From Candidatus Saccharimonadota bacterium (GTDB lineage Bacteria > Patescibacteriota > Saccharimonadia > Saccharimonadales > Saccharimonadaceae): 64,000 bases of DNA. Made by a program: the position numbers and the translations under genes. Shown here in pieces: positions 1 through 64,000 of this stretch. The stretch's first letter is position 1, and the number at the start of each line of letters is the position of its first letter. The stretch lies in NCBI GenBank assembly GCA_017962365.1, contig JAGCVL010000005.1:124001-188000 (forward strand), given 5' to 3'. A model generated the notes under the pieces. That model did not search any database. It was given only the letters and a program-made list of their open reading frames with translations, and was not told where the DNA came from.

Positions 1-458
1 AGTACTACCACTTCCGGCTTCATGTCAAACAATGTCTTTTCCGACTCAATAAACTCATCAGCCGTCATATCTTTGAGCGATGAAGTCACAAAATTTGTCA
101 TCGCCGCCACGTGTACGGGGAGCCCGTAAAACACATTATCTCGCAAAGTCTCTGCTGGCACCGTTACGATTACTACATTTGCCCCCGCCTTCCATGCATC
201 GGATAAAAACTTATGTAGCGTCCCCACCTTAAATGGCTGATCGGAAGCTAGCACCGCCACTTGCTCGCCAGCGGCCTTCAAAATCTCATGCACAAAATGC
301 GCCACCACTGTCTTTCCGGTAGTACCAGTAATCGCCACAAGCTTCATATCTTTCGTCGGGTTACCATAGTACGTCTTAAGCGCGCTTGCTTTTAAGCGTT
401 GAATCTTTGTTTTCACACCACCGTTTTTATTTATCTTTAATTGAACTCGCCTTTCCAT
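1..458 (-). CDS. Mur ligase family protein (MurE-like), 3' part cut by window edge
   Basis: Only the first 152 codons are in the window. Near residue 43 the protein carries ITGTTGKT, the ATP-binding P-loop of Mur ligases that add amino acids to UDP-MurNAc peptides in peptidoglycan synthesis. The P-loop is much closer to the N terminus than in canonical MurE, so the usual N-terminal UDP-binding domain is missing; this looks like a short Mur-ligase variant. The ATG at 458 is the first good start before the P-loop. The substrate cannot be told because the central and C-terminal domains lie outside the window. Confidence 0.72.
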   Translation of the reverse strand, partial: MERRVQLKINKNGGVKTKIQRLKASALKTYYGNPTKDMKLVAITGTTGKTVVAHFVHEILKAAGEQVAVLASDQPFKVGTLHKFLSDAWKAGANVVIVTVPAETLRDNVFYGLPVHVAAMTNFVTSSLKDMTADEFIESEKTLFDMKPEVVV

Positions 459-496
459 ATCTTTAGTTTATCACCTTTCCTTTAAAAATAAAAACA

Positions 497-1489
497 TTAC
501 TCTAATAATTTGCACACCAAAGATACGATTAAATCTTTTTCCTTGGGCTCGCTCTCGGCAATTAGTAGCGCAATCGCAGTTAACGCCCGGTCAGATATCT
601 TTGTCTCGCCATTTTCCGTCAGTTGATACTTATTAATTGTCAAAAACAGCACAAATAGCAGTGACCCAATTCGCTTATTCCCGTCATAAAATGGATGGTC
701 TTTAATCACAAAATATAGTAAATGTGCCGCCTTTTCCGGTACGCTTCGGTATAACTCTTCCCCCTCAAAACTCTGAAAAATAGCTGAAAGGCTTCCTTCA
801 AATCCACCGCCTCGCTTTTTGCCGAAAAGTTCGGACCCGCCTACACTCGCTCTTAACTGCTCCACCGCCCGGTCGCACATTTCCATCGTTAGTTCCCTCC
901 CCTTTTTCGCTCGGTTCATAAATGTAAGGTCGATATGTCCGTCATCGTATTCTTCCAAAGTTTTAAAACTCCCAGCGTACCGCGAAATCACCTCAAGCAC
1001 GCCATTTGCTTCCCCCGCATCAAGCTCGCTCCTCGCCGTAAGTCTCCGGACTAGCCCCATTATATCTTCCACATCGTGCAATTTTTTTAATTCTCGCCGC
1101 TCCGCCAGCAGCTTCAGTCGCCTCTCGTTTACCGCCACGCCGTCAGTCAGGTAGCCATGTAGCACCGATGTCGCCCAAATTCTAAACTGCGTCGCCTTTT
1201 TTGAATTTACTCGGTATCCTACAGAGATGATGGCATCCAAATTGTACATTTTTACCTGATAAGTTTTGCCGTCCGCACCAGTATGTGCATTTTTTGCACA
1301 TACTCGTTTTTCGTCCAGCTCCTGATCCTTGAAGATATTTCCAAGATGCCGCCCTACTACCGTTCTGTCCACCCCAAACAGATTAGCAATCTGCGCCTGT
1401 GTCGCCCAAATCGTCTCCCCCTCCGCATCCACATCGAATACTACTTCCCCCTCCGCCCCCCGGTAAATCTCAATTCTCTTCTCGTCCAT
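497..1489 (-). CDS. RhuM-type N-terminal domain fused to Fic/Doc domain
   Basis: This 330-residue protein has two parts. Residues about 10-125 resemble the RhuM (virulence protein) family, with a helix-turn-helix-like segment (TQAQIANLFGVDRTVVGRHL) followed by a conserved block ending near FRIWATSVL. Residues about 185-330 are a Fic/Doc domain with the motif HPFYDGNKR near residue 268. Fic enzymes transfer AMP or other phosphate groups to proteins; Doc-type members with a Lys in the motif can phosphorylate. The second Arg of the classic Fic motif is replaced by Ser. ATG at 1489 is preferred over the upstream GTG because GGAGG lies six bases before it. It overlaps the end of queH by 20 bases, so the two are probably co-transcribed. 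Confidence 0.8.
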   Translation of the reverse strand: MDEKRIEIYRGAEGEVVFDVDAEGETIWATQAQIANLFGVDRTVVGRHLGNIFKDQELDEKRVCAKNAHTGADGKTYQVKMYNLDAIISVGYRVNSKKATQFRIWATSVLHGYLTDGVAVNERRLKLLAERRELKKLHDVEDIMGLVRRLTARSELDAGEANGVLEVISRYAGSFKTLEEYDDGHIDLTFMNRAKKGRELTMEMCDRAVEQLRASVGGSELFGKKRGGGFEGSLSAIFQSFEGEELYRSVPEKAAHLLYFVIKDHPFYDGNKRIGSLLFVLFLTINKYQLTENGETKISDRALTAIALLIAESEPKEKDLIVSLVCKLLE

Positions 1490-2048
1490 CACTTGCCTCC
1501 TTTAAATCCCGCTCAATCTGTTTTCGGTATCTATCCTCCTCTGAAAAAATGCACCCGCAATACTTTTGCATATAAAGCCCCATCTCTCTAGCTTTTGCCT
1601 GTCCCTCACGAAATCCCACCCGAAAATCCCTGTACAAAAACTTTACACCAGACAATTTTTCCAGTTCTCGGCAAACTTCCACCAGCTCCTCATGCTTTTG
1701 ATATGGCGACACCAAAAGCGTCGTCGTAAAATAATCATATCCATTTTTTGCCGCATAGCGCACACACTCCGTGAGCCTCTTACGGTAGCAATAGTTCACA
1801 CATCTCCCAGGGATGTCAGACACCACATTCCGACAAAACTCATCCAGTCCATAATCTTCAATAAACACAGACTCCACCCCCACCTTTTCGCAATAATCTT
1901 TCAGACAATCTCGCCGTGTCTTGTACTCAATATACGGATGAATGTTCGGATTATACCAAAAAACCGTCGGCTCTATCCCCTCCGACCTCAAAGAGTCTAT
2001 ACAATACACCGAACACGGCGCGCAGCAAGTGTGCATCAAAACCTTCAT
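1470..2048 (-). CDS. queH: Epoxyqueuosine reductase QueH
   Basis: This 192-residue protein matches the QueH (formerly DUF208) family, which performs the last step of queuosine synthesis by reducing epoxyqueuosine in tRNA wobble position 34. Visible cluster-binding cysteines are the N-terminal HTCCAPC, the central RCVNYCYRKR block and the C-terminal YCGC. The ATG at 2048 immediately precedes KVLMHTCC; the longer open frame upstream runs back into the tRNA-Ser gene and is not coding. It is the upstream gene of a two-gene unit with the RhuM-Fic gene. No other queuosine biosynthesis genes are in the window, so the organism may salvage queuine precursors or take the pathway from elsewhere in its genome. 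Confidence 0.88.
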   Translation of the reverse strand: MKVLMHTCCAPCSVYCIDSLRSEGIEPTVFWYNPNIHPYIEYKTRRDCLKDYCEKVGVESVFIEDYGLDEFCRNVVSDIPGRCVNYCYRKRLTECVRYAAKNGYDYFTTTLLVSPYQKHEELVEVCRELEKLSGVKFLYRDFRVGFREGQAKAREMGLYMQKYCGCIFSEEDRYRKQIERDLKEASDGREEN

Positions 2049-2088
2049 CCCCCTTATTATACCATAAAAAAGCGGCTCACTAGAGCCG

Positions 2089-2178
2089 TGGCGGAAGCGA
2101 GAGGATTCGAACCTCCGAGACCCGCGAGGGCCCACACGATTTCGAGTCGTGCGCCTTCAACCACTCGGCCACGCTTCC
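2089..2178 (-). tRNA. tRNA-Ser (anticodon CGA)
   Basis: A 90-base class II tRNA: acceptor GGAAGCG pairs with CGCTTCC, the anticodon loop holds CGA, there is a long variable arm, a standard T-loop TTCGAAT, discriminator G and an encoded CCA. A TGGTAAAAT extended -10 lies about 10 bases upstream. Confidence 0.95.
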
Positions 2179-2234
2179 GTCTATTATTTTACCATAAAAT
2201 CCAAAGAATTGCCACACAAATCCAAAAAATATGG

Positions 2235-2310
2235 TATAATAGTAAGGTCACCCTCGCGGTGATGCTCATTTAATTTCTAGGTGGATGCGTTAACTACGCC
2301 ATCCACGTTT
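2235..2310 (+). promoter_or_regulatory. Promoter and hairpin leader of tRNA-Arg
   Basis: A TGGTATAAT extended -10 (hexamer 2235-2240) is followed by about 70 bases before the tRNA. The leader holds two small hairpins, GTCACC/GGTGAT and GTGGATG/CATCCAC, which is longer than the other tRNA leaders in the window (about 8-10 bases). Confidence 0.5.
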
Positions 2311-2387
2311 GTGCCCGTAGCTCAGTTGGATAGAGCGTCAGCTTGCGGAGCTGAAGGTCACACGTTCGAATCGTGCCGGGCATACCA
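2311..2387 (+). tRNA. tRNA-Arg (anticodon GCG)
   Basis: A 77-base tRNA with acceptor GTGCCCG pairing with CGGGCAT (one G-U), D-arm TAGCTCAGTTGG, anticodon loop TTGCGGA and an encoded ACCA end. Anticodon GCG reads CGC/CGU Arg codons; many bacteria use ACG here instead. Confidence 0.93.
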
Positions 2388-2398
2388 AAATTGAAAAA

Positions 2399-2421
2399 CG
2401 AGAGCTTGCTCTCGGTTTTTT
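2399..2421 (+). terminator. Rho-independent terminator after tRNA-Arg
   Basis: A seven-base-pair stem CGAGAGC/GCTCTCG with a two-base loop is followed by a run of T. It lies directly before the promoter of the next gene. Confidence 0.85.
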
Positions 2422-2437
2422 ATTGTATAATCAAACC

Positions 2438-3352
2438 ATGAACGTATTGCAATACGCTAAAGGCGTCGAAAAGCTCGTCGATCCGATGATGGTCGGCAAA
2501 ACCCATTATATGCAAACCAAACTCGCCAAACTTCCAGTTTGGCTCCAGAGAAAACTTATTACTAGTGCTACCAAGACTGCCACTAAAATGCCCTTTGTGG
2601 TGGAGCCATATTGTACTTTTCTCTTCTACGAGATCCCCGACCCTACGAAAATCCAAAAATTTATGCCTCAAGGCTTCGTCCCTGCAAAATCCAAAATTTT
2701 TGATACAATAGAACCAGCTAAATACTACGGTATCGTTTCAATGTTCCGTATTCATACTAGCGTTTTTTGGGGCGCTCGCGTCGAATATTACCTTGTCGCC
2801 GAGAACCAAGCAACCGGTCTTCTCTCTTGGGTCATGATGGACTACATTAGTGATTCCATTAGCTACGATGAAATTCACGGGCTCAAATCCCCAGATGTTA
2901 AACATGCCGTTATAACCACTACTTGCGAAGGTGATTTTGTCTGCGAGATGAAATCAACGGATAATAAGAAAAAAGCCGAATGTCTCCTAAGTCTAAAACG
3001 CGCCAAGATGAAGCCACTAAATCAAAAACTCTGGATTGAGGGTAACACATCTATCGCCTACGGTCGCCTCGCCGGCGAGCCAGATGGCGACCTTTTCTCA
3101 CTCACTTTTATGCCAGAAGAAATGACCGAAGCTCTCGACATCCCTCTGGAAGATGTTAAATTCGCCTCAGTCGCGACTGCCACTACTGGTAAGTTCGGCG
3201 CTATTTTAGACCACGCCGTTTCCTTCCCTTATGCCCAGCACATGCTTTCCGACTCGCCTGGCCAGAGCACCCATTACGGCTCCGAAGTGGCTTTGAGAAG
3301 GGCTGCCGAATCAATCAATTTTAGCTCCTTAAAGCCCCTCGGCGAAAAATAA
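2438..3352 (+). CDS. Hypothetical protein, possibly acetoacetate-decarboxylase-like fold
   Basis: This 304-residue soluble protein is not one I recognise with certainty. A central block (about residues 55-130) with a Pro-rich entry, a 'FMPQGFVPA' turn and alternating beta-like stretches is loosely reminiscent of the acetoacetate decarboxylase/DUF2071 fold, but I see no clear catalytic lysine motif. There is no signal peptide or membrane segment. ATG 2438 is chosen because TATAAT lies exactly six bases upstream, predicting a leaderless mRNA; the longer open frame starts inside the promoter. The next gene, a PAP2 phosphatase, has its own promoter. Confidence 0.6.
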   Translation: MNVLQYAKGVEKLVDPMMVGKTHYMQTKLAKLPVWLQRKLITSATKTATKMPFVVEPYCTFLFYEIPDPTKIQKFMPQGFVPAKSKIFDTIEPAKYYGIVSMFRIHTSVFWGARVEYYLVAENQATGLLSWVMMDYISDSISYDEIHGLKSPDVKHAVITTTCEGDFVCEMKSTDNKKKAECLLSLKRAKMKPLNQKLWIEGNTSIAYGRLAGEPDGDLFSLTFMPEEMTEALDIPLEDVKFASVATATTGKFGAILDHAVSFPYAQHMLSDSPGQSTHYGSEVALRRAAESINFSSLKPLGEK

Positions 3353-3370
3353 TCGTGTTATAATCATATT

Positions 3371-3871
3371 ATGAACTGGGATAAAATTACAAATATTATA
3401 TTAATCGCGGCTCTTGCAGTGTTAGCAGTCTTCGCCATGCTCGGCCTTTATCAATGGATTACCCGTAAATCCATCAAAAAAGTCGACAAAAATCTCCTCG
3501 CTATGTTTGTGCCACTCATTCTTATGGTGATAGTTTTTGTTATCTTTGAAAAAGTTCTCATCCTTAATACTCGCCCCGACGGTTCCGGTGAGCCATCTTT
3601 CCCTTCGACCCACACCATGGTTTCCGCCACCATCTTCGCACTTGCAGCATTAAATCTTAAAAATTACATCAAAAGCAAACCGCTTCGCATCACCCTTTAC
3701 ATTATCATGGCTATTCTTACAATTCTGGTACCAGTCGGCCGTGTCCTGGCTAATAAACACTGGATTTCCGATGTCGTCGCTGGTCTTGTCTTCGCAGCTA
3801 TCTTTGCAGCAATCTATTATTTAATCATAAGGAGAGCAAAAAATGCCGAGCATCTTCACGAAAATCATTAA
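3371..3871 (+). CDS. PAP2-family membrane phosphatase
   Basis: This 166-residue integral membrane protein has about five hydrophobic segments and the PAP2 signature pieces: an RP element near residue 68, SFPSTHT near residue 76 and a C-terminal R-x(5)-H-x(3)-D block (GRVLANKHWISDV). Such enzymes dephosphorylate lipid phosphates, for example undecaprenyl pyrophosphate or phosphatidic acid, on the outer membrane face. TGTTATAAT ends six bases before the ATG, predicting a leaderless start. Its 3' end overlaps the HIT gene by 29 bases, and the HIT gene overlaps the transporter gene by 4, so the three form one operon. The lipid substrate cannot be told from sequence. Confidence 0.85.
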   Translation: MNWDKITNIILIAALAVLAVFAMLGLYQWITRKSIKKVDKNLLAMFVPLILMVIVFVIFEKVLILNTRPDGSGEPSFPSTHTMVSATIFALAALNLKNYIKSKPLRITLYIIMAILTILVPVGRVLANKHWISDVVAGLVFAAIFAAIYYLIIRRAKNAEHLHENH

Positions 3872-4220
3872 TGGCGAAATTCCTTGCTACAAAATTTACG
3901 AAGACGACAAAACTTTCGCCTTCCTTGATATTCACCCAGAGACCAAGGGCCACACTTTGGTGGTTCCTAAAAAAGAAGTCGACAGACTTTACGATCTAGA
4001 AGACGAAGATTATTTTGCCGTCATGGATACTGCGAGAAAACTTTCCAGCCATATGGAAAAAGTCCTCGGCGCCCGCACTCTCTGGAAAGTTGTCGGCACC
4101 GACGTTCCTCACGCCCACATCCATCTCATGCCACTCGACGAATCTTGGCACTACGGCCGCGAAATTCCTATGACCGAAGCTGATTTTAAAGAAATCCAAC
4201 AGAAATTATCTCTGTCATGA
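3843..4220 (+). CDS. HIT family nucleotide hydrolase
   Basis: This 125-residue protein is full length for the histidine triad family. The catalytic triad HAHIH is near residue 92, and the N-terminal 'IFTKIINGEIPCYKIYEDD' opening is typical. HIT proteins hydrolyse adenosine 5'-phosphoramidates or dinucleoside polyphosphates. An AAGGAG Shine-Dalgarno lies before the start within the end of the PAP2 gene. It is the middle gene of a three-gene operon. A second, diverged HIT gene lies at 43116-43490. Confidence 0.92.
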   Translation: MPSIFTKIINGEIPCYKIYEDDKTFAFLDIHPETKGHTLVVPKKEVDRLYDLEDEDYFAVMDTARKLSSHMEKVLGARTLWKVVGTDVPHAHIHLMPLDESWHYGREIPMTEADFKEIQQKLSLS

Positions 4221-5137
4221 GCTGGCTAATATTTGTTGCTGCAGCCGTCTTGTTTGATTCCGCGCGTATTTACGCAGATAACTATAGTTCAGACGTCTAT
4301 TTTAAAGGTCGTAGCGCAGTTTCTCAAAAACTTTTCTTCACTTACGCACTAGGCCTAGTCAGTGTCGTCCTCCTAGCCGTTACTGGATTTGATTTTGCGG
4401 GTCTCACTGTGCAAGGCGCCGCACTATTTCTCCTTTCAGGCTTCTTGAGCAGCATAGCCGGCATCCCGTATTATCGCGCTCTCGAACTTGACAACTCTAC
4501 TAATCTAGGCATTTTTATTCAGCTTGCTCCAATTCTTTATCTTGTTTTAGGCTGGCTTTTTCTTGGCGATACCATTTCGCCGCTTCAGCTCGTCGCTTTT
4601 CTTATTATTCTTTCCGCCCCGCTGCTTATCTTCTTTACCACCGGCAAGCGCAGTCGCCTCATCAAATTGCGCGCCATCGCTTGCGCCTTCCTCTATGTTT
4701 TAATTGCCGTCATTGCAAATCTCATTTTCGTCAAAGAAAATTCCACCGATGTCAATTTTGTCACCGAGATGGCACTTTTATTCCTCGGTAAAAGCCTCGG
4801 CAACTTCTTTATCCTTCTCGTAAAACCATCTTGGCGCCGCCGTTTTCAGTCGGTCGTCAGATCGTCCAAGAAAAAAGTATATCGTCCCCTACTTTCTAGC
4901 CTCGCTTTCTCTTTAGTTAAAGATTTTACCTATAGAGCCGCTCTCGTCCTTGCCCCTACCGCCGCCATCGCCTCGGCAATCTCCGATTCCTCCGAGCCGA
5001 TTGTTATCTTTTTCATGGGTATTCTCTTGACGTTGCTTTGGCCAAAGCTCGGTCGCGAAAAATTAAGTCGAAAATCCATTTTGGTCCACCTAATTGCCAC
5101 TATACTTGTCGTCATTGGAGTGCTCTTAATTCGCTAA
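4217..5137 (+). CDS. EamA/DMT-superfamily transporter
   Basis: This 306-residue protein has about ten hydrophobic segments in two repeats, the layout of EamA (drug/metabolite transporter) permeases. A conserved 'YRALELDNSTNLGIFIQLAPI' stretch near residue 90 and its counterpart 'YRAALVLAPTAAIASAISD' near residue 240 mark the two repeats. The start overlaps the HIT stop in an ATGA junction, indicating translational coupling. Substrate is unknown; members export amino acids or metabolites. Confidence 0.82.
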   Translation: MSWLIFVAAAVLFDSARIYADNYSSDVYFKGRSAVSQKLFFTYALGLVSVVLLAVTGFDFAGLTVQGAALFLLSGFLSSIAGIPYYRALELDNSTNLGIFIQLAPILYLVLGWLFLGDTISPLQLVAFLIILSAPLLIFFTTGKRSRLIKLRAIACAFLYVLIAVIANLIFVKENSTDVNFVTEMALLFLGKSLGNFFILLVKPSWRRRFQSVVRSSKKKVYRPLLSSLAFSLVKDFTYRAALVLAPTAAIASAISDSSEPIVIFFMGILLTLLWPKLGREKLSRKSILVHLIATILVVIGVLLIR

Positions 5138-5173
5138 AATATGTTATAATTTAAGAGTAAGAGGACAAACAAT

Positions 5174-7885
5174 ATGAAATTTTCAAGTAGCTACGAGCCA
5201 AGTCAATTTGAACCAGATATTTATGCCGCCTGGGAAACTTCCGGTGTTTTTGAGCCAAAAGTTCCTACAGTCCCTGTAGATGACGACGCGAGTGGCCACG
5301 ATGATAGATTTGAAGAACAAGAAAAATACTACTCCATCGTTATGCCCCCTCCGAACGCCAACGGCAACCTTCATATTGGTCATGGTCTCACTATCGCAAT
5401 CGAAGATTCTCTTACTCGCTACTATCGATTAAAAGGTCGCTCTACTTGGTATATTCCTGGCGCCGACCACGCTGGTTTTGAGACTTGGGTAGTTTACGAA
5501 AAAGCCCTCGAAGCCCAAGGCCACACTCGTTTTGAATATGACCGCGACGAGCTCTACGCTAGAGTTTGGGATTTTGTCGCCATGCAACGCGGCAATATGG
5601 AGCTCCAGCTCCGTGCTCTCGGTGCTTCTTGCTCCTGGAAAGACCTTACTTTCACCTTAGATGAAAACGTTATCGACCGCGTTTATACCACTTTCGAAAA
5701 AATGTGGAACGACGGCCTCATTTACCGTGGTGAAAAGCTTGTCAACTTTTGCCCTAAGCATCAAACTGCCTTCGCCGACATTGAAGTCGAGCACAAAGAC
5801 GAACCCGGCACCCTCTGGGATATTGCATATACATATGATGGCGGCGAAATTATTGTCTCTACCACTCGTCCCGAGACTCTCTTTGGCGATGCCGCCGTTG
5901 CCGTAAATCCAAACGACGAGCGTTACAAAGATCTCATTGGTAAATTCGTCAAACTTCCGCTTACTGACCGCAAGATCCCAATTATCGCCGACGAACACGC
6001 CGACATGGAGTTTGGTACCGGCGCGGTAAAGATTACCCCAGCCCACGATTTTGACGATTTTGAGGTGGGCGAGCGTCACAACCTCCCACGTATCCAAGTT
6101 ATCACCGAAGACGGCACCATGATTAATGTGCCAGAAAAATACGCTGGACTCACTGCCGCCGAGTGTCGTAAGCAAGTTCTAATAGACCTAAAAGACCAAG
6201 GTTTGCTAAAAGACGAGAAAAAGCTCGTTCACTCTGTTGCTCATTGCTACAAATGTGGCACCGTCCTCGAGCCAACCTTAAAGGAGCAATGGTTTATCGA
6301 TGTCGAACGCCTCGCGAAGGAGGCCATCAAACATCTCGAAAACGGCGAAATCAAATTCCACCCAGCCTCCAAGCAAAAAGTCCTCATCAACTATCTCGAA
6401 AATTTGAAAGATTGGAACATTTCTCGCCAAATCCCTTGGGGTATCGCCATCCCAATGTTTAAAAAAGCCGACCCCGAGGCTACCGACGAGCCAGATTGGA
6501 TTTTCGATCGCCGCACCAATCTCAAGGAAATCGAAAAATCCGGCGTCAGATACGTCCGTGACGAAGACACCTTTGATACCTGGTTCTCTAGTTCCCACTG
6601 GCCTATTGTCTGTACCGACTGGTCCGAAGACAATCCTACCCCGTATTATCCACTAAACGTCATGGAAACCGCCGCCGACATTCTCTTCGCTTGGGTCGCC
6701 CGCATGATTATGATGGGTCTTTACGTCACTGGCGAAGTTCCGTTTAAAGAAGTCTATCTCCACGGTCTTGTCCTCGATGCTCATGGCAAGAAAATGAGTA
6801 AAAGCAAAGGCAATGTTATCAATCCAATGGATCTCATTGCAAAATACGGCTCCGACGCTTTCCGCCTCGGTATTTTAAGGGGTCGCTCTGCCGGCATGAA
6901 CCAAGCCTTCTCCGAAAACTCCGTCATCTCCGGCCGCAACCTCTGTAACAAACTCTGGAACATCTCCCGCCTCATCCAGGGCATCATGGATGAGGAAACC
7001 GGAAATAATACTTTCGAGACCATTGCGACCAACGGGGAGCTGCTAGCGCCTGAGCCCCGTAACGACGGGCGCGAAGGCGCGGGTCGAGAAAGTATTATTT
7101 CGGTTCCCTATTCTACTCTCAACATGGGCGAAGACTGGATCTGTCGCGAGCTTAATGACTGTCTCGATCAGATTGAGCAAGACATGAAATCCTACCGCTT
7201 CGCCGAAGCCGTCGAGACGCTTTATACTACTATTTGGGATAAATACGCCGACTGGTTCCTCGAATCTCAGAAAATTTACCGCAATGTCCCGCTTTTGAAG
7301 CGTACTCTTGAAACGCTCCTCATCGCGCTTCACCCCTTTGCCCCATTTGTCACCGAGGCTATTTGGCAGAACTTATCCTGGACTGAAGGCTTCATCGCGG
7401 AGGCTAAATGGCCCGAGAAGCTCAAATTTGACCCCATCAGCGCCGAACAGTTCGAAAACATAAGAATTATCGTGTCCGAGGTCAGAGGCACCTTACAGGC
7501 CCTGCCAGGCACCAATAACGCGAAAAAATACAGCCTCATGTACGATAATGATAGCCTCGTAGAGGACAATTTACTTCTCATCAAGGCACTGACCAAGGTT
7601 CCGGCTATTGACGCCCTAGACGGCGCACCACGGGGCTTAAGGCTTGCTCTTGCTAGCCACGAGCTCTATCTCGATGTCCCAGAGAAAGTAGTCAAAGAGT
7701 ACAAGGATTCCCTCACCGAGAAAATCCTCTCTGTCGGCCGCGAGCTAGACGCACTTAACGCCCGCATGATGAATCCAAACTACGTCGACCGCGCCCCAGC
7801 CGCCCTCGTCAAAGAAACCCGCGATGCTATCAAAGAGAAAGAATCCCTCATCTCCCGCCTCAAAACCCAACTTGAGCTAATCTAG
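5174..7885 (+). CDS. valS: Valyl-tRNA synthetase with in-frame palindromic insert
   Basis: A 903-residue class I synthetase that charges tRNA-Val. The HIGH motif appears as NLHIGHG near residue 68 and the KMSKS motif near residue 539; the anticodon-binding domain and a C-terminal coiled coil follow. Residues about 607-645 are encoded by a 115-base palindromic element (6994-7108) placed between the end of the catalytic core and the anticodon-binding region; this segment is charged, low in hydrophobicity and not part of usual ValS. TATAAT at about 5147 gives a short leader with an AGAGG ribosome site, unlike the leaderless neighbours. The enzyme otherwise looks complete. Confidence 0.96.
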   Translation: MKFSSSYEPSQFEPDIYAAWETSGVFEPKVPTVPVDDDASGHDDRFEEQEKYYSIVMPPPNANGNLHIGHGLTIAIEDSLTRYYRLKGRSTWYIPGADHAGFETWVVYEKALEAQGHTRFEYDRDELYARVWDFVAMQRGNMELQLRALGASCSWKDLTFTLDENVIDRVYTTFEKMWNDGLIYRGEKLVNFCPKHQTAFADIEVEHKDEPGTLWDIAYTYDGGEIIVSTTRPETLFGDAAVAVNPNDERYKDLIGKFVKLPLTDRKIPIIADEHADMEFGTGAVKITPAHDFDDFEVGERHNLPRIQVITEDGTMINVPEKYAGLTAAECRKQVLIDLKDQGLLKDEKKLVHSVAHCYKCGTVLEPTLKEQWFIDVERLAKEAIKHLENGEIKFHPASKQKVLINYLENLKDWNISRQIPWGIAIPMFKKADPEATDEPDWIFDRRTNLKEIEKSGVRYVRDEDTFDTWFSSSHWPIVCTDWSEDNPTPYYPLNVMETAADILFAWVARMIMMGLYVTGEVPFKEVYLHGLVLDAHGKKMSKSKGNVINPMDLIAKYGSDAFRLGILRGRSAGMNQAFSENSVISGRNLCNKLWNISRLIQGIMDEETGNNTFETIATNGELLAPEPRNDGREGAGRESIISVPYSTLNMGEDWICRELNDCLDQIEQDMKSYRFAEAVETLYTTIWDKYADWFLESQKIYRNVPLLKRTLETLLIALHPFAPFVTEAIWQNLSWTEGFIAEAKWPEKLKFDPISAEQFENIRIIVSEVRGTLQALPGTNNAKKYSLMYDNDSLVEDNLLLIKALTKVPAIDALDGAPRGLRLALASHELYLDVPEKVVKEYKDSLTEKILSVGRELDALNARMMNPNYVDRAPAALVKETRDAIKEKESLISRLKTQLELI
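6994..7108 (+). repeat. Palindromic element family A, copy in valS
   Basis: The outer arms GGAAACCGGAAATAATA and TATTATTTCGGTTCCC are near-perfect reverse complements and are unique to this copy. Inside them lie the family ends CTTTCGAGACC and GGTCGAGAAAG and the core CCCGTAACGACGGG, shared with the copies in tsaD and argS. Reading frame is kept through all of it. Confidence 0.85.
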
Positions 7886-7917
7886 AACCTTCATTTTATT
7901 TATGCTATAATATCCTC

Positions 7918-8484
7918 ATGGACCACACACTTCTTACTTGGATTAGCATTATCGCTATCTTTGTCCTCGGCACCCTCGCGCACTTCCTCTACGACTTAAG
8001 CCACGAAAACAAAATCCTCGGCCTCTTCACCGCCGTCAACGAATCCACCTGGGAGCACGTCAAAATCGCCATCACCCCCACCCTCATCTGGAGCCTCGTC
8101 GACGGCTACCTTTACGGGAATAACCCCAATTATTTCACCGCCAAGCTCTCGAGCCTCTTCGCTCTCACCTTTTTCATTCCCTTCATTTTCTACTCCTATA
8201 CTAGGCTTAGTAAAAAACCAATCCTCCCTATAGACATCCTCACATTCCTTGCCGCCATCATCCTCGCCCAATTCACCTTTACCGCCATCATAAACCAACC
8301 TGCCCTTCCCCACTTTGCTACCTACCTTTCGAGCGTCGGCCTCTTTGCCTTCTTCGGCGCCTACATGACGCTCACCCTGATGCCACTCCGCCAGATTATT
8401 TTCAAAGATCCCATCACCGGCCAGTACGGTTTTCGAGCCCACCGCAATTTCTTCAAATCCATCAAGAAAAAGCACAAAAAATAA
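7918..8484 (+). CDS. DUF6512-like membrane protein
   Basis: This 188-residue protein has five or six hydrophobic segments. The N-terminal half reads GTLAHFLYDLS followed by NESTWEHVKI, a signature of a family of small bacterial membrane proteins annotated as DUF6512. Function is unknown. TATAAT sits six bases before the ATG, predicting a leaderless mRNA. The C terminus is strongly basic (last ten residues mostly Lys). It stands alone between valS and a convergent short gene with which it shares a terminator. Confidence 0.7.
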   Translation: MDHTLLTWISIIAIFVLGTLAHFLYDLSHENKILGLFTAVNESTWEHVKIAITPTLIWSLVDGYLYGNNPNYFTAKLSSLFALTFFIPFIFYSYTRLSKKPILPIDILTFLAAIILAQFTFTAIINQPALPHFATYLSSVGLFAFFGAYMTLTLMPLRQIIFKDPITGQYGFRAHRNFFKSIKKKHKK

Positions 8485-8508
8485 CCATCACTAGGGGGCT
8501 ATTTTTTG
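8478..8508. terminator. Bidirectional terminator
   Basis: An imperfect stem AATAGCC/GGTTATT flanked by A-runs on one side and T-runs on the other serves both convergent genes. It includes the stop codon of the minus-strand gene. Confidence 0.65.
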
Positions 8509-8708
8509 TTGTATCTATCTAAATTAAACATCGGTGTTCCCTTTTCGCTGTCGATGATTCCCTGGGCTTTCTTGACCAATTTAGCAAGCGCCGCCTCCGA
8601 CGACGCACTCCCTACGTGCACGGTCCGCACTACTTGATTCCCTTCCTTGTAGCACACTTGCACTCCGGTAGCCCCCGAAGTCGTTTTAAATTTCCGAATA
8701 TAAGCCAT
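8499..8708 (-). CDS. Orphan N-terminal segment of an IS1634/IS4-like transposase
   Basis: This 69-residue protein opens MAYIRKFKTTSGATGVQV and continues to VHVGSASSEAALAKLVKKA, which is the N-terminal segment seen in IS1634/IS4-type transposases (SGAT.VQ then H.GSA). It ends there, with no catalytic DDE domain downstream. It may be a transposase relic or a domesticated stand-alone domain. The frame is intact, a TGATACAAT promoter lies exactly six bases before ATG, and it ends in a terminator, which argues that it is expressed. I see no terminal inverted repeats around it. Confidence 0.6.
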   Translation of the reverse strand: MAYIRKFKTTSGATGVQVCYKEGNQVVRTVHVGSASSEAALAKLVKKAQGIIDSEKGTPMFNLDRYNKK

Positions 8709-8825
8709 GCCACCATTGTATCACAAGTTTTACACACGAACCCCACCAACTTATCCACAAAAACCATAACCAATTTCACCGCATCAAAGAGTATCACTAG
8801 CAACCACCGCGGCTAGCAACCGCAC
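8709..8825. other. Intergenic stretch with two DnaA-box-like 9-mers
   Basis: TTTTACACA at 8728-8736 and TTATCCACA at 8751-8759 both fit the DnaA box consensus TTWTNCACA. There is no AT-rich unwinding element and no dnaA or dnaN gene nearby, so an origin is not supported. Confidence 0.35.
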
Positions 8826-8854
8826 TTGACAAACAAATCCGCTTGCGCTAAAAT
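8826..8854 (+). promoter_or_regulatory. Consensus promoter TTGACA-17-TAAAAT
   Basis: TTGACA at 8826-8831 and TAAAAT at 8849-8854 are separated by 17 bases. Such full -35/-10 promoters are rare in this window, where most genes have only an extended -10, so it likely drives a strong transcript beginning near 8861. Confidence 0.8.
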
Positions 8855-8860
8855 CAAAGT

Positions 8861-9005
8861 AACCAATCGCGGCACCTCACACACGCCGATTGGGAGAAGT
8901 AGAGTTTGGCTTGGCAACCGCCTAAAGTTATAGGACGGAGTTTTTGGCATAACCGAAATGCAATAAAAAGCATAAGCTGTCAAGCAAAAACCCGCGTGAA
9001 ACAGA
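8861..9005 (+). ncRNA. Candidate structured RNA upstream of femAB
   Basis: About 145 bases without an open reading frame follow a consensus promoter. I see a hairpin with CCAATC plus GGC pairing GCC plus GATTGG (8863-8893), a second hairpin CCGCCT/AGGACGG, a third ATGC/GCAT, and a possible closing stem between GGCTTG and CAAGC. No T-run terminator follows, so it could be a free RNA processed at its 3' end or a long leader of femAB. I could not match it to 6S, SRP, RNase P or a known riboswitch. Confidence 0.4.
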
Positions 9006-9031
9006 TTTATGACGTGTTATAATTTATGAGT

Positions 9032-10012
9032 ATGAATATTCCAATTACGCAAAACGGGGAATGGCAGAAATTGCAAGAAGATCTCGGCGAGACTAGCTTT
9101 CTGATAACAGAGAAAGGCTACCAATTTTTAGCCATTTTAAAGCAAACCAAATTGGGGAATTACCTTTATTGTCCGTATGGTCCAGTTTTGGAAAATAAAG
9201 CAGCCTTAAAAGGGGCCATGAAGCGCCTTCGCGATCTCGCAAGGGAACACGGCGCTATTTTTATCCGTATCGAACCTACACTTCTTTTGACCACAAAAGA
9301 ATTGGAAAAATCCGCCAGGGAATTACACTTAAAACTCCAAAAATCCACCGATTTGAACCCCAAAGAGACCTGGCTTCTCGATCTTACCGGTACAGATGAT
9401 GAGCTGAAATCCAGACTCCCCTCCCGTCTTCTCAGGTATTACCGGTCAGCCGAGAAAAACGGCATCACTATCGAAACTTCCCACAATCCAGACGATATTC
9501 ATTATTTGCTAGACCTTCAAAAAGCCCTCGCAAAAAAGAAAGGCATCAACACCTTCTCTGAAAACTACCTAAAAACCGAGCTAGCGCAGCCATTTGCCAC
9601 CTTGTATCTGGTCAGACAAGCTGATGACGGGTGGCGACCGAAGGGGGAAGAGGTCGACAGGACCCGTCATGGAGATATCATAGCTGCCGGTCTAGTTTTC
9701 GATGACAAAACCACGCGCTACAACCTCCAAGGCGCCCAATCCGACCAGGGAAGAGCCCTTCATGCCACCGGCATCCTCACAATCCAGCTTATTTTAGACG
9801 CCAAGGCCAAAAATAAGCGCATTTTCGATTTCTGGGGCATTGCCCCCGAGGGTGCTCCGGCCACCCACCCCTGGGCTGGCTTTACACAGTTTAAGAAAAC
9901 CTTTGCCGGCTACGAAGAGCAGCACACCGGCACCTACGACCTCATCTTAAATCCCGCCAAATACCGGATTTACAACCTCGCTCGCAAAATCAACCGAAAG
10001 GCCCGTCGATGA
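9032..10012 (+). CDS. FemAB-family aminoacyltransferase (first of pair)
   Basis: This 326-residue protein belongs to the FemA/FemX (GNAT-like) family that transfers amino acids from aminoacyl-tRNA to the peptidoglycan stem peptide to build the interpeptide bridge. The C-terminal 'FDFWGIAP' and 'FTQFKKTFAG' blocks are family hallmarks. TATAAT at 9018-9023 makes the ATG at 9026 too close to be transcribed, so the second ATG at 9032 is chosen. Residues about 197-213 are encoded by a shortened copy of palindromic element family B (9624-9670). The stop overlaps the second femAB gene by 4 bases, so the two are coupled and probably add successive residues. Confidence 0.88.
   Translation: MNIPITQNGEWQKLQEDLGETSFLITEKGYQFLAILKQTKLGNYLYCPYGPVLENKAALKGAMKRLRDLAREHGAIFIRIEPTLLLTTKELEKSARELHLKLQKSTDLNPKETWLLDLTGTDDELKSRLPSRLLRYYRSAEKNGITIETSHNPDDIHYLLDLQKALAKKKGINTFSENYLKTELAQPFATLYLVRQADDGWRPKGEEVDRTRHGDIIAAGLVFDDKTTRYNLQGAQSDQGRALHATGILTIQLILDAKAKNKRIFDFWGIAPEGAPATHPWAGFTQFKKTFAGYEEQHTGTYDLILNPAKYRIYNLARKINRKARR
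9624..9670 (+). repeat. Palindromic element family B, short copy in femAB
   Basis: Arms ATGACGGGT and ACCCGTCAT are perfect reverse complements. The interior keeps the family ends (GCGACCGAAGGGGG and AGGTCGACAGGACCC) but lacks the central AT-rich hairpin found in the other three copies. Confidence 0.75.
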
Positions 10013-11094
10013 AATTTACCGAGATTACTAGTGAGGAATTCCGCGCTTACGCGGAAAAATCCCCCTATCAATCCTTTATGCAAACCCCCGAAATCGCCGC
10101 TCTTCGCGAAAAAGACGGCTGGACTCCCCATTACTTTGCCTTGAAAGATGGCGACAAAATCGTAGCTGCCACCCTTCTCGTATCTAAACCTACTTTCCTT
10201 GGCAAACGCACATTTATCGCCCCTGGTGGCCCACTCCTAGATTTTTCCGACACGAAACTTGCAAAATCTTTCCTTACCCACCTCAAATCTTATGCCAAGT
10301 CGCACAAAGGCTACACCCTTCAGATTAGCCCCTATTATGAGCTAGTCGAGCGCGACCGCCACGGCGCACCCGTCCCGGGCGGTTTCGACCACACCAAGGC
10401 CATCAACACCTTAAAATCTCTCGGCTTCAAGGCTCTTTCGCACCCCTCTCAGCCCCAGTATATGTTTGCAATGAGCCTCGAGAAACACACCGCCGACCAA
10501 CTTTTCTCCGACATGAAGAGCAACACTAGAAACCACATTAGAAAGGCCGAAAAAATGGGCGTTACCGTCCGCGAGCTAAAAAGGGAAGAACTCTCCATTT
10601 TGAAGCGAATTACTGAGTCCACCTCTATCCGCCGCGGCTTTACTGACCGCCCGCTCTCTTATTATGAGCAGATGTACGACCTCTTTAACCCGCGCAAAGA
10701 AATCAAATTCCTAGTAGCGGAGGCTATCACCGACCAGTCCACCACAGACCAGGCCCCCACCCCCCTCTCCGCCGCCATGTTTATGCTCGTCGGCCACGAA
10801 GTCGTCTATCTCTTTAGCGGCAGCGACGAAAAATACATGAAAGATTACAATGCTCAGTACCTCATTCAATGGGAAATCATCAAATACGCCGCCGCCCACG
10901 GCTACGACACCTACAATTTTTACGGTATCCATGGCCTCCCAGACGAAGACACAAAAGACGGCATCTACGATTTCAAAAAAGGCTTCACCTCAGAAGAGAC
11001 CGGTCGTGTTATCGAGCTCCTCGGCACCTACGAAACGCCCATCAGCACCCCAATTTACAAACTCCACCACTTCCTTTCGCGCCTAAAATCCTAA
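10009..11094 (+). CDS. FemAB-family aminoacyltransferase (second of pair)
   Basis: This 361-residue protein is a second FemAB-type transferase. The family signature is seen in NTRNHIRKAEKMGV (about residue 165), a substrate-binding loop near residue 200 and the C-terminal 'YNFYGI' and 'FKKGFTSE' blocks. It starts with an ATGA overlap on the upstream femAB gene and so is translated from the same mRNA. Two tandem Fem proteins suggest an interpeptide bridge of two or more residues, consistent with a Gram-positive-type wall. Confidence 0.88.
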   Translation: MKFTEITSEEFRAYAEKSPYQSFMQTPEIAALREKDGWTPHYFALKDGDKIVAATLLVSKPTFLGKRTFIAPGGPLLDFSDTKLAKSFLTHLKSYAKSHKGYTLQISPYYELVERDRHGAPVPGGFDHTKAINTLKSLGFKALSHPSQPQYMFAMSLEKHTADQLFSDMKSNTRNHIRKAEKMGVTVRELKREELSILKRITESTSIRRGFTDRPLSYYEQMYDLFNPRKEIKFLVAEAITDQSTTDQAPTPLSAAMFMLVGHEVVYLFSGSDEKYMKDYNAQYLIQWEIIKYAAAHGYDTYNFYGIHGLPDEDTKDGIYDFKKGFTSEETGRVIELLGTYETPISTPIYKLHHFLSRLKS

Positions 11095-11116
11095 CCAGAC
11101 ATGCTATAATGATTTT

Positions 11117-13363
11117 ATGATTCGTCCCTATCTTAAAATTATTGCGAAAAACACTTTCACTCTCTTCAACCTTGTCAACGTTATCTTGGCTGTCATGGTC
11201 GCCCTCGTCGGCTCTTATAAAAACATGCTTTTCATTCTCATTGCCATTGAAAATACTCTTATCAGCATCATCAATGGTATCCGCGCTCAAAAGATTGTCG
11301 ATAAGTTGAAGCTCCTCTCTGAGCAAAACCCTAAAATCTTAAAAAATGGCGAAATTATCGAAATCTCTCCAGACGCCGTAAAGGAAGGTGACCTCGTCAT
11401 CCTCTCCCTCGGTGACCAAGTTATGTATGACAGCGTCATCGAAGATGGTTCCTGCGAAGCTAACGAGTCTTTCATTACCGGCGAGCAGGAAAACATCGTC
11501 AAGAAAAAAGGCGACCACCTCACTTCCGGCTCTTTCCTTACTTCTGGCACCGTCACCGCCAAAGTCCTCCGCGTCGGCGACGACAATTTTGTCACCAAAC
11601 TCCAGTCCGAGGCTCACGCCATCAAGACCGCCGACAGCAAGCTCTTCACTCTTATGAACAAAATTGTCAAATACATCAGCTGGACCCTTATCCCTATCGG
11701 CGCCCTACTTCTCTGGGCTCGCTTCCGCACCGAGACAGACCCCGCTATCGCCGTCACTAGCACCGTCGCGGCTCTTATCAATATGATCCCAGAGGGCCTC
11801 ATCTTACTCACCTCTAGCATCCTCGCCCTAGCCACCATCCGTCTAAGCAAGAAAAAAGTCCTCGTCCAGGACCTCTACGCCATCGAGACTCTCGCCCGTG
11901 TCGACACTATTGCTCTTGATAAAACTGGGACCCTCACTACCGGTCGCATGACCGTCCGCGACGTTGTCCTGCCGGACGGCACAACTACCACGGGCTATAG
12001 CACCCCGGCTCTAAAATCGCTTCTAAGCCCCCTAGCAGCCATTCTAAGCAGCCAAACATCTGAAAACGCTACTATTAAAGCTTTAAAGCAAACGTTTCTA
12101 AAAAGCCCCAAAAATCGCCCCACAGGCGAATTTGCCAAAATCGTCGATATTATCCCCTTTAGCTCCGATCGCAAATATTCTGGCATCATCACAAAAAACG
12201 CCACCTACCTCATGGGCGCCATTGAGTTCCTCACCGACGACAAATCTCTTATAAAAGAAGTAAAATCCGCCTCCGCCGGCTCCCGCACCCTAGCAGTCAT
12301 GAAAAATCAAACTTTACTAGGTCTCATTCGCCTCGAGGATGAAATTCGCCCCACCGCTAAGAAGATTATCAACTATTTCTATAACAACGACATCGCGGTC
12401 AAAATCATCTCTGGTGACGACCTCGAAGCTGTCACCAAGATTGCCACCAAAGTTGGTGTGAGAGACCTAAACGGTATCGACCTCTCCACCCTAAAATCCA
12501 AAAATTACGCCAAACTCGTCAAAGATTATCAAATTTTCACTCGCGTCACCCCCGCTGAGAAAAAGAATCTCATCCTAGCCCTTAAAAAACAGGGAAATAC
12601 TGTCGCCATGACCGGTGACGGCGTAAACGATATTTTGGCCATGAAAGAGGCCGACGTTTCGCTGGCTATCGGCGAAGGCTCCGACGCCGCTCGCCGCGCC
12701 GCCAAATTTGTCCTCTTAGATTCCGGTTTCGAGGCCGTCCCAAGTATTATCGACGAAGGTCGCCAATCCATCAACAACCTCGAACGCTCCACCTCTCTCT
12801 TCCTCGCCAAGACCGTCTATGCCAGCATCCTCGCCGTCGTTTTCGTTTTTCTCCCATTCAGCTACCCATTCAGACCCATCGAGATGTCACTTTTAAATTT
12901 CGCCTGCATCGGTTTCCCAGGCCTCGTCCTCTCTCTCGAAAAAAACACCGACCGCATCAAAAATCGTTTCGTCACCAATATCCTCACCTACTCCGTCCCT
13001 ATCGGTCTCACGGTTTCACTTTGCATGATTACTCTTTCTATTATTGCTGGGGTCAACAACTTCCCCCACTACGAACTTTCCACCGCTGCCGTATTTGTCA
13101 CCTTTGCCATTGATTTTATTCTTATCTATTGGATCTCAAAGCCACTCAATAAACTCCGCTCCGCCCTTCTTGTTACTATCATCGCTATTATGGCGGTCAT
13201 TTTCCTATGGCCATTTGCGAGAGATTTCTTCGAGTTTACCTTCTTAAGCCAAAACGGCCTCATTATCTCGCTCTCTATCATCGCCGCTGGCGTCGTGACT
13301 TTCGACCTACTCCGCCGCCTGCTTTCTCATTTCACTCCGCACCTATTAAAGCGTAGAGCATAA
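11117..13363 (+). CDS. P-type cation-transporting ATPase
   Basis: This 748-residue pump has the actuator loop TGEQ near residue 121, the phosphorylation motif DKTGTLTTG near residue 268, the hinge MTGDGVNDILAMKEADV near residue 497 and PEGL in the transmembrane ion-binding helix. It lacks heavy-metal-binding N-terminal domains and CPx motifs, so it is not a copper or zinc exporter; its short length and PEGL motif resemble CtpE-like calcium or magnesium pumps. TGCTATAAT is six bases before ATG, predicting a leaderless mRNA. It is monocistronic. Confidence 0.88.
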   Translation: MIRPYLKIIAKNTFTLFNLVNVILAVMVALVGSYKNMLFILIAIENTLISIINGIRAQKIVDKLKLLSEQNPKILKNGEIIEISPDAVKEGDLVILSLGDQVMYDSVIEDGSCEANESFITGEQENIVKKKGDHLTSGSFLTSGTVTAKVLRVGDDNFVTKLQSEAHAIKTADSKLFTLMNKIVKYISWTLIPIGALLLWARFRTETDPAIAVTSTVAALINMIPEGLILLTSSILALATIRLSKKKVLVQDLYAIETLARVDTIALDKTGTLTTGRMTVRDVVLPDGTTTTGYSTPALKSLLSPLAAILSSQTSENATIKALKQTFLKSPKNRPTGEFAKIVDIIPFSSDRKYSGIITKNATYLMGAIEFLTDDKSLIKEVKSASAGSRTLAVMKNQTLLGLIRLEDEIRPTAKKIINYFYNNDIAVKIISGDDLEAVTKIATKVGVRDLNGIDLSTLKSKNYAKLVKDYQIFTRVTPAEKKNLILALKKQGNTVAMTGDGVNDILAMKEADVSLAIGEGSDAARRAAKFVLLDSGFEAVPSIIDEGRQSINNLERSTSLFLAKTVYASILAVVFVFLPFSYPFRPIEMSLLNFACIGFPGLVLSLEKNTDRIKNRFVTNILTYSVPIGLTVSLCMITLSIIAGVNNFPHYELSTAAVFVTFAIDFILIYWISKPLNKLRSALLVTIIAIMAVIFLWPFARDFFEFTFLSQNGLIISLSIIAAGVVTFDLLRRLLSHFTPHLLKRRA

Positions 13364-13376
13364 AAAACATAAAAAA

Positions 13377-13403
13377 GCCCCCGAGCATAAACGCTCGAGG
13401 GGC
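13377..13403 (-). terminator. Terminator of the 13.4 kb hypothetical gene
   Basis: A GC-rich stem (GCCCC-GAGC paired with GCTC-GGGGC, one bulged A) is followed on the minus strand by six T. It also lies just after the plus-strand ATPase stop and may serve both. Confidence 0.8.
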
Positions 13404-13411
13404 GGAGGGTT

Positions 13412-13768
13412 TTAGGCGGGCGACCACATAATGTCGCTGCTGGTGTCCTGCGAGACCGGGACGTCTTCCCCAAGGTCCTTGAAGCATAATTGTTGGAAAT
13501 TTTCCAACTCTTCAATGAGGACGCTCATCTTCTCAACTGTCCCTTCCGGGAACACATCCTCATACTTTGCGATGTAGGATTCGAGAGTGCCCTTGTCATT
13601 GATGATATCGCATAACAGATTCGATGCGGTATCAATACACGTTTTTATCTTCGAAACGCGTTTGTCGTCCCCCAGATTCAAGGCCTCTTCGCGGAGCCGC
13701 TTAACCTGGTCGATTCGGAATCGATGCATACTAAAGCTTTGTTTGAATGCCATTTTGAAAAGTTCCAT
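13412..13768 (-). CDS. Hypothetical helical protein
   Basis: I do not recognise this 118-residue protein. It is predicted helical and soluble, with an acidic C-terminal half and no signal peptide. The ATG at 13768 has a G-rich ribosome site (GGGGGGA) nine bases upstream; a TGGTAGAAT extended -10 about 65 bases upstream gives a short leader. It is monocistronic and has its own terminator. It belongs with the other small single genes at 15.7 and 16.0 kb that share this leadered architecture. Confidence 0.6.
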   Translation of the reverse strand: MELFKMAFKQSFSMHRFRIDQVKRLREEALNLGDDKRVSKIKTCIDTASNLLCDIINDKGTLESYIAKYEDVFPEGTVEKMSVLIEELENFQQLCFKDLGEDVPVSQDTSSDIMWSPA

Positions 13769-13862
13769 CTCTATTCCCCCCAAGAGATAAATTTTGTCTT
13801 TCAGCGAGCACAAAAACCCACCAGACCACACTATTCTACCATATTATCCACCAAAAGTCAAT

Positions 13863-15110
13863 CTAAGCTTCCTCTCCGACTTTATCAATCTCTATCCTTG
13901 GATAAATATTCAACCTATACGGGTCTGTCGGCTCCACGCCAGACAAAATCTCATAGTACGCGGCTGCCGCCACCATCGCCCCATTATCCCCAGACAGAGA
14001 AGGGGTAGGAAAAAATATGTTTATGTCTTGGCGAAGGGGGGTACGGAGCGCGGCAGCGCGAGTATTAGCGCCGGCCGCCCATGGCGATGGGCCGGCCGGA
14101 CGCGCCCCCGAGCGAGACATAAACATATTTCTTAGCTCCTTATTTGCTGAAACTCCCCCCGCCGCCACCACCGACTTTACGTCCGGATGTTCGCGAAGTG
14201 CCATCTCCAACTTCTCGCACAAAATCTCTACCGCTGTCCTCTGAAACGACGCCGCAAAATCACACACTTGCTGAGGTGAAAGCAGATCCTTTAGCTTATG
14301 TGACGGATACGAAATCGGCACCCCCACCTCTTTTTGCACCGCCCGAAGCACCGCTGTCTTCAGCCCTGAGAACGAAAAATCTAGCCCTTCCACTTTCGGG
14401 TGCGGCAGACGGTATTTATAAGGATCGCCAGATATGGCTGCCTTCGCAATACTCGGCCCACCCGGATACGGCAGCCCTAGAATTTTCGCTACTTTATCAA
14501 AACATTCCCCCACCGCATCATCATGCGTCGTCCCAATAATCTCAAACTGATTATGTCCCCGCATATACAAAATCTGCGTATGCCCCCCTGACACCACCAG
14601 TGCCAACAAAGGAAACTGAGGATAACAATCAGAAACAGTACTTTCGCGACCTTCCGCGACTAACGAGGAGCGGTGGAGCGAAGTCCCGCCCGTAACGACG
14701 GGCCGGGACGAGCGCGTCGAGAAAGTACTGTTCTGATTGTCGCCATGAATCCAATTTGCATACACATGTGACTTCAGATGGTGCACCGCATGCAGAGGTT
14801 TGTCATGCAAAATCGCTAGAGTTCTCGCCGCCAGCGTCCCAATCAGAAGCGACCCAAGAAGTCCTGGCGCATGCGTCACCGCAATCGCATCAATCTCATC
14901 CCAAGAAACACCAGCATCAAGCAAAGCCTTGTCCACCACCGGCATTATCGCCTCTAGGTGACTCCTCGCCGCCACCTCTGGTATCACGCCGCCATATTCC
15001 GCAAAAATATCAATCTGGCTTACCACCACGTTCGACAAAATCTCTGTTCCGTCACGCACTACCGCCGCGGCTGTCTCATCACAACTTGTCTCAATCCCGA
15101 GAATTAACAT
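13863..15110 (-). CDS. tsaD: TsaD tRNA threonylcarbamoyladenosine synthase with two in-frame palindromic inserts
   Basis: TsaD transfers threonylcarbamoyl to A37 of ANN-reading tRNAs. The 415-residue protein opens with GIETSCDETAAAVV, has the metal-binding HHLKSH near residue 111 and the VVSGGHTQ and GLDFSFSGLKTA blocks. Typical TsaD is about 335-345 residues; the excess comes from two inserts: residues about 123-162 (element family A, between the HHxxxH region and VVSGGH) and residues about 327-366 (a different palindrome, between NKELRNMF and INIFFP). All core motifs are intact, so the inserts seem tolerated. TATAAT six bases before ATG 15110 predicts a leaderless mRNA and excludes the longer frame. 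Confidence 0.94.
   Translation of the reverse strand: MLILGIETSCDETAAAVVRDGTEILSNVVVSQIDIFAEYGGVIPEVAARSHLEAIMPVVDKALLDAGVSWDEIDAIAVTHAPGLLGSLLIGTLAARTLAILHDKPLHAVHHLKSHVYANWIHGDNQNSTFSTRSSRPVVTGGTSLHRSSLVAEGRESTVSDCYPQFPLLALVVSGGHTQILYMRGHNQFEIIGTTHDDAVGECFDKVAKILGLPYPGGPSIAKAAISGDPYKYRLPHPKVEGLDFSFSGLKTAVLRAVQKEVGVPISYPSHKLKDLLSPQQVCDFAASFQRTAVEILCEKLEMALREHPDVKSVVAAGGVSANKELRNMFMSRSGARPAGPSPWAAGANTRAAALRTPLRQDINIFFPTPSLSGDNGAMVAAAAYYEILSGVEPTDPYRLNIYPRIEIDKVGEEA
14013..14130. repeat. Palindromic element family C in tsaD
   Basis: The 16-base arms AAATATGTTTATGTCT and AGACATAAACATATTT are perfect reverse complements. The interior is very GC-rich, with a second palindrome (CCGGCC-CCCAT against ATGGG-CGGCCGG). 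No other copy of this core is in the window. Confidence 0.75.
14625..14740. repeat. Palindromic element family A, copy in tsaD
   Basis: Arms ACAATCAGAAACAGTA and TACTGTTCTGATTGT are reverse complements with one extra base. The ends CTTTCGCGACC/GTCGAGAAAG and core CCCGTAACGACGGG match the valS and argS copies. Relative to the gene it is inserted in the opposite orientation from those two. Confidence 0.85.
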
Positions 15111-15178
15111 ATCAAAATTATACCACAAACCACCCTGTAATTCTATATTAACCCTAAAATTATATCACCACATGCATA

Positions 15179-15610
15179 TTACTCGTGGTGATATTTTCCA
15201 CCTCGCGCGATTTCTTGCGCCCGATAAGTCTGCTCGGCCACTATCACTCGCGCCAGCGCATGTGGGAACACTAACTTCGAGAAACTCCACACAAAATCCG
15301 CCCGTTCTCTTACCAAATCAGAAAAACCATACGCCCCACCAATCAAAATCACCACTTCTCGGGAGCCAAGAAACGCCTTTTCCAGCCTCTCGGAATATTC
15401 ACGTGATGATATATTTTCTCCGCGCTCATCACAGCAAATCACATATTGCGAAGCATTAAACGGCCAGTCAGCGAGCCACCGCGCCAGCTTTTCTTCCTCT
15501 ACAAACTGCCACTGCACCTCATACGGCTTCCTCAGCCGCTTTTCGTATTCTGAGATCGCCTCCCCCGCCCAGCCAGCATTTTTCTTTCCCCCAGCAATTA
15601 TCTTTATCAT
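15179..15610 (-). CDS. rlmH: 23S rRNA pseudouridine-1915 N3-methyltransferase RlmH
   Basis: This 143-residue protein is a SPOUT methyltransferase of the RlmH family (usual length about 155). Visible are the N-terminal IIAGGKKN, the SAM-binding knot VILIGGAYGF and the C-terminal FPHALARVIVAEQTYRA, all diagnostic. It methylates pseudouridine 1915 in helix 69 of 23S rRNA after subunit joining. ATG 15610 is six bases after TATAAT, predicting leaderless translation; the longer frame upstream is not coding. It follows tsaD divergently spaced with its own promoter. Confidence 0.92.
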   Translation of the reverse strand: MIKIIAGGKKNAGWAGEAISEYEKRLRKPYEVQWQFVEEEKLARWLADWPFNASQYVICCDERGENISSREYSERLEKAFLGSREVVILIGGAYGFSDLVRERADFVWSFSKLVFPHALARVIVAEQTYRAQEIARGGKYHHE

Positions 15611-15713
15611 ACCTAAATTATACCATTTTTTGAGATTTTCATGAAAAAACACTAGCCAAAAATCAAAAAACGTGTTATAATACAAACAGTACCTTACAAG
15701 GAGGTGAATCCTG

Positions 15714-15860
15714 ATGAATGATCCCAAGAGGAAAGAAAAGAAGCAAGAGGCTTCTTCCCACCCCACAGATCCCGAGCGCTTACATCTCAAGAATGAGCCC
15801 CATGCCGCCCCCGGCGAGTACGACCCGAAAAACGGGTATTATCGAACCAACGGCGGCTAA
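15714..15860 (+). CDS. Small charged hypothetical protein (48 residues)
   Basis: A TGTTATAAT promoter at 15673-15681, a near-perfect Shine-Dalgarno AAGGAGGTGA seven bases before ATG, and a strong terminator after the gene support this short gene. The product is hydrophilic: a Lys/Glu-rich start, two Pro-rich stretches and a C-terminal NGYYRTNGG. It has no cysteine, signal peptide or membrane segment. Function is unknown; the strong signals suggest high expression. Confidence 0.65.
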   Translation: MNDPKRKEKKQEASSHPTDPERLHLKNEPHAAPGEYDPKNGYYRTNGG

Positions 15861-15887
15861 GTGCCATTTCTACCCCTCCTTTCTCCC

Positions 15888-15910
15888 GCGCCCCTTCGGG
15901 GGCGCATTTT
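15888..15910 (+). terminator. Terminator of the 48-residue gene
   Basis: GCGCCCC/GGGGCGC stem with a TTC loop region followed by ATTTTAA. The same GGGGGC-ATTTTAA layout ends the 16.0 kb gene and the 39.3 kb RNA. Confidence 0.85.
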
Positions 15911-16028
15911 AATTCCCACTAGACAAAACATAAAAAATATGCTATAATGTAAATAGAGTCAAAAGGCTAGCCTGGATAGCTACTCTTTTGCTTGTATAAG
16001 CTGGCGAGCTAAAACGCAGGAGGGAAAG

Positions 16029-16502
16029 ATGTTAAAAAACGTGACCGTGTCCAATCTCTTCGGATCATTGCCCGAAGAATATGTCAGGGACGAGTTTGAA
16101 AGGGGCCTCAAGCGGAACTATAACCTCTGGGCGCTGGCATCCCTCGATGAGTTAATTCGTCGCGGGCAAAGCGGTTTTATCGTTTGTGCCCTTGAAAGCG
16201 CGTTCGACAAATGCCAGATCCTCGAAGGATCTAGCCTTCTGGTATCCTTAGCGGAAACTCTGAAGGAGGACTGCGAAGGAGACAAATATCTCCGCAGTTA
16301 TGGCGCAAGCCTTTTGAATGGCGAGTTCTTATCTCCGTCCGCCTGGGCGGAAAAACGCTCCAAAGAGCTTGACGCTGGGCACGACCCCGCCGCCGCCAGA
16401 GAAATCCGCTTTTGGATTCGTATCTGCCATAGAGACCACAACCTCAGCTGCGAGTCCGACATGCTGGACGACTTGAACATGGAGCAGTGTGAGCTCCACT
16501 AA
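16029..16502 (+). CDS. Hypothetical soluble helical protein
   Basis: I do not recognise this 157-residue protein. It is predicted all-helical, acidic, with two cysteines in the middle and several at the C terminus (ICHRDHNLSCESDM). A TGCTATAAT promoter near 15942 gives a leader of about 75 bases that can fold, and AGGAGGG lies six bases before the ATG. It ends in its own terminator. It may be lineage-specific, like the two other small leadered genes nearby. Confidence 0.6.
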   Translation: MLKNVTVSNLFGSLPEEYVRDEFERGLKRNYNLWALASLDELIRRGQSGFIVCALESAFDKCQILEGSSLLVSLAETLKEDCEGDKYLRSYGASLLNGEFLSPSAWAEKRSKELDAGHDPAAAREIRFWIRICHRDHNLSCESDMLDDLNMEQCELH

Positions 16503-16513
16503 TCCCCCACCCC

Positions 16514-16541
16514 GCCCCCGAGTACATCTCGGGGGCATTTT
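16514..16541 (+). terminator. Terminator
   Basis: GCCCCCGAG paired with CTCGGGGGC, then ATTTTAA. Confidence 0.88.
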
Positions 16542-16556
16542 AATACCTAAAAAAAA

Positions 16557-16631
16557 TGGCTGGACCGGCAGGATTCGAACCTGCGAATGCTGGGACCAAA
16601 ACCCAGTGCCTTACCGCTTGGCGACGGTCCA
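16557..16631 (-). tRNA. tRNA-Gln (anticodon TTG)
   Basis: A 75-base tRNA with acceptor TGGACCG pairing CGGTCCA, D-arm GCCAAGCGGTAAGGC, anticodon loop TTTTGGT, T-loop TTCGAAT, discriminator G and encoded CCA. TGGTAAAAT lies about 10 bases upstream. Confidence 0.95.
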
Positions 16632-16710
16632 ATACTACATATTTTACCACACATTCCCCTAAACTCAAAATCTAAAAACGATTCTTCATTTATATGTTAT
16701 TATAATTATC

Positions 16711-17403
16711 ATGAAAGACTTAAAAAGCTTACTTGTTGCTAAGGATCTGAAAAAATCCTACGGCAAACATCAAAACGTTTTTAACGCCCTAAAGGGAATT
16801 AACTTAGAAATTAAAGAAGGGGAATCGGTTGCTATCATTGGTAAATCTGGCTCCGGCAAATCTACTCTTATGCACCTATTAGCCCTACTAGATGCTCCGA
16901 CTAGCGGCGCGGTATTCTTAGAAGAGCAAAATACTAGTAAATTCAAGCAAAAAAAGCTTAACCACTTGAGAAATAAAGATTTTGGTTTCGTTTTTCAAAG
17001 CTTTTTCATGAATGCAAACGATACGGTCTTAAATAACGTTATCTTGCCTTTAAAAATTGCCGGCGTCCGTCCGAAAGAACGTCGCTGCCGCGCTATGGAG
17101 GCGCTAAAAATTGTTGAACTAGAAGATAAGGCTAAAAATAAAGCAAAAGATCTTTCTGGCGGCCAAAAACAACGCGTCTGTATCGCCCGCGCGATCGTGA
17201 ACGAGCCGAAAGTTATCTTTGCCGACGAGCCGACCGGAAATCTCGACTCGGCTACCGGCGCTAAGATCGAGGAACTTCTATTTAATCTAAACAAAGAAAA
17301 GGGAATCACTCTTATTATTGTCACCCACGACGATGATCTTGCGAAAAAATGTGAACGAAGAATTAACCTTGTCGACGGACAAATTAAGGAGAATACAAAA
17401 TGA
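16711..17403 (+). CDS. ABC transporter ATP-binding protein, MacB/LolD type
   Basis: A 230-residue ATPase of the family that pairs with MacB/FtsX-like permeases. Walker A is GKSGSGKST near residue 43, the signature is LSGGQKQR near residue 149, Walker B with D-loop is VIFADEPTGNLD and the H-loop is VTHD. It overlaps the permease gene by 4 bases (ATGA), so the two form an exporter. A TATTAT or TATAAT box lies within 10 bases of the ATG. Substrates of such mechanotransmission exporters include antimicrobial peptides and lipoproteins; here it is unknown. Confidence 0.93.
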   Translation: MKDLKSLLVAKDLKKSYGKHQNVFNALKGINLEIKEGESVAIIGKSGSGKSTLMHLLALLDAPTSGAVFLEEQNTSKFKQKKLNHLRNKDFGFVFQSFFMNANDTVLNNVILPLKIAGVRPKERRCRAMEALKIVELEDKAKNKAKDLSGGQKQRVCIARAIVNEPKVIFADEPTGNLDSATGAKIEELLFNLNKEKGITLIIVTHDDDLAKKCERRINLVDGQIKENTK

Positions 17404-18701
17404 GAATCATAGATATCTTGCGCGATGCAAACTCTAACCTCTGGCGGAGTAAAATTAGAAGCATCCTTACCATCCTCGCGATTTTCATCGGTAGCTTCAC
17501 GATTATTTTAAATACTGCGATTAATGCCGGGGTTAATAAATTCCTAGACCAACAAATCGAGAACATGGGCGGCGATGGCTACCTTGAAATGATGCCGACC
17601 GAAGCTTACGAGTCGGCCATGTCGATGATTAGCACGTCCGAGCCGCGAGAATATACCGACGAAGACGACACAATTTCCTACTATATCAAAGATGATCAAA
17701 TCGAAGCAATCGAAAAAATAGACGGCATTAAGAGTTTTGATGTTCTCTACCCAGTTTCTGTGGATTATTTTACGAGCGATAAAACCGATAAGCGTTATAA
17801 AGCCGATTCTTTTAATTTAATCGTTCCAGGCATTAATATTGATATGCTTACCGGCGAAACCCCTGACACTTCCGAAGACGCCGAATATGAAATTGCGCTC
17901 ACCGAAAGCATGGCAAAAGCTCTCGGCTTTGAAACAGCAGACGATGCGGTCGGGCAAACCATTAAAATCGCCGTCCCGAATGCCGTTAAATGCCATTCCA
18001 TGCCAAGAAATGAATGTGTTGCCATTGTCGAAGCTAAAGTTTCCGGCGTCCAAGCCCCAGGCATTCTATCTATAGCCGGAAGTCGTGCCAACTTAGCCCT
18101 CTGGAATCGTATCTACGATATAAATTATGATGGCGCCCCGGAAATTTCCAAGCCACGCCCACCTCAAGCCGTAGCCGATGTTGACCCAGAGAAAATCACC
18201 GAAATAAAAGATAAACTTAAAGAAATCGGTCTTTCCGCCATGAGCGTCGATGATGAAGTTGGTATGTTTAAGACTTTCTTTGACGCGATTCTCATCGTCC
18301 TTAATATTTTCGGCGGTATTGCCTTAGCCGCCGCAGCAATCGGTATTATTAATACCCTCTTCATGTCGGTCCAAGAACGAACTAGCGAAATTGGTCTAGA
18401 TAAAGCCCTTGGCATGAGTAGTGCTAAAGTCTTCTTTAGCTTTAGCGCCGAAGCAATTATGCTAGGCTTTTGGGGTTCGCTGCTCGGTATTATTATGTCC
18501 GTCATCGCGGGAAGCGTTATTAATGTTCTTGCTCACGCAACCTTCCTAAAAGATTTTCCGACTTTTAATCTTGTCGTCTTTGATCCGAAGAGCATGCTTG
18601 CTATTGTCGGAATTATTATGCTAATTGCTTTCCTTGCGGGCACCTTGCCGGCCCGAAAAGCCGCTAAGAAAAACCCGATTGACTCCCTCCGCTACGAATA
18701 A
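17400..18701 (+). CDS. ABC transporter permease, MacB/FtsX type
   Basis: This 433-residue permease has one N-terminal membrane helix (residues about 20-45), a large extracytoplasmic domain (about 45-285) and three C-terminal helices, the MacB_PCD plus FtsX layout. The segment 'SVQERTSEIGLDKALGMSS' before the third helix is typical of FtsX permeases (RTxEIGxxKAxG). It is translationally coupled to the ATPase gene upstream. There is no separate membrane-fusion subunit, as expected for a single-membrane cell. Confidence 0.92.
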   Translation: MRIIDILRDANSNLWRSKIRSILTILAIFIGSFTIILNTAINAGVNKFLDQQIENMGGDGYLEMMPTEAYESAMSMISTSEPREYTDEDDTISYYIKDDQIEAIEKIDGIKSFDVLYPVSVDYFTSDKTDKRYKADSFNLIVPGINIDMLTGETPDTSEDAEYEIALTESMAKALGFETADDAVGQTIKIAVPNAVKCHSMPRNECVAIVEAKVSGVQAPGILSIAGSRANLALWNRIYDINYDGAPEISKPRPPQAVADVDPEKITEIKDKLKEIGLSAMSVDDEVGMFKTFFDAILIVLNIFGGIALAAAAIGIINTLFMSVQERTSEIGLDKALGMSSAKVFFSFSAEAIMLGFWGSLLGIIMSVIAGSVINVLAHATFLKDFPTFNLVVFDPKSMLAIVGIIMLIAFLAGTLPARKAAKKNPIDSLRYE

Positions 18702-18738
18702 GCTTGAGCTTTTTCTAAAAGTGTGCTATAATATAAAT

Positions 18739-20943
18739 ATGGCTACTAAAAAGCGAAAATCAACACGAAAATCCACTAAACGCCGCTCCACGAAGAGCGC
18801 CCGCAGAGAAGCTCCGGTCGAGCACGAACTCCCTGGTGGCTTTTGGCGTCAGACTTTCGCCGTCCTTATGATCGCCGCGTCCCTCTTTTTCGTCATCACT
18901 TGGTTTGGCCACGGCGGTTCCGTCCTAAACACCGTCCATCAGACTATCATCAAGGGTCTCGGCATCGCGACCTATTTCATTCCGGCTCTCCTAGTCTATC
19001 TCGCCGTCAAAATTTTCCGCGCCGAAAACAACCGCGTCGCCATTCCAGTCTACATCGCATCCGTCTTGATGTTACTCTGGGTTTCCGGCATCGGCGCCAT
19101 CTGGCACGCCGGCGGCATCGTTGGCAACTGGCTCAACAGCCTCATGCTAAAAGCCCTCGACCAAGGCTTCGTCATTTTTATCTATATATTATTAGTATTT
19201 ATTACCACCGCCTTCCTGCTCCAACTCTCTCCTATCACTTTGTTTAAAGGCACCAAAAACCTCGTCCACACCAAAAAGCAGCCAAGTGAGCCACTAGACA
19301 CCAAAAAACTCGGCCAGCTCGAAATCAAAGTCAACTCCCCAGTAGCTCCGGTCGAGAAACCAGCCGCAAGAAAAGGTCTCTTCGTCCACAAGCCAAAAGA
19401 CGAGCCAATCGAAGAGCCAGCAAAGAAACCTCTCCCAGAAAAGCCAGTCGAAGAAAAGGCTCTCGTCGCCGTAAACGACCCCGACTGGAAGATGCCGACC
19501 ACCGACCTTTTGGAGAAAAAGCAGTCCCCAGCCGACGCTGGCAATATCCAGCAAAATGCCTACGTTATCAAATCCACCCTTGCTGAGTTCGGCATTGAAG
19601 TTGAGATGGAAGGTGCCAATGTCGGCCCACGTGTCACTCAGTACACTATGAAGCCACCCGCAGGTGTCAACCTATCAAAAATTCTCGCTCGCGACAAAGA
19701 GCTTGCTCTAAATCTCGCCGTCGACAAGATTCGTATCGAAGCCCCAATCCCCGGCACTCGCTCCGTCGGCGTCGAGATTCCAAACGCCCGCTCTGCTGAT
19801 GTCCGTCTTCGCGGCGTACTAGAGTCAAACGATTGGAAAAAATCCGCCGACCCGCTTACTTTTGCAGTAGGGAAAGATATTTCCGGTCGTGCCGTCGTTG
19901 CTAACCTTGCCAAGATGCCACACCTTCTCATCGCTGGTACTACTGGTTCTGGTAAGTCTGTCATGACCAATACTCTCATTACCTCGCTCCTTTATCGCAA
20001 CGCTCCATCCGACATGAAGCTTATTATCGTCGATCCAAAGCAGGTTGAGATGGCCCAGTACCAAGACATTCCACACCTTCTCACCCCTATCATCACCCAG
20101 ACCGACAAGGCCCTCTCCGCTATGAAATGGGCCGTTGGCGAGATGGAGCGTCGTTATAGCCTCATGGCCGAAGAAAAAGTCAAAAACATCGCTGATTACA
20201 ACACCAAGATGGCCAAATCCACCGACGAAGGCAAAGGTGGTAAGATGCCATATATTGTCGTCGTGATTGATGAGATGGCCGATCTCATGATGATGGCCGG
20301 CAAAGATCTCGAAATGCTTATCGTCCGCATCGCCCAGAAGGGCCGTGCAGCTGGTATTCACCTTGTTCTCGCTACCCAGCGTCCAGAGGTTAAAGTCATT
20401 ACCGGTCTTATCAAAGCCAACATCCCAGGCCGTATCGCCTTCGCTGTTGGTTCTCAGATGGACTCTCGCATCATGCTCGACCAAGGTGGCGCCGAAAAGC
20501 TCCTCGGCAAGGGCGACATGCTCCTACTCACCACCGAGATGATGGGCAAGCCTCGCCGTATTCAGGGTGCTTGGGCTTCTGATGAAGATATCAATAAAGT
20601 TACCGACTTTCTCCGTGCTCAGCGCCCACCAGAGTACAACGATGAAGTAGTTGCTCAGCAAGTCGCTATCAAGGGTGTTACTGGCGAAGTTGGTGGCATG
20701 GATGGCCTCGGTCGTCGTTATGACCCCGACGACCCAGTCGTGAGAAAAGCCGTCGAAATCAGCCTTTCAAAAGGCAAGTTCTCCACCGCCATGCTTCAGA
20801 CCTATCTTGGTAAAGGCCACGGCTTTGTCTCCGGTCTTGCCATCTGGTTTGAGGAAATCGGTGTCATTGGCCCACAAAACGGCAACAAACCCCGCGACCT
20901 CCTCATTTCCTCCCTAGAAGAGTTCGACCAGCTAGCGAAGTGA
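18739..20943 (+). CDS. ftsK: DNA translocase FtsK
   Basis: This 734-residue protein has a basic N terminus, four membrane helices (residues about 35-165), a Pro/Glu/Lys-rich linker (about 175-260) and the RecA-like motor with Walker A AGTTGSGKS near residue 396. The C-terminal winged-helix gamma domain (about 665-734) would read polar sequences. FtsK moves chromosome ends across the division septum and activates Xer recombination; an Xer recombinase is encoded at 36988-37926. ATG 18739 lies six bases after TATAAT; the longer frame overlaps the upstream permease and is not used. Its last codons are part of a 34-base repeat. Confidence 0.95.
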   Translation: MATKKRKSTRKSTKRRSTKSARREAPVEHELPGGFWRQTFAVLMIAASLFFVITWFGHGGSVLNTVHQTIIKGLGIATYFIPALLVYLAVKIFRAENNRVAIPVYIASVLMLLWVSGIGAIWHAGGIVGNWLNSLMLKALDQGFVIFIYILLVFITTAFLLQLSPITLFKGTKNLVHTKKQPSEPLDTKKLGQLEIKVNSPVAPVEKPAARKGLFVHKPKDEPIEEPAKKPLPEKPVEEKALVAVNDPDWKMPTTDLLEKKQSPADAGNIQQNAYVIKSTLAEFGIEVEMEGANVGPRVTQYTMKPPAGVNLSKILARDKELALNLAVDKIRIEAPIPGTRSVGVEIPNARSADVRLRGVLESNDWKKSADPLTFAVGKDISGRAVVANLAKMPHLLIAGTTGSGKSVMTNTLITSLLYRNAPSDMKLIIVDPKQVEMAQYQDIPHLLTPIITQTDKALSAMKWAVGEMERRYSLMAEEKVKNIADYNTKMAKSTDEGKGGKMPYIVVVIDEMADLMMMAGKDLEMLIVRIAQKGRAAGIHLVLATQRPEVKVITGLIKANIPGRIAFAVGSQMDSRIMLDQGGAEKLLGKGDMLLLTTEMMGKPRRIQGAWASDEDINKVTDFLRAQRPPEYNDEVVAQQVAIKGVTGEVGGMDGLGRRYDPDDPVVRKAVEISLSKGKFSTAMLQTYLGKGHGFVSGLAIWFEEIGVIGPQNGNKPRDLLISSLEEFDQLAK

Positions 20944-21038
20944 GCCAAAGCAAAACATTTATGTTTTGCTTTGTGAACGAGCGACGCTGGACAATTGTTC
21001 AAAACGACCAGCTAGCGAAGTGAGCCAAAGCAAAACAT
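20925..21038 (+). repeat. Direct repeat and hairpin at the ftsK 3' end
   Basis: A 34-base sequence at 20925-20958, including the last five sense codons and stop of ftsK, is repeated at 21005-21038. After the first copy the strand folds back: AAAGCAAAACAT pairs with ATGTTTTGCTTT, and outer CCAGC pairs with GCTGG. It resembles the in-gene palindromes in design. No T-run terminator follows. Confidence 0.75.
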
Positions 21039-21085
21039 CAAACAAAACGCTTGCATAATGAAAAAACTATGCTATAATATATAGC

Positions 21086-21175
21086 ATGAGAAGATTTATT
21101 CCCGTATACCAGTCATGGACACTAGAGGCCAACCTCATTGGTCTTACTTTGGCTGCGTGCGCGGGAAATGTCTAA
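21086..21175 (+). CDS. Leader peptide (29 residues) upstream of MFS exporter
   Basis: TGCTATAAT (hexamer 21073-21078) with TTGCAT 16 bases upstream precedes an ATG by seven bases. The reading frame gives MRRFIPVYQSWTLEANLIG and ends GLTLAACAGNV, then stop. It is followed by two hairpins that share four bases and then the MFS gene 135 bases downstream. The layout is that of a translation-attenuation leader, as known for some antibiotic-efflux genes. The peptide itself matches nothing I know. Confidence 0.55.
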   Translation: MRRFIPVYQSWTLEANLIGLTLAACAGNV

Positions 21176-21202
21176 ATTCTTAATTTAAACCACAATTCAT
21201 TA

Positions 21203-21269
21203 CTAGATAAATCCCGAAGCAGAACGTTTCGGGATTTATCTAGCCGCACACAATATGAGAGGCGGCTAG
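21203..21269 (+). promoter_or_regulatory. Two mutually exclusive hairpins in the MFS leader
   Basis: Hairpin 1 has a perfect 16-base stem, CTAGATAAATCCCGAA (21203-21218) with its complement at 21228-21243. Hairpin 2 pairs CTAGCCG (21240-21246) with CGGCTAG (21263-21269). They overlap in CTAG, so both cannot form fully. Hairpin 1 lacks a T-run, so it is not a simple terminator. Confidence 0.55.
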
Positions 21270-21310
21270 TAAATTAACAAATCACACATCACAGAAAGGA
21301 GCTAGAAACT

Positions 21311-22519
21311 ATGAAAAAACAGTTGTACAGCAAAACCGTCAAGTCTGCTCGCCGAAATCTCCGCCTCATCATGACGGAATCCGCCGTTACGGCTGGCCTG
21401 CTCGCCATGTCGGTTTTCACCCCATTCTTCAATTCCATTGGTCTTAACAACCAGCAAATCTCCGAAGTTCAGATTTATTTCACTATCGTAGTGATGATTC
21501 TGAACATCCCCATGGGCTACATCGCTGACCGCATCAGTCGCAAATGGGCAAACATTATCGGTGACTTCGGTCACGCCGTAATCCTCCTCATTTATTCTCA
21601 GGTGGCAAGCTTCGCCGGTGCAGTCATTTGCGAATGTCTGTGTGGTATTGCACATGCTTTGTCTGATGGTGTCGACCAAAGCCTCATCAAGCATTTTGTC
21701 GGCAAAATCAGTCAGGAAACTGGAGAATCGGAAAACAAACTTTTGAGAACAAAGACTGCTAAGTTGGAAGTTTACAAACAAAGCTGTAACTTGCTACTCT
21801 TAATACTTGGCGGCCCAATTGGTGCCATTAGTTTGCGTCTTGCGCTCGCTCTTTCGTCGGTTAACTACTTCATCGGTGGCATTGTTAGCATTTTCATAGA
21901 GGATGATAGTGAAAAACTTCGCCCCAATCATAAAAACCCCTTTAAGGATATTTATGAAATTACGAAAACTGCCATCAAAAACCAGCCACTTCGAACCAGA
22001 ATTTTCGCCTACGCCGTTGGCCGCGAAATGACTCATGGTATCATTTGGATTGTCACGCCGCTCTTCTTAAAGGCTGGCATTCCAATGGAAGTAGTTTCTT
22101 TCGCTTGGGCCTTCAATTCGCTAATGTGCATCTTGGGAGCTAATCTTGCCGTAAGATATGGCAAAAATCTCTCAGACGCCAAAATTATGGCGATTCCGGT
22201 CGCGCTCATGTCAATCAGTATGTTTGTTATGGGTTTACATCTCAGCCTTACCACAGTGTGGCTTTACGGAGCAATGGGTGTCATCCAGGGCTGGACGGCT
22301 GCCACTTTGACCCCCATGGTCCAAAAGTATGCCAAGCCATCCGAGCAAACGTCGATTCTTTCGGTCACCAAAACTCTGTCTCAGCTACTCTACATTCCAG
22401 TGGTTTGGATTATCGGATACGTCGCGGACATTAAGTTAGAATATGGGCTTTTTGCCACGCTGATTATCTTCTTGCCACTGGGCCTCATTATCATTAAAAA
22501 ATTAAAACAAGATGTGTGA
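21311..22519 (+). CDS. MFS transporter
   Basis: A 402-residue protein with about twelve hydrophobic segments. The loop between segments 2 and 3 reads GYIADRISRKWA, the major facilitator signature. The family includes drug exporters and metabolite transporters. It has a good Shine-Dalgarno (AAAGGAG, eight bases before ATG), unlike its leaderless neighbours, in keeping with control through the upstream leader peptide and hairpins. The substrate is unknown; a drug or peptide exporter would fit a translation-attenuation leader. Confidence 0.85.
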   Translation: MKKQLYSKTVKSARRNLRLIMTESAVTAGLLAMSVFTPFFNSIGLNNQQISEVQIYFTIVVMILNIPMGYIADRISRKWANIIGDFGHAVILLIYSQVASFAGAVICECLCGIAHALSDGVDQSLIKHFVGKISQETGESENKLLRTKTAKLEVYKQSCNLLLLILGGPIGAISLRLALALSSVNYFIGGIVSIFIEDDSEKLRPNHKNPFKDIYEITKTAIKNQPLRTRIFAYAVGREMTHGIIWIVTPLFLKAGIPMEVVSFAWAFNSLMCILGANLAVRYGKNLSDAKIMAIPVALMSISMFVMGLHLSLTTVWLYGAMGVIQGWTAATLTPMVQKYAKPSEQTSILSVTKTLSQLLYIPVVWIIGYVADIKLEYGLFATLIIFLPLGLIIIKKLKQDV

Positions 22520-22563
22520 TTTTAAATGCCTCGGTCTAGCATCGGGGCATTTTTATGCTACAA
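22519..22563 (+). repeat. Direct repeat (terminator unit), copy 1
   Basis: The sequence from ATTTTAAATGCC through ATGCTACAA is repeated almost identically at 23429-23474. It contains the terminator of the MFS gene and an extended -10-like TGCTACAA. Confidence 0.85.
22524..22556 (+). terminator. Terminator of the MFS gene
   Basis: AAATGCC paired with GGCATTT with further CG pairing inside, then T-run. Confidence 0.85.
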
Positions 22564-22588
22564 CAAAACGCATGTATTACATTACCAT

Positions 22589-22613
22589 TAAAAAGCCCCA
22601 CTTAATGCGGGGC
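22589..22613 (-). terminator. Terminator of the secreted-protein gene
   Basis: On the minus strand GCCCC/GGGGC with a nine-base loop is followed by five T. Confidence 0.8.
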
Positions 22614-22638
22614 AGGGGTCTCGGTGAGTCGATATCAA

Positions 22639-23016
22639 TTACCAAAAAACAGTACAGGAGCCTCGTTTTGGAATATAGTCGCCCACAATATTTTTCGCTC
22701 CAATGCGAACTTCAATTGAATATACATTGTCTCCGCACCAAAACGTCCTAGACCCATTGTAACCTATGGCTCCATATTCCTCCCAGACTATGTTGCCATT
22801 AATATCTCGCATCCGTACGTCGTTGTGATGCAACACAACTACATTCTGGCACTCTATTGTGACGTTCTTATTTCTGCAAGCCCCGCCACCAAGAACCTCG
22901 ACGTATTGCCCACCGGATATAGTGACATTTTTTGCTGCGGCCAATGCTGGCATACTTAATGCAAGTAACAATACTACAGAAAAAACTAAAGCTAAAAACT
23001 TGCGAGATCGTTTCAT
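22639..23016 (-). CDS. Small secreted hypothetical protein
   Basis: This 125-residue protein starts MKRSRKFLALVFSVV and has a classic signal peptide with cleavage likely after ALAAA near residue 28. The mature part has four cysteines, enough for two disulfides, and looks beta-rich. I do not recognise it. ATG 23016 has GGAGG five bases upstream and a TGCTACAAT promoter about 45 bases upstream. It lies inside a segment flanked by 45-base direct repeats, together with a small membrane protein. Confidence 0.65.
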   Translation of the reverse strand: MKRSRKFLALVFSVVLLLALSMPALAAAKNVTISGGQYVEVLGGGACRNKNVTIECQNVVVLHHNDVRMRDINGNIVWEEYGAIGYNGSRTFWCGDNVYSIEVRIGAKNIVGDYIPKRGSCTVFW

Positions 23017-23123
23017 GACTACCTCCGTATAAATTAAAGTACCGAGAACCCTAAAATATTGTAGCATATATTTAATAATCTATGTTATTATAAAATTGGT
23101 TAAATAAACGAAAGGACTTCAAT

Positions 23124-23429
23124 ATGCCATCTTCCAACAAAAAAACTAACACCGTACACAAATTTTGTGGTATTTTTAGCCTTCTAACTGCCACTGTAAT
23201 TTGTATTTTTATAATAATAGGGTTCATAACGAGAAAACAAACTCTTGATGATTCCGTATCTTGCCCATATGAAACGTCAACGGAATATGAATACAATACC
23301 TGCTCAGACCGTGATGCTATCATGGGCAATTCGTTCGTGCTGTTCCAACAGCTTTCTATAATTACTCTTTTTGCTGTCCTCCCAGCCTACATTATTCTTG
23401 GTCTTCTCGCCCTCAAAAAAGATGCTTAA
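23124..23429 (+). CDS. Small two-helix membrane protein
   Basis: This 101-residue protein has membrane helices at about residues 14-36 and 72-95 and a short loop with two cysteines (SCPYETS and YNTCSDRD) between them. A Shine-Dalgarno AAAGGA lies nine bases before ATG. Function is unknown. Its stop is followed at once by the second copy of the terminator repeat. Codon use is more AT-rich than in neighbours, suggesting later arrival. Confidence 0.6.
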   Translation: MPSSNKKTNTVHKFCGIFSLLTATVICIFIIIGFITRKQTLDDSVSCPYETSTEYEYNTCSDRDAIMGNSFVLFQQLSIITLFAVLPAYIILGLLALKKDA

Positions 23430-23474
23430 TTTTAAATGCCTCGGTCTAGCATCGGGGCATTTTTTATGCTACAA
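23429..23474 (+). repeat. Direct repeat (terminator unit), copy 2
   Basis: Near-identical to 22519-22563. The terminator stem is at 23434-23465, and the following TGCTACAAT (23468-23476) is the likely -10 for metK. Confidence 0.85.
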
Positions 23475-23492
23475 TAAATACACATTAACATA

Positions 23493-23588
23493 ATATCAAG
23501 AAGGAGCGAGGGACCGGCCCTGCGACCTCCTGCCAACCTAGCCAAAATTAGTGCCAAGGTGGTAATTCCGGCCAGAAAGGAAAGATAT
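23493..23588 (+). promoter_or_regulatory. SAM-I (S-box) riboswitch upstream of metK
   Basis: The conserved S-box pieces appear in order: ATATCAAG, GAGGGACCGGCCC, TGCCAACC, AAGGTGGTAATTCC and GAAAGAT. P1 pairs ATATC (23493-23497) with GATAT (23584-23588), and P3 pairs AACCT with AGGTG-side bases. P4 is shrunken to about CC-AGAAA-GG. The metK ATG starts inside the 3' strand of P1, so ligand binding should hide the start codon and the AAAGGA ribosome site: translational control without an expression platform. Confidence 0.85.
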
Positions 23589-24591
23589 GTTCTATAGAAC
23601 TGCGGAGAGCGTTTCTCCAAAACATCCAGACAAACTTTGTGACCAAATCAGTGACGCTATTTTGGATGCCTACCTTGCCAAAGACCCAGACTCCAGGGTT
23701 GCCGCCGAGGTTTGTGGCGGCCACGGTGTCGTCTTTGTGACTGGCGAAATCACTAGCAAAGCTACCGACATAGATATCGAAAAAATCGTGAGGCGTATCG
23801 CCGGCGATGACCTCGAGGTTCATACCAAAATCGTCAAGCAATCACCCGAAATTGCCCAAGGCGTAGACACTGGCGGCGCTGGCGACCAGGGGATCATGAT
23901 TGGCTACGCCACCGACGAGACTCCAGAGATGCTGCCAAGAGAAGTCGTCCTCTCTCGCAATCTCAACAAATATATCTACACTAAGTATCCATACGACGGC
24001 AAGACTCAGGTCACCATCGCTCCAGACGGTACCATCAGCTCCATCGTTGCCAGCTTCCAAAACGTCCCGACCAAGGAACTCGAACAGCTCGTAAAAGAGT
24101 TCATCGCTAGCAATAAGTTGGAAGGTGCTCTCGAGCTTCACATCAACCCAGCCGGCGACTGGAACCAGGGTGGCTTCGATGCTGACACTGGTCTCACCGG
24201 TCGCAAACTCATTGTCGACAATTACGGTCCTAGGATTGCTATCGGTGGTGGCTGCTATTCTGGCAAAGACCCCTCAAAGGTTGACCGCTCCGCCGCTTAC
24301 ATGGCTCGCCGCATCGCTGTCGACTACCTAAAAAAGCTCAAAGCCGCCGAAAAGCACCTTGGCTTGGAGGGTGACGGTACGCCACACGAAGTTCTCGTCC
24401 GTCTCGCCTATGCCATCGGCTACGATCAACCCCTCGAAAAGACTGTCATTATTGATGGTCACGCCGAAGAAATTACCGGCTACGACCTCTCGCCAAACGG
24501 CATTATCGACTATCTCAAATTAAAGCGCCCCATCTACGAGCGCACCGCTCGCTACGGTCATTACGGCCACGCCTTCCCCTGGGATGATTAG
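23587..24591 (+). CDS. metK: S-adenosylmethionine synthetase
   Basis: This 334-residue enzyme makes SAM from methionine and ATP. It shows the N-terminal ESVSPKHPDKLCDQISD, the GAGDQGIMIGYA hexapeptide region near residue 100, the GGCYSGKDPSKVDRSAAY block near residue 220 and the C-terminal GRYGH-like TARYGHYGHAFPW. It is shorter than the usual 380-400 residues, mainly in the second domain, but catalytic residues look intact. It follows a SAM-I riboswitch that overlaps its start codon. It supplies SAM for the several methyltransferases in the window (RlmH, the TlyA-like enzyme). Confidence 0.95.
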   Translation: MFYRTAESVSPKHPDKLCDQISDAILDAYLAKDPDSRVAAEVCGGHGVVFVTGEITSKATDIDIEKIVRRIAGDDLEVHTKIVKQSPEIAQGVDTGGAGDQGIMIGYATDETPEMLPREVVLSRNLNKYIYTKYPYDGKTQVTIAPDGTISSIVASFQNVPTKELEQLVKEFIASNKLEGALELHINPAGDWNQGGFDADTGLTGRKLIVDNYGPRIAIGGGCYSGKDPSKVDRSAAYMARRIAVDYLKKLKAAEKHLGLEGDGTPHEVLVRLAYAIGYDQPLEKTVIIDGHAEEITGYDLSPNGIIDYLKLKRPIYERTARYGHYGHAFPWDD

Positions 24592-24654
24592 GCGCTTCCT
24601 CACCTCTTGCATTTTCTCTTAAGAGGAGGTATAATATATTCATAATATTAGCTC

Positions 24655-24706
24655 AGCAAACGAGCCAACACCTTGCCGCGAAGGGCAAGGAAGAGCCGCG
24701 TTTGCT
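24655..24706 (+). promoter_or_regulatory. Candidate S6:S18 leader (rpsF leader motif)
   Basis: Downstream of TATAAT at 24630-24635, AGCAAACG pairs with CGTTTGCT and an inner CCTTGCC pairs with GGCAAGG. An unpaired CCG next to the outer stem and an ACACC on the opposite side fit the known rpsF leader, which mimics the S6:S18 site of 16S rRNA for autoregulation. Confidence 0.55.
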
Positions 24707-24724
24707 TTAACCAAAGGAGTGATT

Positions 24725-25078
24725 ATGAAAGATTACGAACTTTCAATCCTATTCCACCCAGATCTCGAAATGAATCTGGACCCCGCCCTCGACAAGGTGA
24801 AGAAACTCATCGAGTCTAATGGCGGCAAAATCATCAAGGCCGAAGCCGATGGCAAAAAGCGCCTCAGCTACAAGATTAACGGCCAGGAATTCGCAGTATA
24901 TTATTACTACGATGTCCAGCTTCCAGCTGATGCTCCACAAAAGCTCGGCAACGTACTAAACATCACCGACGAAGTCTTGCGCGCATTGATTGTCCGCACC
25001 GACCCTCGCAAAGCTAAGTACGAAGCTCGCCTCAAAGAGCACGCCCCAGAAGAAGCAACCGAAGAAAAGGAGGCTTAA
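24725..25078 (+). CDS. rpsF: 30S ribosomal protein S6
   Basis: This 117-residue protein matches S6: N-terminal YELSILFHPDLE, then a ferredoxin-like fold and an Ala/Glu-rich tail (EEATEEKEA). ATG 24725 has AAAGGAG five bases upstream and is preferred over the in-frame GTG six bases before. It starts the rpsF-ssb-rpsR-efp operon, a classic bacterial order, behind a candidate S6:S18 leader. Confidence 0.95.
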   Translation: MKDYELSILFHPDLEMNLDPALDKVKKLIESNGGKIIKAEADGKKRLSYKINGQEFAVYYYYDVQLPADAPQKLGNVLNITDEVLRALIVRTDPRKAKYEARLKEHAPEEATEEKEA

Positions 25079-25079
25079 A

Positions 25080-25529
25080 ATGCGCGGTTTTTCCAAGGCT
25101 ATCATCACCGGCAACCTCACTCGCGACCCAGAGCTTCGCAGTACTCCAGGTGGCGCTTCTGTCTGTAGCTTCGCAGTTGCAGTCAACCGTACTTATCGCG
25201 GCACCGACGGCGAAAACAAAGAAGAAGTTAGCTATATCGATTGTACCGCTTGGGGCAAACTCGGTGAGATGATTTCTCAGTACGCCAAGAAGGGCAGCGG
25301 TGTTCTCGTATCTGGTCGCCTTAGCCAGAGAGGTTACGAAGACAAAAACGGCATCAAGCGCTCACGCACTGAGATTGTCGTTGAAGATTTTAACTTTATC
25401 GGTGCACCAAATCGCGACGGTGGTTCGAGCTACGGCACCTCGTCATCAAGCTCCGCATCGTCAAACTCTGACTCTCCAGTCCCAGACGAGATTCCAGAGG
25501 AGATTGATTTAAACGAAATCCCATTTTAA
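25080..25529 (+). CDS. ssb: Single-stranded DNA-binding protein
   Basis: This 149-residue SSB has the OB fold over residues 1-105 (GNLTRDPELRSTPGG, then AWGKLGEMI and YLKKGS-like YAKKGSGVLVSGRL), a Ser/Gly-rich linker and the acidic tail EEIDLNEIPF that binds partner proteins. Start ATG 25080 follows GGAGG and the rpsF stop by one base. It coats single strands during replication and repair. Confidence 0.96.
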   Translation: MRGFSKAIITGNLTRDPELRSTPGGASVCSFAVAVNRTYRGTDGENKEEVSYIDCTAWGKLGEMISQYAKKGSGVLVSGRLSQRGYEDKNGIKRSRTEIVVEDFNFIGAPNRDGGSSYGTSSSSSASSNSDSPVPDEIPEEIDLNEIPF

Positions 25530-25559
25530 TAGAATGGAAGTAACGAAGGAAAGGACAAT

Positions 25560-25757
25560 ATGAAAAGATTTAAAAGTGATCCAAATTTGTACTTCGATTA
25601 CCGCGACGTTAAGACTCTTCAGCGGTATATCGATACCTATGGTCGGATTGAGCCAATGAGCAAGACTGGTCTCTCCGCTAAGCAGCAGCGCCAACTCGCT
25701 GTCGCGGTTAAGCGCGCTCGCCATCTAGCACTTTTGCCATTTGTATCAAATAACTAG
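25560..25757 (+). CDS. rpsR: 30S ribosomal protein S18
   Basis: At 65 residues this is a compact S18 with the core [17 protein letters not shown] and the basic [12 protein letters not shown] end. It pairs with S6 on the 30S platform, which explains the operon and the shared leader. AAGGA lies upstream of the ATG. It lacks the zinc-binding cysteines of some S18 proteins. Confidence 0.95.
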
Positions 25758-25765
25758 GAGTTAAT

Positions 25766-26326
25766 ATGTACGGACCAACAGATCTCAAGAAAAATACGCT
25801 TATTACGCTAGACGGCCAGCCGTACAAAGTGGTGGAATACTCGCAAAAAGTTATGGGCCGCGGTGGCTCCATCGTCAACGTTAAGGTCAAAAACCTTATC
25901 ACTGGCGCTCTTCTCCCAAAGACCTTCAAGGGTCAGGAAAAGATTGAGCCAGCCGAAGTCACGACCAGAAAGGTCCAGTATCTTTATCGTGACGACGCGA
26001 AGTTTTACTTCATGGACCCAGAGACTTTTGAACAGTACGAACTCTCTGCCGATATGGTTGGCGACGCCAAAGATTTCATGAAAGATGGCGACGAGATGGA
26101 CATCCAATTTTACAATGGTACTCCAATTAACCTCCAACTTCCAAAGAATCTCTGGCTCACCGTCACTTATACCGAGTCAGTCGTCAAAGGCGACACTACG
26201 ACTTCAGTCATGAAAGACGCCACTCTCGAAACCGGCGTCGTCGTCAAAGTCCCAGCCTTTATCAAAGAAGGCGACACTGTCTCTATCGATACGGATACTT
26301 ACGAGTATCGCGAGAGGAAGAAGTAG
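25766..26326 (+). CDS. efp: Elongation factor P
   Basis: This 186-residue protein has the three-domain EF-P layout and the C-terminal signature around GDTVSIDTDTYEYRER. EF-P relieves ribosome stalling at polyproline. The tip loop of domain I reads MGRGGS, placing Arg at position 32 where many bacteria have a modified Lys. No EarP or EpmA gene is in the window, so whether the Arg is modified is unknown. It is the fourth gene of the rpsF operon and its stop touches the start of the TlyA-like gene. Confidence 0.94.
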   Translation: MYGPTDLKKNTLITLDGQPYKVVEYSQKVMGRGGSIVNVKVKNLITGALLPKTFKGQEKIEPAEVTTRKVQYLYRDDAKFYFMDPETFEQYELSADMVGDAKDFMKDGDEMDIQFYNGTPINLQLPKNLWLTVTYTESVVKGDTTTSVMKDATLETGVVVKVPAFIKEGDTVSIDTDTYEYRERKK

Positions 26327-27037
26327 ATGAGCGGAGCGGGTGACGACCGAAGGGGGACCCCCAAAATGTTTGCGAAGCAAAATTTTGGGGGGAGAGGTCG
26401 GCAGGACCCGCCCATCCGCGGATATATTAAGATCGATAGCGCTGCGCGCGCTTTCGATTTTGATTTTAAGGGTAAGACAGTTCTTGACATCGGTTCCTCC
26501 ACTGGCGGTTTTACTGAGTATGCTTTAGATCACGGCGCAAAGAAAGTTATCGCAGTAGAGAAAGGCTCTCACCAGATGAAAGCCCCTCTCCGCTTCGATC
26601 CCCGCATCGAACTCCACGAAAAAACCGACATCTTCGACTTTACGCTAGGGGCGGGTGACGACCGAAGGGGGACCCCCAAAATGTTTGCGAAGCAAAATTT
26701 TGGGGGAAGAGGTCGGCAGGACCCGCCCTTAGACGTAATCGTCGCAGATGTCTCGTTTATTTCGTTGACGAAGGTTCTTGGGTACGCCAAAGCCAATCTA
26801 GCTAGCACCGACACGGACTTTCTCGTCATGCTGAAGCCTCAATTTGAAGCAACCCCAAGCCAGCTGCATAACGGCGTCGTCAAAAACGATACCACTCGCC
26901 GCGAGATTATTAAAGGTTTTGAATTTTGGCTTAAACAAAACGATTTCATTATTATAAAAAAACATGACAACGACTTAAAAGGCAAGACCGGCAATAGGGA
27001 AAGATTTTATTGGCTAAAGCTTGCAATTTCACATTAA
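26327..27037 (+). CDS. TlyA-like rRNA 2'-O-methyltransferase core with two in-frame palindromic inserts
   Basis: The 236-residue protein carries the TlyA/FtsJ-like methyltransferase core: VLDIGSSTGGFTEYAL (motif I), DVIVADVSFISL and MLKPQFEA. TlyA methylates ribose in 16S and 23S rRNA. The usual N-terminal S4 RNA-binding domain is absent; instead residues 2-31 are encoded by a palindromic element. Residues about 105-137, between FDFTL and LDVIVADVSF, come from a second copy. Both copies give the same peptide motif DDRRGTPKMFAKQNFGG. It starts directly after the efp stop and may be coupled to it. Activity without S4 is uncertain. Confidence 0.85.
   Translation: MSGAGDDRRGTPKMFAKQNFGGRGRQDPPIRGYIKIDSAARAFDFDFKGKTVLDIGSSTGGFTEYALDHGAKKVIAVEKGSHQMKAPLRFDPRIELHEKTDIFDFTLGAGDDRRGTPKMFAKQNFGGRGRQDPPLDVIVADVSFISLTKVLGYAKANLASTDTDFLVMLKPQFEATPSQLHNGVVKNDTTRREIIKGFEFWLKQNDFIIIKKHDNDLKGKTGNRERFYWLKLAISH
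26331..26419 (+). repeat. Palindromic element family B, copy at the start of the TlyA-like gene
   Basis: Ends CGGGTGACGACC and GGTCGGCAGGACCCG enclose a hairpin CCCCCAAAAT/ATTTTGGGGG around TTTGCGAAGCAA. Outer arms GCGGAGC and GCCCATCCGC are complementary apart from a three-base gap. Confidence 0.85.
26642..26736 (+). repeat. Palindromic element family B, second copy in the TlyA-like gene
   Basis: The core is nearly identical to the first copy 220 bases upstream, but the outer arms ACGCTAGGGGCGGGT and ACCCGCCCTTAGACGT differ and pair with each other. Confidence 0.87.
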
Positions 27038-27055
27038 AACGCTTATAATTAAACC

Positions 27056-28102
27056 ATGAACTTATTACATGGCGTGGGCGACTTCTTTTCGTTAGACGTT
27101 GGTACCAATTCGATGCGCATCGTCCAGCTTTCTGGTGATGCAAAACGCGGTTGGTCTTTGCAAAAATACGCCTATGTTCCAATTACTGCCCAGCTTACGA
27201 GTGACAATTCCGACCTCGGTCGCAAACGTTTCGGCGAAGCCATCATGGGCGCCGTGAGCCAAGCTGGCATCAAGACCAAAAACGTCGCCGTTGGCTTACC
27301 CGCCAGTAAGACTTTTACTTCCATCGTCGAGACAGATACTCTCCCTCCAAACGAGCTCGCCAAGACTTTTAAATACGAAATCGATAAATATGTCCCAATG
27401 CCCATGAGTGAGGCGAAGGCTGACTACGTCATTATCGGCCCAAGCCCCAACGATCCGGCCAGGACTGAGATTCTGGTATCATCAGTCTCAAAAGAATATG
27501 CCGAGACTACCATGGAAACCGTCGAACGTGCAGGTCTCAACATCGTCGCTATGGAGCCAGAGCCACTTGCTATGGCGCGCAGTCTCACTACGCCCGGAGC
27601 CATGGACGCCAACATGATAGTTGATTTTGGTGAAAAATCCACCGACATAGTCGTTGTCTACAAAGGCATGCCACGGCTAGTTCGTTCCATTCCTGGTGGT
27701 TTTGAAAACTTAGTCCAGACTTTGGCCAACGGCCTCAATGTTCGCACCGACCAATCCCGTGATTATATTCTCAAGTTTGGCTTGACCGAAGACAAAGTCG
27801 AAGGGCAAGTGTTTAAAGTCTTAAGTCGTCCACTCGAGATGTACGTCCAAGAGTTCACCAAATCCGTCCGTTTCTTCCAAACCAAATATCTAAACGGCAA
27901 AGTTGGCGGCATTATCTTGTCTGGTTACGCCAGTATGATTCCACTATTCTCAGAATATATCGAAGCTAAGACTAATATCCCCACCATGAATGGCAATCCA
28001 TGGCAATTTGTCCGCACTACGCCAGCCGAGCAACGTATCCTCGCGCCAGTCGCTTCAGAATTTGCTGTCGCGATAGGCTTATCAGAAAGGAGCAATGACT
28101 AA
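27056..28102 (+). CDS. pilM: Type IV pilus assembly protein PilM
   Basis: This 348-residue protein is an actin-like ATPase of the PilM family: SLDVGTNSMRIVQL near residue 13, the MIVDFGEKSTDIVV phosphate-binding block near residue 183 and ILSGYASMIP near residue 285. PilM sits on the cytoplasmic side and links the PilN/PilO complex to the pilus motors. TATAAT lies six bases before the ATG, and pilN overlaps its stop, so it opens the pilus operon. Confidence 0.93.
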   Translation: MNLLHGVGDFFSLDVGTNSMRIVQLSGDAKRGWSLQKYAYVPITAQLTSDNSDLGRKRFGEAIMGAVSQAGIKTKNVAVGLPASKTFTSIVETDTLPPNELAKTFKYEIDKYVPMPMSEAKADYVIIGPSPNDPARTEILVSSVSKEYAETTMETVERAGLNIVAMEPEPLAMARSLTTPGAMDANMIVDFGEKSTDIVVVYKGMPRLVRSIPGGFENLVQTLANGLNVRTDQSRDYILKFGLTEDKVEGQVFKVLSRPLEMYVQEFTKSVRFFQTKYLNGKVGGIILSGYASMIPLFSEYIEAKTNIPTMNGNPWQFVRTTPAEQRILAPVASEFAVAIGLSERSND

Positions 28103-29361
28103 TGTCTAAAGAAATCAAGCTCCCATCCGGTAGTGAAGCCAAGGCGAAATTCAGCGGATTGATTTACAAAATGCGTCCTGCTCATGTAGAAATCAACCTT
28201 GTCCCAGAAATCAAAGACGATGCCATCAAGGCCATCAAACTCCGCAATCTTACCTTCTTCATTTGTATTATTATTGCATCGGCCAGCATTGCGGTCACGG
28301 CAATTTTTGCCTCCATCGCCGCCGGTCAGCAAGCTATCGCTGACAGCAAAAACAAGACCATCACTACCTTATCAAACAAGCTCTTCAGCTACACCGATCT
28401 AAACAATTTCCTCACTATCAAAGACCAACTCAGCAACCTCTCCGAGATTTCTAGCAACAAGACTTTGCTTTCACGTTCTTTCAACTTCCTCTCCGCTATC
28501 ATTCCGACTGGCGCCGACACGATTACGGTCTCAGCCCTTACGATCAATCTCGCCAACGACACTCCCACGATTCAATTCGACGCCCAGGCCAATTCTGGCC
28601 AGCCACCCTACATCGACTATGCCGTTCTTGAATCTTTCAAAAAAAGCATGCAATATTTACGCTATGATTACGGCAACTATGTTGATCGCTACGGCAATAC
28701 TATCCCGGCATATTGTATGATTGAACATGGCCTAGACGGCGCGACTCTTTCCGATTCGTCAAAAGGTGTCTATGCTTACTGGCTAATCAATGGCGAAGGA
28801 TGTAATCCAGCCGCAAAGCAAGATGGCACCACGGAGCAAGATGATGAAGTTGCAGCCTACGAGACCGAGACCTATGACGGTCAGATGGTCGTTCGCATTT
28901 GGCGCACACCACAATTTGATACTTGGTACAGCGACACTAAACCAGAAAATGAAAACACGCCTTATATCGACCTTTCCGGCAACATCTCCGGAGTCGCCCA
29001 CTTTGAAAGTAGATGTACTACCTACATAGGTACTAAAAATAGCACCACTGGCGAAATAGAATGGACACCAGAAAATAATTCCTGTTTGCTCGTCCCAGGC
29101 GAAGACGGCCTCAAGATTTCCGGCTCTTCCAACGGACGTGGTGGCGACGGGGAATTAGTCCTTCGCTTCTCGGCTACGCTCGCTATTAACCCGGAGTTCT
29201 TCAAGTTTACCAATCCACATATGGTAGCTGTCGGTCCTAGTGGTCGTTACAATGTGACAGACTCTTACGTCCAAATTCAAAATATCTTTGGTGCGCCAGC
29301 CAGCGATTGTGCTGAGGGTGATACCGCCTGCAAGAACGCAGAAGGAGGTAACAATGGCTAA
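28102..29361 (+). CDS. pilN: PilN-like pilus assembly protein with extended periplasmic domain
   Basis: The 419-residue protein has the PilN N terminus (IEINLVPEI-like VEINLVPEIKD) followed by one membrane helix at about 50-75 and a coiled region. It is about twice as long as usual PilN; the excess (about residues 170-400) is an extracytoplasmic domain with four or more cysteines. It overlaps pilM by one base and pilO by eight. I infer a role in anchoring the PilM-N-O inner complex from the N terminus and operon position. Confidence 0.82.
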   Translation: MSKEIKLPSGSEAKAKFSGLIYKMRPAHVEINLVPEIKDDAIKAIKLRNLTFFICIIIASASIAVTAIFASIAAGQQAIADSKNKTITTLSNKLFSYTDLNNFLTIKDQLSNLSEISSNKTLLSRSFNFLSAIIPTGADTITVSALTINLANDTPTIQFDAQANSGQPPYIDYAVLESFKKSMQYLRYDYGNYVDRYGNTIPAYCMIEHGLDGATLSDSSKGVYAYWLINGEGCNPAAKQDGTTEQDDEVAAYETETYDGQMVVRIWRTPQFDTWYSDTKPENENTPYIDLSGNISGVAHFESRCTTYIGTKNSTTGEIEWTPENNSCLLVPGEDGLKISGSSNGRGGDGELVLRFSATLAINPEFFKFTNPHMVAVGPSGRYNVTDSYVQIQNIFGAPASDCAEGDTACKNAEGGNNG

Positions 29362-30232
29362 AGAAACCGCCATCAGCAAACGCGCAAAAATATCTCAAGC
29401 TCAGCAATATGTGCTCCTAGCAGTGCTAGGTACGGCATTTTTGCTTGGCGCCGCGATAGTTCTGATTGGTCACTTCCAGCAAGTGATTGCCTTCAACTCT
29501 AAAGTAATTTCCGAAGAAGATGCCTCAATCAAAAAATATTCCGACGTTATCAAGGGTATCGGTGTTTGCAAAAAACCAAGTGGCGATGTCTATACCGACG
29601 AAGAACTGAAAAAATGCGTACCAGACGCCATCGAAGTTTCTTCCATCCCCGGCACTTTGCGCGCCAATATTATTAATAATATGGCAAAAAACGAAGCCTT
29701 AAACTCCGTACCAAAAGAAGCAGACTCGGCATGCATTAATCCATCCACTGGCAAAAATTATACTTATGAAGAAATGAACGAGCTATACAACAAAGCCGAA
29801 AACAGTGAACAACTTTCGGCTGCCAGCACTTTGATTCAAAGTTGCTCCGCTTTGCGTATTATCCCAGACGCTCTCCCAGCCTCCAAAAACGAAGAGGCTT
29901 TACTCTCCAGTCTTAATAAGATTTTCATTATCTCAAAACTCGAGCCAGAAAGCCTCCGCCCGAGCGACAGCACCGGCAACGCTTCATTTGGTACCAACCT
30001 CGGCACCATCGGCGTGCGTCTGTCCATCCCAGAAAACACCGACACTGCCACCACCGTCAAAGTCATAGACAACATCGAACGTTCCATCCGCGAATTCAAC
30101 ATCACTCGCGCCAGCATCGAATGGAGCGAAAACAACACTCTCGACATCCAGGCTCAAGCCAACGCTTATTACATCAATAAGTCATCAATTTCTGAAGTCA
30201 TAAAAACTCTCAAACCAGGAGACCAAAAATGA
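29354..30232 (+). CDS. PilO-like pilus assembly protein
   Basis: This 292-residue protein has one membrane helix at about residues 22-45, a coiled stretch, a cysteine-containing middle and a C-terminal ferredoxin-like segment, the layout of PilO. Sequence identity to known PilO is not obvious; the assignment rests on order and topology. ATG 29354 has GGAGG six bases upstream. It overlaps the next small gene by four bases. Confidence 0.7.
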   Translation: MAKETAISKRAKISQAQQYVLLAVLGTAFLLGAAIVLIGHFQQVIAFNSKVISEEDASIKKYSDVIKGIGVCKKPSGDVYTDEELKKCVPDAIEVSSIPGTLRANIINNMAKNEALNSVPKEADSACINPSTGKNYTYEEMNELYNKAENSEQLSAASTLIQSCSALRIIPDALPASKNEEALLSSLNKIFIISKLEPESLRPSDSTGNASFGTNLGTIGVRLSIPENTDTATTVKVIDNIERSIREFNITRASIEWSENNTLDIQAQANAYYINKSSISEVIKTLKPGDQK

Positions 30233-30585
30233 AAAAAGACCTCTTGACCACCATCGTAGCCGCCGTTATCGGGCTAATCGTAGCTTACGCCCTCATTGGA
30301 GTTTTTATTCCTGAAATCAAAAGCGTCAGCTTCAAGACTCTAAGCTCAAACACTACTTACAATATCGTAGACCCAAATCCCGAAGTTTTCAATTACCGCG
30401 CTATCAACCCGACCGTAGAAGTATACGTCGGTCAATGTAAAGAATACAATGCCGCTGGCGAATGCGTCAGTGAAGTCACATTAGAAGAAGAGCAAGAGCA
30501 AAACCCAGACGAAAACTCCGAAAACACTCCAGAGCCTTCACCAGAAACCCCAGACCAGGAGACCGAAAATGGCACAACTAACTAA
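30229..30585 (+). CDS. Small membrane-anchored protein in pilus operon
   Basis: This 118-residue protein has one N-terminal membrane helix (residues about 7-29), a short domain with two cysteines, and a C-terminal tail of about 35 residues very rich in Glu, Pro and Asn. It takes the place of PilP in pilMNOP operons but I see no PilP homology; cells with one membrane do not need PilP. It overlaps the pilO-like and pilB genes and must be co-expressed. Confidence 0.6.
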   Translation: MKKDLLTTIVAAVIGLIVAYALIGVFIPEIKSVSFKTLSSNTTYNIVDPNPEVFNYRAINPTVEVYVGQCKEYNAAGECVSEVTLEEEQEQNPDENSENTPEPSPETPDQETENGTTN

Positions 30586-32332
30586 GGCTGCCGAGGAGCG
30601 GATTATCCGCTTGCTGGTTCTCGAGGGTCTTGCTGACGGCAAGGCCATTGCCGACTATTTAGCATCACGTGACCCAGCGTCTAAAACTTCATCGCTCACC
30701 GAGTTAATCGACCGCAAATTTATCAACGAAGACATGGTTGCTCGCGCCACAGCTATGATTATTGGCGTCCCCTATGTCGAACTAAAAAACATTACCATCG
30801 ACCAAGACATTCTCTCGATTATTCCTCAAGAAGCACAGGTTAGAGTCCTAGCTATCCCACTTGGTGAAAAAGACGGCCTACTAAATGTCGCCATGGCCGA
30901 TGTTACCAATGTCCAGGCTACCGACTATTTGTCAAATCTCTTAAATCGCCCGATTCGAGTTTGGATGTCGTCTGAGCACGGCATCCGCGAAATGATTGAA
31001 AAAAATCACGGCGACTTTTCTGGTATCTCGGAGGCTGTACAGGAAGGGAAGACCGAGGCTGCCGAAGACCAGACCAAGGCCAAAACCATAGTCCAGGATT
31101 CACCAATTTCTAAAGCATTAAACACGATTTTAAGCTATGCCGTCAAGACTAAGGCTTCAGATATTCATATCGAGCCGCTCTAAGATTCTCTCATCATTCG
31201 TTGTCGTATCGATGGTGTACTTCGCCGCATTATGGAGCTTCCAAAAGCTATCGCTCCAGCTTTAGTCTCGCGCGTCAAGATTCTAAGCAACCTCAAAATC
31301 GACGAGCATCGTATCCCGCAAGATGGTCAATTTGCCGTTTCCGTCGAAGGCAAAGAGGTCGACCTCCGTATTGCTATCTCGCCAGTCACTTGGGGTGAGC
31401 AAGTTATCATCCGTCTTTTGGATAAGACCGGTGTGAGTATGGATATCGAAAAAATGGGTATCACTGGGCGCGCACTTCGTTCCATTACAGCGGGCATTGA
31501 GCGGCCAAACGGCATGATTTTGACCTCTGGTCCGACCGGCTCTGGTAAATCTACCACCTTGTATGCCTTAATTCAAAAAATCAAATCCGAAGAAATCAAC
31601 ATCGTAACTCTAGAAGACCCAGTCGAGTACAAGATGGCTGGCATTAATCAAATCCAAGTCAATGTTGACGCTGGTCTTACTTTTGCATCTGGGCTCCGTA
31701 GCATTCTCCGCCAAGACCCTGACGTAGTCATGGTGGGTGAGATTCGTGACTCCGAGACTGCTTCGCTTGCCGTCCAGGCAGCGCTTACTGGCCATCTCGT
31801 CTTTAGTACTCTCCATACCAACTCCGCCGCCGGTATTTTGCCACGTCTCCTCGATATGGGCATCGAGCCATTCCTGCTCGCCTCCACTTTAAACGTCGTT
31901 ATTGGTCAGCGCCTAGTCCGTCGTGTCACCGAAAAACGCGAGCTTTATAAATCTTCCGACATTGAGACAAAAGGCATTAATGGTATCATCGGTGACATCT
32001 TGCCGCAAACCGACGCTGATGTTGCTAAAGTCAGCGAAGATTTAGGTTATCCAGGGCTCCCAGTTAGAAGTGACGAATATTATATGCTAGCTAAAGGTAT
32101 TAATACCAAAGAAACCCCCGGTGGTTACAAAGGTCGCGCCGGTCTTTACGAGACTATCGATGTAGACGAAGATATTCAAAAGCTTATTGTCTCCCGCGCC
32201 ACTTCTGCCGAAATTATGCGCCTTGCTCGTGAAAAGGGAACCATCACCATGCGTCAGGATGGTATGCTCAAAGTTCTTTCCGGTATTACAACTATGTCGG
32301 AAGTTAATCGTGTGGCGAGTGATTTAACATAA
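30569..32332 (+). pseudogene. pilB: PilB pilus extension ATPase interrupted by an in-frame TAA
   Basis: Read through, this would be a normal 587-residue PilB: N-terminal domain, GPTGSGKST Walker A near residue 322, Asp box and Walker B (RQDPDVVMVGEIRD), His box and C-terminal domain. Codon 205 (31181-31183) is TAA in the conserved sequence IHIEPL-x-DSLIIRCRIDG, where a Glu codon is expected; GAA to TAA needs one change. Both sides keep the same frame and show no other damage, so the change is recent or is a sequence error. The next in-frame ATG (31232) has no ribosome site. The zinc-binding cysteines of typical PilB are absent. Confidence 0.88.
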
Positions 32333-32361
32333 AAGCATAAAAGGTATGATATAATAAAATC

Positions 32362-33435
32362 ATGGAACAAAAATCAACCATAAAAATTGAGACCCTGCTC
32401 GAGGAATGTATCCGTCGCAATGCGTCAGATCTCCATCTCCAGTATGGTTTACCACCGGTTCTTCGTGTGGATGGCACTTTGTTCCCGATTAGCACCGCTC
32501 CAAAGCTGGACAGCGAAATGCTAAAATCCCTGATTTTTTCCACCCTTGACGAAGACCAGCAAAAGATTTTTTTGAAAGATAAAGAGTATGATTATTCATT
32601 CGCGTTTGGCGATATTGCCCGCTTCCGCGTCAATGCTTTTCATGAACGTGGCAAAATGGCCGCCGCTTTCCGTCTCATCCCGAATGCTATCGCTCCGATA
32701 GAAGATTTAGGCTTGCCAAGTGTCGTCTCGTCATTTGCAGACTTTGCTCGTGGATTAGTGCTCGTCACTGGTCCGACCGGCTCCGGTAAATCCACCACTC
32801 TTGCTGCGCTTATCGACAAAATTAATCGTGAGAAAAATAAGCACATCATCACCATCGAGGACCCGATTGAATTCACACATAGGTCGATTCACTCAGTCGT
32901 TGTTCAGCGCGAAGTCCACTACGACACGTTCAGCTTCGCCGCTGCACTCCGTAGCGTTCTCCGTGAAGACCCAGATGTTGTCCTTATTGGTGAGATGCGA
33001 GACCTCGAGACTATCCAGGCAGCCATCACCATTGCTGAGACTGGGCACCTTGTCTTTGCATCGCTCCATACTAACTCCGCTGCCCAGTCTATTGACCGTA
33101 TGGTAGATGTATTCCCAGCGCACCAGCAGCCGCAAATTCGCACTCAACTTGCCAATATGCTTCAAGCGATTTGTTCTCAGCGACTTATCCCAGCCAATAG
33201 CGGCGGCCGTGTTGCCGCTGCGGAGATTATGATTGCTAATACCGGCATTCGTTCACTCATCCGTGAAGGTAAAACTCATCAGATTGATACAGCTATTCAG
33301 ACCGGCGGCGAGCAAGGCATGCAGACTATGGACCGCACCTTGGCAAAGCTTGTCCAGAGTGGTACTATTACATACGAGTCCGCCCGCGAATACGCTGTAG
33401 ATCCAAACGAATTAGATAGGTTAGTAGCAGGATAA
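32362..33435 (+). CDS. pilT: Pilus retraction ATPase PilT
   Basis: This 357-residue ATPase powers pilus retraction. Walker A is GPTGSGKSTT near residue 138, with the Asp box TIEDPIEF, Walker B LREDPDVVLIGEMRD and the His box ETGHLVFASLHTNSA. The AIRNLIRE-like element appears as GIRSLIREGKTHQ near residue 293, diagnostic for PilT over PilB. TGATATAAT lies six bases before the ATG, so it is transcribed as a leaderless mRNA independent of pilB. Confidence 0.95.
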   Translation: MEQKSTIKIETLLEECIRRNASDLHLQYGLPPVLRVDGTLFPISTAPKLDSEMLKSLIFSTLDEDQQKIFLKDKEYDYSFAFGDIARFRVNAFHERGKMAAAFRLIPNAIAPIEDLGLPSVVSSFADFARGLVLVTGPTGSGKSTTLAALIDKINREKNKHIITIEDPIEFTHRSIHSVVVQREVHYDTFSFAAALRSVLREDPDVVLIGEMRDLETIQAAITIAETGHLVFASLHTNSAAQSIDRMVDVFPAHQQPQIRTQLANMLQAICSQRLIPANSGGRVAAAEIMIANTGIRSLIREGKTHQIDTAIQTGGEQGMQTMDRTLAKLVQSGTITYESAREYAVDPNELDRLVAG

Positions 33436-33440
33436 AAAAT

Positions 33441-34646
33441 ATGAAAAGATTTAGATATAAAGCAAAAGAAAAATCCACCGGTAAGCCAGTAAAAGGCGTC
33501 ATCCAAGCCGAAAGCGAACGTAGCGCCGGGCAAATTTTGGTGGAGCAGGGTTACATTCCCGAATCAGTCAAAGAAGATGGCGTCGGCCTTTTTGGCGTAC
33601 GCGGACGCGTTGCTACTAAAAGTCGCATCATGTTTACTCGTCAGTTATCTATCCTTATCGGTGCTGGTCTCCCTCTCGTGACTAGCCTCCGCACCGTGGT
33701 AGATCAGACTGAAGACAAAGCCATGCGCAGCGTCGGCGAAGATATCATCGCTAGCGTCGAGTCTGGTAATCCACTTTATGAATCTTTCGCGGCTCATCCA
33801 GATGTCTTTGATAATGTCTATGTCTCACTCATTCAGGCTGGTGAAGCTTCCGGTACTCTCGACAATGCCTTGAAGCGTCTCGCCGATCAGGAAGAAAAAG
33901 ACGCCGCCATGCTTTCCAAAATCAAAGGCGCCCTCGTCTACCCAGCAATCATTCTCGTAGTCATCATCGCCGTGCTTGCTTTCATGATGATTATGGTCGT
34001 ACCAGAGGTCCAAAAGCTCTATGCCGATATGGGGGAAGAGTTGCCAGGCCTAACTCAGGCTCTAGTCAACCTTACCGACTTCTTTGCTGATTTCTGGTGG
34101 CTTGTCGCGATTGTGCTTGGCGCTACTGTTGGTGGGCTCTACTACTTCATCAAAAAGACCCCAGGTGGCCGCAAGGTTATGGATAGCATCAAGATTCACG
34201 CACCACTCTTTGGTGGTCTCTTCCGCAAGCTCTATGTTTCACGCTTTGCGCGTACTTCCGAGATGTTGCTTGCTACTGGTGTACCAATGCTAGAATCAGT
34301 CAAGATTGCTATCGCCTCTACGAGCAATACTATCATCGAAGGGGAATACACCAAGTGTCTAGATGTTATCAAAAGTGGTAAACCTCTCTCTGAGGCACTT
34401 ACTGATGTCAATTATATGCTACCGCTAGTCCCGCAGATGGCTTCCATCGGCGAGCAGTCCGGTAAGATTGATGAAATGCTCGGCCGCGCTGCTGGCGTTT
34501 ACGAAGAAGAGCTTGACAACCAAATCAATAACATCTCCACCATGATCGAACCAATCCTCATGGTCGCTATGGCTGGCGTCATCGGCATCGTTGTCGGTGG
34601 TACCTTGCTCCCGATTTACTCACTAGTGAATACGGTAGCCAGCTAA
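33441..34646 (+). CDS. pilC: Type IV pilus inner-membrane platform protein PilC
   Basis: This 401-residue protein has two copies of the GspF domain and three membrane helices (about residues 168-190, 220-240 and 370-392). Signature stretches are FTRQLSILIGAGLPLV near residue 57 and the second-copy YVSRFARTSEMLLATGVPMLESV near residue 265. It forms the platform on which PilB and PilT act. It follows pilT by five bases. Confidence 0.95.
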   Translation: MKRFRYKAKEKSTGKPVKGVIQAESERSAGQILVEQGYIPESVKEDGVGLFGVRGRVATKSRIMFTRQLSILIGAGLPLVTSLRTVVDQTEDKAMRSVGEDIIASVESGNPLYESFAAHPDVFDNVYVSLIQAGEASGTLDNALKRLADQEEKDAAMLSKIKGALVYPAIILVVIIAVLAFMMIMVVPEVQKLYADMGEELPGLTQALVNLTDFFADFWWLVAIVLGATVGGLYYFIKKTPGGRKVMDSIKIHAPLFGGLFRKLYVSRFARTSEMLLATGVPMLESVKIAIASTSNTIIEGEYTKCLDVIKSGKPLSEALTDVNYMLPLVPQMASIGEQSGKIDEMLGRAAGVYEEELDNQINNISTMIEPILMVAMAGVIGIVVGGTLLPIYSLVNTVAS

Positions 34647-34668
34647 TCTATCGGTACTTAATCTCCAT

Positions 34669-34700
34669 AGCACCATATATTATATATAATATATGGTGCT
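34669..34700. repeat. Perfect 32-base palindrome after pilC
   Basis: AGCACCATATATTATA is followed directly by its exact reverse complement. It has no T-run, so it is not a standard terminator; it could be an AT-rich cruciform, an operator or an RNA-stabilising end. Confidence 0.8.
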
Positions 34701-34745
34701 GTTGTAGTATCAAGGCGGTCTTCACTATTCGCTTTAAGACCCATC

Positions 34746-34773
34746 AAAAATGTCCCCATTCGGGGACATTTTT
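34746..34773. terminator. Bidirectional terminator between pilC and pilin
   Basis: AAAAATGTCCCC paired with GGGGACATTTTT around ATTC gives a strong stem with A-run and T-run on either side. Confidence 0.9.
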
Positions 34774-34789
34774 GTGGGGGCTATCAATT

Positions 34790-35440
34790 CTACTGATCGT
34801 CGATACAGTAAGTACCAGCACCTTCGAGGCGATAGATGATGGCAAAGTGACGAGCAGTATCTCCGACGGCTGTCTCACCATTACATCTAGCACCGGTCAG
34901 TACGTGAACTACATAGTCCATCGTCGTACCGTCTTTTTTCGTTGCATCTCCGCCTGCAACGTACTGCAAATCTTTATATTCTACAGCGCTTCCACCTTCA
35001 CCAATATGCGTAATATCCATCCCATAATATGTACCAGCTGGATCCTGGAACTCGTTTTTCTTATTCGATCCAGCAGTCCCAGCATTCATATAATCTCTTA
35101 TGAATATGCATGACATATTATTGGTGCTTGAACTTTCGCTCTCAGTTTCTGGCCTCTTGCCACAAGCATTGGTGTCGTTGAAATCCTCTGCACCCATGTA
35201 TACTTTAGAGGTAAAAGGCAAGTTCGAACCGGCATTGGTGCCTTGGTTGTTGGTCTGATATTGGACCAACGAGGTATCTACGCGAGCCAAATCATTGCGC
35301 CGCGCCGTATCTCTCTGCGACCTTTGAAGCGCCGGGAGTGCTACGAACACCATGAGGAAGATGAGACCCGCGATAGCAAGCACGAGCACCACTTCGATAA
35401 TGGTGAAGCCCTGTTTAGAGTTGATATTTTGTTTTGCCAT
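34790..35440 (-). CDS. Type IV pilin (major-type)
   Basis: This 216-residue prepilin has a ten-residue leader ending QG, then the cleavage and helix sequence FTIIEVVLVLAIAGLIFLMV with Glu at +5. The globular part holds four or more cysteines. Prepilin peptidase is encoded at 36164-37006. An AAGGA lies eight bases before the ATG. Its segment from TARRNDLARVDTSL to the C-terminal YCIDDQ is repeated in the protein at 62057-63121, which lacks the prepilin leader. Confidence 0.92.
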   Translation of the reverse strand: MAKQNINSKQGFTIIEVVLVLAIAGLIFLMVFVALPALQRSQRDTARRNDLARVDTSLVQYQTNNQGTNAGSNLPFTSKVYMGAEDFNDTNACGKRPETESESSSTNNMSCIFIRDYMNAGTAGSNKKNEFQDPAGTYYGMDITHIGEGGSAVEYKDLQYVAGGDATKKDGTTMDYVVHVLTGARCNGETAVGDTARHFAIIYRLEGAGTYCIDDQ

Positions 35441-35542
35441 ATATAAATCCTTTCTAGATTTTATATCCTACATCACGCAGTCGTAGCATGATATAATCCT
35501 TAAGTTTACTATAGCAAACAAACTTAGAAAAAGCAATAGCGT

Positions 35543-36091
35543 TTAAGTGTTGGCGCAATATCTATCAGAGCGCTCCATCTTGTGGAGAATAGCCACGCTC
35601 TTGGGATTTGCGGAATATACTACATCTATACCCTTGCAGGTTGCATTCTTTACTACATAGATGGTATAAAATTCCGGATCATCCAAGACGTTATTAGCGC
35701 AGCTGCTACCAATGGCATTGGCATCACAATCCATCACAAGTAAATCGTATTTTTCTCCATTTGGGTCGACGAAATTTTCGCCAAGATACCCGCCATAAAA
35801 ATCTTTCCAAGTGACGCCGTCGCCTAAGCCAAATGTCACTTCTTCTCCCTTAATCAGCTCGCCATCCACCGTCATTTCGCCCCCGCCCGATGATGGCAAC
35901 GATCCGCGATTATTATTTGCTTGGTAGCTCTTTAGATTGCTAATAAATTGCAACATCTGGTCTTTTCTTGACGAATCGCGCTGGGTAGCGGTAAGCGCCG
36001 GCACCCCGACGAACACCATCGCCATGATTAAACCTGCCACTGCAAGCACCAATATCACCTCAATCAAAGTAAATCCCTTAAGCTTTCTCAT
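35543..36091 (-). CDS. Type IV pilin (second)
   Basis: This 182-residue prepilin begins MRKLKG followed by FTLIEVILVLAVAGLIMAMV, a standard prepilin cleavage site. The C-terminal domain has four cysteines and ends in CAN-type sequence like the first pilin, but is otherwise diverged. ATG 36091 lies six bases after TATAAT. It is probably a minor pilin or an alternative subunit; the two pilins are separately transcribed. Confidence 0.9.
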   Translation of the reverse strand: MRKLKGFTLIEVILVLAVAGLIMAMVFVGVPALTATQRDSSRKDQMLQFISNLKSYQANNNRGSLPSSGGGEMTVDGELIKGEEVTFGLGDGVTWKDFYGGYLGENFVDPNGEKYDLLVMDCDANAIGSSCANNVLDDPEFYTIYVVKNATCKGIDVVYSANPKSVAILHKMERSDRYCANT

Positions 36092-36163
36092 GTCTCCATT
36101 ATACTGATTTATTTTTGAAAAATCAACCACTAAAGGTCCCTTAGATTATGCTAAAATACTAAT

Positions 36164-37006
36164 ATGGAAATCTTTATTCATTGTTTGATGTTTGTATTTG
36201 GCGCCTGTTTTGGCTCATTCCTTTGTTGCCAAGCGCGCCGTCTAAAGTTGAGGGAAGATAAGAAACCAAAGCTCGGTGCTCGTTCCGTCTGCCCGCACTG
36301 CCTCCATCGGTTAAAATGGTACGAAAATCTCCCCATCATTTCTTGGTTAATCCAAAAAGGGAAGTGCCGTCACTGCCATCGCAAAATCGGCGTCACCGAA
36401 ATCATCTCCGAGCTCGCTACCGGACTTGCTTTCTTGTTTGTTTCAATCGCTTTTTCCAGAGCATCACTGAGCACTGGATTTACTCCGTTTGGACTCTTCC
36501 AGGCAAACACCATCTCTCCACTTAGCTACGCTATTCTAGTCGCCACCATTCTACTTGTACTCTTTTTAATCTTTCTTTCCATCTACGACGGACTTTATGG
36601 CGAGCTTCCAACCTTCGCGCTCATCGCCTCCGCGGTCATCGCGCTAATCATCGTAATTCTTCGCCTCGTCACTGATGGATTCGCTATGCCTCGTGTCGTA
36701 GATACACTCCTCGCCATTATGGTCCTCGGCGGGACCTATCTAGTACTCTACTTAGTTTCCAAAGGCAAATGGGTCGGTGATGGTGACTGGATTTTAGGTT
36801 CCATTATCGCTGCCGTTCTCGGCACCCCTATGCTCGCCCTGATTGTACTTTTCTTATCCAACTTCGCTGCCTGTCTCATCACTTTACCTCTCGTCAAAAA
36901 AACCAAAAACCACAGAATCTACTTCGGGCCTTTTCTAGTCCTCGCCTACATAGTCACGCTTCTTATCGCTAGTACCGGCGTTATGGACTACTTGGTTTCA
37001 CTATGA
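36164..37006 (+). CDS. pilD: Prepilin peptidase / N-methyltransferase
   Basis: This 280-residue membrane protease cleaves and methylates prepilins. It has the N-terminal cytoplasmic zinc-type motif (CPHCLHRLKWYENLPIISW then CRHCHRKI, four cysteines) and about seven membrane helices. Catalytic aspartates are in SIYDGLYGELP and in GDGDWILG-type sequence near residue 207. TGCTAAAAT is six bases before the ATG. Its 3' end overlaps the convergent xer gene by 19 bases. Confidence 0.93.
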   Translation: MEIFIHCLMFVFGACFGSFLCCQARRLKLREDKKPKLGARSVCPHCLHRLKWYENLPIISWLIQKGKCRHCHRKIGVTEIISELATGLAFLFVSIAFSRASLSTGFTPFGLFQANTISPLSYAILVATILLVLFLIFLSIYDGLYGELPTFALIASAVIALIIVILRLVTDGFAMPRVVDTLLAIMVLGGTYLVLYLVSKGKWVGDGDWILGSIIAAVLGTPMLALIVLFLSNFAACLITLPLVKKTKNHRIYFGPFLVLAYIVTLLIASTGVMDYLVSL

Positions 37007-37926
37007 AACTTTTCGTGCACTTCTCTGAGATGCGCATCTGTCACGTGAGTATAAATCTGTGTGGTCGAGATGTCTGCGTGCCCCAGCATTGACTGCACCG
37101 CACGGATGTCCGCGCCATTCATCAAAAGGTCCGTCGCAAATGAGTGACGCAAAGTGTGCGGCGACACGTGCTTTGTAATCCCAGCCAGCCTGGCATATTT
37201 CTCGACAATCCTTTCCACACTTCTTGCCGTCATGCGACGATAATTTCCAGACGTGTCGACGGTCTGAGTATTTCGTGAATTATTTAAAAACAGTGCCGGT
37301 AGGGAATCGGTCCTAGCATCGAGATAGTCCGACACTCTATCCGCACACGCTTCTGAGATAAAAATTGGTCGGTCCTTCGAGCCTTTTCCTCGCACCATAA
37401 ACTCTCTCCGTTCCAGATTGATTGAGTCCCGATTAAGCCCGACAAGCTCCGACACGCGAAGCCCGCCAGAATAAAGCAGTTCAATAATCGCTCGGTCCCT
37501 TAGCCCCGACTCTGTCGATGTATCGATTTGCTCCAGCATATCTTCCACTTCGTCGTAATGCAAAAACGTCACTTGCTTTCGAATTATTTTTGGCAAATCC
37601 ACGAGGGACGGGTCAAGTGATTTTATCTCCCGCCTCGCTAGGTATTTCAAAAAACCTCTCAACGCAATCAGATGATACGCCTGTGTAATCGCTTTAAAAT
37701 CCTCACCCCCAATCTCGGAGCCATACCGATTTAACCTAATCCGATATTTCCTAAGTAGCTCCTTTGTGATCTCTTCCGGTCTTAGCCCATCCTGATTCAA
37801 AATCTCCTGCGCCAGACCATAAAACCTCTCAAGATACAGCTTGTAATTATCAACCGTCTTCTTACTCCGCCCTCCTTCAATCTCCAGGTGCTCCAGAAAA
37901 TCATTAATCAGATTGCTTATATCCAT
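36988..37926 (-). CDS. XerC/XerD-type tyrosine recombinase
   Basis: This 312-residue recombinase has the SAM-like N-terminal domain (residues 1-90) and catalytic domain with RVSEL (first Arg), HTLRHSFATDLL (His and second Arg), LGH and the nucleophile Tyr in TTQIYTHV. It resolves chromosome dimers at dif with FtsK help; an FtsK with a gamma domain is encoded at 18739-20943. ATG 37926 follows TATAAT by six bases. A single Xer may act alone as in XerH/XerS systems; I cannot tell whether a partner exists outside the window. Confidence 0.92.
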   Translation of the reverse strand: MDISNLINDFLEHLEIEGGRSKKTVDNYKLYLERFYGLAQEILNQDGLRPEEITKELLRKYRIRLNRYGSEIGGEDFKAITQAYHLIALRGFLKYLARREIKSLDPSLVDLPKIIRKQVTFLHYDEVEDMLEQIDTSTESGLRDRAIIELLYSGGLRVSELVGLNRDSINLERREFMVRGKGSKDRPIFISEACADRVSDYLDARTDSLPALFLNNSRNTQTVDTSGNYRRMTARSVERIVEKYARLAGITKHVSPHTLRHSFATDLLMNGADIRAVQSMLGHADISTTQIYTHVTDAHLREVHEKFHSETK

Positions 37927-38004
37927 AAAAAAATTATAGCACAAACAAAACAAACCATCGCAATCGAGGAACATGGAGAAATGCGATGGTTTGTTATTGT
38001 TCTG

Positions 38005-39198
38005 TTACTTGCAAAGCTTATAGGCGTCGCGAGTAATCATCACCTCTTCATTGGTCGGTTCTACATATACCGGCACCGTTGAATCATCGGTCGTGATTAT
38101 TCCGCTAGTAATCTCTTTGAAACTTGCAATAGCATTGTTTACTTCGTGATTAATCTTAATCCCGAGTGGAGCGAGAGCCTCGATAATCGCCTCGCGGGTC
38201 GTTGCGCCATTTTCTAGCACGCCGGCCGTGAATACGATTGCGTCCACTTTGCCACCAAGCTCTAGATAGTACTCTGCGATGTAGCGATCAATTCGATCCA
38301 CATACATATCAAGTGCTAGCCGTGCATTTTCATCGCCTTCAGAAATTGCCTTCTCTACGTCACGGTTGTCATTAAATCCGCATACGCCCATTAGACCAGA
38401 TTTCTTATTAAGTGCATTGTCGATCTCGTCGTATTTCATCCCGGCTTCATCGATCATGTACTTAATGATCGACGGGTCAATCGAGCCAGACCTTGTTCCC
38501 ATCATTAGGCCGTCAAGTGGTGTCAGACCCATAGTAGTATCGTAGCTCTTGCCGTCTTTCACCGCAGTAATCGAAGCTCCCGACCCCACATGGCAGATAA
38601 TCAAATTAATTTTTTCTTTGCCGAGTTTCTTTTGCATCAACTCAGTGATGTACTTGTGTGAAGTCCCGTGGAAACCATATTTTCTCACCCCGTACTTTTC
38701 ATACCACTCCATCGGCACTGGATACATAAATTGAACCTTTGGAATCGTCTGATGGAACGCCGTATCAAATACCGCCACCTGTGTAGCGTCTGGCAAAGCT
38801 TTCTGCATCGCTTTGATTCCGGCAATATTTCCAGGATGGTGCAAAGGCGCGAATTTAGTAAATTCCTTGATATCCTTCATCACCTCGTCATCAATCACTA
38901 CCGACTTGGCATATTTCTCACCGCCATGTACTACTCGGTGACCCACGCCACGAATCTCTGACAAATCTTTCACTGCACCATAATTGATTAGCTCTTCGAG
39001 CATGATATTCACGGCATCGACATGATTTTTGACTGGCTTTACTACTTCCGTCTTCTTGCCTTCGTGCTTGATTGTATAAAAACTATCTTCCGCCCCAATC
39101 TTTTCTACATAACCACCGATAATCGACATTTCAGCCGGCATCTCATAAAGTTGGAACTTTAAAGATGACGACCCTGCATTGACGCACAATACTTTCAT
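38005..39198 (-). CDS. ackA: Acetate kinase
   Basis: This 397-residue enzyme interconverts acetyl phosphate and acetate with ADP/ATP and is a key ATP source in fermenting cells. Family blocks: VLCVNAGSSSLKFQL at the start, VFDTAFHQTIP near residue 140, YGFHGTSHKY near residue 165 and GTRSGSIDPSII near residue 265. ATG 39198 has AAAGGAG five bases upstream. It is monocistronic. No phosphotransacetylase is in the window. Confidence 0.95.
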   Translation of the reverse strand: MKVLCVNAGSSSLKFQLYEMPAEMSIIGGYVEKIGAEDSFYTIKHEGKKTEVVKPVKNHVDAVNIMLEELINYGAVKDLSEIRGVGHRVVHGGEKYAKSVVIDDEVMKDIKEFTKFAPLHHPGNIAGIKAMQKALPDATQVAVFDTAFHQTIPKVQFMYPVPMEWYEKYGVRKYGFHGTSHKYITELMQKKLGKEKINLIICHVGSGASITAVKDGKSYDTTMGLTPLDGLMMGTRSGSIDPSIIKYMIDEAGMKYDEIDNALNKKSGLMGVCGFNDNRDVEKAISEGDENARLALDMYVDRIDRYIAEYYLELGGKVDAIVFTAGVLENGATTREAIIEALAPLGIKINHEVNNAIASFKEITSGIITTDDSTVPVYVEPTNEEVMITRDAYKLCK

Positions 39199-39248
39199 TT
39201 TTACTCCTTTATTTTTATATATTATACCACGAAATTTGATTTTTCCTA

Positions 39249-39277
39249 TTGACATATTGTACAATTTTTGTTATCAT
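39249..39277 (+). promoter_or_regulatory. Consensus promoter TTGACA-17-TATCAT
   Basis: TTGACA at 39249-39254 and TATCAT at 39272-39277 with 17 bases between. It points away from ackA and towards the RNA region ending at a strong terminator at 39523. Confidence 0.75.
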
Positions 39278-39283
39278 ATACTC

Positions 39284-39523
39284 AGTCGCAAGATTTTGGG
39301 TCTATCTTGTGGCCAAGGATTGACCACCTTCAACAGAATACTATTCTCCTAAGAAAGACCCTCCGCACCTCTCTACCTCTCTGTTGAACACCATGAAGTT
39401 GTTGGCGAGCTTCATCGGCAAGAGTTTCCCCAAAAAAATGGGTATCGCCAAGGAACATTCTTCATCCGCTCACCACGGTGAGCACCTCCAGTCTCAGCCC
39501 CCGCCATCAGCGGGGGCATTTTA
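39284..39523 (+). ncRNA. Candidate structured small RNA (about 240 bases)
   Basis: The stretch between a consensus promoter and a strong terminator folds into clear pairs: CAAGAT/ATCTTG, TTCAACAG/CTGTTGAA, TTGGCGA/TCGCCAA and CTCACC/GGTGAG. It does not look like tmRNA, RNase P, SRP or 6S to me. A 43-codon frame (39393-39524) starts inside it, without a ribosome site, and its stop is in the terminator; this is probably chance, but a dual-function RNA cannot be excluded. Confidence 0.55.
39497..39523 (+). terminator. Terminator of the candidate RNA
   Basis: GCCCCCGC/GCGGGGGC with a CATCA loop, then ATTTTAA. Confidence 0.9.
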
Positions 39524-39535
39524 ATGCTAGTCTAT

Positions 39536-40276
39536 TTATAACACTTTTTCCAAAAATTCTTTCACGCGCTCGGTCTTTGGGTGTTCAAAGAATTCACTCG
39601 GCTCCCCCTCCTCGATAATCCGGCCCTTATCGAGGAATACTATCCTCGTCGCAATCTCTCTTGCAAAACTCATCTCGTGTGTCACTATCATGATCGTCAT
39701 CCCTTGGCTTGCAAGCTCACGAATTAAAGACAGCACATCACCGATTGACTCTGGATCAAGCGCCGATGTCGGCTCGTCAAAGAGCAATACTTCCGGATTC
39801 ATCATCATCGCCCGCACGATGGCCACCCGCTGCTTCTGCCCACCAGACAGGGAAGCCGGATAGGCATTCATCTTGGATATTAGGCCGATATGTTTCAAAA
39901 GCTCGCGCGCCCGTTTTTCCGCCTCATCTCGTTTCATACGTTTTAGTTTCACTGGCGCTAGCGTCAGATTTTCCATCACCGTCAAATTTGCAATCAAATT
40001 AAAATGCTGAAACACCATCCCTACGTCCTGCCGAATCCGCCGGACGTTTTTTTCTGTCACCACTTCACCATCAAGTATGATTTCACCCGAGGTTGGCTCT
40101 TCCATCCAGTTGATGCATCTGAGGAATGTAGACTTCCCGGACCCACTCGGCCCTAGCACTACCACGCGCTCGCCCTCATTCAGCCGAAAATTAATCCCGT
40201 TTAATACTTTGTTTTTACCAAATGATTTTCTGAGGTCTTTTACCACGAGCTCGGTATTTTTTTGTGTGCCTATCAT
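39536..40276 (-). CDS. Polar amino acid ABC importer, ATP-binding protein
   Basis: This 246-residue ATPase is of the GlnQ/HisP type. Walker A is GPSGSGKST near residue 40, the signature is LSGGQKQRVAIVRAM, Walker B LLFDEPTSALDPE and the H-loop VTHEMSFA, with the family-specific MVFQHFNLIANLTV Q-loop. It overlaps the permease by four bases and is last in the importer operon of binding protein, permease and ATPase. For a biosynthesis-poor cell it supplies amino acids. Confidence 0.95.
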   Translation of the reverse strand: MIGTQKNTELVVKDLRKSFGKNKVLNGINFRLNEGERVVVLGPSGSGKSTFLRCINWMEEPTSGEIILDGEVVTEKNVRRIRQDVGMVFQHFNLIANLTVMENLTLAPVKLKRMKRDEAEKRARELLKHIGLISKMNAYPASLSGGQKQRVAIVRAMMMNPEVLLFDEPTSALDPESIGDVLSLIRELASQGMTIMIVTHEMSFAREIATRIVFLDKGRIIEEGEPSEFFEHPKTERVKEFLEKVL

Positions 40277-40980
40277 TTTTCAGCTCCTCTCATTTCGCTC
40301 TTTCTGAGGCTTTTCTCAACTCTCCTTACAACAAACGTAATCAAATAAATCGTTGCGAGGTAAAATAGCGCCGCCGTCACCATCGGCACGACGTAGCTTG
40401 CCATGTTTTGTCCCGACCCGATGTCTTTTGCCGCCATGTTGAGGTCATACATCCCGACCATACTCACAATCGCCGTCTCCTTAATTACCGTGATGATTTC
40501 GTTCCCAAGCGCTGGGATGATATTTTTTATTGCTTGCGGCGCCACAATTTTAAAGAAAATCGTCGAACGCTTCAAACCTAGCGCCAGTCCCGCCTCTGTC
40601 TGCCCCGGGTCCACCGATTGAATCCCGCTCCGAATCACCTCCGCCGTATAAGCCGCTGAATTTAACCCAAACGCTAGTATCGCGGTAATAATACTCGGGA
40701 ATCCCTTAATCGCAAAAATCACAAAGAACATAATGAATAGCTGCAAAGCCATCGGCGTCCCCCGAATCACTGTGGTATAGACTGTACAAATAAATTTTGG
40801 TATCACCATCCACTTCGTCTTCTTTGCGGTGTCGACTAATGCAATCACTGTGCCGAGTAACACGCCAATCAAAATCGCAAAATACGATATTTGCATGGTT
40901 AGCAAGAATCCATGAAGCAGGGAATCGATATATTCCGGCGTACTAAAAAGCTCTACAATCTTGTCAAAAAACCCGTTCAT
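40273..40980 (-). CDS. Polar amino acid ABC importer, permease
   Basis: A 235-residue permease with five membrane helices and the HisM/GlnP family pieces TVIRGTPMALQLF near residue 73, AYTAEVIRSGIQSVDPGQTEAGLALGL (the EAA loop, about residues 113-140) and APQAIKNIIPALGNEII. It overlaps the ATPase gene by four bases. GGAG lies upstream of the ATG. Confidence 0.93.
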   Translation of the reverse strand: MNGFFDKIVELFSTPEYIDSLLHGFLLTMQISYFAILIGVLLGTVIALVDTAKKTKWMVIPKFICTVYTTVIRGTPMALQLFIMFFVIFAIKGFPSIITAILAFGLNSAAYTAEVIRSGIQSVDPGQTEAGLALGLKRSTIFFKIVAPQAIKNIIPALGNEIITVIKETAIVSMVGMYDLNMAAKDIGSGQNMASYVVPMVTAALFYLATIYLITFVVRRVEKSLRKSEMRGAEK

Positions 40981-41041
40981 CTTAACTTTTTCTCCTTTTC
41001 CACCCCTGTTAGCCTCATGTTTTTCACCACCAAAAACCCGT

Positions 41042-41890
41042 TCATTCTGATAAACCCATATATTTTAATACCAATCGGCCAATCTCGGTCTCGCCTTCAG
41101 AATTTTCAGTGAGCATTTCGGCTAGCACCTCATTAAATGCCTCGAGTAGCTCGCCTCTTTCTTTGTTTACGGCGATTGCATACGACTCACTCACTGGATA
41201 ATCTTCCTCGCGCGTCGCTCCCGAGTAGTATAGTGGCAAAGCCGCCAGACCCGGATTTTTTTCTACGATAAATTTCGCCGCTAGCTCGTCTGCGATTGCA
41301 TAGTCCACGATGTGCGACAAAATTGCATCGGCCGCCAGCTGGTGCGAATCAATGCCTTTGAGCTTTGTATCGGTCCCACGGAGCACGCCATTTTCGATTT
41401 CGTCATCCACGAAAATATATCCAGTACTTCCGACTTGTGTCCCGAGCGTCGCACCCGCTAGTGCCTCCCATACCACATGGTCCCCGCGCAGTGACGGTGG
41501 ATTATCCAAACTGTAAATTACATATTGCACCGAATCATAATAGGGAATTGTAAAATCCACCTTCTCCTCCCTAGCTGGCGTGATGGTGAGTCCGGCCGCT
41601 CCCGCATCCGCAATCCGTCCCGCCTCCACGTTGTCAATAATTACATCAAATTCCACATTTTTGATTTGAATTTTTTTGTTCATTTTTTCGGCCACTCGGT
41701 TTACAATCTCCACGTCCACCCCCACGATTTCCCGATTTTCATAAAATTCAAACGGCGCGAAAAACGCATTTGTTTCCACCACGTAGTCCGCCTCGCCATC
41801 GCCCTGAATTGAAAACCACACGCTCGCCCCCATCCCCGCCGTCACTAGCACAAATACCAACCATAGAATAGCGTGTTTAACCTTATGCAT
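41042..41890 (-). CDS. Polar amino acid ABC importer, substrate-binding protein
   Basis: A 282-residue extracellular solute-binding protein (family 3). An N-terminal hydrophobic helix (about residues 8-28) without a lipobox cysteine suggests it is held in the membrane by an uncleaved anchor. The type II periplasmic-binding fold shows in APFEFYENREIVGVDVEIV, DAGAAGLTITPAREEKVDFTIPYYDS and the C-terminal AIAVNKE. TATAAT six bases before ATG 41890 predicts a leaderless operon mRNA. Confidence 0.92.
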   Translation of the reverse strand: MHKVKHAILWLVFVLVTAGMGASVWFSIQGDGEADYVVETNAFFAPFEFYENREIVGVDVEIVNRVAEKMNKKIQIKNVEFDVIIDNVEAGRIADAGAAGLTITPAREEKVDFTIPYYDSVQYVIYSLDNPPSLRGDHVVWEALAGATLGTQVGSTGYIFVDDEIENGVLRGTDTKLKGIDSHQLAADAILSHIVDYAIADELAAKFIVEKNPGLAALPLYYSGATREEDYPVSESYAIAVNKERGELLEAFNEVLAEMLTENSEGETEIGRLVLKYMGLSE

Positions 41891-41939
41891 AATTCTATTA
41901 TAGCACGCCTGCACCTCATTTGTGATATAATATATATAT

Positions 41940-42015
41940 GGTCCGGTAGCTCAATGGATAGAGCAGTTCCGTCCTAAGGAAAAGGTTGTGCGTTCGACTC
42001 GCACCCGGATCACCA
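41940..42015 (+). tRNA. tRNA-Arg (anticodon CCT)
   Basis: A 76-base tRNA with acceptor GGTCCGG pairing CCGGATC, D-arm TAGCTCAATGG, anticodon loop GTCCTAA and encoded ACCA. TGATATAAT lies just upstream. The next gene starts seven bases after its end. Confidence 0.94.
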
Positions 42016-42021
42016 ATACTT

Positions 42022-43029
42022 ATGACATTGTTTAGTAAAAACGACAACAAAAAAACCGAGCAGGAAAAAGTCGACGAACGCCGCGCTGAAGTTTTGGCCA
42101 AAGGCCGCAAGTTTAAATATCCTCTTCAGTGGACCAAATACCGCGTCGTCGTCAATACTGTTTTGATTGCGGTCATTGTCGTAGCTATTATGCTCGTTAG
42201 CGGCTGGCTTGCGTTATATAGATTTGGCATGACCGATGAATTTCTTTATCGGGTCACAAAATTTGTCCCCACACCGGTCGCCAGCGTCGATGGTGAGACC
42301 GTAGCTTTTTCAGATTACCTCATGTTTTATCGTAGTGGGATTATTTCTATTGAGCGCCAGTCTGGCCAAGTCGACAACGAGGGCAACCTCGACGAGCTCC
42401 GTTCGCAGTACAAGCGTTCCGCTCTAGATCAGGCCGAAGATTACACCTACGCATTAAAACTCGCAAAAGAGCTCGACCTTACGGTCACAGACGAAGAGAT
42501 TGCCTCAGAGTTTTCCCGCCACTTGAGTCTTGGTGGCGTCGAGCGCAGCGAAGATAGCTTCCTCAAGATTATTCGTGAAAATTTTGGTCTCGACAAATCA
42601 GAATACGAACGCATGCTATACCTAAACCTCATCAAGTCTAAAGTTGAAGCCGCCATTGACTTAAATGCCAGCCGTCTTGCCAGCCGTGTCGAATCGATAT
42701 TAAAAGACAACGGCGGCAACTACGCAGCCGTAGCTGAAACTATCGGCAGCGACATCATCTATGAGGAAACTGGCGGCATGGTCCCAACTCAAAACATCGA
42801 CGGTGGCCGCGCCTCTACTGCTTTCCGCCTCGAGCCGGGTGGAGAATCTGGTCGCTTTATTTCGATAAATGGCGACGGTTATTATTTTGTAAAACTTGTC
42901 GACAAGACCGAGACCGAAGTTAACTTCGTTTCCATTAAGATTCCATTCACGGAGTTTAACTCCCGCGTATCCACCCTCCGTGAAGACGGCCTCGTCTCCG
43001 AATTCGTCACCATTACCGACAACGAATAA
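42022..43029 (+). CDS. Membrane-anchored SurA/PrsA-like foldase candidate
   Basis: A 335-residue protein with a charged cytoplasmic N terminus, one membrane helix at about residues 46-68 and a helical extracytoplasmic domain. The segment after the helix (VASVDGETVAFSDYLMFYR) and the helices with DLTVTDEEIASEF resemble the N-terminal chaperone domain of SurA/PrsA peptidyl-prolyl isomerases. The C-terminal half could be a diverged parvulin domain but its active-site motif is unclear. ATG 42022 has no ribosome site and lies right after the tRNA, so it may be translated as a leaderless message after tRNA processing. Confidence 0.65.
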   Translation: MTLFSKNDNKKTEQEKVDERRAEVLAKGRKFKYPLQWTKYRVVVNTVLIAVIVVAIMLVSGWLALYRFGMTDEFLYRVTKFVPTPVASVDGETVAFSDYLMFYRSGIISIERQSGQVDNEGNLDELRSQYKRSALDQAEDYTYALKLAKELDLTVTDEEIASEFSRHLSLGGVERSEDSFLKIIRENFGLDKSEYERMLYLNLIKSKVEAAIDLNASRLASRVESILKDNGGNYAAVAETIGSDIIYEETGGMVPTQNIDGGRASTAFRLEPGGESGRFISINGDGYYFVKLVDKTETEVNFVSIKIPFTEFNSRVSTLREDGLVSEFVTITDNE

Positions 43030-43042
43030 ATCTAACATCATA

Positions 43043-43068
43043 AAAAATAACCACTCGTGGTTATTTTT
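43043..43068. terminator. Bidirectional terminator
   Basis: AAAATAACCAC paired with GTGGTTATTTTT around TC. Confidence 0.88.
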
Positions 43069-43115
43069 GCTTTTTGGTGCACGATTCTCTATGAAGTTCG
43101 TACCTTATCGCTTGT

Positions 43116-43490
43116 CTAATAATTTTGTTTTTGTGGGATAACCCCCCGCACTCCGCCTCTAGGATTAGGCACATCCCCCTTATATCTAGGTATCAAATGA
43201 ACGTGTAGATGCATAATAGATTGTCCAGCTGCTTCACCTAAATTTATCCCAATATTATAAGCGTCAGGATGATATTTTTTATCAACAAATTTTTTTGCTT
43301 CGTCTATAAGATCAAAAATTGCCACCTTTTCTTCTGATGTGGCCCCCCACCAATCCTTAATATGCCTCTTTGGAATAACTTCCAAATGCCCCTCGTTGAC
43401 TGGAAAATTATCAAATCTAGCAATGGCTAAATCATTTTCCAGAAAAAAATCTTTATCGTTAATAACTTTACAAAAAAAACAATCTTCCAT
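43116..43490 (-). CDS. HIT family hydrolase (second)
   Basis: This 124-residue protein has the triad HLHVHLIPRYKGD near residue 95 and the N-terminal CxxC-type ending DCFFCKV, which may bind zinc in this branch. The C-terminal extension PNPRGGVRGVIP is typical of the HIT subgroup seen in many bacteria. It is AT-richer than its neighbours. It sits alone between a terminator and tRNA-Gly. It differs clearly from the HIT protein at 3843-4220. Confidence 0.9.
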   Translation of the reverse strand: MEDCFFCKVINDKDFFLENDLAIARFDNFPVNEGHLEVIPKRHIKDWWGATSEEKVAIFDLIDEAKKFVDKKYHPDAYNIGINLGEAAGQSIMHLHVHLIPRYKGDVPNPRGGVRGVIPQKQNY

Positions 43491-43511
43491 TTCCGCTCCT
43501 ATCTAAATCAA

Positions 43512-43586
43512 TGGTGCGGGTACAGGGAGTCGGACCCTGATCTCATCCTTGGGAAGGATACATAATAGCCGCTATACGATACCCGC
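43512..43586 (-). tRNA. tRNA-Gly (anticodon CCC)
   Basis: A 75-base tRNA with acceptor GCGGGTA pairing TACCCGC, anticodon loop TTCCCAA, T-loop GTCCGAC and encoded ACCA. TGGTATAAT lies nine bases upstream. Confidence 0.93.
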
Positions 43587-43634
43587 GACCTCTCTATTAT
43601 ACCATATTGCTATGAAATATGCTATAATTACTCT

Positions 43635-45374
43635 ATGGAACAAATCAAGGAAACTCTAAAACAATCTATAAAAAATTTATACAGCCTTGATTTTGAACCG
43701 GAAATTACTCCAGCTCCTGAAAACATCGACGCGGACTATTCTTCGAACGTCCCGCTTAGACTTGCAAAAGAACTCCACAAACCCCCGATGCAAATCGCAG
43801 AAGAGTTATTGGCTGAATTGAAAACCGACAGGCCTGAGCGAAGCGGCGCGCAAAAGATTTCAATTAGCCAACCCGGCTTCCTAAACTTTTCATTATCAGA
43901 CGATTATTTAGCGAACTCTATCGATAAATTAAACGATGATTTCGCAGGCGAAATCGTCTCAAACGAATTCGCTGGCAAAACCGTCATCTGTGAATTTAGT
44001 GACCCAAACCCTTTCAAGGTCCTCCACGTCGGTCACCTCTATACTAGCGTTGTTGGCGACTCTATTAGCCGACTCTACGAATACGCCGGCGCCAAAGTCA
44101 TCCGTGCCAACTTCGGCGGCGATGTTGGCCTTCACGTCGCAAAGACCATGTATGCCTTACTTCAAAAAAACATCAGCGACCTACAAATAGAAGATATCGC
44201 AAAATGCTATATCGAAGGCACCGCCGCTTACGATGAAGACGAATCTGCAAAAGCGGAAATCACCAAACTCAATAAAGAAATCTACCGTATCAATTCTGAG
44301 AATATCCACGACACCCCGCTCTCAAGGCTTTACTGGAAAGGGCGCGAGCTTTCTTATGAATATTTCAATAATTTTTATTCGCACATCGGTGTTCACTTTG
44401 ATAGATATTATCCGGAATCCACCGTCGCCGCTCTGGGCCTAGAGACCGTAAAAAAGCAGCTAGCAAATGGCATTTACGAAAAATCCGACGGCGCCGTGAT
44501 CTTCCCAGGCGAAAAATTTGGCCTCCATACCCGCGTCTTTATCAATAAAGAAGGTGTCCCGACTTACGAAGCCAAAGATGTCGGCCTCATCTTCACCAAG
44601 TGGCAAGATTATCATTTTGATAAATCCGTCATTATCACCGGCGGGGAACAGCTCGAATACATGAAGGTTGTTCTAAAATCTATCGAGCAATACGCCCCAG
44701 ATCTCGTAGCGAGGACTTCACATCTAACGCATGGTCTCGTCAAACTTCCCGGTGGCGTCAAGATGTCGTCCAGAAAAGGCAATTTCTTAAAGGCCGTTGA
44801 CGTGCTAGAGCTTGTAGATGACGCCCTAAAAACCGAATACGATTCTACCGACGAAAAAGTCTCCCTCGCCGCTACAAAGTATGCATTCTTGAAATACAAA
44901 ATGGGCGGCAACATCATTTTCGACCCTAAAGAATCCGTCAAAATGACCGGCAACTCCGGCCCATACCTATTGTATTCCGCCGTCCGCGCCAAGAAAATCC
45001 TCTCAAAGGTTAATAAAGAAGCTCGCGATGAGGTTCTTTCGCGACCTTTTGCGACTGACGAGGAGCAACGGAGTGAAGTCTCGCCCGTAACGACGGGCCG
45101 AGACGAGCGCGTCGCGAAAGAATCCTCACGCGAGCTTGCAAAAAAGCTTTTGGAGTACAAAGGCGTATTAGGAGAAGCTGTCTCCGAAATGGCTCCGCAC
45201 AAACTTGCAAATTATCTATACGAACTCGCCCAGGACTTTTCAAGATTTTACGAAAACTGCCCAGTCGCTGGCAGCGAGCAAGAATCCGAGCGTATTAAGC
45301 TCGTCAAAGTCTACTTAAGCGTCATGACCCACGGATTAAACATACTAGGGATTGAAATCCCGGAGGAAATGTAA
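43635..45374 (+). CDS. argS: Arginyl-tRNA synthetase with in-frame palindromic inserts
   Basis: A 579-residue class I synthetase. The HIGH motif is HVGH in NPFKVLHVGHLYTS near residue 128, the KMSKS counterpart is KMSSRKGN near residue 376, and the DALR anticodon domain follows. Residues about 461-501 are encoded by a family A palindrome, just before the DALR domain; residues about 59-79 lie in a small separate palindrome. All motifs are intact. TGCTATAAT lies six bases before the ATG. The stop overlaps the orn start (TAATG), so both are on one mRNA. Confidence 0.95.
   Translation: MEQIKETLKQSIKNLYSLDFEPEITPAPENIDADYSSNVPLRLAKELHKPPMQIAEELLAELKTDRPERSGAQKISISQPGFLNFSLSDDYLANSIDKLNDDFAGEIVSNEFAGKTVICEFSDPNPFKVLHVGHLYTSVVGDSISRLYEYAGAKVIRANFGGDVGLHVAKTMYALLQKNISDLQIEDIAKCYIEGTAAYDEDESAKAEITKLNKEIYRINSENIHDTPLSRLYWKGRELSYEYFNNFYSHIGVHFDRYYPESTVAALGLETVKKQLANGIYEKSDGAVIFPGEKFGLHTRVFINKEGVPTYEAKDVGLIFTKWQDYHFDKSVIITGGEQLEYMKVVLKSIEQYAPDLVARTSHLTHGLVKLPGGVKMSSRKGNFLKAVDVLELVDDALKTEYDSTDEKVSLAATKYAFLKYKMGGNIIFDPKESVKMTGNSGPYLLYSAVRAKKILSKVNKEARDEVLSRPFATDEEQRSEVSPVTTGRDERVAKESSRELAKKLLEYKGVLGEAVSEMAPHKLANYLYELAQDFSRFYENCPVAGSEQESERIKLVKVYLSVMTHGLNILGIEIPEEM
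43811..43871 (+). repeat. Small palindromic insert in argS
   Basis: Arms TGGCTGAATTGAAA and TTTCAATTAGCCA pair with one extra base, enclosing a GC-rich centre with GAGCGAAGCGGCGCGC. The core does not match family A or B, but the design (unique complementary arms around a GC-rich centre, frame kept) is the same. Confidence 0.55.
45019..45137 (+). repeat. Palindromic element family A, copy in argS
   Basis: Arms AAGCTCGCGATGAGGTT and AATCCTCACGCGAGCTT are reverse complements with single-base indels. Ends CTTTCGCGACC/GGTCGCGAAAG-type and core CCCGTAACGACGGG match the valS and tsaD copies; identity with the tsaD copy is high through about 85 bases. Confidence 0.87.
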
Positions 45375-45928
45375 TGAAGGCTACTTTACTCTGGATTGAC
45401 CTTGAGATGACTGGCCTCAATCCAGAAAAAGATAAAATTTTGGAAGTCGCCGCCATCGGCACCGATTGGGACTTAAATCCTATTTGCGAATACACCGGCA
45501 TTGTCAAAGTCGACCCTGAATTTATGAAATCTCGCATGGTCGGTAAATTTTGGGATAAAAATTCCGAGTCCCGCGACGCACTGATTGCCCAAAATGAATC
45601 CGGCAAACCTATAAACGTCATCGAATCCGAGCTTATTGATTTTCTAGACAATAACTTTGCAAAACAAAGTATCAAAGACGATCCAAAAGGCAAAAATAAA
45701 ATTATTCTCGCCGGTAATTCTATTCATCAAGACCGTAAATTTATTGAACGAGAAATGCCAGAATTGAACGAGCGCTTGCACTATCGTATGCTCGACGTTT
45801 CCGCTTGGAAAGTTTATTTCGAAGGTGCAAAAAACGCTCACTTTACTAAAAGGGAAGCGCACCGCGCACTAGACGATATTAACGGATCAATTGAGGAGTT
45901 AAAATGGTATTTGACATTTCTAAAGTAA
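45374..45928 (+). CDS. orn: Oligoribonuclease
   Basis: This 184-residue protein is a DEDDh 3'-5' exonuclease that clears two-base RNAs left by other RNases. It shows WIDLEMTGL near residue 8, GNSIHQDRKFI near residue 113 and HRALDDI near residue 162. It is coupled to argS by a one-base overlap and its 3' end overlaps the next gene by 25 bases. Confidence 0.95.
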   Translation: MKATLLWIDLEMTGLNPEKDKILEVAAIGTDWDLNPICEYTGIVKVDPEFMKSRMVGKFWDKNSESRDALIAQNESGKPINVIESELIDFLDNNFAKQSIKDDPKGKNKIILAGNSIHQDRKFIEREMPELNERLHYRMLDVSAWKVYFEGAKNAHFTKREAHRALDDINGSIEELKWYLTFLK

Positions 45929-46194
45929 CCGGCATTGGTGAATTTACGGCGAAGAAAGAAAAAGAACGCGAGCTCTACTTTAAAGGTGAGCATGTTTTTC
46001 TAGTCGTAAATAATAATACAATCGAGATTCGCTCGGACCACGAGCTCAGCCGTACCCTCATCGAAAGATACGAGTCGGTTATGGAGTCTCGCTATTTTGG
46101 TCGTGGCGGTATCGAAATCGTACTCGCCGGTAATCAGCTCACTGCCGACGAGCTAAACGATCTCGTGCGCCTAAGTTATAATCTTACTGATTAA
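45904..46194 (+). CDS. MmcQ/YjbR-like small protein
   Basis: This 96-residue protein resembles the MmcQ/YjbR fold: a middle strand pattern (HVFLVVNNNTIEIRSDHEL), an ERY element and a C-terminal block with L-x-DEL-x-x-LV-x-x-SYNL. Members often have a DNA-binding-like fold with no known reaction. GGAG lies before its start inside the end of orn, so it is the third gene of the argS operon. The match is by pattern only. Confidence 0.5.
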   Translation: MVFDISKVTGIGEFTAKKEKERELYFKGEHVFLVVNNNTIEIRSDHELSRTLIERYESVMESRYFGRGGIEIVLAGNQLTADELNDLVRLSYNLTD

Positions 46195-46201
46195 AATTTT
46201 C

Positions 46202-46633
46202 TTAAGCTTCTGACGTTTTTTCAGCTTCGGATTTTTTATCTTTTCTGCGATTAATTCTATTCATTGCCTTAATAATCATAAAGATTACCCACGCAATAAT
46301 CAAAAACTCAATCACGTTCTGCAAAAAGTTACCATAGGCAATCACCGCTTCGTCGCCAGTACCAAAGAAATTTGGTATTCTAATTGCAAGACTCGTAAAG
46401 TCCACCCCGCCAGCCACCAGACCGACAATAGGCATGATAATATCGTTCACTAGGGAATTAACTATCGCCGTGAATGCTCCACCCACTGCGACGCCCACCG
46501 CGAGGTCTACTACCGAGCCGCGGTTGATAAATTCAATAAACTCTTTTCTAAATCCCGAACCACTCTTTTTTGCTTTTTTTGCTGCGCCCTTGACCTTGTT
46601 TAATGCTTTTTCAGCTTTTTCGGATTTTTCCAT
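46202..46633 (-). CDS. mscL: Large-conductance mechanosensitive channel MscL
   Basis: This 143-residue channel has [31 protein letters not shown] (first helix and gate) and two membrane helices, the usual MscL length. A Lys-rich N-terminal extension of about 25 residues precedes the helix and the C terminus is charged. It opens under membrane tension to release solutes during osmotic downshock. AAAGGAG lies before the ATG. It is convergent with the argS operon, seven bases from its end. Confidence 0.95.
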
Positions 46634-46647
46634 ATTTGCTCCTTTCT

Positions 46648-47262
46648 TTATTTAGCTCCGGAAAATTCTTCAAACTCCGTGTATAAATTATTTAAACTAT
46701 TATAGGAAGTCTCCAATATCTCCATCAGGCTTTTGTTGCTAGTTGCATTGTATAAATTTGCTTCTCTAGTTGTAATCAAAGAAATTTCATACGCCATCCT
46801 ACTTGCATAAATCTTATCCAAAATCCCGTTGATCATAGCTTCAGACAAACTTGCCTCGAGTTCATCGCGTTCAAGGTCAGCAACATCCACCAACTTCTTG
46901 TCTTCTTTGCCTGATTTATACTCGTACATTTCCGTCATTACATTAGTAAGGTCACGACTCGTATTTGACAACACCGAATAAAGCGATGCCGATGATGACC
47001 TCAGCCCAGAAGACTTTACTCTTGGCTGATACGTAGAAATTACCTCAAGTGTATTATCGATATGTAGCTTCAAAGAGATAGCTTGGTCTTTTGTGCCAGC
47101 GCGCGAACCGCTAAGTGAAGACCCCACAATCATAATTATTATAAAAAGCACCACCCCAATCGCGATTACTTTAAAAAGTGGTGAACTAAGAAGGGAAAGT
47201 CGTGATTTTTTTTCTGGTCGTACCGACGTCGCAATTTGGTTCAAATAATCTTGTCCATCCAT
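46648..47262 (-). CDS. Membrane-anchored hypothetical protein
   Basis: I do not recognise this 204-residue protein. It has a cytoplasmic N terminus of about 30 residues, one membrane helix at about 31-53 and a helical extracytoplasmic domain. TATAAT lies six bases before ATG 47262. It runs divergently from dnaG with back-to-back promoters and ends 14 bases before mscL starts, so mscL may be co-transcribed. Confidence 0.65.
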
Positions 47263-47301
47263 ACGACAATTATAACACACCAGTGTGCTATAATAAAAAT
47301 A
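47262..47301. promoter_or_regulatory. Compact divergent promoter (dnaG and membrane protein)
   Basis: Only 38 bases separate two start codons on opposite strands. Each has TATAAT six bases before its ATG, and the region between the two -10 hexamers is a near palindrome (ATTATAACACAC and GTGTGCTATAAT). Upstream elements of each promoter lie inside the other. Confidence 0.8.
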
Positions 47302-48938
47302 TGCAAGACGCGAAAGAAGAAATCAAATCTCGTCTCGCGGTGGAGGACGTCGTCGGTCAGTATGTCGAATTAAAACGTGCTGGTCGCAATCTCAAAGGGC
47401 ATTCGCCCTGGGGCGTAGATAAGACGCCATCCTTTATGGTGTCGCCAGAAAAGGGCATTTGGCATGATTTTTCCGCCAATAAGGGTGGCGACATTTTTAC
47501 TTTCGTGATGGAGGTTGAGGGTATTTCATTTAAAGAGGCTATGGAGAAATTGGCTAGCCAGGCCGGAGTAGACCTATCCAAATATCGTGGTGGCGACCCA
47601 GCCGTAGCCAAGCGCAAAATGCGCTTAAAAGAGGCCCTAGAACTCGCGACGCGATACTACCAAGCTTGCCTAGTCCGTAATCGCGAAGTCTGTGAATACG
47701 TTTTTTATAAACGCAATATGAATCGTGGCACCGTAAAAGAATTTCGTATCGGATATGCGCCAGCTTCCGGAAAAGCGTTACTCGGGGTACTCAAAAAGCG
47801 CGGCTTTACTGAGCGCGAACTCGATGACGCAGGGCTTCTAAATCGTTTCAAGACTGACCTCTTTCGTGATCGTATGATGGTGCCTTTTATTGATACGACC
47901 GGCAATGTGATTGGCTTTACTGCGCGGGTTATCAAAGGTGGGGAACCAAAGTACCTCAACACTCCAGAAACTTTATTGTTCAACAAATCAAGATTTATTT
48001 TCGGTCTCGCTGAGGCCAAAGAATCCATCCGGCGCAATAATTTTGTAGTTATCGTAGAGGGTAACATGGATGTTATTTCATCGCATCAAGCTGGCGTCAA
48101 AGAAGCCGTCGCGACCAGTGGCACGGCCATGACTGAGCAGCATTTAAAGGCTCTCTCAAACCTTACCTCAGACATCAGATTGGCCTATGATGGCGACGCT
48201 GCCGGCGTCAAAGCGACCGAACGTGCAATCATGATGGCCGGAGACCTTGGCGTAAATCTCACCGTAATATCAAATTATCATGGCGCCAAAGACCCAGACG
48301 AACTCATCCAGAAAGACCCCGCCCTTTGGCAAGCAGCAGTTAGCGAGCGTATTCCGGCGGTGGATTGGCTACTATCTAAGTATGAAGAAAATTTAGACCT
48401 TCGCCTCGCGCCAGACAAGCGCCAGTACTCAGATGTCGCACTAAAATTACTCGGTTACGTCAAAGACGAAATAGAAAAAGCTAGTTACGAAGAAAAAGTC
48501 GCCAAAAAATTAGGAGTCGACGTATCGATTCTACGTGAAAAAGGCGCGCGCCTTGATGCCAAACTCGCCGAAAAACACACCAAGCGTTATCTAAAAAAGC
48601 CAAAAACCGAAGCCGACGAAGCGGGCAGTATGTCAAAGCTTGAAAATAGCTTGCTAGCGCTAAAAGTCTTTGGCGGTATCACGAAGACAAAAATCCCGCT
48701 AGATATTCCAGAGGATGAGGCAAAACTTTCCGAACTCGAGATGATTTTTAATAAAGAGCATGAGGGGATTGAAAACCCAAATTACGAAAAAGAAGCAGCA
48801 GAATTAATGCGAAGATATTCCGACGAGTCGCGGCGGCAGAGAATCGCCGAACTAAACGAAAAACTTTCTAGTCTCGATGAAGAAAGTGACGAGTATGACG
48901 CTGTCCTGCGAGAGATTACCGACTTGCAAAAATCCTAA
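47301..48938 (+). CDS. dnaG: DNA primase DnaG with degenerate zinc domain
   Basis: A 545-residue primase. The N-terminal CHC2-type domain keeps its frame (KTPSFMVSPEKG and the DIFTFVMEVEGISFKEA helix) but the Cys/His ligands are gone: GHSPWGVDKT replaces the CPxH part and WHDFSANKGG replaces the CxxC part. The TOPRIM core is intact with VIVEGNMDVI near residue 250 and AYDGDAAG near residue 297. The C-terminal helicase-binding domain is short and coiled. TATAAT six bases before ATG 47301 predicts leaderless translation. It precedes rpoD as in the classic macromolecular synthesis operon. Confidence 0.93.
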   Translation: MQDAKEEIKSRLAVEDVVGQYVELKRAGRNLKGHSPWGVDKTPSFMVSPEKGIWHDFSANKGGDIFTFVMEVEGISFKEAMEKLASQAGVDLSKYRGGDPAVAKRKMRLKEALELATRYYQACLVRNREVCEYVFYKRNMNRGTVKEFRIGYAPASGKALLGVLKKRGFTERELDDAGLLNRFKTDLFRDRMMVPFIDTTGNVIGFTARVIKGGEPKYLNTPETLLFNKSRFIFGLAEAKESIRRNNFVVIVEGNMDVISSHQAGVKEAVATSGTAMTEQHLKALSNLTSDIRLAYDGDAAGVKATERAIMMAGDLGVNLTVISNYHGAKDPDELIQKDPALWQAAVSERIPAVDWLLSKYEENLDLRLAPDKRQYSDVALKLLGYVKDEIEKASYEEKVAKKLGVDVSILREKGARLDAKLAEKHTKRYLKKPKTEADEAGSMSKLENSLLALKVFGGITKTKIPLDIPEDEAKLSELEMIFNKEHEGIENPNYEKEAAELMRRYSDESRRQRIAELNEKLSSLDEESDEYDAVLREITDLQKS

Positions 48939-48959
48939 AAGTGGGCTATACTTGGGGCA

Positions 48960-49931
48960 ATGAGCTCTAAAGATGATATTTTGAATGTAAAAGATCTGGC
49001 TCTTGATTTTGACGAGCCGGAAAGTTCCGACCTTGCAAATGAAGAGGAACTTTCTGATGAAGAACTCGCAATCACAGCGGAAAACGTCGATGCGTTTGCT
49101 GATGATTCAGTGAGACTTTATCTTCGTGAGATTGGTAAGATACCATTACTTACTCCAGAAGAGGAAGCTGAACTCGCCGACCGCATAGTAAAAGGCGACA
49201 AAGCCGCCAAAGACAAGATGGTAGAGTCCAATATGCGCCTCGTCGTATCTATCGCTAAGCGCTATGGTGGACGCGGTCTTGATTTTCTTGACCTTATCCA
49301 AGAGGGAAATACCGGCCTACTTCGCGCCGTAGATAAATTTGACCCAGCAAAAGGTTTTAAGTTTTCAACCTACGCTACTTGGTGGGTTCGTCAGGCTATC
49401 ACTCGCGCCATCGCCGACCAAGCTCGTACTATTCGTATTCCAGTTCACATGGTTGAAACCATCAATAAGGTCCTTCGCACCACGCGCAAGCTTACGACCG
49501 AGCTAAACCGTGAGCCGACCAACGAAGAAATCGCCGAAGAACTCGGCATGGAGCCAGAGAAAGTTGACTACGTCATGCGCATTAAGCAGGATATCGCTTC
49601 GCTCGACGCATCAGTCGGTCGCGAGGGCGACGACGAAGATTCCGTGCTCGGTGATTTTGTCGAAGATGAAGAGCGCGCTTCTCCAGAAGATTCCGCTGCT
49701 AATCAGATTTTGAAAGAGCAATTATCCGAAATTATCGCAACCCTGACCGACCGCGAGCAGAAGATCATTCGTCTGCGTTTCGGCATCGGCGGTGGGCGTC
49801 CACACACCCTCGAAGAGGTTGGTGCCGAGTTTGATGTTACCCGCGAACGCATCCGTCAGATTGAGGCGAAAGCTCTCGCCAAACTTCGCAAGAACAAAGA
49901 CACCAAAAAATTACACGAATATTTAAAGTAG
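48960..49931 (+). CDS. rpoD: Primary sigma factor RpoD
   Basis: A 323-residue group 1 sigma factor. Region 1.2 is [16 protein letters not shown] near residue 49, region 2 holds [23 protein letters not shown] and [17 protein letters not shown] (the -10-binding helix), and region 4.2 holds the helix-turn-helix [24 protein letters not shown]. Region 1.1 is reduced to a short acidic segment. A TATACT box lies eight bases before the ATG. This sigma must recognise the TGnTATAAT promoters of the window. Confidence 0.96.
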
Positions 49932-49938
49932 GAGGAAT

Positions 49939-50367
49939 ATGAAAAAAATACTACTAAGCGTTCTTTCAATATTTGTCGCAAGTATTATTATGGTCGCACC
50001 AGTTTTTGCAGACACTAAATGTGTCCCGACGTCAGTACTTGGTAATCAAAAATGCAAAGAAAATAGCGATGGCGAACTTGAACCGGGCGGTGACATCAAC
50101 TGTTCATGCGACGACGGCGAAGGTGGCGGCATCAAGGAAATCCTAAAGCTCGTAGTCGACATCATGTCAATAGGTGTTGGCGTTCTTGCCGTGATTGGTA
50201 TATCTGTATCCGGCGTTCAATATCTGACAGCCGGCGGCAGCGAAGAAAAGACCCGCAAGGCCAAGCGCCGCATCTTAGAGATCGTCATCGGTCTTATAGC
50301 GTACGTGCTGATTTATGCGTTGCTGCGGTTCTTATTGCCAGGATTTAATGGCGTCGATAATATATAG
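49939..50367 (+). CDS. Secreted/membrane protein, VirB2/TrbC pilin-like
   Basis: This 142-residue protein has a signal peptide (cleavage likely after VFA, residue 24), a short cysteine-containing segment and two membrane helices with a short basic loop (GGSEEKTRKAKRRI) between them. That layout is like VirB2/TrbC conjugative pilins, and similar small proteins are common in these bacteria without a full type IV secretion system. AGGAGG lies five bases before the ATG. No other secretion genes are in the window. Confidence 0.6.
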   Translation: MKKILLSVLSIFVASIIMVAPVFADTKCVPTSVLGNQKCKENSDGELEPGGDINCSCDDGEGGGIKEILKLVVDIMSIGVGVLAVIGISVSGVQYLTAGGSEEKTRKAKRRILEIVIGLIAYVLIYALLRFLLPGFNGVDNI

Positions 50368-50368
50368 T

Positions 50369-51280
50369 ATGCAAAGGTTGATAGTCGTCTACAACCCAAA
50401 CTCTTCACAGTACGTGCATGTGCGCGACGAAGTACTAACCCAATTGTCGCGACTAGAGGGCGTCATGATCGGCAAATTCGCCATCAAGAAAGCCCCATTT
50501 GACGACAATCTAAAAGAACTCAAAAAAGTTCTAAAAAACGGAGACCTAGTTATTGCAGCCGGCGGTGACGCCACGGCAGCGGTTGCCGCGAATGCTATTT
50601 TAGAATCCGATAAGGACATTACTTTCGCGGCCCTACCATACGGCAACTTCAACGACCTCGCCCACACCCTCGGCACCATGAGGTTCGAGGATATTTTTGA
50701 AGGTGCGGACAGCACTCAGAAGCTGTACCCATTGGATATCATCGTTGATGGCGAGCACTGGCGCTACGCCACTTGTTACGTGACAATGGGCATGACCGCA
50801 GAAGCAGTAGAATTATTTGACGAACCAAAAATCCGCAAGAAAATGCAAAAAGGCCACCGCAGCTCATGGCGCTCATATTTGCAACTCGCGAAATGGTATT
50901 TTAAAAACCGCCACAAAAAAACTTTCATCCCGAAATTTAAGTTGAACGGGGAACTATATGAACGTCGCACTAGTGATTATGTTGCCGTAAATGGCCGTTT
51001 TGTTTCGCGAGTCATGAAAGGTAGAGATGATTATCTAAATCCAAAAAATTTTCAAAGCGAAGTCGAAAAGATCACAAGTTTTCCGAGATTATTTATGTTT
51101 ATGGCAAAAAGTATTATGTCTCGTGTGCCTGGGAACAAGACGGACGGGGATTTGATTGAGTTTTTAGAACCTGCCACGGTGGAGCTCCAGGCCGAGGGTG
51201 AGTACAAAATTTTCAAAAACATTCATAAAATCGAAATCAAAAAATCAGAAAAATATCTCAAGGTCATCCATAAAAAGTGA
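50369..51280 (+). CDS. Diacylglycerol kinase-family lipid kinase
   Basis: A 303-residue protein of the DAGK/YegS/sphingosine kinase family. The N-terminal VVYNPNSSQ is the nucleotide-binding entry, GGDATAAVAANAI near residue 68 corresponds to the GGDGT motif (with Ala for Gly), and LPYGNFNDLAHTLG matches the LPxGTxNDfA motif. It likely phosphorylates a lipid. Start ATG 50369 is one base after the previous stop. Gly to Ala in the nucleotide loop leaves activity uncertain. Confidence 0.85.
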   Translation: MQRLIVVYNPNSSQYVHVRDEVLTQLSRLEGVMIGKFAIKKAPFDDNLKELKKVLKNGDLVIAAGGDATAAVAANAILESDKDITFAALPYGNFNDLAHTLGTMRFEDIFEGADSTQKLYPLDIIVDGEHWRYATCYVTMGMTAEAVELFDEPKIRKKMQKGHRSSWRSYLQLAKWYFKNRHKKTFIPKFKLNGELYERRTSDYVAVNGRFVSRVMKGRDDYLNPKNFQSEVEKITSFPRLFMFMAKSIMSRVPGNKTDGDLIEFLEPATVELQAEGEYKIFKNIHKIEIKKSEKYLKVIHKK

Positions 51281-51311
51281 ACCTATCCGACACTTGTGTT
51301 ATAATAACCTC

Positions 51312-51878
51312 ATGGATAATGTAAAAATTCTAGCACTGGTGGGCATGAGTGGCAGCGGAAAGTCCGTCGCAGTTGATTATTTGACCGACAAAGGCTATCC
51401 GAAAGTTTACTTTGGGGGCATGATTTATAAAGAAATGGCAAAACGCGGCATCGAACGCAGCGAAGACGGCGAGACCGAGAAAGCTTTCCGCGAAATGATT
51501 CGTGAGACGGAAGGCAAAGATTGGGTGGTGAAGCAAGTCATCGCCGAGGCCAAAGATTTAATTAATGCCGGTCAAAAGCGAATCATATTAGATGGTGTCT
51601 ACTCATGGACCGAGTATAAGGCCTTAAAACACGAATTCCCGACTTGCCTGACATTTATAGGCGTAGTCGTGGACAAAAAATTACGTTACGATCGTGTAGC
51701 TATGCGACCAGATCGTCCATTCGACATTACGGCCATTCGCGAACGCGACCGTAGCGAAATCGAAAATCTCGAAAAAGGCGGACCAATCGCGGCCGCAGAC
51801 TACTATATTTTGAATAATGGCACGATAGATGATATGAAAAAAAGGCTAGACGAAATCTTAAAGGAGATAGAGTTTTGA
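51312..51878 (+). CDS. CoaE-like P-loop kinase
   Basis: This 188-residue P-loop protein has GMSGSGKSVAVDYL near residue 10 and a lid-like segment RVAMRPDRPFDITAIRERDRSEIENL with the overall pattern of dephospho-CoA kinases and related AAA nucleotide kinases. Substrate is uncertain: it lacks some CoaE substrate motifs. TGTTATAAT is six bases before the ATG. The following gene starts at an overlapping TTG. Confidence 0.75.
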   Translation: MDNVKILALVGMSGSGKSVAVDYLTDKGYPKVYFGGMIYKEMAKRGIERSEDGETEKAFREMIRETEGKDWVVKQVIAEAKDLINAGQKRIILDGVYSWTEYKALKHEFPTCLTFIGVVVDKKLRYDRVAMRPDRPFDITAIRERDRSEIENLEKGGPIAAADYYILNNGTIDDMKKRLDEILKEIEF

Positions 51879-52312
51879 GCGATTTGGCAGGGATGTCAAA
51901 TATTGCCTATAAAAAAGGCGGCTGGATGCGTTATATATTATGGGGTGCCGCCGCACTATGTATCATGACTTTGGTAATTGCATTTTGCAATGCTATGAGC
52001 GGGAATATTTCTGCCACCGTACCAGAAGGTTATAGATTTTCAGTCACCAATGATAGCAACGACGGTAAAATTCATACTACCTACTATATCTACGACGATC
52101 ATATCATCGTGGAAGACGAAAGTAATGTCGACAACATCACAAACCGTGCCGTGCTCGTTTATGACAATGTTATCACTACGTCTCTGAGCTACGATCCAGA
52201 AGATACGATTGAGATTTGCGAACTCGGCGTCTGTCAAGAAAAGCCAAAAGTCTTAGCCGTAATCAAAAATATTCTCTCGCGCAAAACTGGGCGCGAATAT
52301 ATAGGATTTTAA
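51875..52312 (+). CDS. Membrane-anchored hypothetical protein
   Basis: This 145-residue protein has one membrane helix at about residues 24-46 and a short extracytoplasmic domain with two cysteines near the end (EICELGVCQEK). I do not recognise it. The TTG at 51875 is chosen because AAGGAG lies eight bases before it and it overlaps the kinase stop; ATG 51893 is the alternative. polA begins three bases after its stop, so kinase, this gene and polA form one operon. Confidence 0.55.
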   Translation: MSDLAGMSNIAYKKGGWMRYILWGAAALCIMTLVIAFCNAMSGNISATVPEGYRFSVTNDSNDGKIHTTYYIYDDHIIVEDESNVDNITNRAVLVYDNVITTSLSYDPEDTIEICELGVCQEKPKVLAVIKNILSRKTGREYIGF

Positions 52313-52314
52313 TT

Positions 52315-54669
52315 ATGAAAAGATTAGTTTTAATAGATGGAAAATCAGTATTCTACCGCGGTTATTACGCAATGGGTGCTTTATCTCTGCCGGATGGCAC
52401 TCCGACCGGCGGGGTGTATGGATTTGCTGCAATCGCGATGGAAATCGTGCATAAACTAAACCCTACAAAAGTCGTCGTAGCATGGGATTCACCCACATCG
52501 ATGGCGCAAAGAAAATTAATCTATGCCGAGTATAAGGCCGGGCGAGTGAAACCGGGCGAAGATTTTTATACTCAAATACCACTTTTAAAAGAACTAATCC
52601 AAGATCTCGGTTGGGGCTTTGCAGAAATTCCAGAATACGAAGCCGACGATATCATTGGGACCCTGTCGCGCGAAGCTGACGAGGCCGGCGATTGGGAAAC
52701 TTTCATTATCTCGTCAGATCTCGATATGCTACAAATTGTAGACGACAATACTCATATGTGGCGCATCTTGAAGGGCTTTACGAATATTGAGCAAATGGAT
52801 ATTCCAGAAATCGAAGCAAAATATGGTGTCAAAAAATCTCAGTTCCTAGATCTTAAAGCCCTGAAGGGTGATGCGTCAGATAATATACCGGGCGTTCCGG
52901 GCATTGGCGAAAAAACTGCCGCCAAGTTGCTAAACGAATATGGTGACCTAGATGGCGTATATAATAATATAGACAAAATTTCCGGCTCCACTAGAACCAA
53001 GCTCGAAGCAGGGAAGGATTCGGCCTATCTTTCCAAAAAACTCGCCAAAATCATGTTTAACGCCCCCATTCAATTATCTGATTTGCCAGACTTTATTATT
53101 GACAGGACAAAAATAATTGAAGGTTTGAAAAAACTAGAGTTCAATTCGCTCATTAGGAAAGTGGGTAATGAAACTGATCTTGGAGTTCCTGAGACCATCC
53201 GCGATGACAGATATGCGACGTCTAGGGAGAGTACTATTTTGAATTCGCCTAAAGACACTGTAATTAGTTGGGATATCAAATCTTTAATGCATGACAATAA
53301 AGATATTGCCGAGAAGATTTTGGCCGGCAAACCCTTCTGGGATCTCGGCCAGGCAGCTTTTCTTATCAATCCACTTCTTCGCGATCAGCCCACACTCGTG
53401 GTGCCGGAGGAAGAATACGCCAGGCAGTATGAAGAACTCCAAAAAACTCCAAGGCCATACGGCGTATTGACGAAACTAGATTTACCACTCATCCCGATTC
53501 TTTACAAAATGGAGAAAAAGGGAATGCTGGTAGATAGGACCTATTTTAAAAACCTCCACAAAGAATATATAGAAGAAGTTAGCCGTCTAGAAAAAGACGT
53601 CTGGAAACTTGCCGGAAAGGAATTTAATCTCAACTCCCCCATTCAACTATCTGAAGTTTTATTCATGGATTTAAGGCTTCCGACAAAAGGCATCAAAAAA
53701 ACTTCTCGCGGCTATTCAACCGGCGCTAAAGAGCTAGAAAAACTAAAAGATTTACACCCAGTGGTCGGTAAAATTATCGAATACCGCGAAGCTGCAAAAT
53801 TATTATCTACATATATTATCCCGATTCCAGATCTCGCCGATGCGGAAAGTAGGATTCATACCACCTTCACGCAAAATGTTACTGCAACTGGGAGGCTAAG
53901 CTCCAAAGATCCAAATTTGCAAAATATCCCAGTGCGCACCGATGAAGGCAAACGCATTCGTACGGGCTTTATCGCACCAAAAGGCAAGGTGCTTATCTCG
54001 GCGGATTATTCACAATTTGAGCTAAGGCTTGCCGCTGTATTGTCGGGAGATAGGGCCCTAGTTGAAGACTTCAACAATGACGTAGATATTCACACCAAGA
54101 CCGCCTCCGAAGCTTTCCATGTGCCAATCGATAAAGTCACAAAAGCGGAGCGCCGCGCAGCTAAGGTCGTGAATTTTGGCATTTTATACGGTATGAGCAC
54201 AAAGGGCCTAGTAGATGCATCTGGTATGAGTTTTGCTGAGGCGCAAAACTTTATCAATAATTATTTCGTACTCCGAGCACCAATCAAGCAAAAACTAGAA
54301 GATATTTTAAGAAAAGCGCGAGAAGATGGCTACGTAGAGACGTTTTATGGTCGCCGTCGCCCAACTCCGGACGTAAAATCATCCAACTTTATTATTCGCC
54401 AAGCAGCCGAACGCGCTGCTGCCAATATGCCAATTCAGGGAACTGAAGCCGATCTTATGAAGAGGGCCATGATTAAAGTTGACCAAGCTCTGCCAAAAGG
54501 CGCCGAGCTAGTGATGCAAGTCCACGACTCACTCATTGTCGAGTGTGACGAAAAGGTTGCGGATGAAGTTGCCGATATTTTGAAGCATGAAATGGAATCG
54601 GTAGCCCCAGAACTTCCCATCAAATTGGCCGTCGAAGTCACTATCGGCAAAAATTGGGGCGAGTTGTAG
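52315..54669 (+). CDS. polA: DNA polymerase I
   Basis: A 784-residue polymerase. Residues 1-290 are the 5'-3' exonuclease (KSVFYRGYYA, EADDIIGTL, SSDLDMLQIV and GDASDNIPGVPGIGEKTA). Residues about 300-410 are a shrunken 3'-5' exonuclease domain without its catalytic acids. The polymerase domain has motif A DYSQFELRLAA near residue 564, motif B RRAAKVVNFGILYG near residue 612 and motif C VHDS near residue 735. It removes primers and repairs DNA but should not proofread. Confidence 0.96.
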   Translation: MKRLVLIDGKSVFYRGYYAMGALSLPDGTPTGGVYGFAAIAMEIVHKLNPTKVVVAWDSPTSMAQRKLIYAEYKAGRVKPGEDFYTQIPLLKELIQDLGWGFAEIPEYEADDIIGTLSREADEAGDWETFIISSDLDMLQIVDDNTHMWRILKGFTNIEQMDIPEIEAKYGVKKSQFLDLKALKGDASDNIPGVPGIGEKTAAKLLNEYGDLDGVYNNIDKISGSTRTKLEAGKDSAYLSKKLAKIMFNAPIQLSDLPDFIIDRTKIIEGLKKLEFNSLIRKVGNETDLGVPETIRDDRYATSRESTILNSPKDTVISWDIKSLMHDNKDIAEKILAGKPFWDLGQAAFLINPLLRDQPTLVVPEEEYARQYEELQKTPRPYGVLTKLDLPLIPILYKMEKKGMLVDRTYFKNLHKEYIEEVSRLEKDVWKLAGKEFNLNSPIQLSEVLFMDLRLPTKGIKKTSRGYSTGAKELEKLKDLHPVVGKIIEYREAAKLLSTYIIPIPDLADAESRIHTTFTQNVTATGRLSSKDPNLQNIPVRTDEGKRIRTGFIAPKGKVLISADYSQFELRLAAVLSGDRALVEDFNNDVDIHTKTASEAFHVPIDKVTKAERRAAKVVNFGILYGMSTKGLVDASGMSFAEAQNFINNYFVLRAPIKQKLEDILRKAREDGYVETFYGRRRPTPDVKSSNFIIRQAAERAAANMPIQGTEADLMKRAMIKVDQALPKGAELVMQVHDSLIVECDEKVADEVADILKHEMESVAPELPIKLAVEVTIGKNWGEL

Positions 54670-54685
54670 TTTTCCACAATTTTCT

Positions 54686-54737
54686 CCACATTTAGCGTAT
54701 TTTTATTATTGACACCCCCACATTTAGCGTTTATAAT
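54686..54737 (+). promoter_or_regulatory. Perfect consensus promoter with tandem 13-base repeat
   Basis: TTGACA (54709-54714), 17 bases, TATAAT (54732-54737): the best promoter in the window. CCACATTTAGCGT occurs at 54686-54698 and again at 54718-54730, 32 bases apart (about three helical turns), the second inside the spacer. A repressor or activator could bind the pair. TTTTCCACA at 54670-54678 fits a DnaA box. Confidence 0.75.
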
Positions 54738-54790
54738 GAGTATCAGGTAATGCTTATAACAAATAACGCCCGGTGGGCAGAAAGAAAACC

Positions 54791-55228
54791 ATGAAGAAAA
54801 TTGTTTACAGAAATCCAAATGAAGTAGAGAATTTCGACATCAAGCGGTATGTAAAATCACTCAATCAATATGCTAAAATCACCGAAGCGGAAGCAAAAGC
54901 CGCACTTGAAAATTTCGAACAATACGAAACGATGCATGTATCATGCCTAGTAGAAGCTGGCATGAGCCTCATTGCCGAGAAAAAAGGCGAAGAAGCAGCA
55001 AGGGAATATTTTGACGCGCACGCAGAATACTTTGACGAAGGTAAGTTTGAACGTTTGCGCCGCATCACCGGCTATCTCGTTGGCACGTTGGACCGTTGGA
55101 ATGATGCCAAAAAAGCTGAGGAAAAGGCTCGTGTCAAGCACTGTGTAAATTCCGCCATCGACGACGCCACCCGCCTCGCCGCTCTCGAGACTCAAGCTAT
55201 GGCTCACAACATCGCCTACGCTCAGTAA
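54791..55228 (+). CDS. Hypothetical helical protein under strong promoter
   Basis: I do not recognise this 145-residue protein. It is soluble and highly helical, rich in Ala, Glu and Lys, with no catalytic motif visible. The start at ATG 54791 is preceded by a 45-base leader from the consensus promoter; the ribosome site is weak (AAAGAAAA). High expected expression and a possible paired operator suggest a regulated, abundant protein. A family B palindrome lies just after its stop. Confidence 0.6.
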   Translation: MKKIVYRNPNEVENFDIKRYVKSLNQYAKITEAEAKAALENFEQYETMHVSCLVEAGMSLIAEKKGEEAAREYFDAHAEYFDEGKFERLRRITGYLVGTLDRWNDAKKAEEKARVKHCVNSAIDDATRLAALETQAMAHNIAYAQ

Positions 55229-55231
55229 CAC

Positions 55232-55329
55232 ACCATAAAGGACGGGTGACGACCGAAGGGGGACCCCCAAAATGTTTGCGATAGCAAAATTTTGGGGGAA
55301 GAAGGTCGGCAGGACCCGTCCTTTATGGT
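55232..55329 (+). repeat. Palindromic element family B, intergenic copy before fpg
   Basis: Arms ACCATAAAGGACGGGT and ACCCGTCCTTTATGGT are perfect 16-base reverse complements. The core matches the two copies in the TlyA-like gene apart from a small insertion at GCGATAGCAAAA. The right arm supplies TGGT of the fpg extended -10. Confidence 0.88.
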
Positions 55330-55343
55330 ATAATACAATGAGT

Positions 55344-56192
55344 ATGCCGGAGTTGCCAGAGGTTGAAACAATTCGTCGTGGTCTTTCAAAGTTCATTATG
55401 AATAAGAACTTAAAAAAGACCACGATTTTGTGTGAAAAATCTTTTCTAGGTAGACCAGTCACCGGCGCAGTGACGAATCTTCGACGCTACGGTAAAGCCT
55501 TAGTCATAGATTTAGATAGTGGCCACTCTTTAATGATTCATCTTCGCATGACTGGCCAACTCATTTATGATGGCAAAGAGCGTTATGCGGCCGGACATCC
55601 CAGTGAAAATTTCTTTGAAAAATTACCAAACAAGCAGACAAGAGTTATATTAGAATTTGATAATGGCATATTATATTTTAATGACCAACGAAAATTTGGT
55701 TTTATTAAAACAATGCCAAGCGAAAAAGTAGCAGAAGATAGTTTCATTAAAAAACTCGCACCAGAACCTTGGGTCATGGAACCAACAGATTTTTATGCGA
55801 GACTTATGCGTCATAAAAATTCTTGTATTAAGGCCGTCATATTGGATCAAACCGTGATATGTGGACTGGGAAATATTTACGCAGATGAAGCTTTATTTGA
55901 AAGCCAAATACACCCAGAGCGAAAGTGTGGCACCATCACACAAGATGAAGCTACCAAATTACTAAAAGCCGCTCGCATGGTAATGGAACGCTCGATTGAT
56001 TCTGGTGGCTCGACCATGGCAACCTATGTCAAAGCAGACGGCACCCGTGGCGATTATCTTGAAAAGTTCGCACAAGTTTTTAGGCGAGAGGGCAAAGCCT
56101 GTCCACGCTGTGGCACCAAAATCACCAAAATCCGTGTCGCCGGGCGCGGCACGCACATCTGCCCGCATTGCCAAAGGAGAAATCATGATTAA
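55344..56192 (+). CDS. mutM: Formamidopyrimidine-DNA glycosylase
   Basis: A 282-residue Fpg/MutM repair enzyme that removes oxidised purines. The start must be the second ATG because the family needs Pro as the mature first residue (MPELPEVETI); the ATG six bases earlier is also too close to TATAAT. The helix-two-turn-helix (QTVICGLGNIYADEALFESQIHP) and the C-terminal four-cysteine zinc finger (CPRCG and CPHCQ) are intact. TATAAT is about ten bases before the start, partly inside the arm of a palindromic repeat. It overlaps holA by eight bases. Confidence 0.95.
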   Translation: MPELPEVETIRRGLSKFIMNKNLKKTTILCEKSFLGRPVTGAVTNLRRYGKALVIDLDSGHSLMIHLRMTGQLIYDGKERYAAGHPSENFFEKLPNKQTRVILEFDNGILYFNDQRKFGFIKTMPSEKVAEDSFIKKLAPEPWVMEPTDFYARLMRHKNSCIKAVILDQTVICGLGNIYADEALFESQIHPERKCGTITQDEATKLLKAARMVMERSIDSGGSTMATYVKADGTRGDYLEKFAQVFRREGKACPRCGTKITKIRVAGRGTHICPHCQRRNHD

Positions 56193-56790
56193 AGTATTTT
56201 ATGGCGACGACAGGGTAAAAGCCAAGCAGGAAATTAAACGTTTACTAGGAGATGATTACGAAGTACTCGATGGCCCAGAAATCACCACAAACGACCTCCC
56301 GCCAATTTTTCTCGGCGCCTCACTTTTTGCCGAAAAACGTCGCATCCTCATCCGTGATTTTACTGCTAATAAGTCAGTTTATGATGAACTACCAAAATAT
56401 TTGGATACTCCACACGAAATCATCCTTCTTGAAACCAAATTAGACAAGCGCACCACAACTTTTAAAGAATTAAAAGACAAAATAGAATTTCGCGAATTCA
56501 AATTACCAGAAAACACAGATTTTAGGATAGTTTTTGACATTTACAAGACAGCAAAATACGACGGCAAAAAAGCCGTGCAGCTACTAGAAAACATCAAACC
56601 TAGCGAAGACCCTATTAAATTTACTGGACTACTAGTCTCTCAGGCCATCAAAGATTTCACCGCAAACCCGACCGGGCAGCAAAAAAAGTTACTAAAAGAA
56701 CTAGCGCGCGTAGATCTAGAAATGAAATCATCAAAAGTAGACCCATGGCTTCTGGTTGAATCGTTTTTACTAAGGATGAAAACATTATAA
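56185..56790 (+). CDS. holA: DNA polymerase III delta subunit (HolA), short
   Basis: This 201-residue protein begins IKVFYGDDRVKAKQEIKRLL and has the delta-subunit pattern of a degenerate AAA fold followed by a helical C-terminal part. At 201 residues it is much shorter than the usual 320-340, so only a reduced version of the clamp-loader arm is kept; the C-terminal WLLVESFLLRMK fits the family end. AAGGAG lies six bases before ATG 56185 inside fpg. Confidence 0.75.
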   Translation: MIKVFYGDDRVKAKQEIKRLLGDDYEVLDGPEITTNDLPPIFLGASLFAEKRRILIRDFTANKSVYDELPKYLDTPHEIILLETKLDKRTTTFKELKDKIEFREFKLPENTDFRIVFDIYKTAKYDGKKAVQLLENIKPSEDPIKFTGLLVSQAIKDFTANPTGQQKKLLKELARVDLEMKSSKVDPWLLVESFLLRMKTL

Positions 56791-56820
56791 AAATAATACC
56801 CCTGGTGAGGGGTATTATTT
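56791..56820. terminator. Bidirectional terminator
   Basis: AAATAATACCCC paired with GGGGTATTATTT around TGGTGA, serving holA and convergent rpsT. Confidence 0.9.
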
Positions 56821-56827
56821 GTAAGAT

Positions 56828-57082
56828 TTAAGCTAATTTTACGCCAGCCTTTTTTGCAAAAGCGTGTAATGCAGCTTTGCGACGTGCAGCGGTATTTTTC
56901 TTTAGTAAGTTTTTCTTTACCGCTTTGTCGTACTCAGCCTGTGCGAGACTCAAGGTCTTTGCAGAAGGTTCAGACTTAAATGCCTTAACGGCAGTCTTGA
57001 TCTCTTTCTTGATCTCAACATTGTGCTGTGTGCGCTTCGTCGCCTGACGAGCAGCCTTTTTGGCAGATTTAATGATTGGCAT
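56828..57082 (-). CDS. rpsT: 30S ribosomal protein S20
   Basis: At 84 residues, very basic and helical, with IKSAKKAARQATKRTQHN at the start and KKNTAARRKAALHAFAKK near the end, this is a standard S20. A TTATAAT box lies about 40 bases upstream, with AGGGA before the ATG. It is monocistronic. Confidence 0.95.
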   Translation of the reverse strand: MPIIKSAKKAARQATKRTQHNVEIKKEIKTAVKAFKSEPSAKTLSLAQAEYDKAVKKNLLKKNTAARRKAALHAFAKKAGVKLA

Positions 57083-57226
57083 TTTATCCCTATTTACATT
57101 AAAAATTAATACTTTCGTTCATTATAACTCATTTCTCTAAAAAAGTAAAGACCAAACCAGGCACAAACCAAAAATAGTCGTTGTAAAATCGATAAGCTTA
57201 TGTTAAAATGACTCCAAGAAGGAACT

Positions 57227-58948
57227 ATGCAAGATCAAAATCAAACAAACCCCACACCATCTATAAATCCTCCACTCCTGACGGATGACAGTGTCGTCCA
57301 GCCAGGCTCACCGGACTTGCCAGATTCTCCAGATCCATTAGTTCCGTCTGAAGCATCGACCGCGCCAGAGTCGTCCGAGCCATCCGACATCATGGATACC
57401 CCGAGTGGCTCCATTTCTACCATGAAAGATGTCGCCGAAAAGATTAAAAGTGTCCACAATATTTTGATTGCTTTGTCTTCCGATCCGTCCGTCGATGAGA
57501 TTGCGACCGCTATTGCTCTTTCGCTTTGTCTCGATCGGGCAGGGAAGCGCGCTACCGCTATTTATTCTGGCACTACACCAAACGCCCTTCAATTCTTGAA
57601 GCCAGAGCGCACTTTTGAGACAAATTCAAACGTTCTCAAGGATTTTGTAATTGCATTAAATAAAGAAAAGGCCGATCACCTTAGGTACAAATTAGACGGC
57701 GATTATGTAAAGATTTTTATCACGCCATACAAAACCAGCATCAGCGAGTCCGACTTAGAATTTTCACTCGGAGATTTTAATATTGAACTGGTCCTCGCCC
57801 TTAATGTTCCAAGTGGCATCGACCTTGATGACGCTTTGCGCGAACATGGCCGAGTCATGCATGATGCTACGGTGGTTAACCTCACTAATGGAAACCCTGG
57901 CAAATTTGGCGACATCGAATGGAGCGATAAGAGCAAAAGTTCAATTGCTGAAATGGTCGCAGAATTGCTTTACGATATTGGTGGCGCTAAGGCCATTGAG
58001 CCAGAAGAGGCTACGGCGCTTCTCACCGGTATTGTTGCCGCCACGGATCATTTTACAAACAATATGACTACCGCCAATGCTCTTCAGATGGCATCAAATC
58101 TTATTCGTTCCGGTGCTGACCGCAAATTGATTACCGAAAATATCGGCCTTGATTCCGAAAATATGTTCTTCCTTGGAAGCTCCCAAGAAAAAGAAAGTAG
58201 CGACGGCTCCATTAAGATTGAACACGATGAAAATGAACCCATAGCGGAAAAAACGACTGACGGCCCAGCCACCGAAGAGCCCGAAGCCGAACCTGAAGCT
58301 GAAGCTAAACCCGAAGCAGAATCCGATATCTCTTCCGAAGAAGCTGGACTTCTGGCCGACCTTCAGGCTGCCGCCGATGGGCTAAAAGATGCCACCGAAA
58401 TCGTCAAGCCTGTTGCCACTGATGAGGCTAACCTCTCTAATGAACCAAAACCAGAGCTCAAATTGACGCCATCGGATAGTTTTATAGCGGAGCCAGCAAT
58501 GAGCAGCAGTGATTATGGTCAAATGTTAGAAGAAGCCTTGGCCGATTCACCTTCCATGCAGGAACCATCAGAGCCCATCATAAGCACTGAGCCTCCTATG
58601 CCCGCCGCTCCAATCATGAACACCGAGCCACTTATGTCCACCGGCCAAAGTATGAATGTCGCTATGCCATCCGCCCCTATTAACCCGGTTGTGGCCGATA
58701 CCTTATCTATCCCCACTGATACCACCGTCACTACCACTTCGAACCCAGCCATAAGCGCCGCCCCAGTTGTACCATCCGCTCCAGAGGTAAATGGCGTGCC
58801 AGAGATTAACTACACTCCAGTCCCAAATGAAGAAATTCTGCCACCACCACCCGCGCCACCGATTGACCCATCTGCAATCATGCCAAACGGCGTGCCGCCA
58901 ATGTCGGATCAGGCGCCAATTCCTACCGTCCCGACATTTAACTCTTGA
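57227..58948 (+). CDS. Degenerate DHH-like protein with Pro-rich tail
   Basis: This 573-residue protein has a Pro/Ser-rich first 65 residues, then a domain (about 75-310) with the pattern of DHH/DHHA1 phosphoesterases such as NrnA: ILIALSSDPSVDEIATAIAL in place of the first motif and LLTGIVAATDHFTNN-type sequence near residue 265 followed by IRSGAD. The catalytic Asp/His of the DHH motifs are missing, so it is probably not an active phosphoesterase. The remaining 250 residues are low-complexity acidic and Pro-rich. AAGGA lies before the ATG. It may be a scaffold or nucleotide sensor. Confidence 0.6.
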   Translation: MQDQNQTNPTPSINPPLLTDDSVVQPGSPDLPDSPDPLVPSEASTAPESSEPSDIMDTPSGSISTMKDVAEKIKSVHNILIALSSDPSVDEIATAIALSLCLDRAGKRATAIYSGTTPNALQFLKPERTFETNSNVLKDFVIALNKEKADHLRYKLDGDYVKIFITPYKTSISESDLEFSLGDFNIELVLALNVPSGIDLDDALREHGRVMHDATVVNLTNGNPGKFGDIEWSDKSKSSIAEMVAELLYDIGGAKAIEPEEATALLTGIVAATDHFTNNMTTANALQMASNLIRSGADRKLITENIGLDSENMFFLGSSQEKESSDGSIKIEHDENEPIAEKTTDGPATEEPEAEPEAEAKPEAESDISSEEAGLLADLQAAADGLKDATEIVKPVATDEANLSNEPKPELKLTPSDSFIAEPAMSSSDYGQMLEEALADSPSMQEPSEPIISTEPPMPAAPIMNTEPLMSTGQSMNVAMPSAPINPVVADTLSIPTDTTVTTTSNPAISAAPVVPSAPEVNGVPEINYTPVPNEEILPPPPAPPIDPSAIMPNGVPPMSDQAPIPTVPTFNS

Positions 58949-58982
58949 TTTTTCCTAAAATCTGCGATATAATAAAAAGAGT

Positions 58983-59059
58983 GGATTCGTAGCTCAGTTG
59001 GTTAGAGCGCTGCCCTGTCACGGCAGAGGTCGCGAGTTCGAGTCTCGTCGGATCCGCCA
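58983..59059 (+). tRNA. tRNA-Asp (anticodon GTC)
   Basis: A 77-base tRNA with acceptor GGATTCG pairing CGGATCC (one G-U), D-arm TAGCTCAGTTGG, anticodon loop CTGTCAC, T-loop TTCGAGT, discriminator G and encoded CCA. Confidence 0.95.
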
Positions 59060-59060
59060 C

Positions 59061-59088
59061 AAAAGAAGACCCAGAAGGTCTTTTTTGT
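59061..59088 (+). terminator. Terminator of tRNA-Asp
   Basis: AAGACC/GGTCTT with a CAGAA loop, then T-run. Confidence 0.85.
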
Positions 59089-59141
59089 TTTGTGCTAAGA
59101 CCTTGCGAATAATTGTTATCTGTGATATAATGTCTCTCAGT

Positions 59142-59360
59142 ATGGCAATTAAAGTTACTAGAAAAGATCAAGGCGAGGCGAACGAAAACATTATCCGTCG
59201 CTTCAACCGCAAAGTCCTTCAGAGTGGAATGATGCCTTTGAAGAAGTCGCAGCTACGTTTTAGCAAGCCTATTTCTAAGCGTGAACGACGTATTCGCGCC
59301 ATCATCCGCGAAGCTAGGAAGGCAGAGAAGACCGAACGCATCAAACTCGGTCTCCGCTAA
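59142..59360 (+). CDS. rpsU: 30S ribosomal protein S21
   Basis: This 72-residue protein has the S21 pattern: short first strand, then basic helices with ENIIRRFNRKVLQSG and RFSKPISKRERRIR. ATG 59142 is right for the family; the longer frame runs into tRNA-Asp. TGATATAAT lies 11 bases before it. A terminator follows. Confidence 0.93.
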   Translation: MAIKVTRKDQGEANENIIRRFNRKVLQSGMMPLKKSQLRFSKPISKRERRIRAIIREARKAEKTERIKLGLR

Positions 59361-59361
59361 A

Positions 59362-59389
59362 AAATCTCCCCTTAGAGGGAGTTTTTTTA
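59362..59389 (+). terminator. Terminator of rpsU
   Basis: CTCCC/GGGAG stem with seven T following. Confidence 0.82.
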
Positions 59390-59415
59390 TGGTATAATAA
59401 AATCAAAGGAGAATC

Positions 59416-60009
59416 ATGATAATTTTATTTGGTTTAGCAGGCTCAGGCAAAGGTACTCAAGGAAAGGCACTTTCCGAAATTTTCGGTTGGCGCGCTATTT
59501 CTGTTGGTGAGGCCATCCGTAGCTCTGGCGAATACTCCGCAATTATTGACAAAGGGAATCTTATCCCAGATGAAGATGTTGTTAAATTGATGGATAAACA
59601 GATTACGAAAGCCGAAGCCGAGGGATTTGATGTGATTCTCGATGGCTACCCACGCACCAAGGCTCAGGCCGAATACATCGTCACCCACATGGCAGACAAG
59701 ATTGACGGCGCCATTATTCTTGAAGTTCCAAAAAAAGAACTCTACGAACGCCTTGCCCTGCGCGGCCGCGACGACGACAAAGAGCGTGAGAGCATTGATC
59801 GCCGTTTTGAAATTTTTGAACAAAATATTTGTTCAATTTTACCTCTGTTAGAAGCTAAAAATATTCCAGTTGCTCGCGTAAATGGCGTCGGCGAAATCGG
59901 CACTGTGACTGGCCGACTCGTTGCTGCAGTTCAAAAATTTAATCCCAACGCCACCAAGCAAACTACCGACGTCAACGGCGGCGAAATCGAAAAAAGCTAC
60001 GGAGAATAA
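59416..60009 (+). CDS. adk: Adenylate kinase family protein
   Basis: A 197-residue nucleoside monophosphate kinase. The P-loop is FGLAGSGKGTQGKAL near residue 5, the AMP-binding segment ends in DGYPRTKAQAEYI near residue 77, and the LID starts with LRGRDDDKE. The LID is the short form without zinc cysteines. It converts AMP and ATP to two ADP. AAAGGAG lies seven bases before the ATG. map follows one base after its stop, a common pairing. Confidence 0.92.
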   Translation: MIILFGLAGSGKGTQGKALSEIFGWRAISVGEAIRSSGEYSAIIDKGNLIPDEDVVKLMDKQITKAEAEGFDVILDGYPRTKAQAEYIVTHMADKIDGAIILEVPKKELYERLALRGRDDDKERESIDRRFEIFEQNICSILPLLEAKNIPVARVNGVGEIGTVTGRLVAAVQKFNPNATKQTTDVNGGEIEKSYGE

Positions 60010-60010
60010 G

Positions 60011-60787
60011 ATGCTAAATATCAACAATGCTACACCTGAACAGCTTCAGGAAAAAATCACTGCCATGCGCGAAGGCGGTAAAATTCTCGGTAATTTGCTA
60101 CGCGACCTCAAAAATTACGTAAAACCTGGCATGACAGGGAAAGAAATCGATGCCTGGGTCCGCTCGGAAATTGTAAAACGTGGCGCCAAGGTCTCCTATG
60201 ACATGCTTGACGAAGAATTTCCTGGCGCAATTTGTATATCCGTAAATGACGAATTGGTCCACGGCGCTCCAAAAGACGAGCCGCTAGAAGTGGGCGACAA
60301 AGTCAGTTTCGACCTCGTGATTTACTATAAGGGTTACCACACCGACTCCGCTTTCACCATGCTAGTTGGCAATGAAGGTTCTCCAGCTGTAAAGAAAATG
60401 ATTTCTGTTACCGAGTCTTCACTTTGGGAGGGAATTGAGCAAGTAGCTCCAGGTGTTGCTATTGGCACTATTGGCGCCGCCGTAGAGCGCGTTCTCCGAA
60501 AAGGCCACCTTGGTGTCATCGAAAACTACATCGGTCATGGCATCGATAAAGAAATGCACGATGCCCCCGAAGTTCCAAATTATGGCAAAAAAGGCCACGG
60601 TTACAAACTAGTTGAAGGTGATACTATCTGTATCGAGCCAATGTCTTGCCTCGGTCGCCCAGCCAACTATGTCGACAAAGACGATAACTGGTCCGTCAAA
60701 ATGCGCGACGGTTCTATCGCCTGTCACTGTGAGCATACCATCCTCGTTACCCATGATGGTTATGAAGTACTTACATTAGCGGATTAA
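60011..60787 (+). CDS. map: Methionine aminopeptidase, type I
   Basis: A 258-residue enzyme that removes the first methionine. The metal ligands are in place: Asp in FDLVIYYKGYHTDSAF (two Asp), His in GHGIDKEMHDAP, Glu in CIEPM and Glu in CEHTILVT. It follows adk. Its product matters here because proteins such as Fpg need Met removal to expose a catalytic Pro. Confidence 0.94.
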   Translation: MLNINNATPEQLQEKITAMREGGKILGNLLRDLKNYVKPGMTGKEIDAWVRSEIVKRGAKVSYDMLDEEFPGAICISVNDELVHGAPKDEPLEVGDKVSFDLVIYYKGYHTDSAFTMLVGNEGSPAVKKMISVTESSLWEGIEQVAPGVAIGTIGAAVERVLRKGHLGVIENYIGHGIDKEMHDAPEVPNYGKKGHGYKLVEGDTICIEPMSCLGRPANYVDKDDNWSVKMRDGSIACHCEHTILVTHDGYEVLTLAD

Positions 60788-60805
60788 GTATGCTATAATA
60801 TCATC

Positions 60806-62041
60806 ATGGATAACGACAAGCGCTTTGTAACAGGCCTAGACGTAGGCACCGAAAACGTCCGCGCCGTCGTCGCGACCGTCAACAAAGACGGTGCCGTCGC
60901 CGTCGTGGGTTATAACGAAGGTAAAGCTACTGGTATGCGAAAGGGTATGCCAGCCAATCTTACTGGCCCAGCCAGCTCTATTGACAAAATGCTCGGTGAA
61001 GCCGAACGCATGGGCGGTATTGAGGTAAAAAGCGCTTATGTTTCAATTAATGGCTCACAAATTCTTTCGACCAAGACCGAAGGTATGATTGCCGTTGGCA
61101 CTGTAGACCATGAAATTGACGACCGAGATTTGGACCGCGTCGAAGACGTAGCCGTCACTGGTCGCATTCCGGCCAATCGCGACGTACTTGATGTTGTTCC
61201 GCTCGAATACGCCCTAGACGGTCAAGGTGGCATCAAAGATCCTCTTGGCATGTCCGGTGCTCGTCTAGAAATGCGTGCCAATGTTATTTCCGCACTCACC
61301 CCGAATTGTGATAATCTTAAAAAAGCCACTCTTGCAGCCGACGTCGAATCCAAGCGTCTTATTCCAAGTGCCGTCGCCGCAGCAAGGGCCGTCCTTACTG
61401 AACGCCAAAAGGAAAATGGCGTCGCCGTCATTGATATGGGTGCCGCCACGACTTCCGTCGCGGTTTATGAAGAAGGTGATTTGCAATATGTTGGCGTGGT
61501 GCCAGCTGGTTCTAATAATATCACCAACGATCTCGCCATTGTCCTAGCTATTGACCCAGAAATGGCTGAAGAGATCAAAGTTCGCTTCGTCACCGGAGAT
61601 TTCAATTCCGAAAAAAGCCCAGTCATCCGCGTCGGCAAAGAAGGCAAAACTGAGCGCGCCTTTGATCGCAAGGAAGTCGAAGAGGTAGTCAAGGCTCGTC
61701 TCGATGAAATCTTCTCCGAAGTCAGGAAAAAATTAAAAGCCGCCAAATACGATCAGCGCTTACCGGAAGGTGCCATCCTTACTGGTGGTGGTGCTAAGAT
61801 GCGCGATATTGAGATTTTTGCAAAGCATGCACTTGAAGCTGCGGTTAAAGTTGGTATTCCGCAAGGACTTGGTGGAGTTTCTGAAGCTGTCGCAAAACCA
61901 GAATATGCCGTCGCCGTCGGTCTGGCCCTACTTGCCGCCGAAGATTCTCGTTATCAATCCAGCACCACCAAAAAATCCAAAAAACCACTAAACTTGCCCA
62001 AGATTCCAAATCTCTTCAAAAAGTTTTTCTCTAAATTTTAA
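60806..62041 (+). CDS. ftsA: Cell division protein FtsA
   Basis: A 411-residue actin-like protein. Phosphate-binding blocks are GLDVGTENVRAVVA near residue 10 and VIDMGAATTSVAVY near residue 210, with ILTGGGAKM near residue 325. The C-terminal IPNLFKKFFSKF is the amphipathic membrane-targeting helix. It anchors FtsZ to the membrane. TGCTATAAT lies six bases before the ATG. The order ftsA, hypothetical, ftsZ is a division cluster with an extra gene. Confidence 0.95.
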   Translation: MDNDKRFVTGLDVGTENVRAVVATVNKDGAVAVVGYNEGKATGMRKGMPANLTGPASSIDKMLGEAERMGGIEVKSAYVSINGSQILSTKTEGMIAVGTVDHEIDDRDLDRVEDVAVTGRIPANRDVLDVVPLEYALDGQGGIKDPLGMSGARLEMRANVISALTPNCDNLKKATLAADVESKRLIPSAVAAARAVLTERQKENGVAVIDMGAATTSVAVYEEGDLQYVGVVPAGSNNITNDLAIVLAIDPEMAEEIKVRFVTGDFNSEKSPVIRVGKEGKTERAFDRKEVEEVVKARLDEIFSEVRKKLKAAKYDQRLPEGAILTGGGAKMRDIEIFAKHALEAAVKVGIPQGLGGVSEAVAKPEYAVAVGLALLAAEDSRYQSSTTKKSKKPLNLPKIPNLFKKFFSKF

Positions 62042-62056
62042 TTACAAGGAGCAAAA

Positions 62057-63121
62057 ATGGACAATAATGCAGTGCCCAGTGCTACATCTCAAGAGCCTCA
62101 GCAACCACAACAATCAATTCAAATAACCAACGGCAGTGCATCGGACGTGGTGTCACAGCAATCGACACAACCAGTCCTCCAATTCTCTCAAGGTAAATCC
62201 AACTCCAAAAAAAGAAAACTCGTCATCACCATTGCCATTATCGCTACATTGGCTGCTATAGCTATTGCTGTATTGGCAGTATTTATAGTCACACGACCTA
62301 GTAAAGTGATTGGGGTAGAAGATATTCGTAACTATTGTAATCAGCATAACCTCACATTAAGCGTAGATCAGGCGGCGGCTTTCTGTACCGATTCAACTAC
62401 CACTCAGTTAATCTTTATGCCATACGACGATAGTCTTAATGGTATCTCGTCGACTGGAGTAATTGAATTAGAAAACAGTGATGAATACAAAAAATATTTT
62501 GCTCGTGTCGAATCCAGCGGCACAGATTTACATTATTATATAATTTGCGATGACAGCAATTGTCTTTCGGTCGCGGCCATTAGCGAAGACGCGGCACGCA
62601 AGGTGATGATCGAAATTGGATACCCAGATCGTAATTGGGCTTCCGCTAAAGATCAGCAGTTGGTAGTCAATGCCTCAAGCAAAGCAGAGCAGCGAAATAC
62701 AGCTCGTCGAAACGATATGTCGAGGGTGGATACCTCGCTGATTCGGTATCAGACCAACAACCAAGGCAAGCTGCCGCCAGTCAGCGATACATGGACTGGG
62801 TCGGAAACCTTTAACTGTATAGGATCTACTGCTTCCGCTTGCGAGTTCGTTCAAAAATATATGAATTCCGCTACCGGCTCGACCAAAAACACATTTATGG
62901 ATCCAGATGGTACCCTTTACAATCTAAGCATCCAATCGGCTTCCACATGGGGCGACTCCGAGAAGAGAGACGTCGTTCCGGCTGGCGGCATGGATCATAC
63001 AATATATATTGTAACCTCGGCCGCGTGTTCTGATAAACAAGCACAAAAAAACACCGCTAGGCATTTCGCGATTTTCTACAAAATGGAAAATGCTGATACC
63101 TATTGCCACGACGACCAATAA
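62057..63121 (+). CDS. Chimeric membrane protein with pilin-like C-terminal domain
   Basis: This 354-residue protein has a Gln/Ser-rich cytoplasmic N terminus, one membrane helix at about residues 55-80 and an extracytoplasmic part. From about residue 210 to the end it closely follows the pilin at 34790-35440: NTARRNDMSRVDTSLIRYQ against DTARRNDLARVDTSLVQYQ, and the end NTARHFAIFYKMENADTYC against DTARHFAIIYRLEGAGTYC. It lacks the prepilin leader and helix, so PilD should not process it. AAGGAG lies seven bases before the ATG, within the ftsA-ftsZ unit. It may display a pilin domain at the division site. Confidence 0.75.
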   Translation: MDNNAVPSATSQEPQQPQQSIQITNGSASDVVSQQSTQPVLQFSQGKSNSKKRKLVITIAIIATLAAIAIAVLAVFIVTRPSKVIGVEDIRNYCNQHNLTLSVDQAAAFCTDSTTTQLIFMPYDDSLNGISSTGVIELENSDEYKKYFARVESSGTDLHYYIICDDSNCLSVAAISEDAARKVMIEIGYPDRNWASAKDQQLVVNASSKAEQRNTARRNDMSRVDTSLIRYQTNNQGKLPPVSDTWTGSETFNCIGSTASACEFVQKYMNSATGSTKNTFMDPDGTLYNLSIQSASTWGDSEKRDVVPAGGMDHTIYIVTSAACSDKQAQKNTARHFAIFYKMENADTYCHDDQ

Positions 63122-63199
63122 TTGACCGCACCACACTTCACTCTTGATTTTCCAACCGAATAGGTATATACTAAACATATATAAAAGCGAGGAGTTAAT

Positions 63200-64000
63200 A
63201 TGCCAGAAGTCAAACCGACAGAGGTGGAAAGCAAAGCAAGCATTAAAGTAGTGGGCGTAGGCGGTGCCGGTGGTTCCGCAATTGATAGAATGAAAGAAGT
63301 AGGCCTTACTGGAGTGGAGTTTGTGGCTGTTAATACTGATGCGCAGGCATTGCATCATTCATCTGCTGATGTGAAAGTTCACATTGGCAAAGGTCTTGGT
63401 GCCGGTGGTGACCCAGAAAAAGGTCGCGAGGCCGCCGAGGAAGGCAGGGAAGACATCGATCGTGCTCTTGATGGCGCGGATATGGTCTTTATTACGCTTG
63501 GCGCCGGTGGTGGTACTGGTTCTGGGGCTGGCCCGATCGTTGCCGAGGAATCTCGCAAAAAAGATATTTTGACCGTTGGTGTTGCGACGAAGCCATTTAC
63601 TTTTGAAGGTGCTAGACGTCGCGCTAACGCAGACCTCGCTATCGATAAACTTGCTCGCCAAGTCGATGCACTTATCACTATTCCAAACGATCGTCTCTTG
63701 CAGACTATTGATCCTCGCACTCCACTTCTTGAAACTTTCAAAATTGCCGACGATGTTTTGAGGCAAGGCGTTCAGGGCATCTCTGAACTCATCACTGAGC
63801 ACGCCCTTATCAACCTAGACTTTGCCGACGTCAAAGCCATCATGAAAAATGCTGGCTCTGCTCTCATGGGCATCGGTCGTGCCTCCGGCGAGAATCGCGC
63901 TGTGATTGCCGCCCAGCAGGCTGTCGAATCGCCACTTATCGAAGTCAAGATCGAAGGCGCTCGCGGCGTACTATTCAGCGTCGCTGGTGGCTACGACATG
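63200..64000 (+). CDS. ftsZ: Cell division protein FtsZ, 3' end cut by window
   Basis: The first 267 codons of the tubulin-like division GTPase are present. After a short leader, KVVGVGGAGGSAIDRM begins the nucleotide-binding domain, and the tubulin signature is GAGGGTGSGAGP near residue 102; IPNDRLL follows. GAGG lies six bases before ATG 63200, and a TATACT box near 63165 could give it a separate promoter in addition to ftsA read-through. The C-terminal tail that binds FtsA is outside the window. Confidence 0.96.
   Translation, partial: MPEVKPTEVESKASIKVVGVGGAGGSAIDRMKEVGLTGVEFVAVNTDAQALHHSSADVKVHIGKGLGAGGDPEKGREAAEEGREDIDRALDGADMVFITLGAGGGTGSGAGPIVAEESRKKDILTVGVATKPFTFEGARRRANADLAIDKLARQVDALITIPNDRLLQTIDPRTPLLETFKIADDVLRQGVQGISELITEHALINLDFADVKAIMKNAGSALMGIGRASGENRAVIAAQQAVESPLIEVKIEGARGVLFSVAGGYDM

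Follow-up and report, generated by a model that had tools for sequence, protein, structure and literature searches.

The window analysed here is a stretch of 64,000 nucleotides from the genome of a Saccharibacterium, a very small bacterium of the gut that depends on a host, and it holds a pilus locus with the following genes:

27056-28102, + strand: pilM, intact (PF11104)
28102-29361, + strand: pilN-like gene, named from its operon position
29351-30232, + strand: pilO-like gene, named from its operon position, with no Pfam match
30569-32332, + strand: pilB (pilB1), the T4P-1 extension ATPase, with Pfam MshEN and T2SSE; 588 codons counting both TAA
31181-31183, + strand: in-frame TAA, codon 205 of pilB
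32362-33435, + strand: pilT, intact (Pfam and genus comparison)
33441-34646, + strand: pilC, intact, the sole PilC found in the genome (Pfam and genus comparison)
34790-35440, - strand: pilin-like gene, with the N-terminal GFTIIEVVLVLAIAGL motif visible in the sequence
35543-36130, - strand: pilin-like gene, with an N_methyl motif (PF07963)
36164-37006, + strand: pilD-like prepilin peptidase (PF06750)

This locus is of the Saccharibacteria T4P-1 type, and its gene content is close to that of the T4P-1 locus of Nanosynbacter lyticus TM7x (PMC12206443). In the passages of that report cited here, TM7x shares with the window pilM, pilN, pilO, pilB, pilT, pilC, pilins and pilD in one locus, together with a retraction ATPase. 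However, pilB in the window carries one stop, and TM7x is described in the same passages as having a second machinery set, whereas no second PilC gene was detected in the window's genome. In addition, a methyltransferase-like ORF lies at 26327-27037 of the window, and the peptide GAGDDRRGTPKMFAKQNFGGRGRQDPP occurs twice in its translation as an internal duplication.

At codon 205 the assembled pilB reads TAA, with KASDIHIEPL before it and DSLIIRCRID after it in the same frame. The gene, which is present in one copy in the genome, is therefore not a single uninterrupted reading frame. When the frame is read through the TAA, both PF05157 (MshEN) and PF00437 (T2SSE) are found above cut-off. Furthermore, the Walker A, Asp box, Walker B and His box motifs are all kept (GPTGSGKST at 321, EDPVEY at 349, RQDPDVVMVGEIRD at 381 and TGHLVFSTLHTN at 407). 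The sequence-only reading had placed the TAA at a conserved Glu in a gene whose remainder, like pilT and the rest of the locus, looked intact. Both points were borne out by the comparison. In each of the 80 PilB loci that genome_contigs yielded from other genomes, this position encodes Glu (GAA or GAG), and the window's pilB carries a single lesion, with pilT, pilC and pilM intact.

The assembly (G000) has 625,240 bases in six contigs and is 96.5% complete. Its nearest relatives are mostly animal-gut metagenome bins, and because it has six contigs and nearly all its relatives are MAGs, we infer that it resembles a metagenome bin as well. The search of the genus covered 174 genomes, one per species, and listed 150 pilB matches from 149 genomes (G000 included), the matches spanning essentially the whole gene. 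Among these 149 genomes an internal pilB stop was seen in G000 alone, and none was found in the 148 other species with a listed match. Short pilB matches in G137, G105 and G055 were considered as parallel losses and rejected, because they end at contig ends, and the match in G120 was rejected because of a run of N. Meanwhile, no internal stop was found in pilT, in the second pilB-type gene or in pilC among the genus matches listed; in G055 and G042 (second pilB-type gene) and in G084 and G003 (pilC), the stops that had been flagged proved on reading to be normal gene ends. A search of viral_contigs with the sequence around the stop found no sequence of the same species.

To estimate the age of the change, the nearest species, G007 (UBA3829), was used as the reference for pN/pS and for the scans of stops and frameshifts. 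The pilB protein has 92% amino acid identity to that species. Downstream of the stop, the identity is 94.5%, with pN of 0.042 and pS of 0.74, the latter near saturation, so that the estimated dS of about 3 is rough. Even if all 36.5 nonsynonymous differences in this part were later than the stop, they would come to 0.04 per site, to be set against that dS. About four derived replacements downstream of the stop were assigned to the window's lineage, and the branch comparison gave 4 derived changes versus 1, which is too few to call an excess, most sites being uninformative. Neither relaxed selection nor a further lesion, as in a pseudogene, was found. The remainder of pilB is thus, as judged from these differences, under strong purifying selection. 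Such constraint together with the lack of a second lesion implies that the stop would be very young relative to the species split. On the same evidence, the stop either arose in the most recent small part of the time after that split or is absent from the living population, as far as substitution counts can place it. The stop is real in the assembly, is unique in the genus among the matches listed and is not accompanied by decay. This agrees with the earlier proposal of a recent mutation or a sequence error.

To see how common such lone stops are, stretches covering the whole assembly were aligned to those of G007, and about 455 genes were compared. In a first genome-wide scan most internal stops were antisense-frame artefacts, which were largely removed by retaining the longest non-overlapping frames; the other flagged stops were, by inspection, antisense frames or over-extended starts. 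Finally, pilB was the only clean in-frame nonsense among these genes, and no frameshift pairs were found in the window's assembly over the same set. In the reverse comparison, G007 had one lone TAG in a penicillin-binding-protein-like gene (residue 146 of the aligned frame) and four frameshift candidates. The pilB stop thus resembles the lone nonsense codons of draft and metagenome assemblies, a single stop in an otherwise constrained gene, and since G007 has one comparable case, one per assembly appears to be ordinary background. The G007 gene is a transglycosylase/transpeptidase (PBP1-like) gene, its TAG lies at L206:7065 on the minus strand (G007:C59), and the window's genome has an open orthologue. 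Furthermore, a single-base change in pilB creates a stop in about 3.3% of cases, and one nonsense in about 455 genes therefore needs only some 30 wrong bases, a rate of about 7e-5. We judge that such an error rate would be plausible for a draft consensus.

We consider that the TAA most probably originated in the assembled consensus, either as a base-call or consensus error or as a minority or dead allele carried into it, and we give this reading a probability of roughly one half (0.52). On this view the T4P-1 pilB would be healthy apart from the TAA, itself very young and without function, and an intact pilB would be kept by most cells of the species. Previous studies of cultured Saccharibacteria bear on this choice. 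The passages cited from PMC10633639 list the T4P genes of S. epibionticum, with the T4P1 locus among them, as class I essential, and do not single out pilB1. Meanwhile, the cited passages of PMC12206443 state that the T4P-1 (locus-one) pilins could not be deleted in TM7x, which is a statement about pilins and not about pilB1. By analogy with these cultured relatives, one would expect a true T4P-1 null to be lethal or to face strong counter-selection. Essentiality, as far as these passages describe it, thus favours a consensus error or a rare allele over a fixed null, and because it lowers the chance of such a null we ranked the artefact or rare allele slightly ahead of a true mutation. In short, we infer that the fault lies in the consensus and not in the population. 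However, a consensus in which no frameshifts can be detected is not, by itself, an especially likely place for a substitution error, and a real mutation sampled soon after it arose would look identical.

It is therefore possible, though we hold it only tentatively, that the stop is a genuine nonsense mutation that arose very recently in the population sequenced. The cells would then lack full-length PilB1 but retain PilT and PilC, and T4P-1 extension would be abolished or reduced, perhaps partly covered by a second PilB-type ATPase. The lack of frameshift errors in the assembly speaks for such a mutation, and so does an intact second PilB-type gene in the same genome, which has only one PilC:

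G000:C1:22514-24118 (L114:8511-10118), - strand: orphan second PilB-type ATPase, intact, 535 aa, T2SSE

There is also a precedent in Acinetobacter baylyi, in which PilB and TfpB are two extension motors of the same pilus system, each compensating in part for the other (PMC8213720). The likeness lies in two PilB-type ATPases with a single PilC platform. On the other hand, the T4P-1 genes are essential in the cultured Saccharibacteria of the passages cited above, and each of the other species of the genus for which a match was listed has an intact pilB1. In addition, the second ATPase is only 34% identical to PilB1, and the relatives have one too yet keep pilB1 intact.

The second ATPase gene has a methyltransferase-like gene on one side and a YebC-like gene on the other, and it is full-length or nearly so in most genomes of the genus among the matches listed. 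In G015:C28, G018:C9, G046:C4, G066:C2 and G124:C21 its frames are longer, at 579-666 aa, and the match listed ends around residue 446-470, which suggests an insertion in the C-terminal part of the predicted protein in some species. Moreover, in 58 genomes of the genus that are at least 95% complete, PF00482 is matched above cut-off twice per genome, the number that the two halves of a single PilC would give. According to the cited passages of PMC12206443, Saccharibacteria outside clade G1 have retained locus one alone. The sequence-only reading had concluded that loss of extension with retained retraction would leave the cell without pili. This does not follow from the stop alone, since an orphan second ATPase, located outside that reader's view, is intact beside the single PilC. 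One could go further and propose that the stop is real and tolerated because this genus-wide orphan ATPase can drive the single PilC, so that these epibionts would have a two-motor, one-platform pilus system, but we regard this as improbable.

Meanwhile, pilB might still work despite the stop, through readthrough or through two fragments that are translated separately and assemble:

30569-31183, + strand: upstream fragment, 204 aa, with MshEN and the first ~29 residues of T2SSE (Pfam)
31232-32332, + strand: downstream open frame, 366 aa from an internal Met, with Walker A/B kept and the first ~50 T2SSE positions missing

Both fragments have recognisable domains, and an in-frame ATG lies 48 bases after the stop (at 31232), with a Shine-Dalgarno pairing of -2.8, near the gene-start median of -3.0. 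However, -2.8 is also ordinary among internal ATGs, of which 43% score at least as well (median -2.2), so that a start at 31232 would be neither supported nor excluded by this comparison. The break falls within the T2SSE domain, in its N-terminal part. Normal genes end most often in TAA, and no other conserved gene among the ~455 is read through. In addition, no tRNA with anticodon TTA was found. A gene that still works is thus highly improbable.

A phase-variable off state, which had also been proposed, is barely credible. The intact remainder of the gene is the one point that agrees with it. Against it, the change is a plain base substitution, no repeat tract was seen by eye around the TAA, no invertible element is involved, and a second pilB1 copy that could serve as a conversion donor is absent. 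Nothing supports recoding, readthrough, phase variation or an adapted split gene.

In our opinion, reads are needed before a lone stop codon in one assembly is taken as loss of function. If the stop is real, it would be a natural null of the extension motor, in a locus without which cultured relatives cannot live, and it would be a test of whether the second ATPase can replace PilB1. The orphan second ATPase with a single PilC, found genus-wide, is of more interest than the stop itself.
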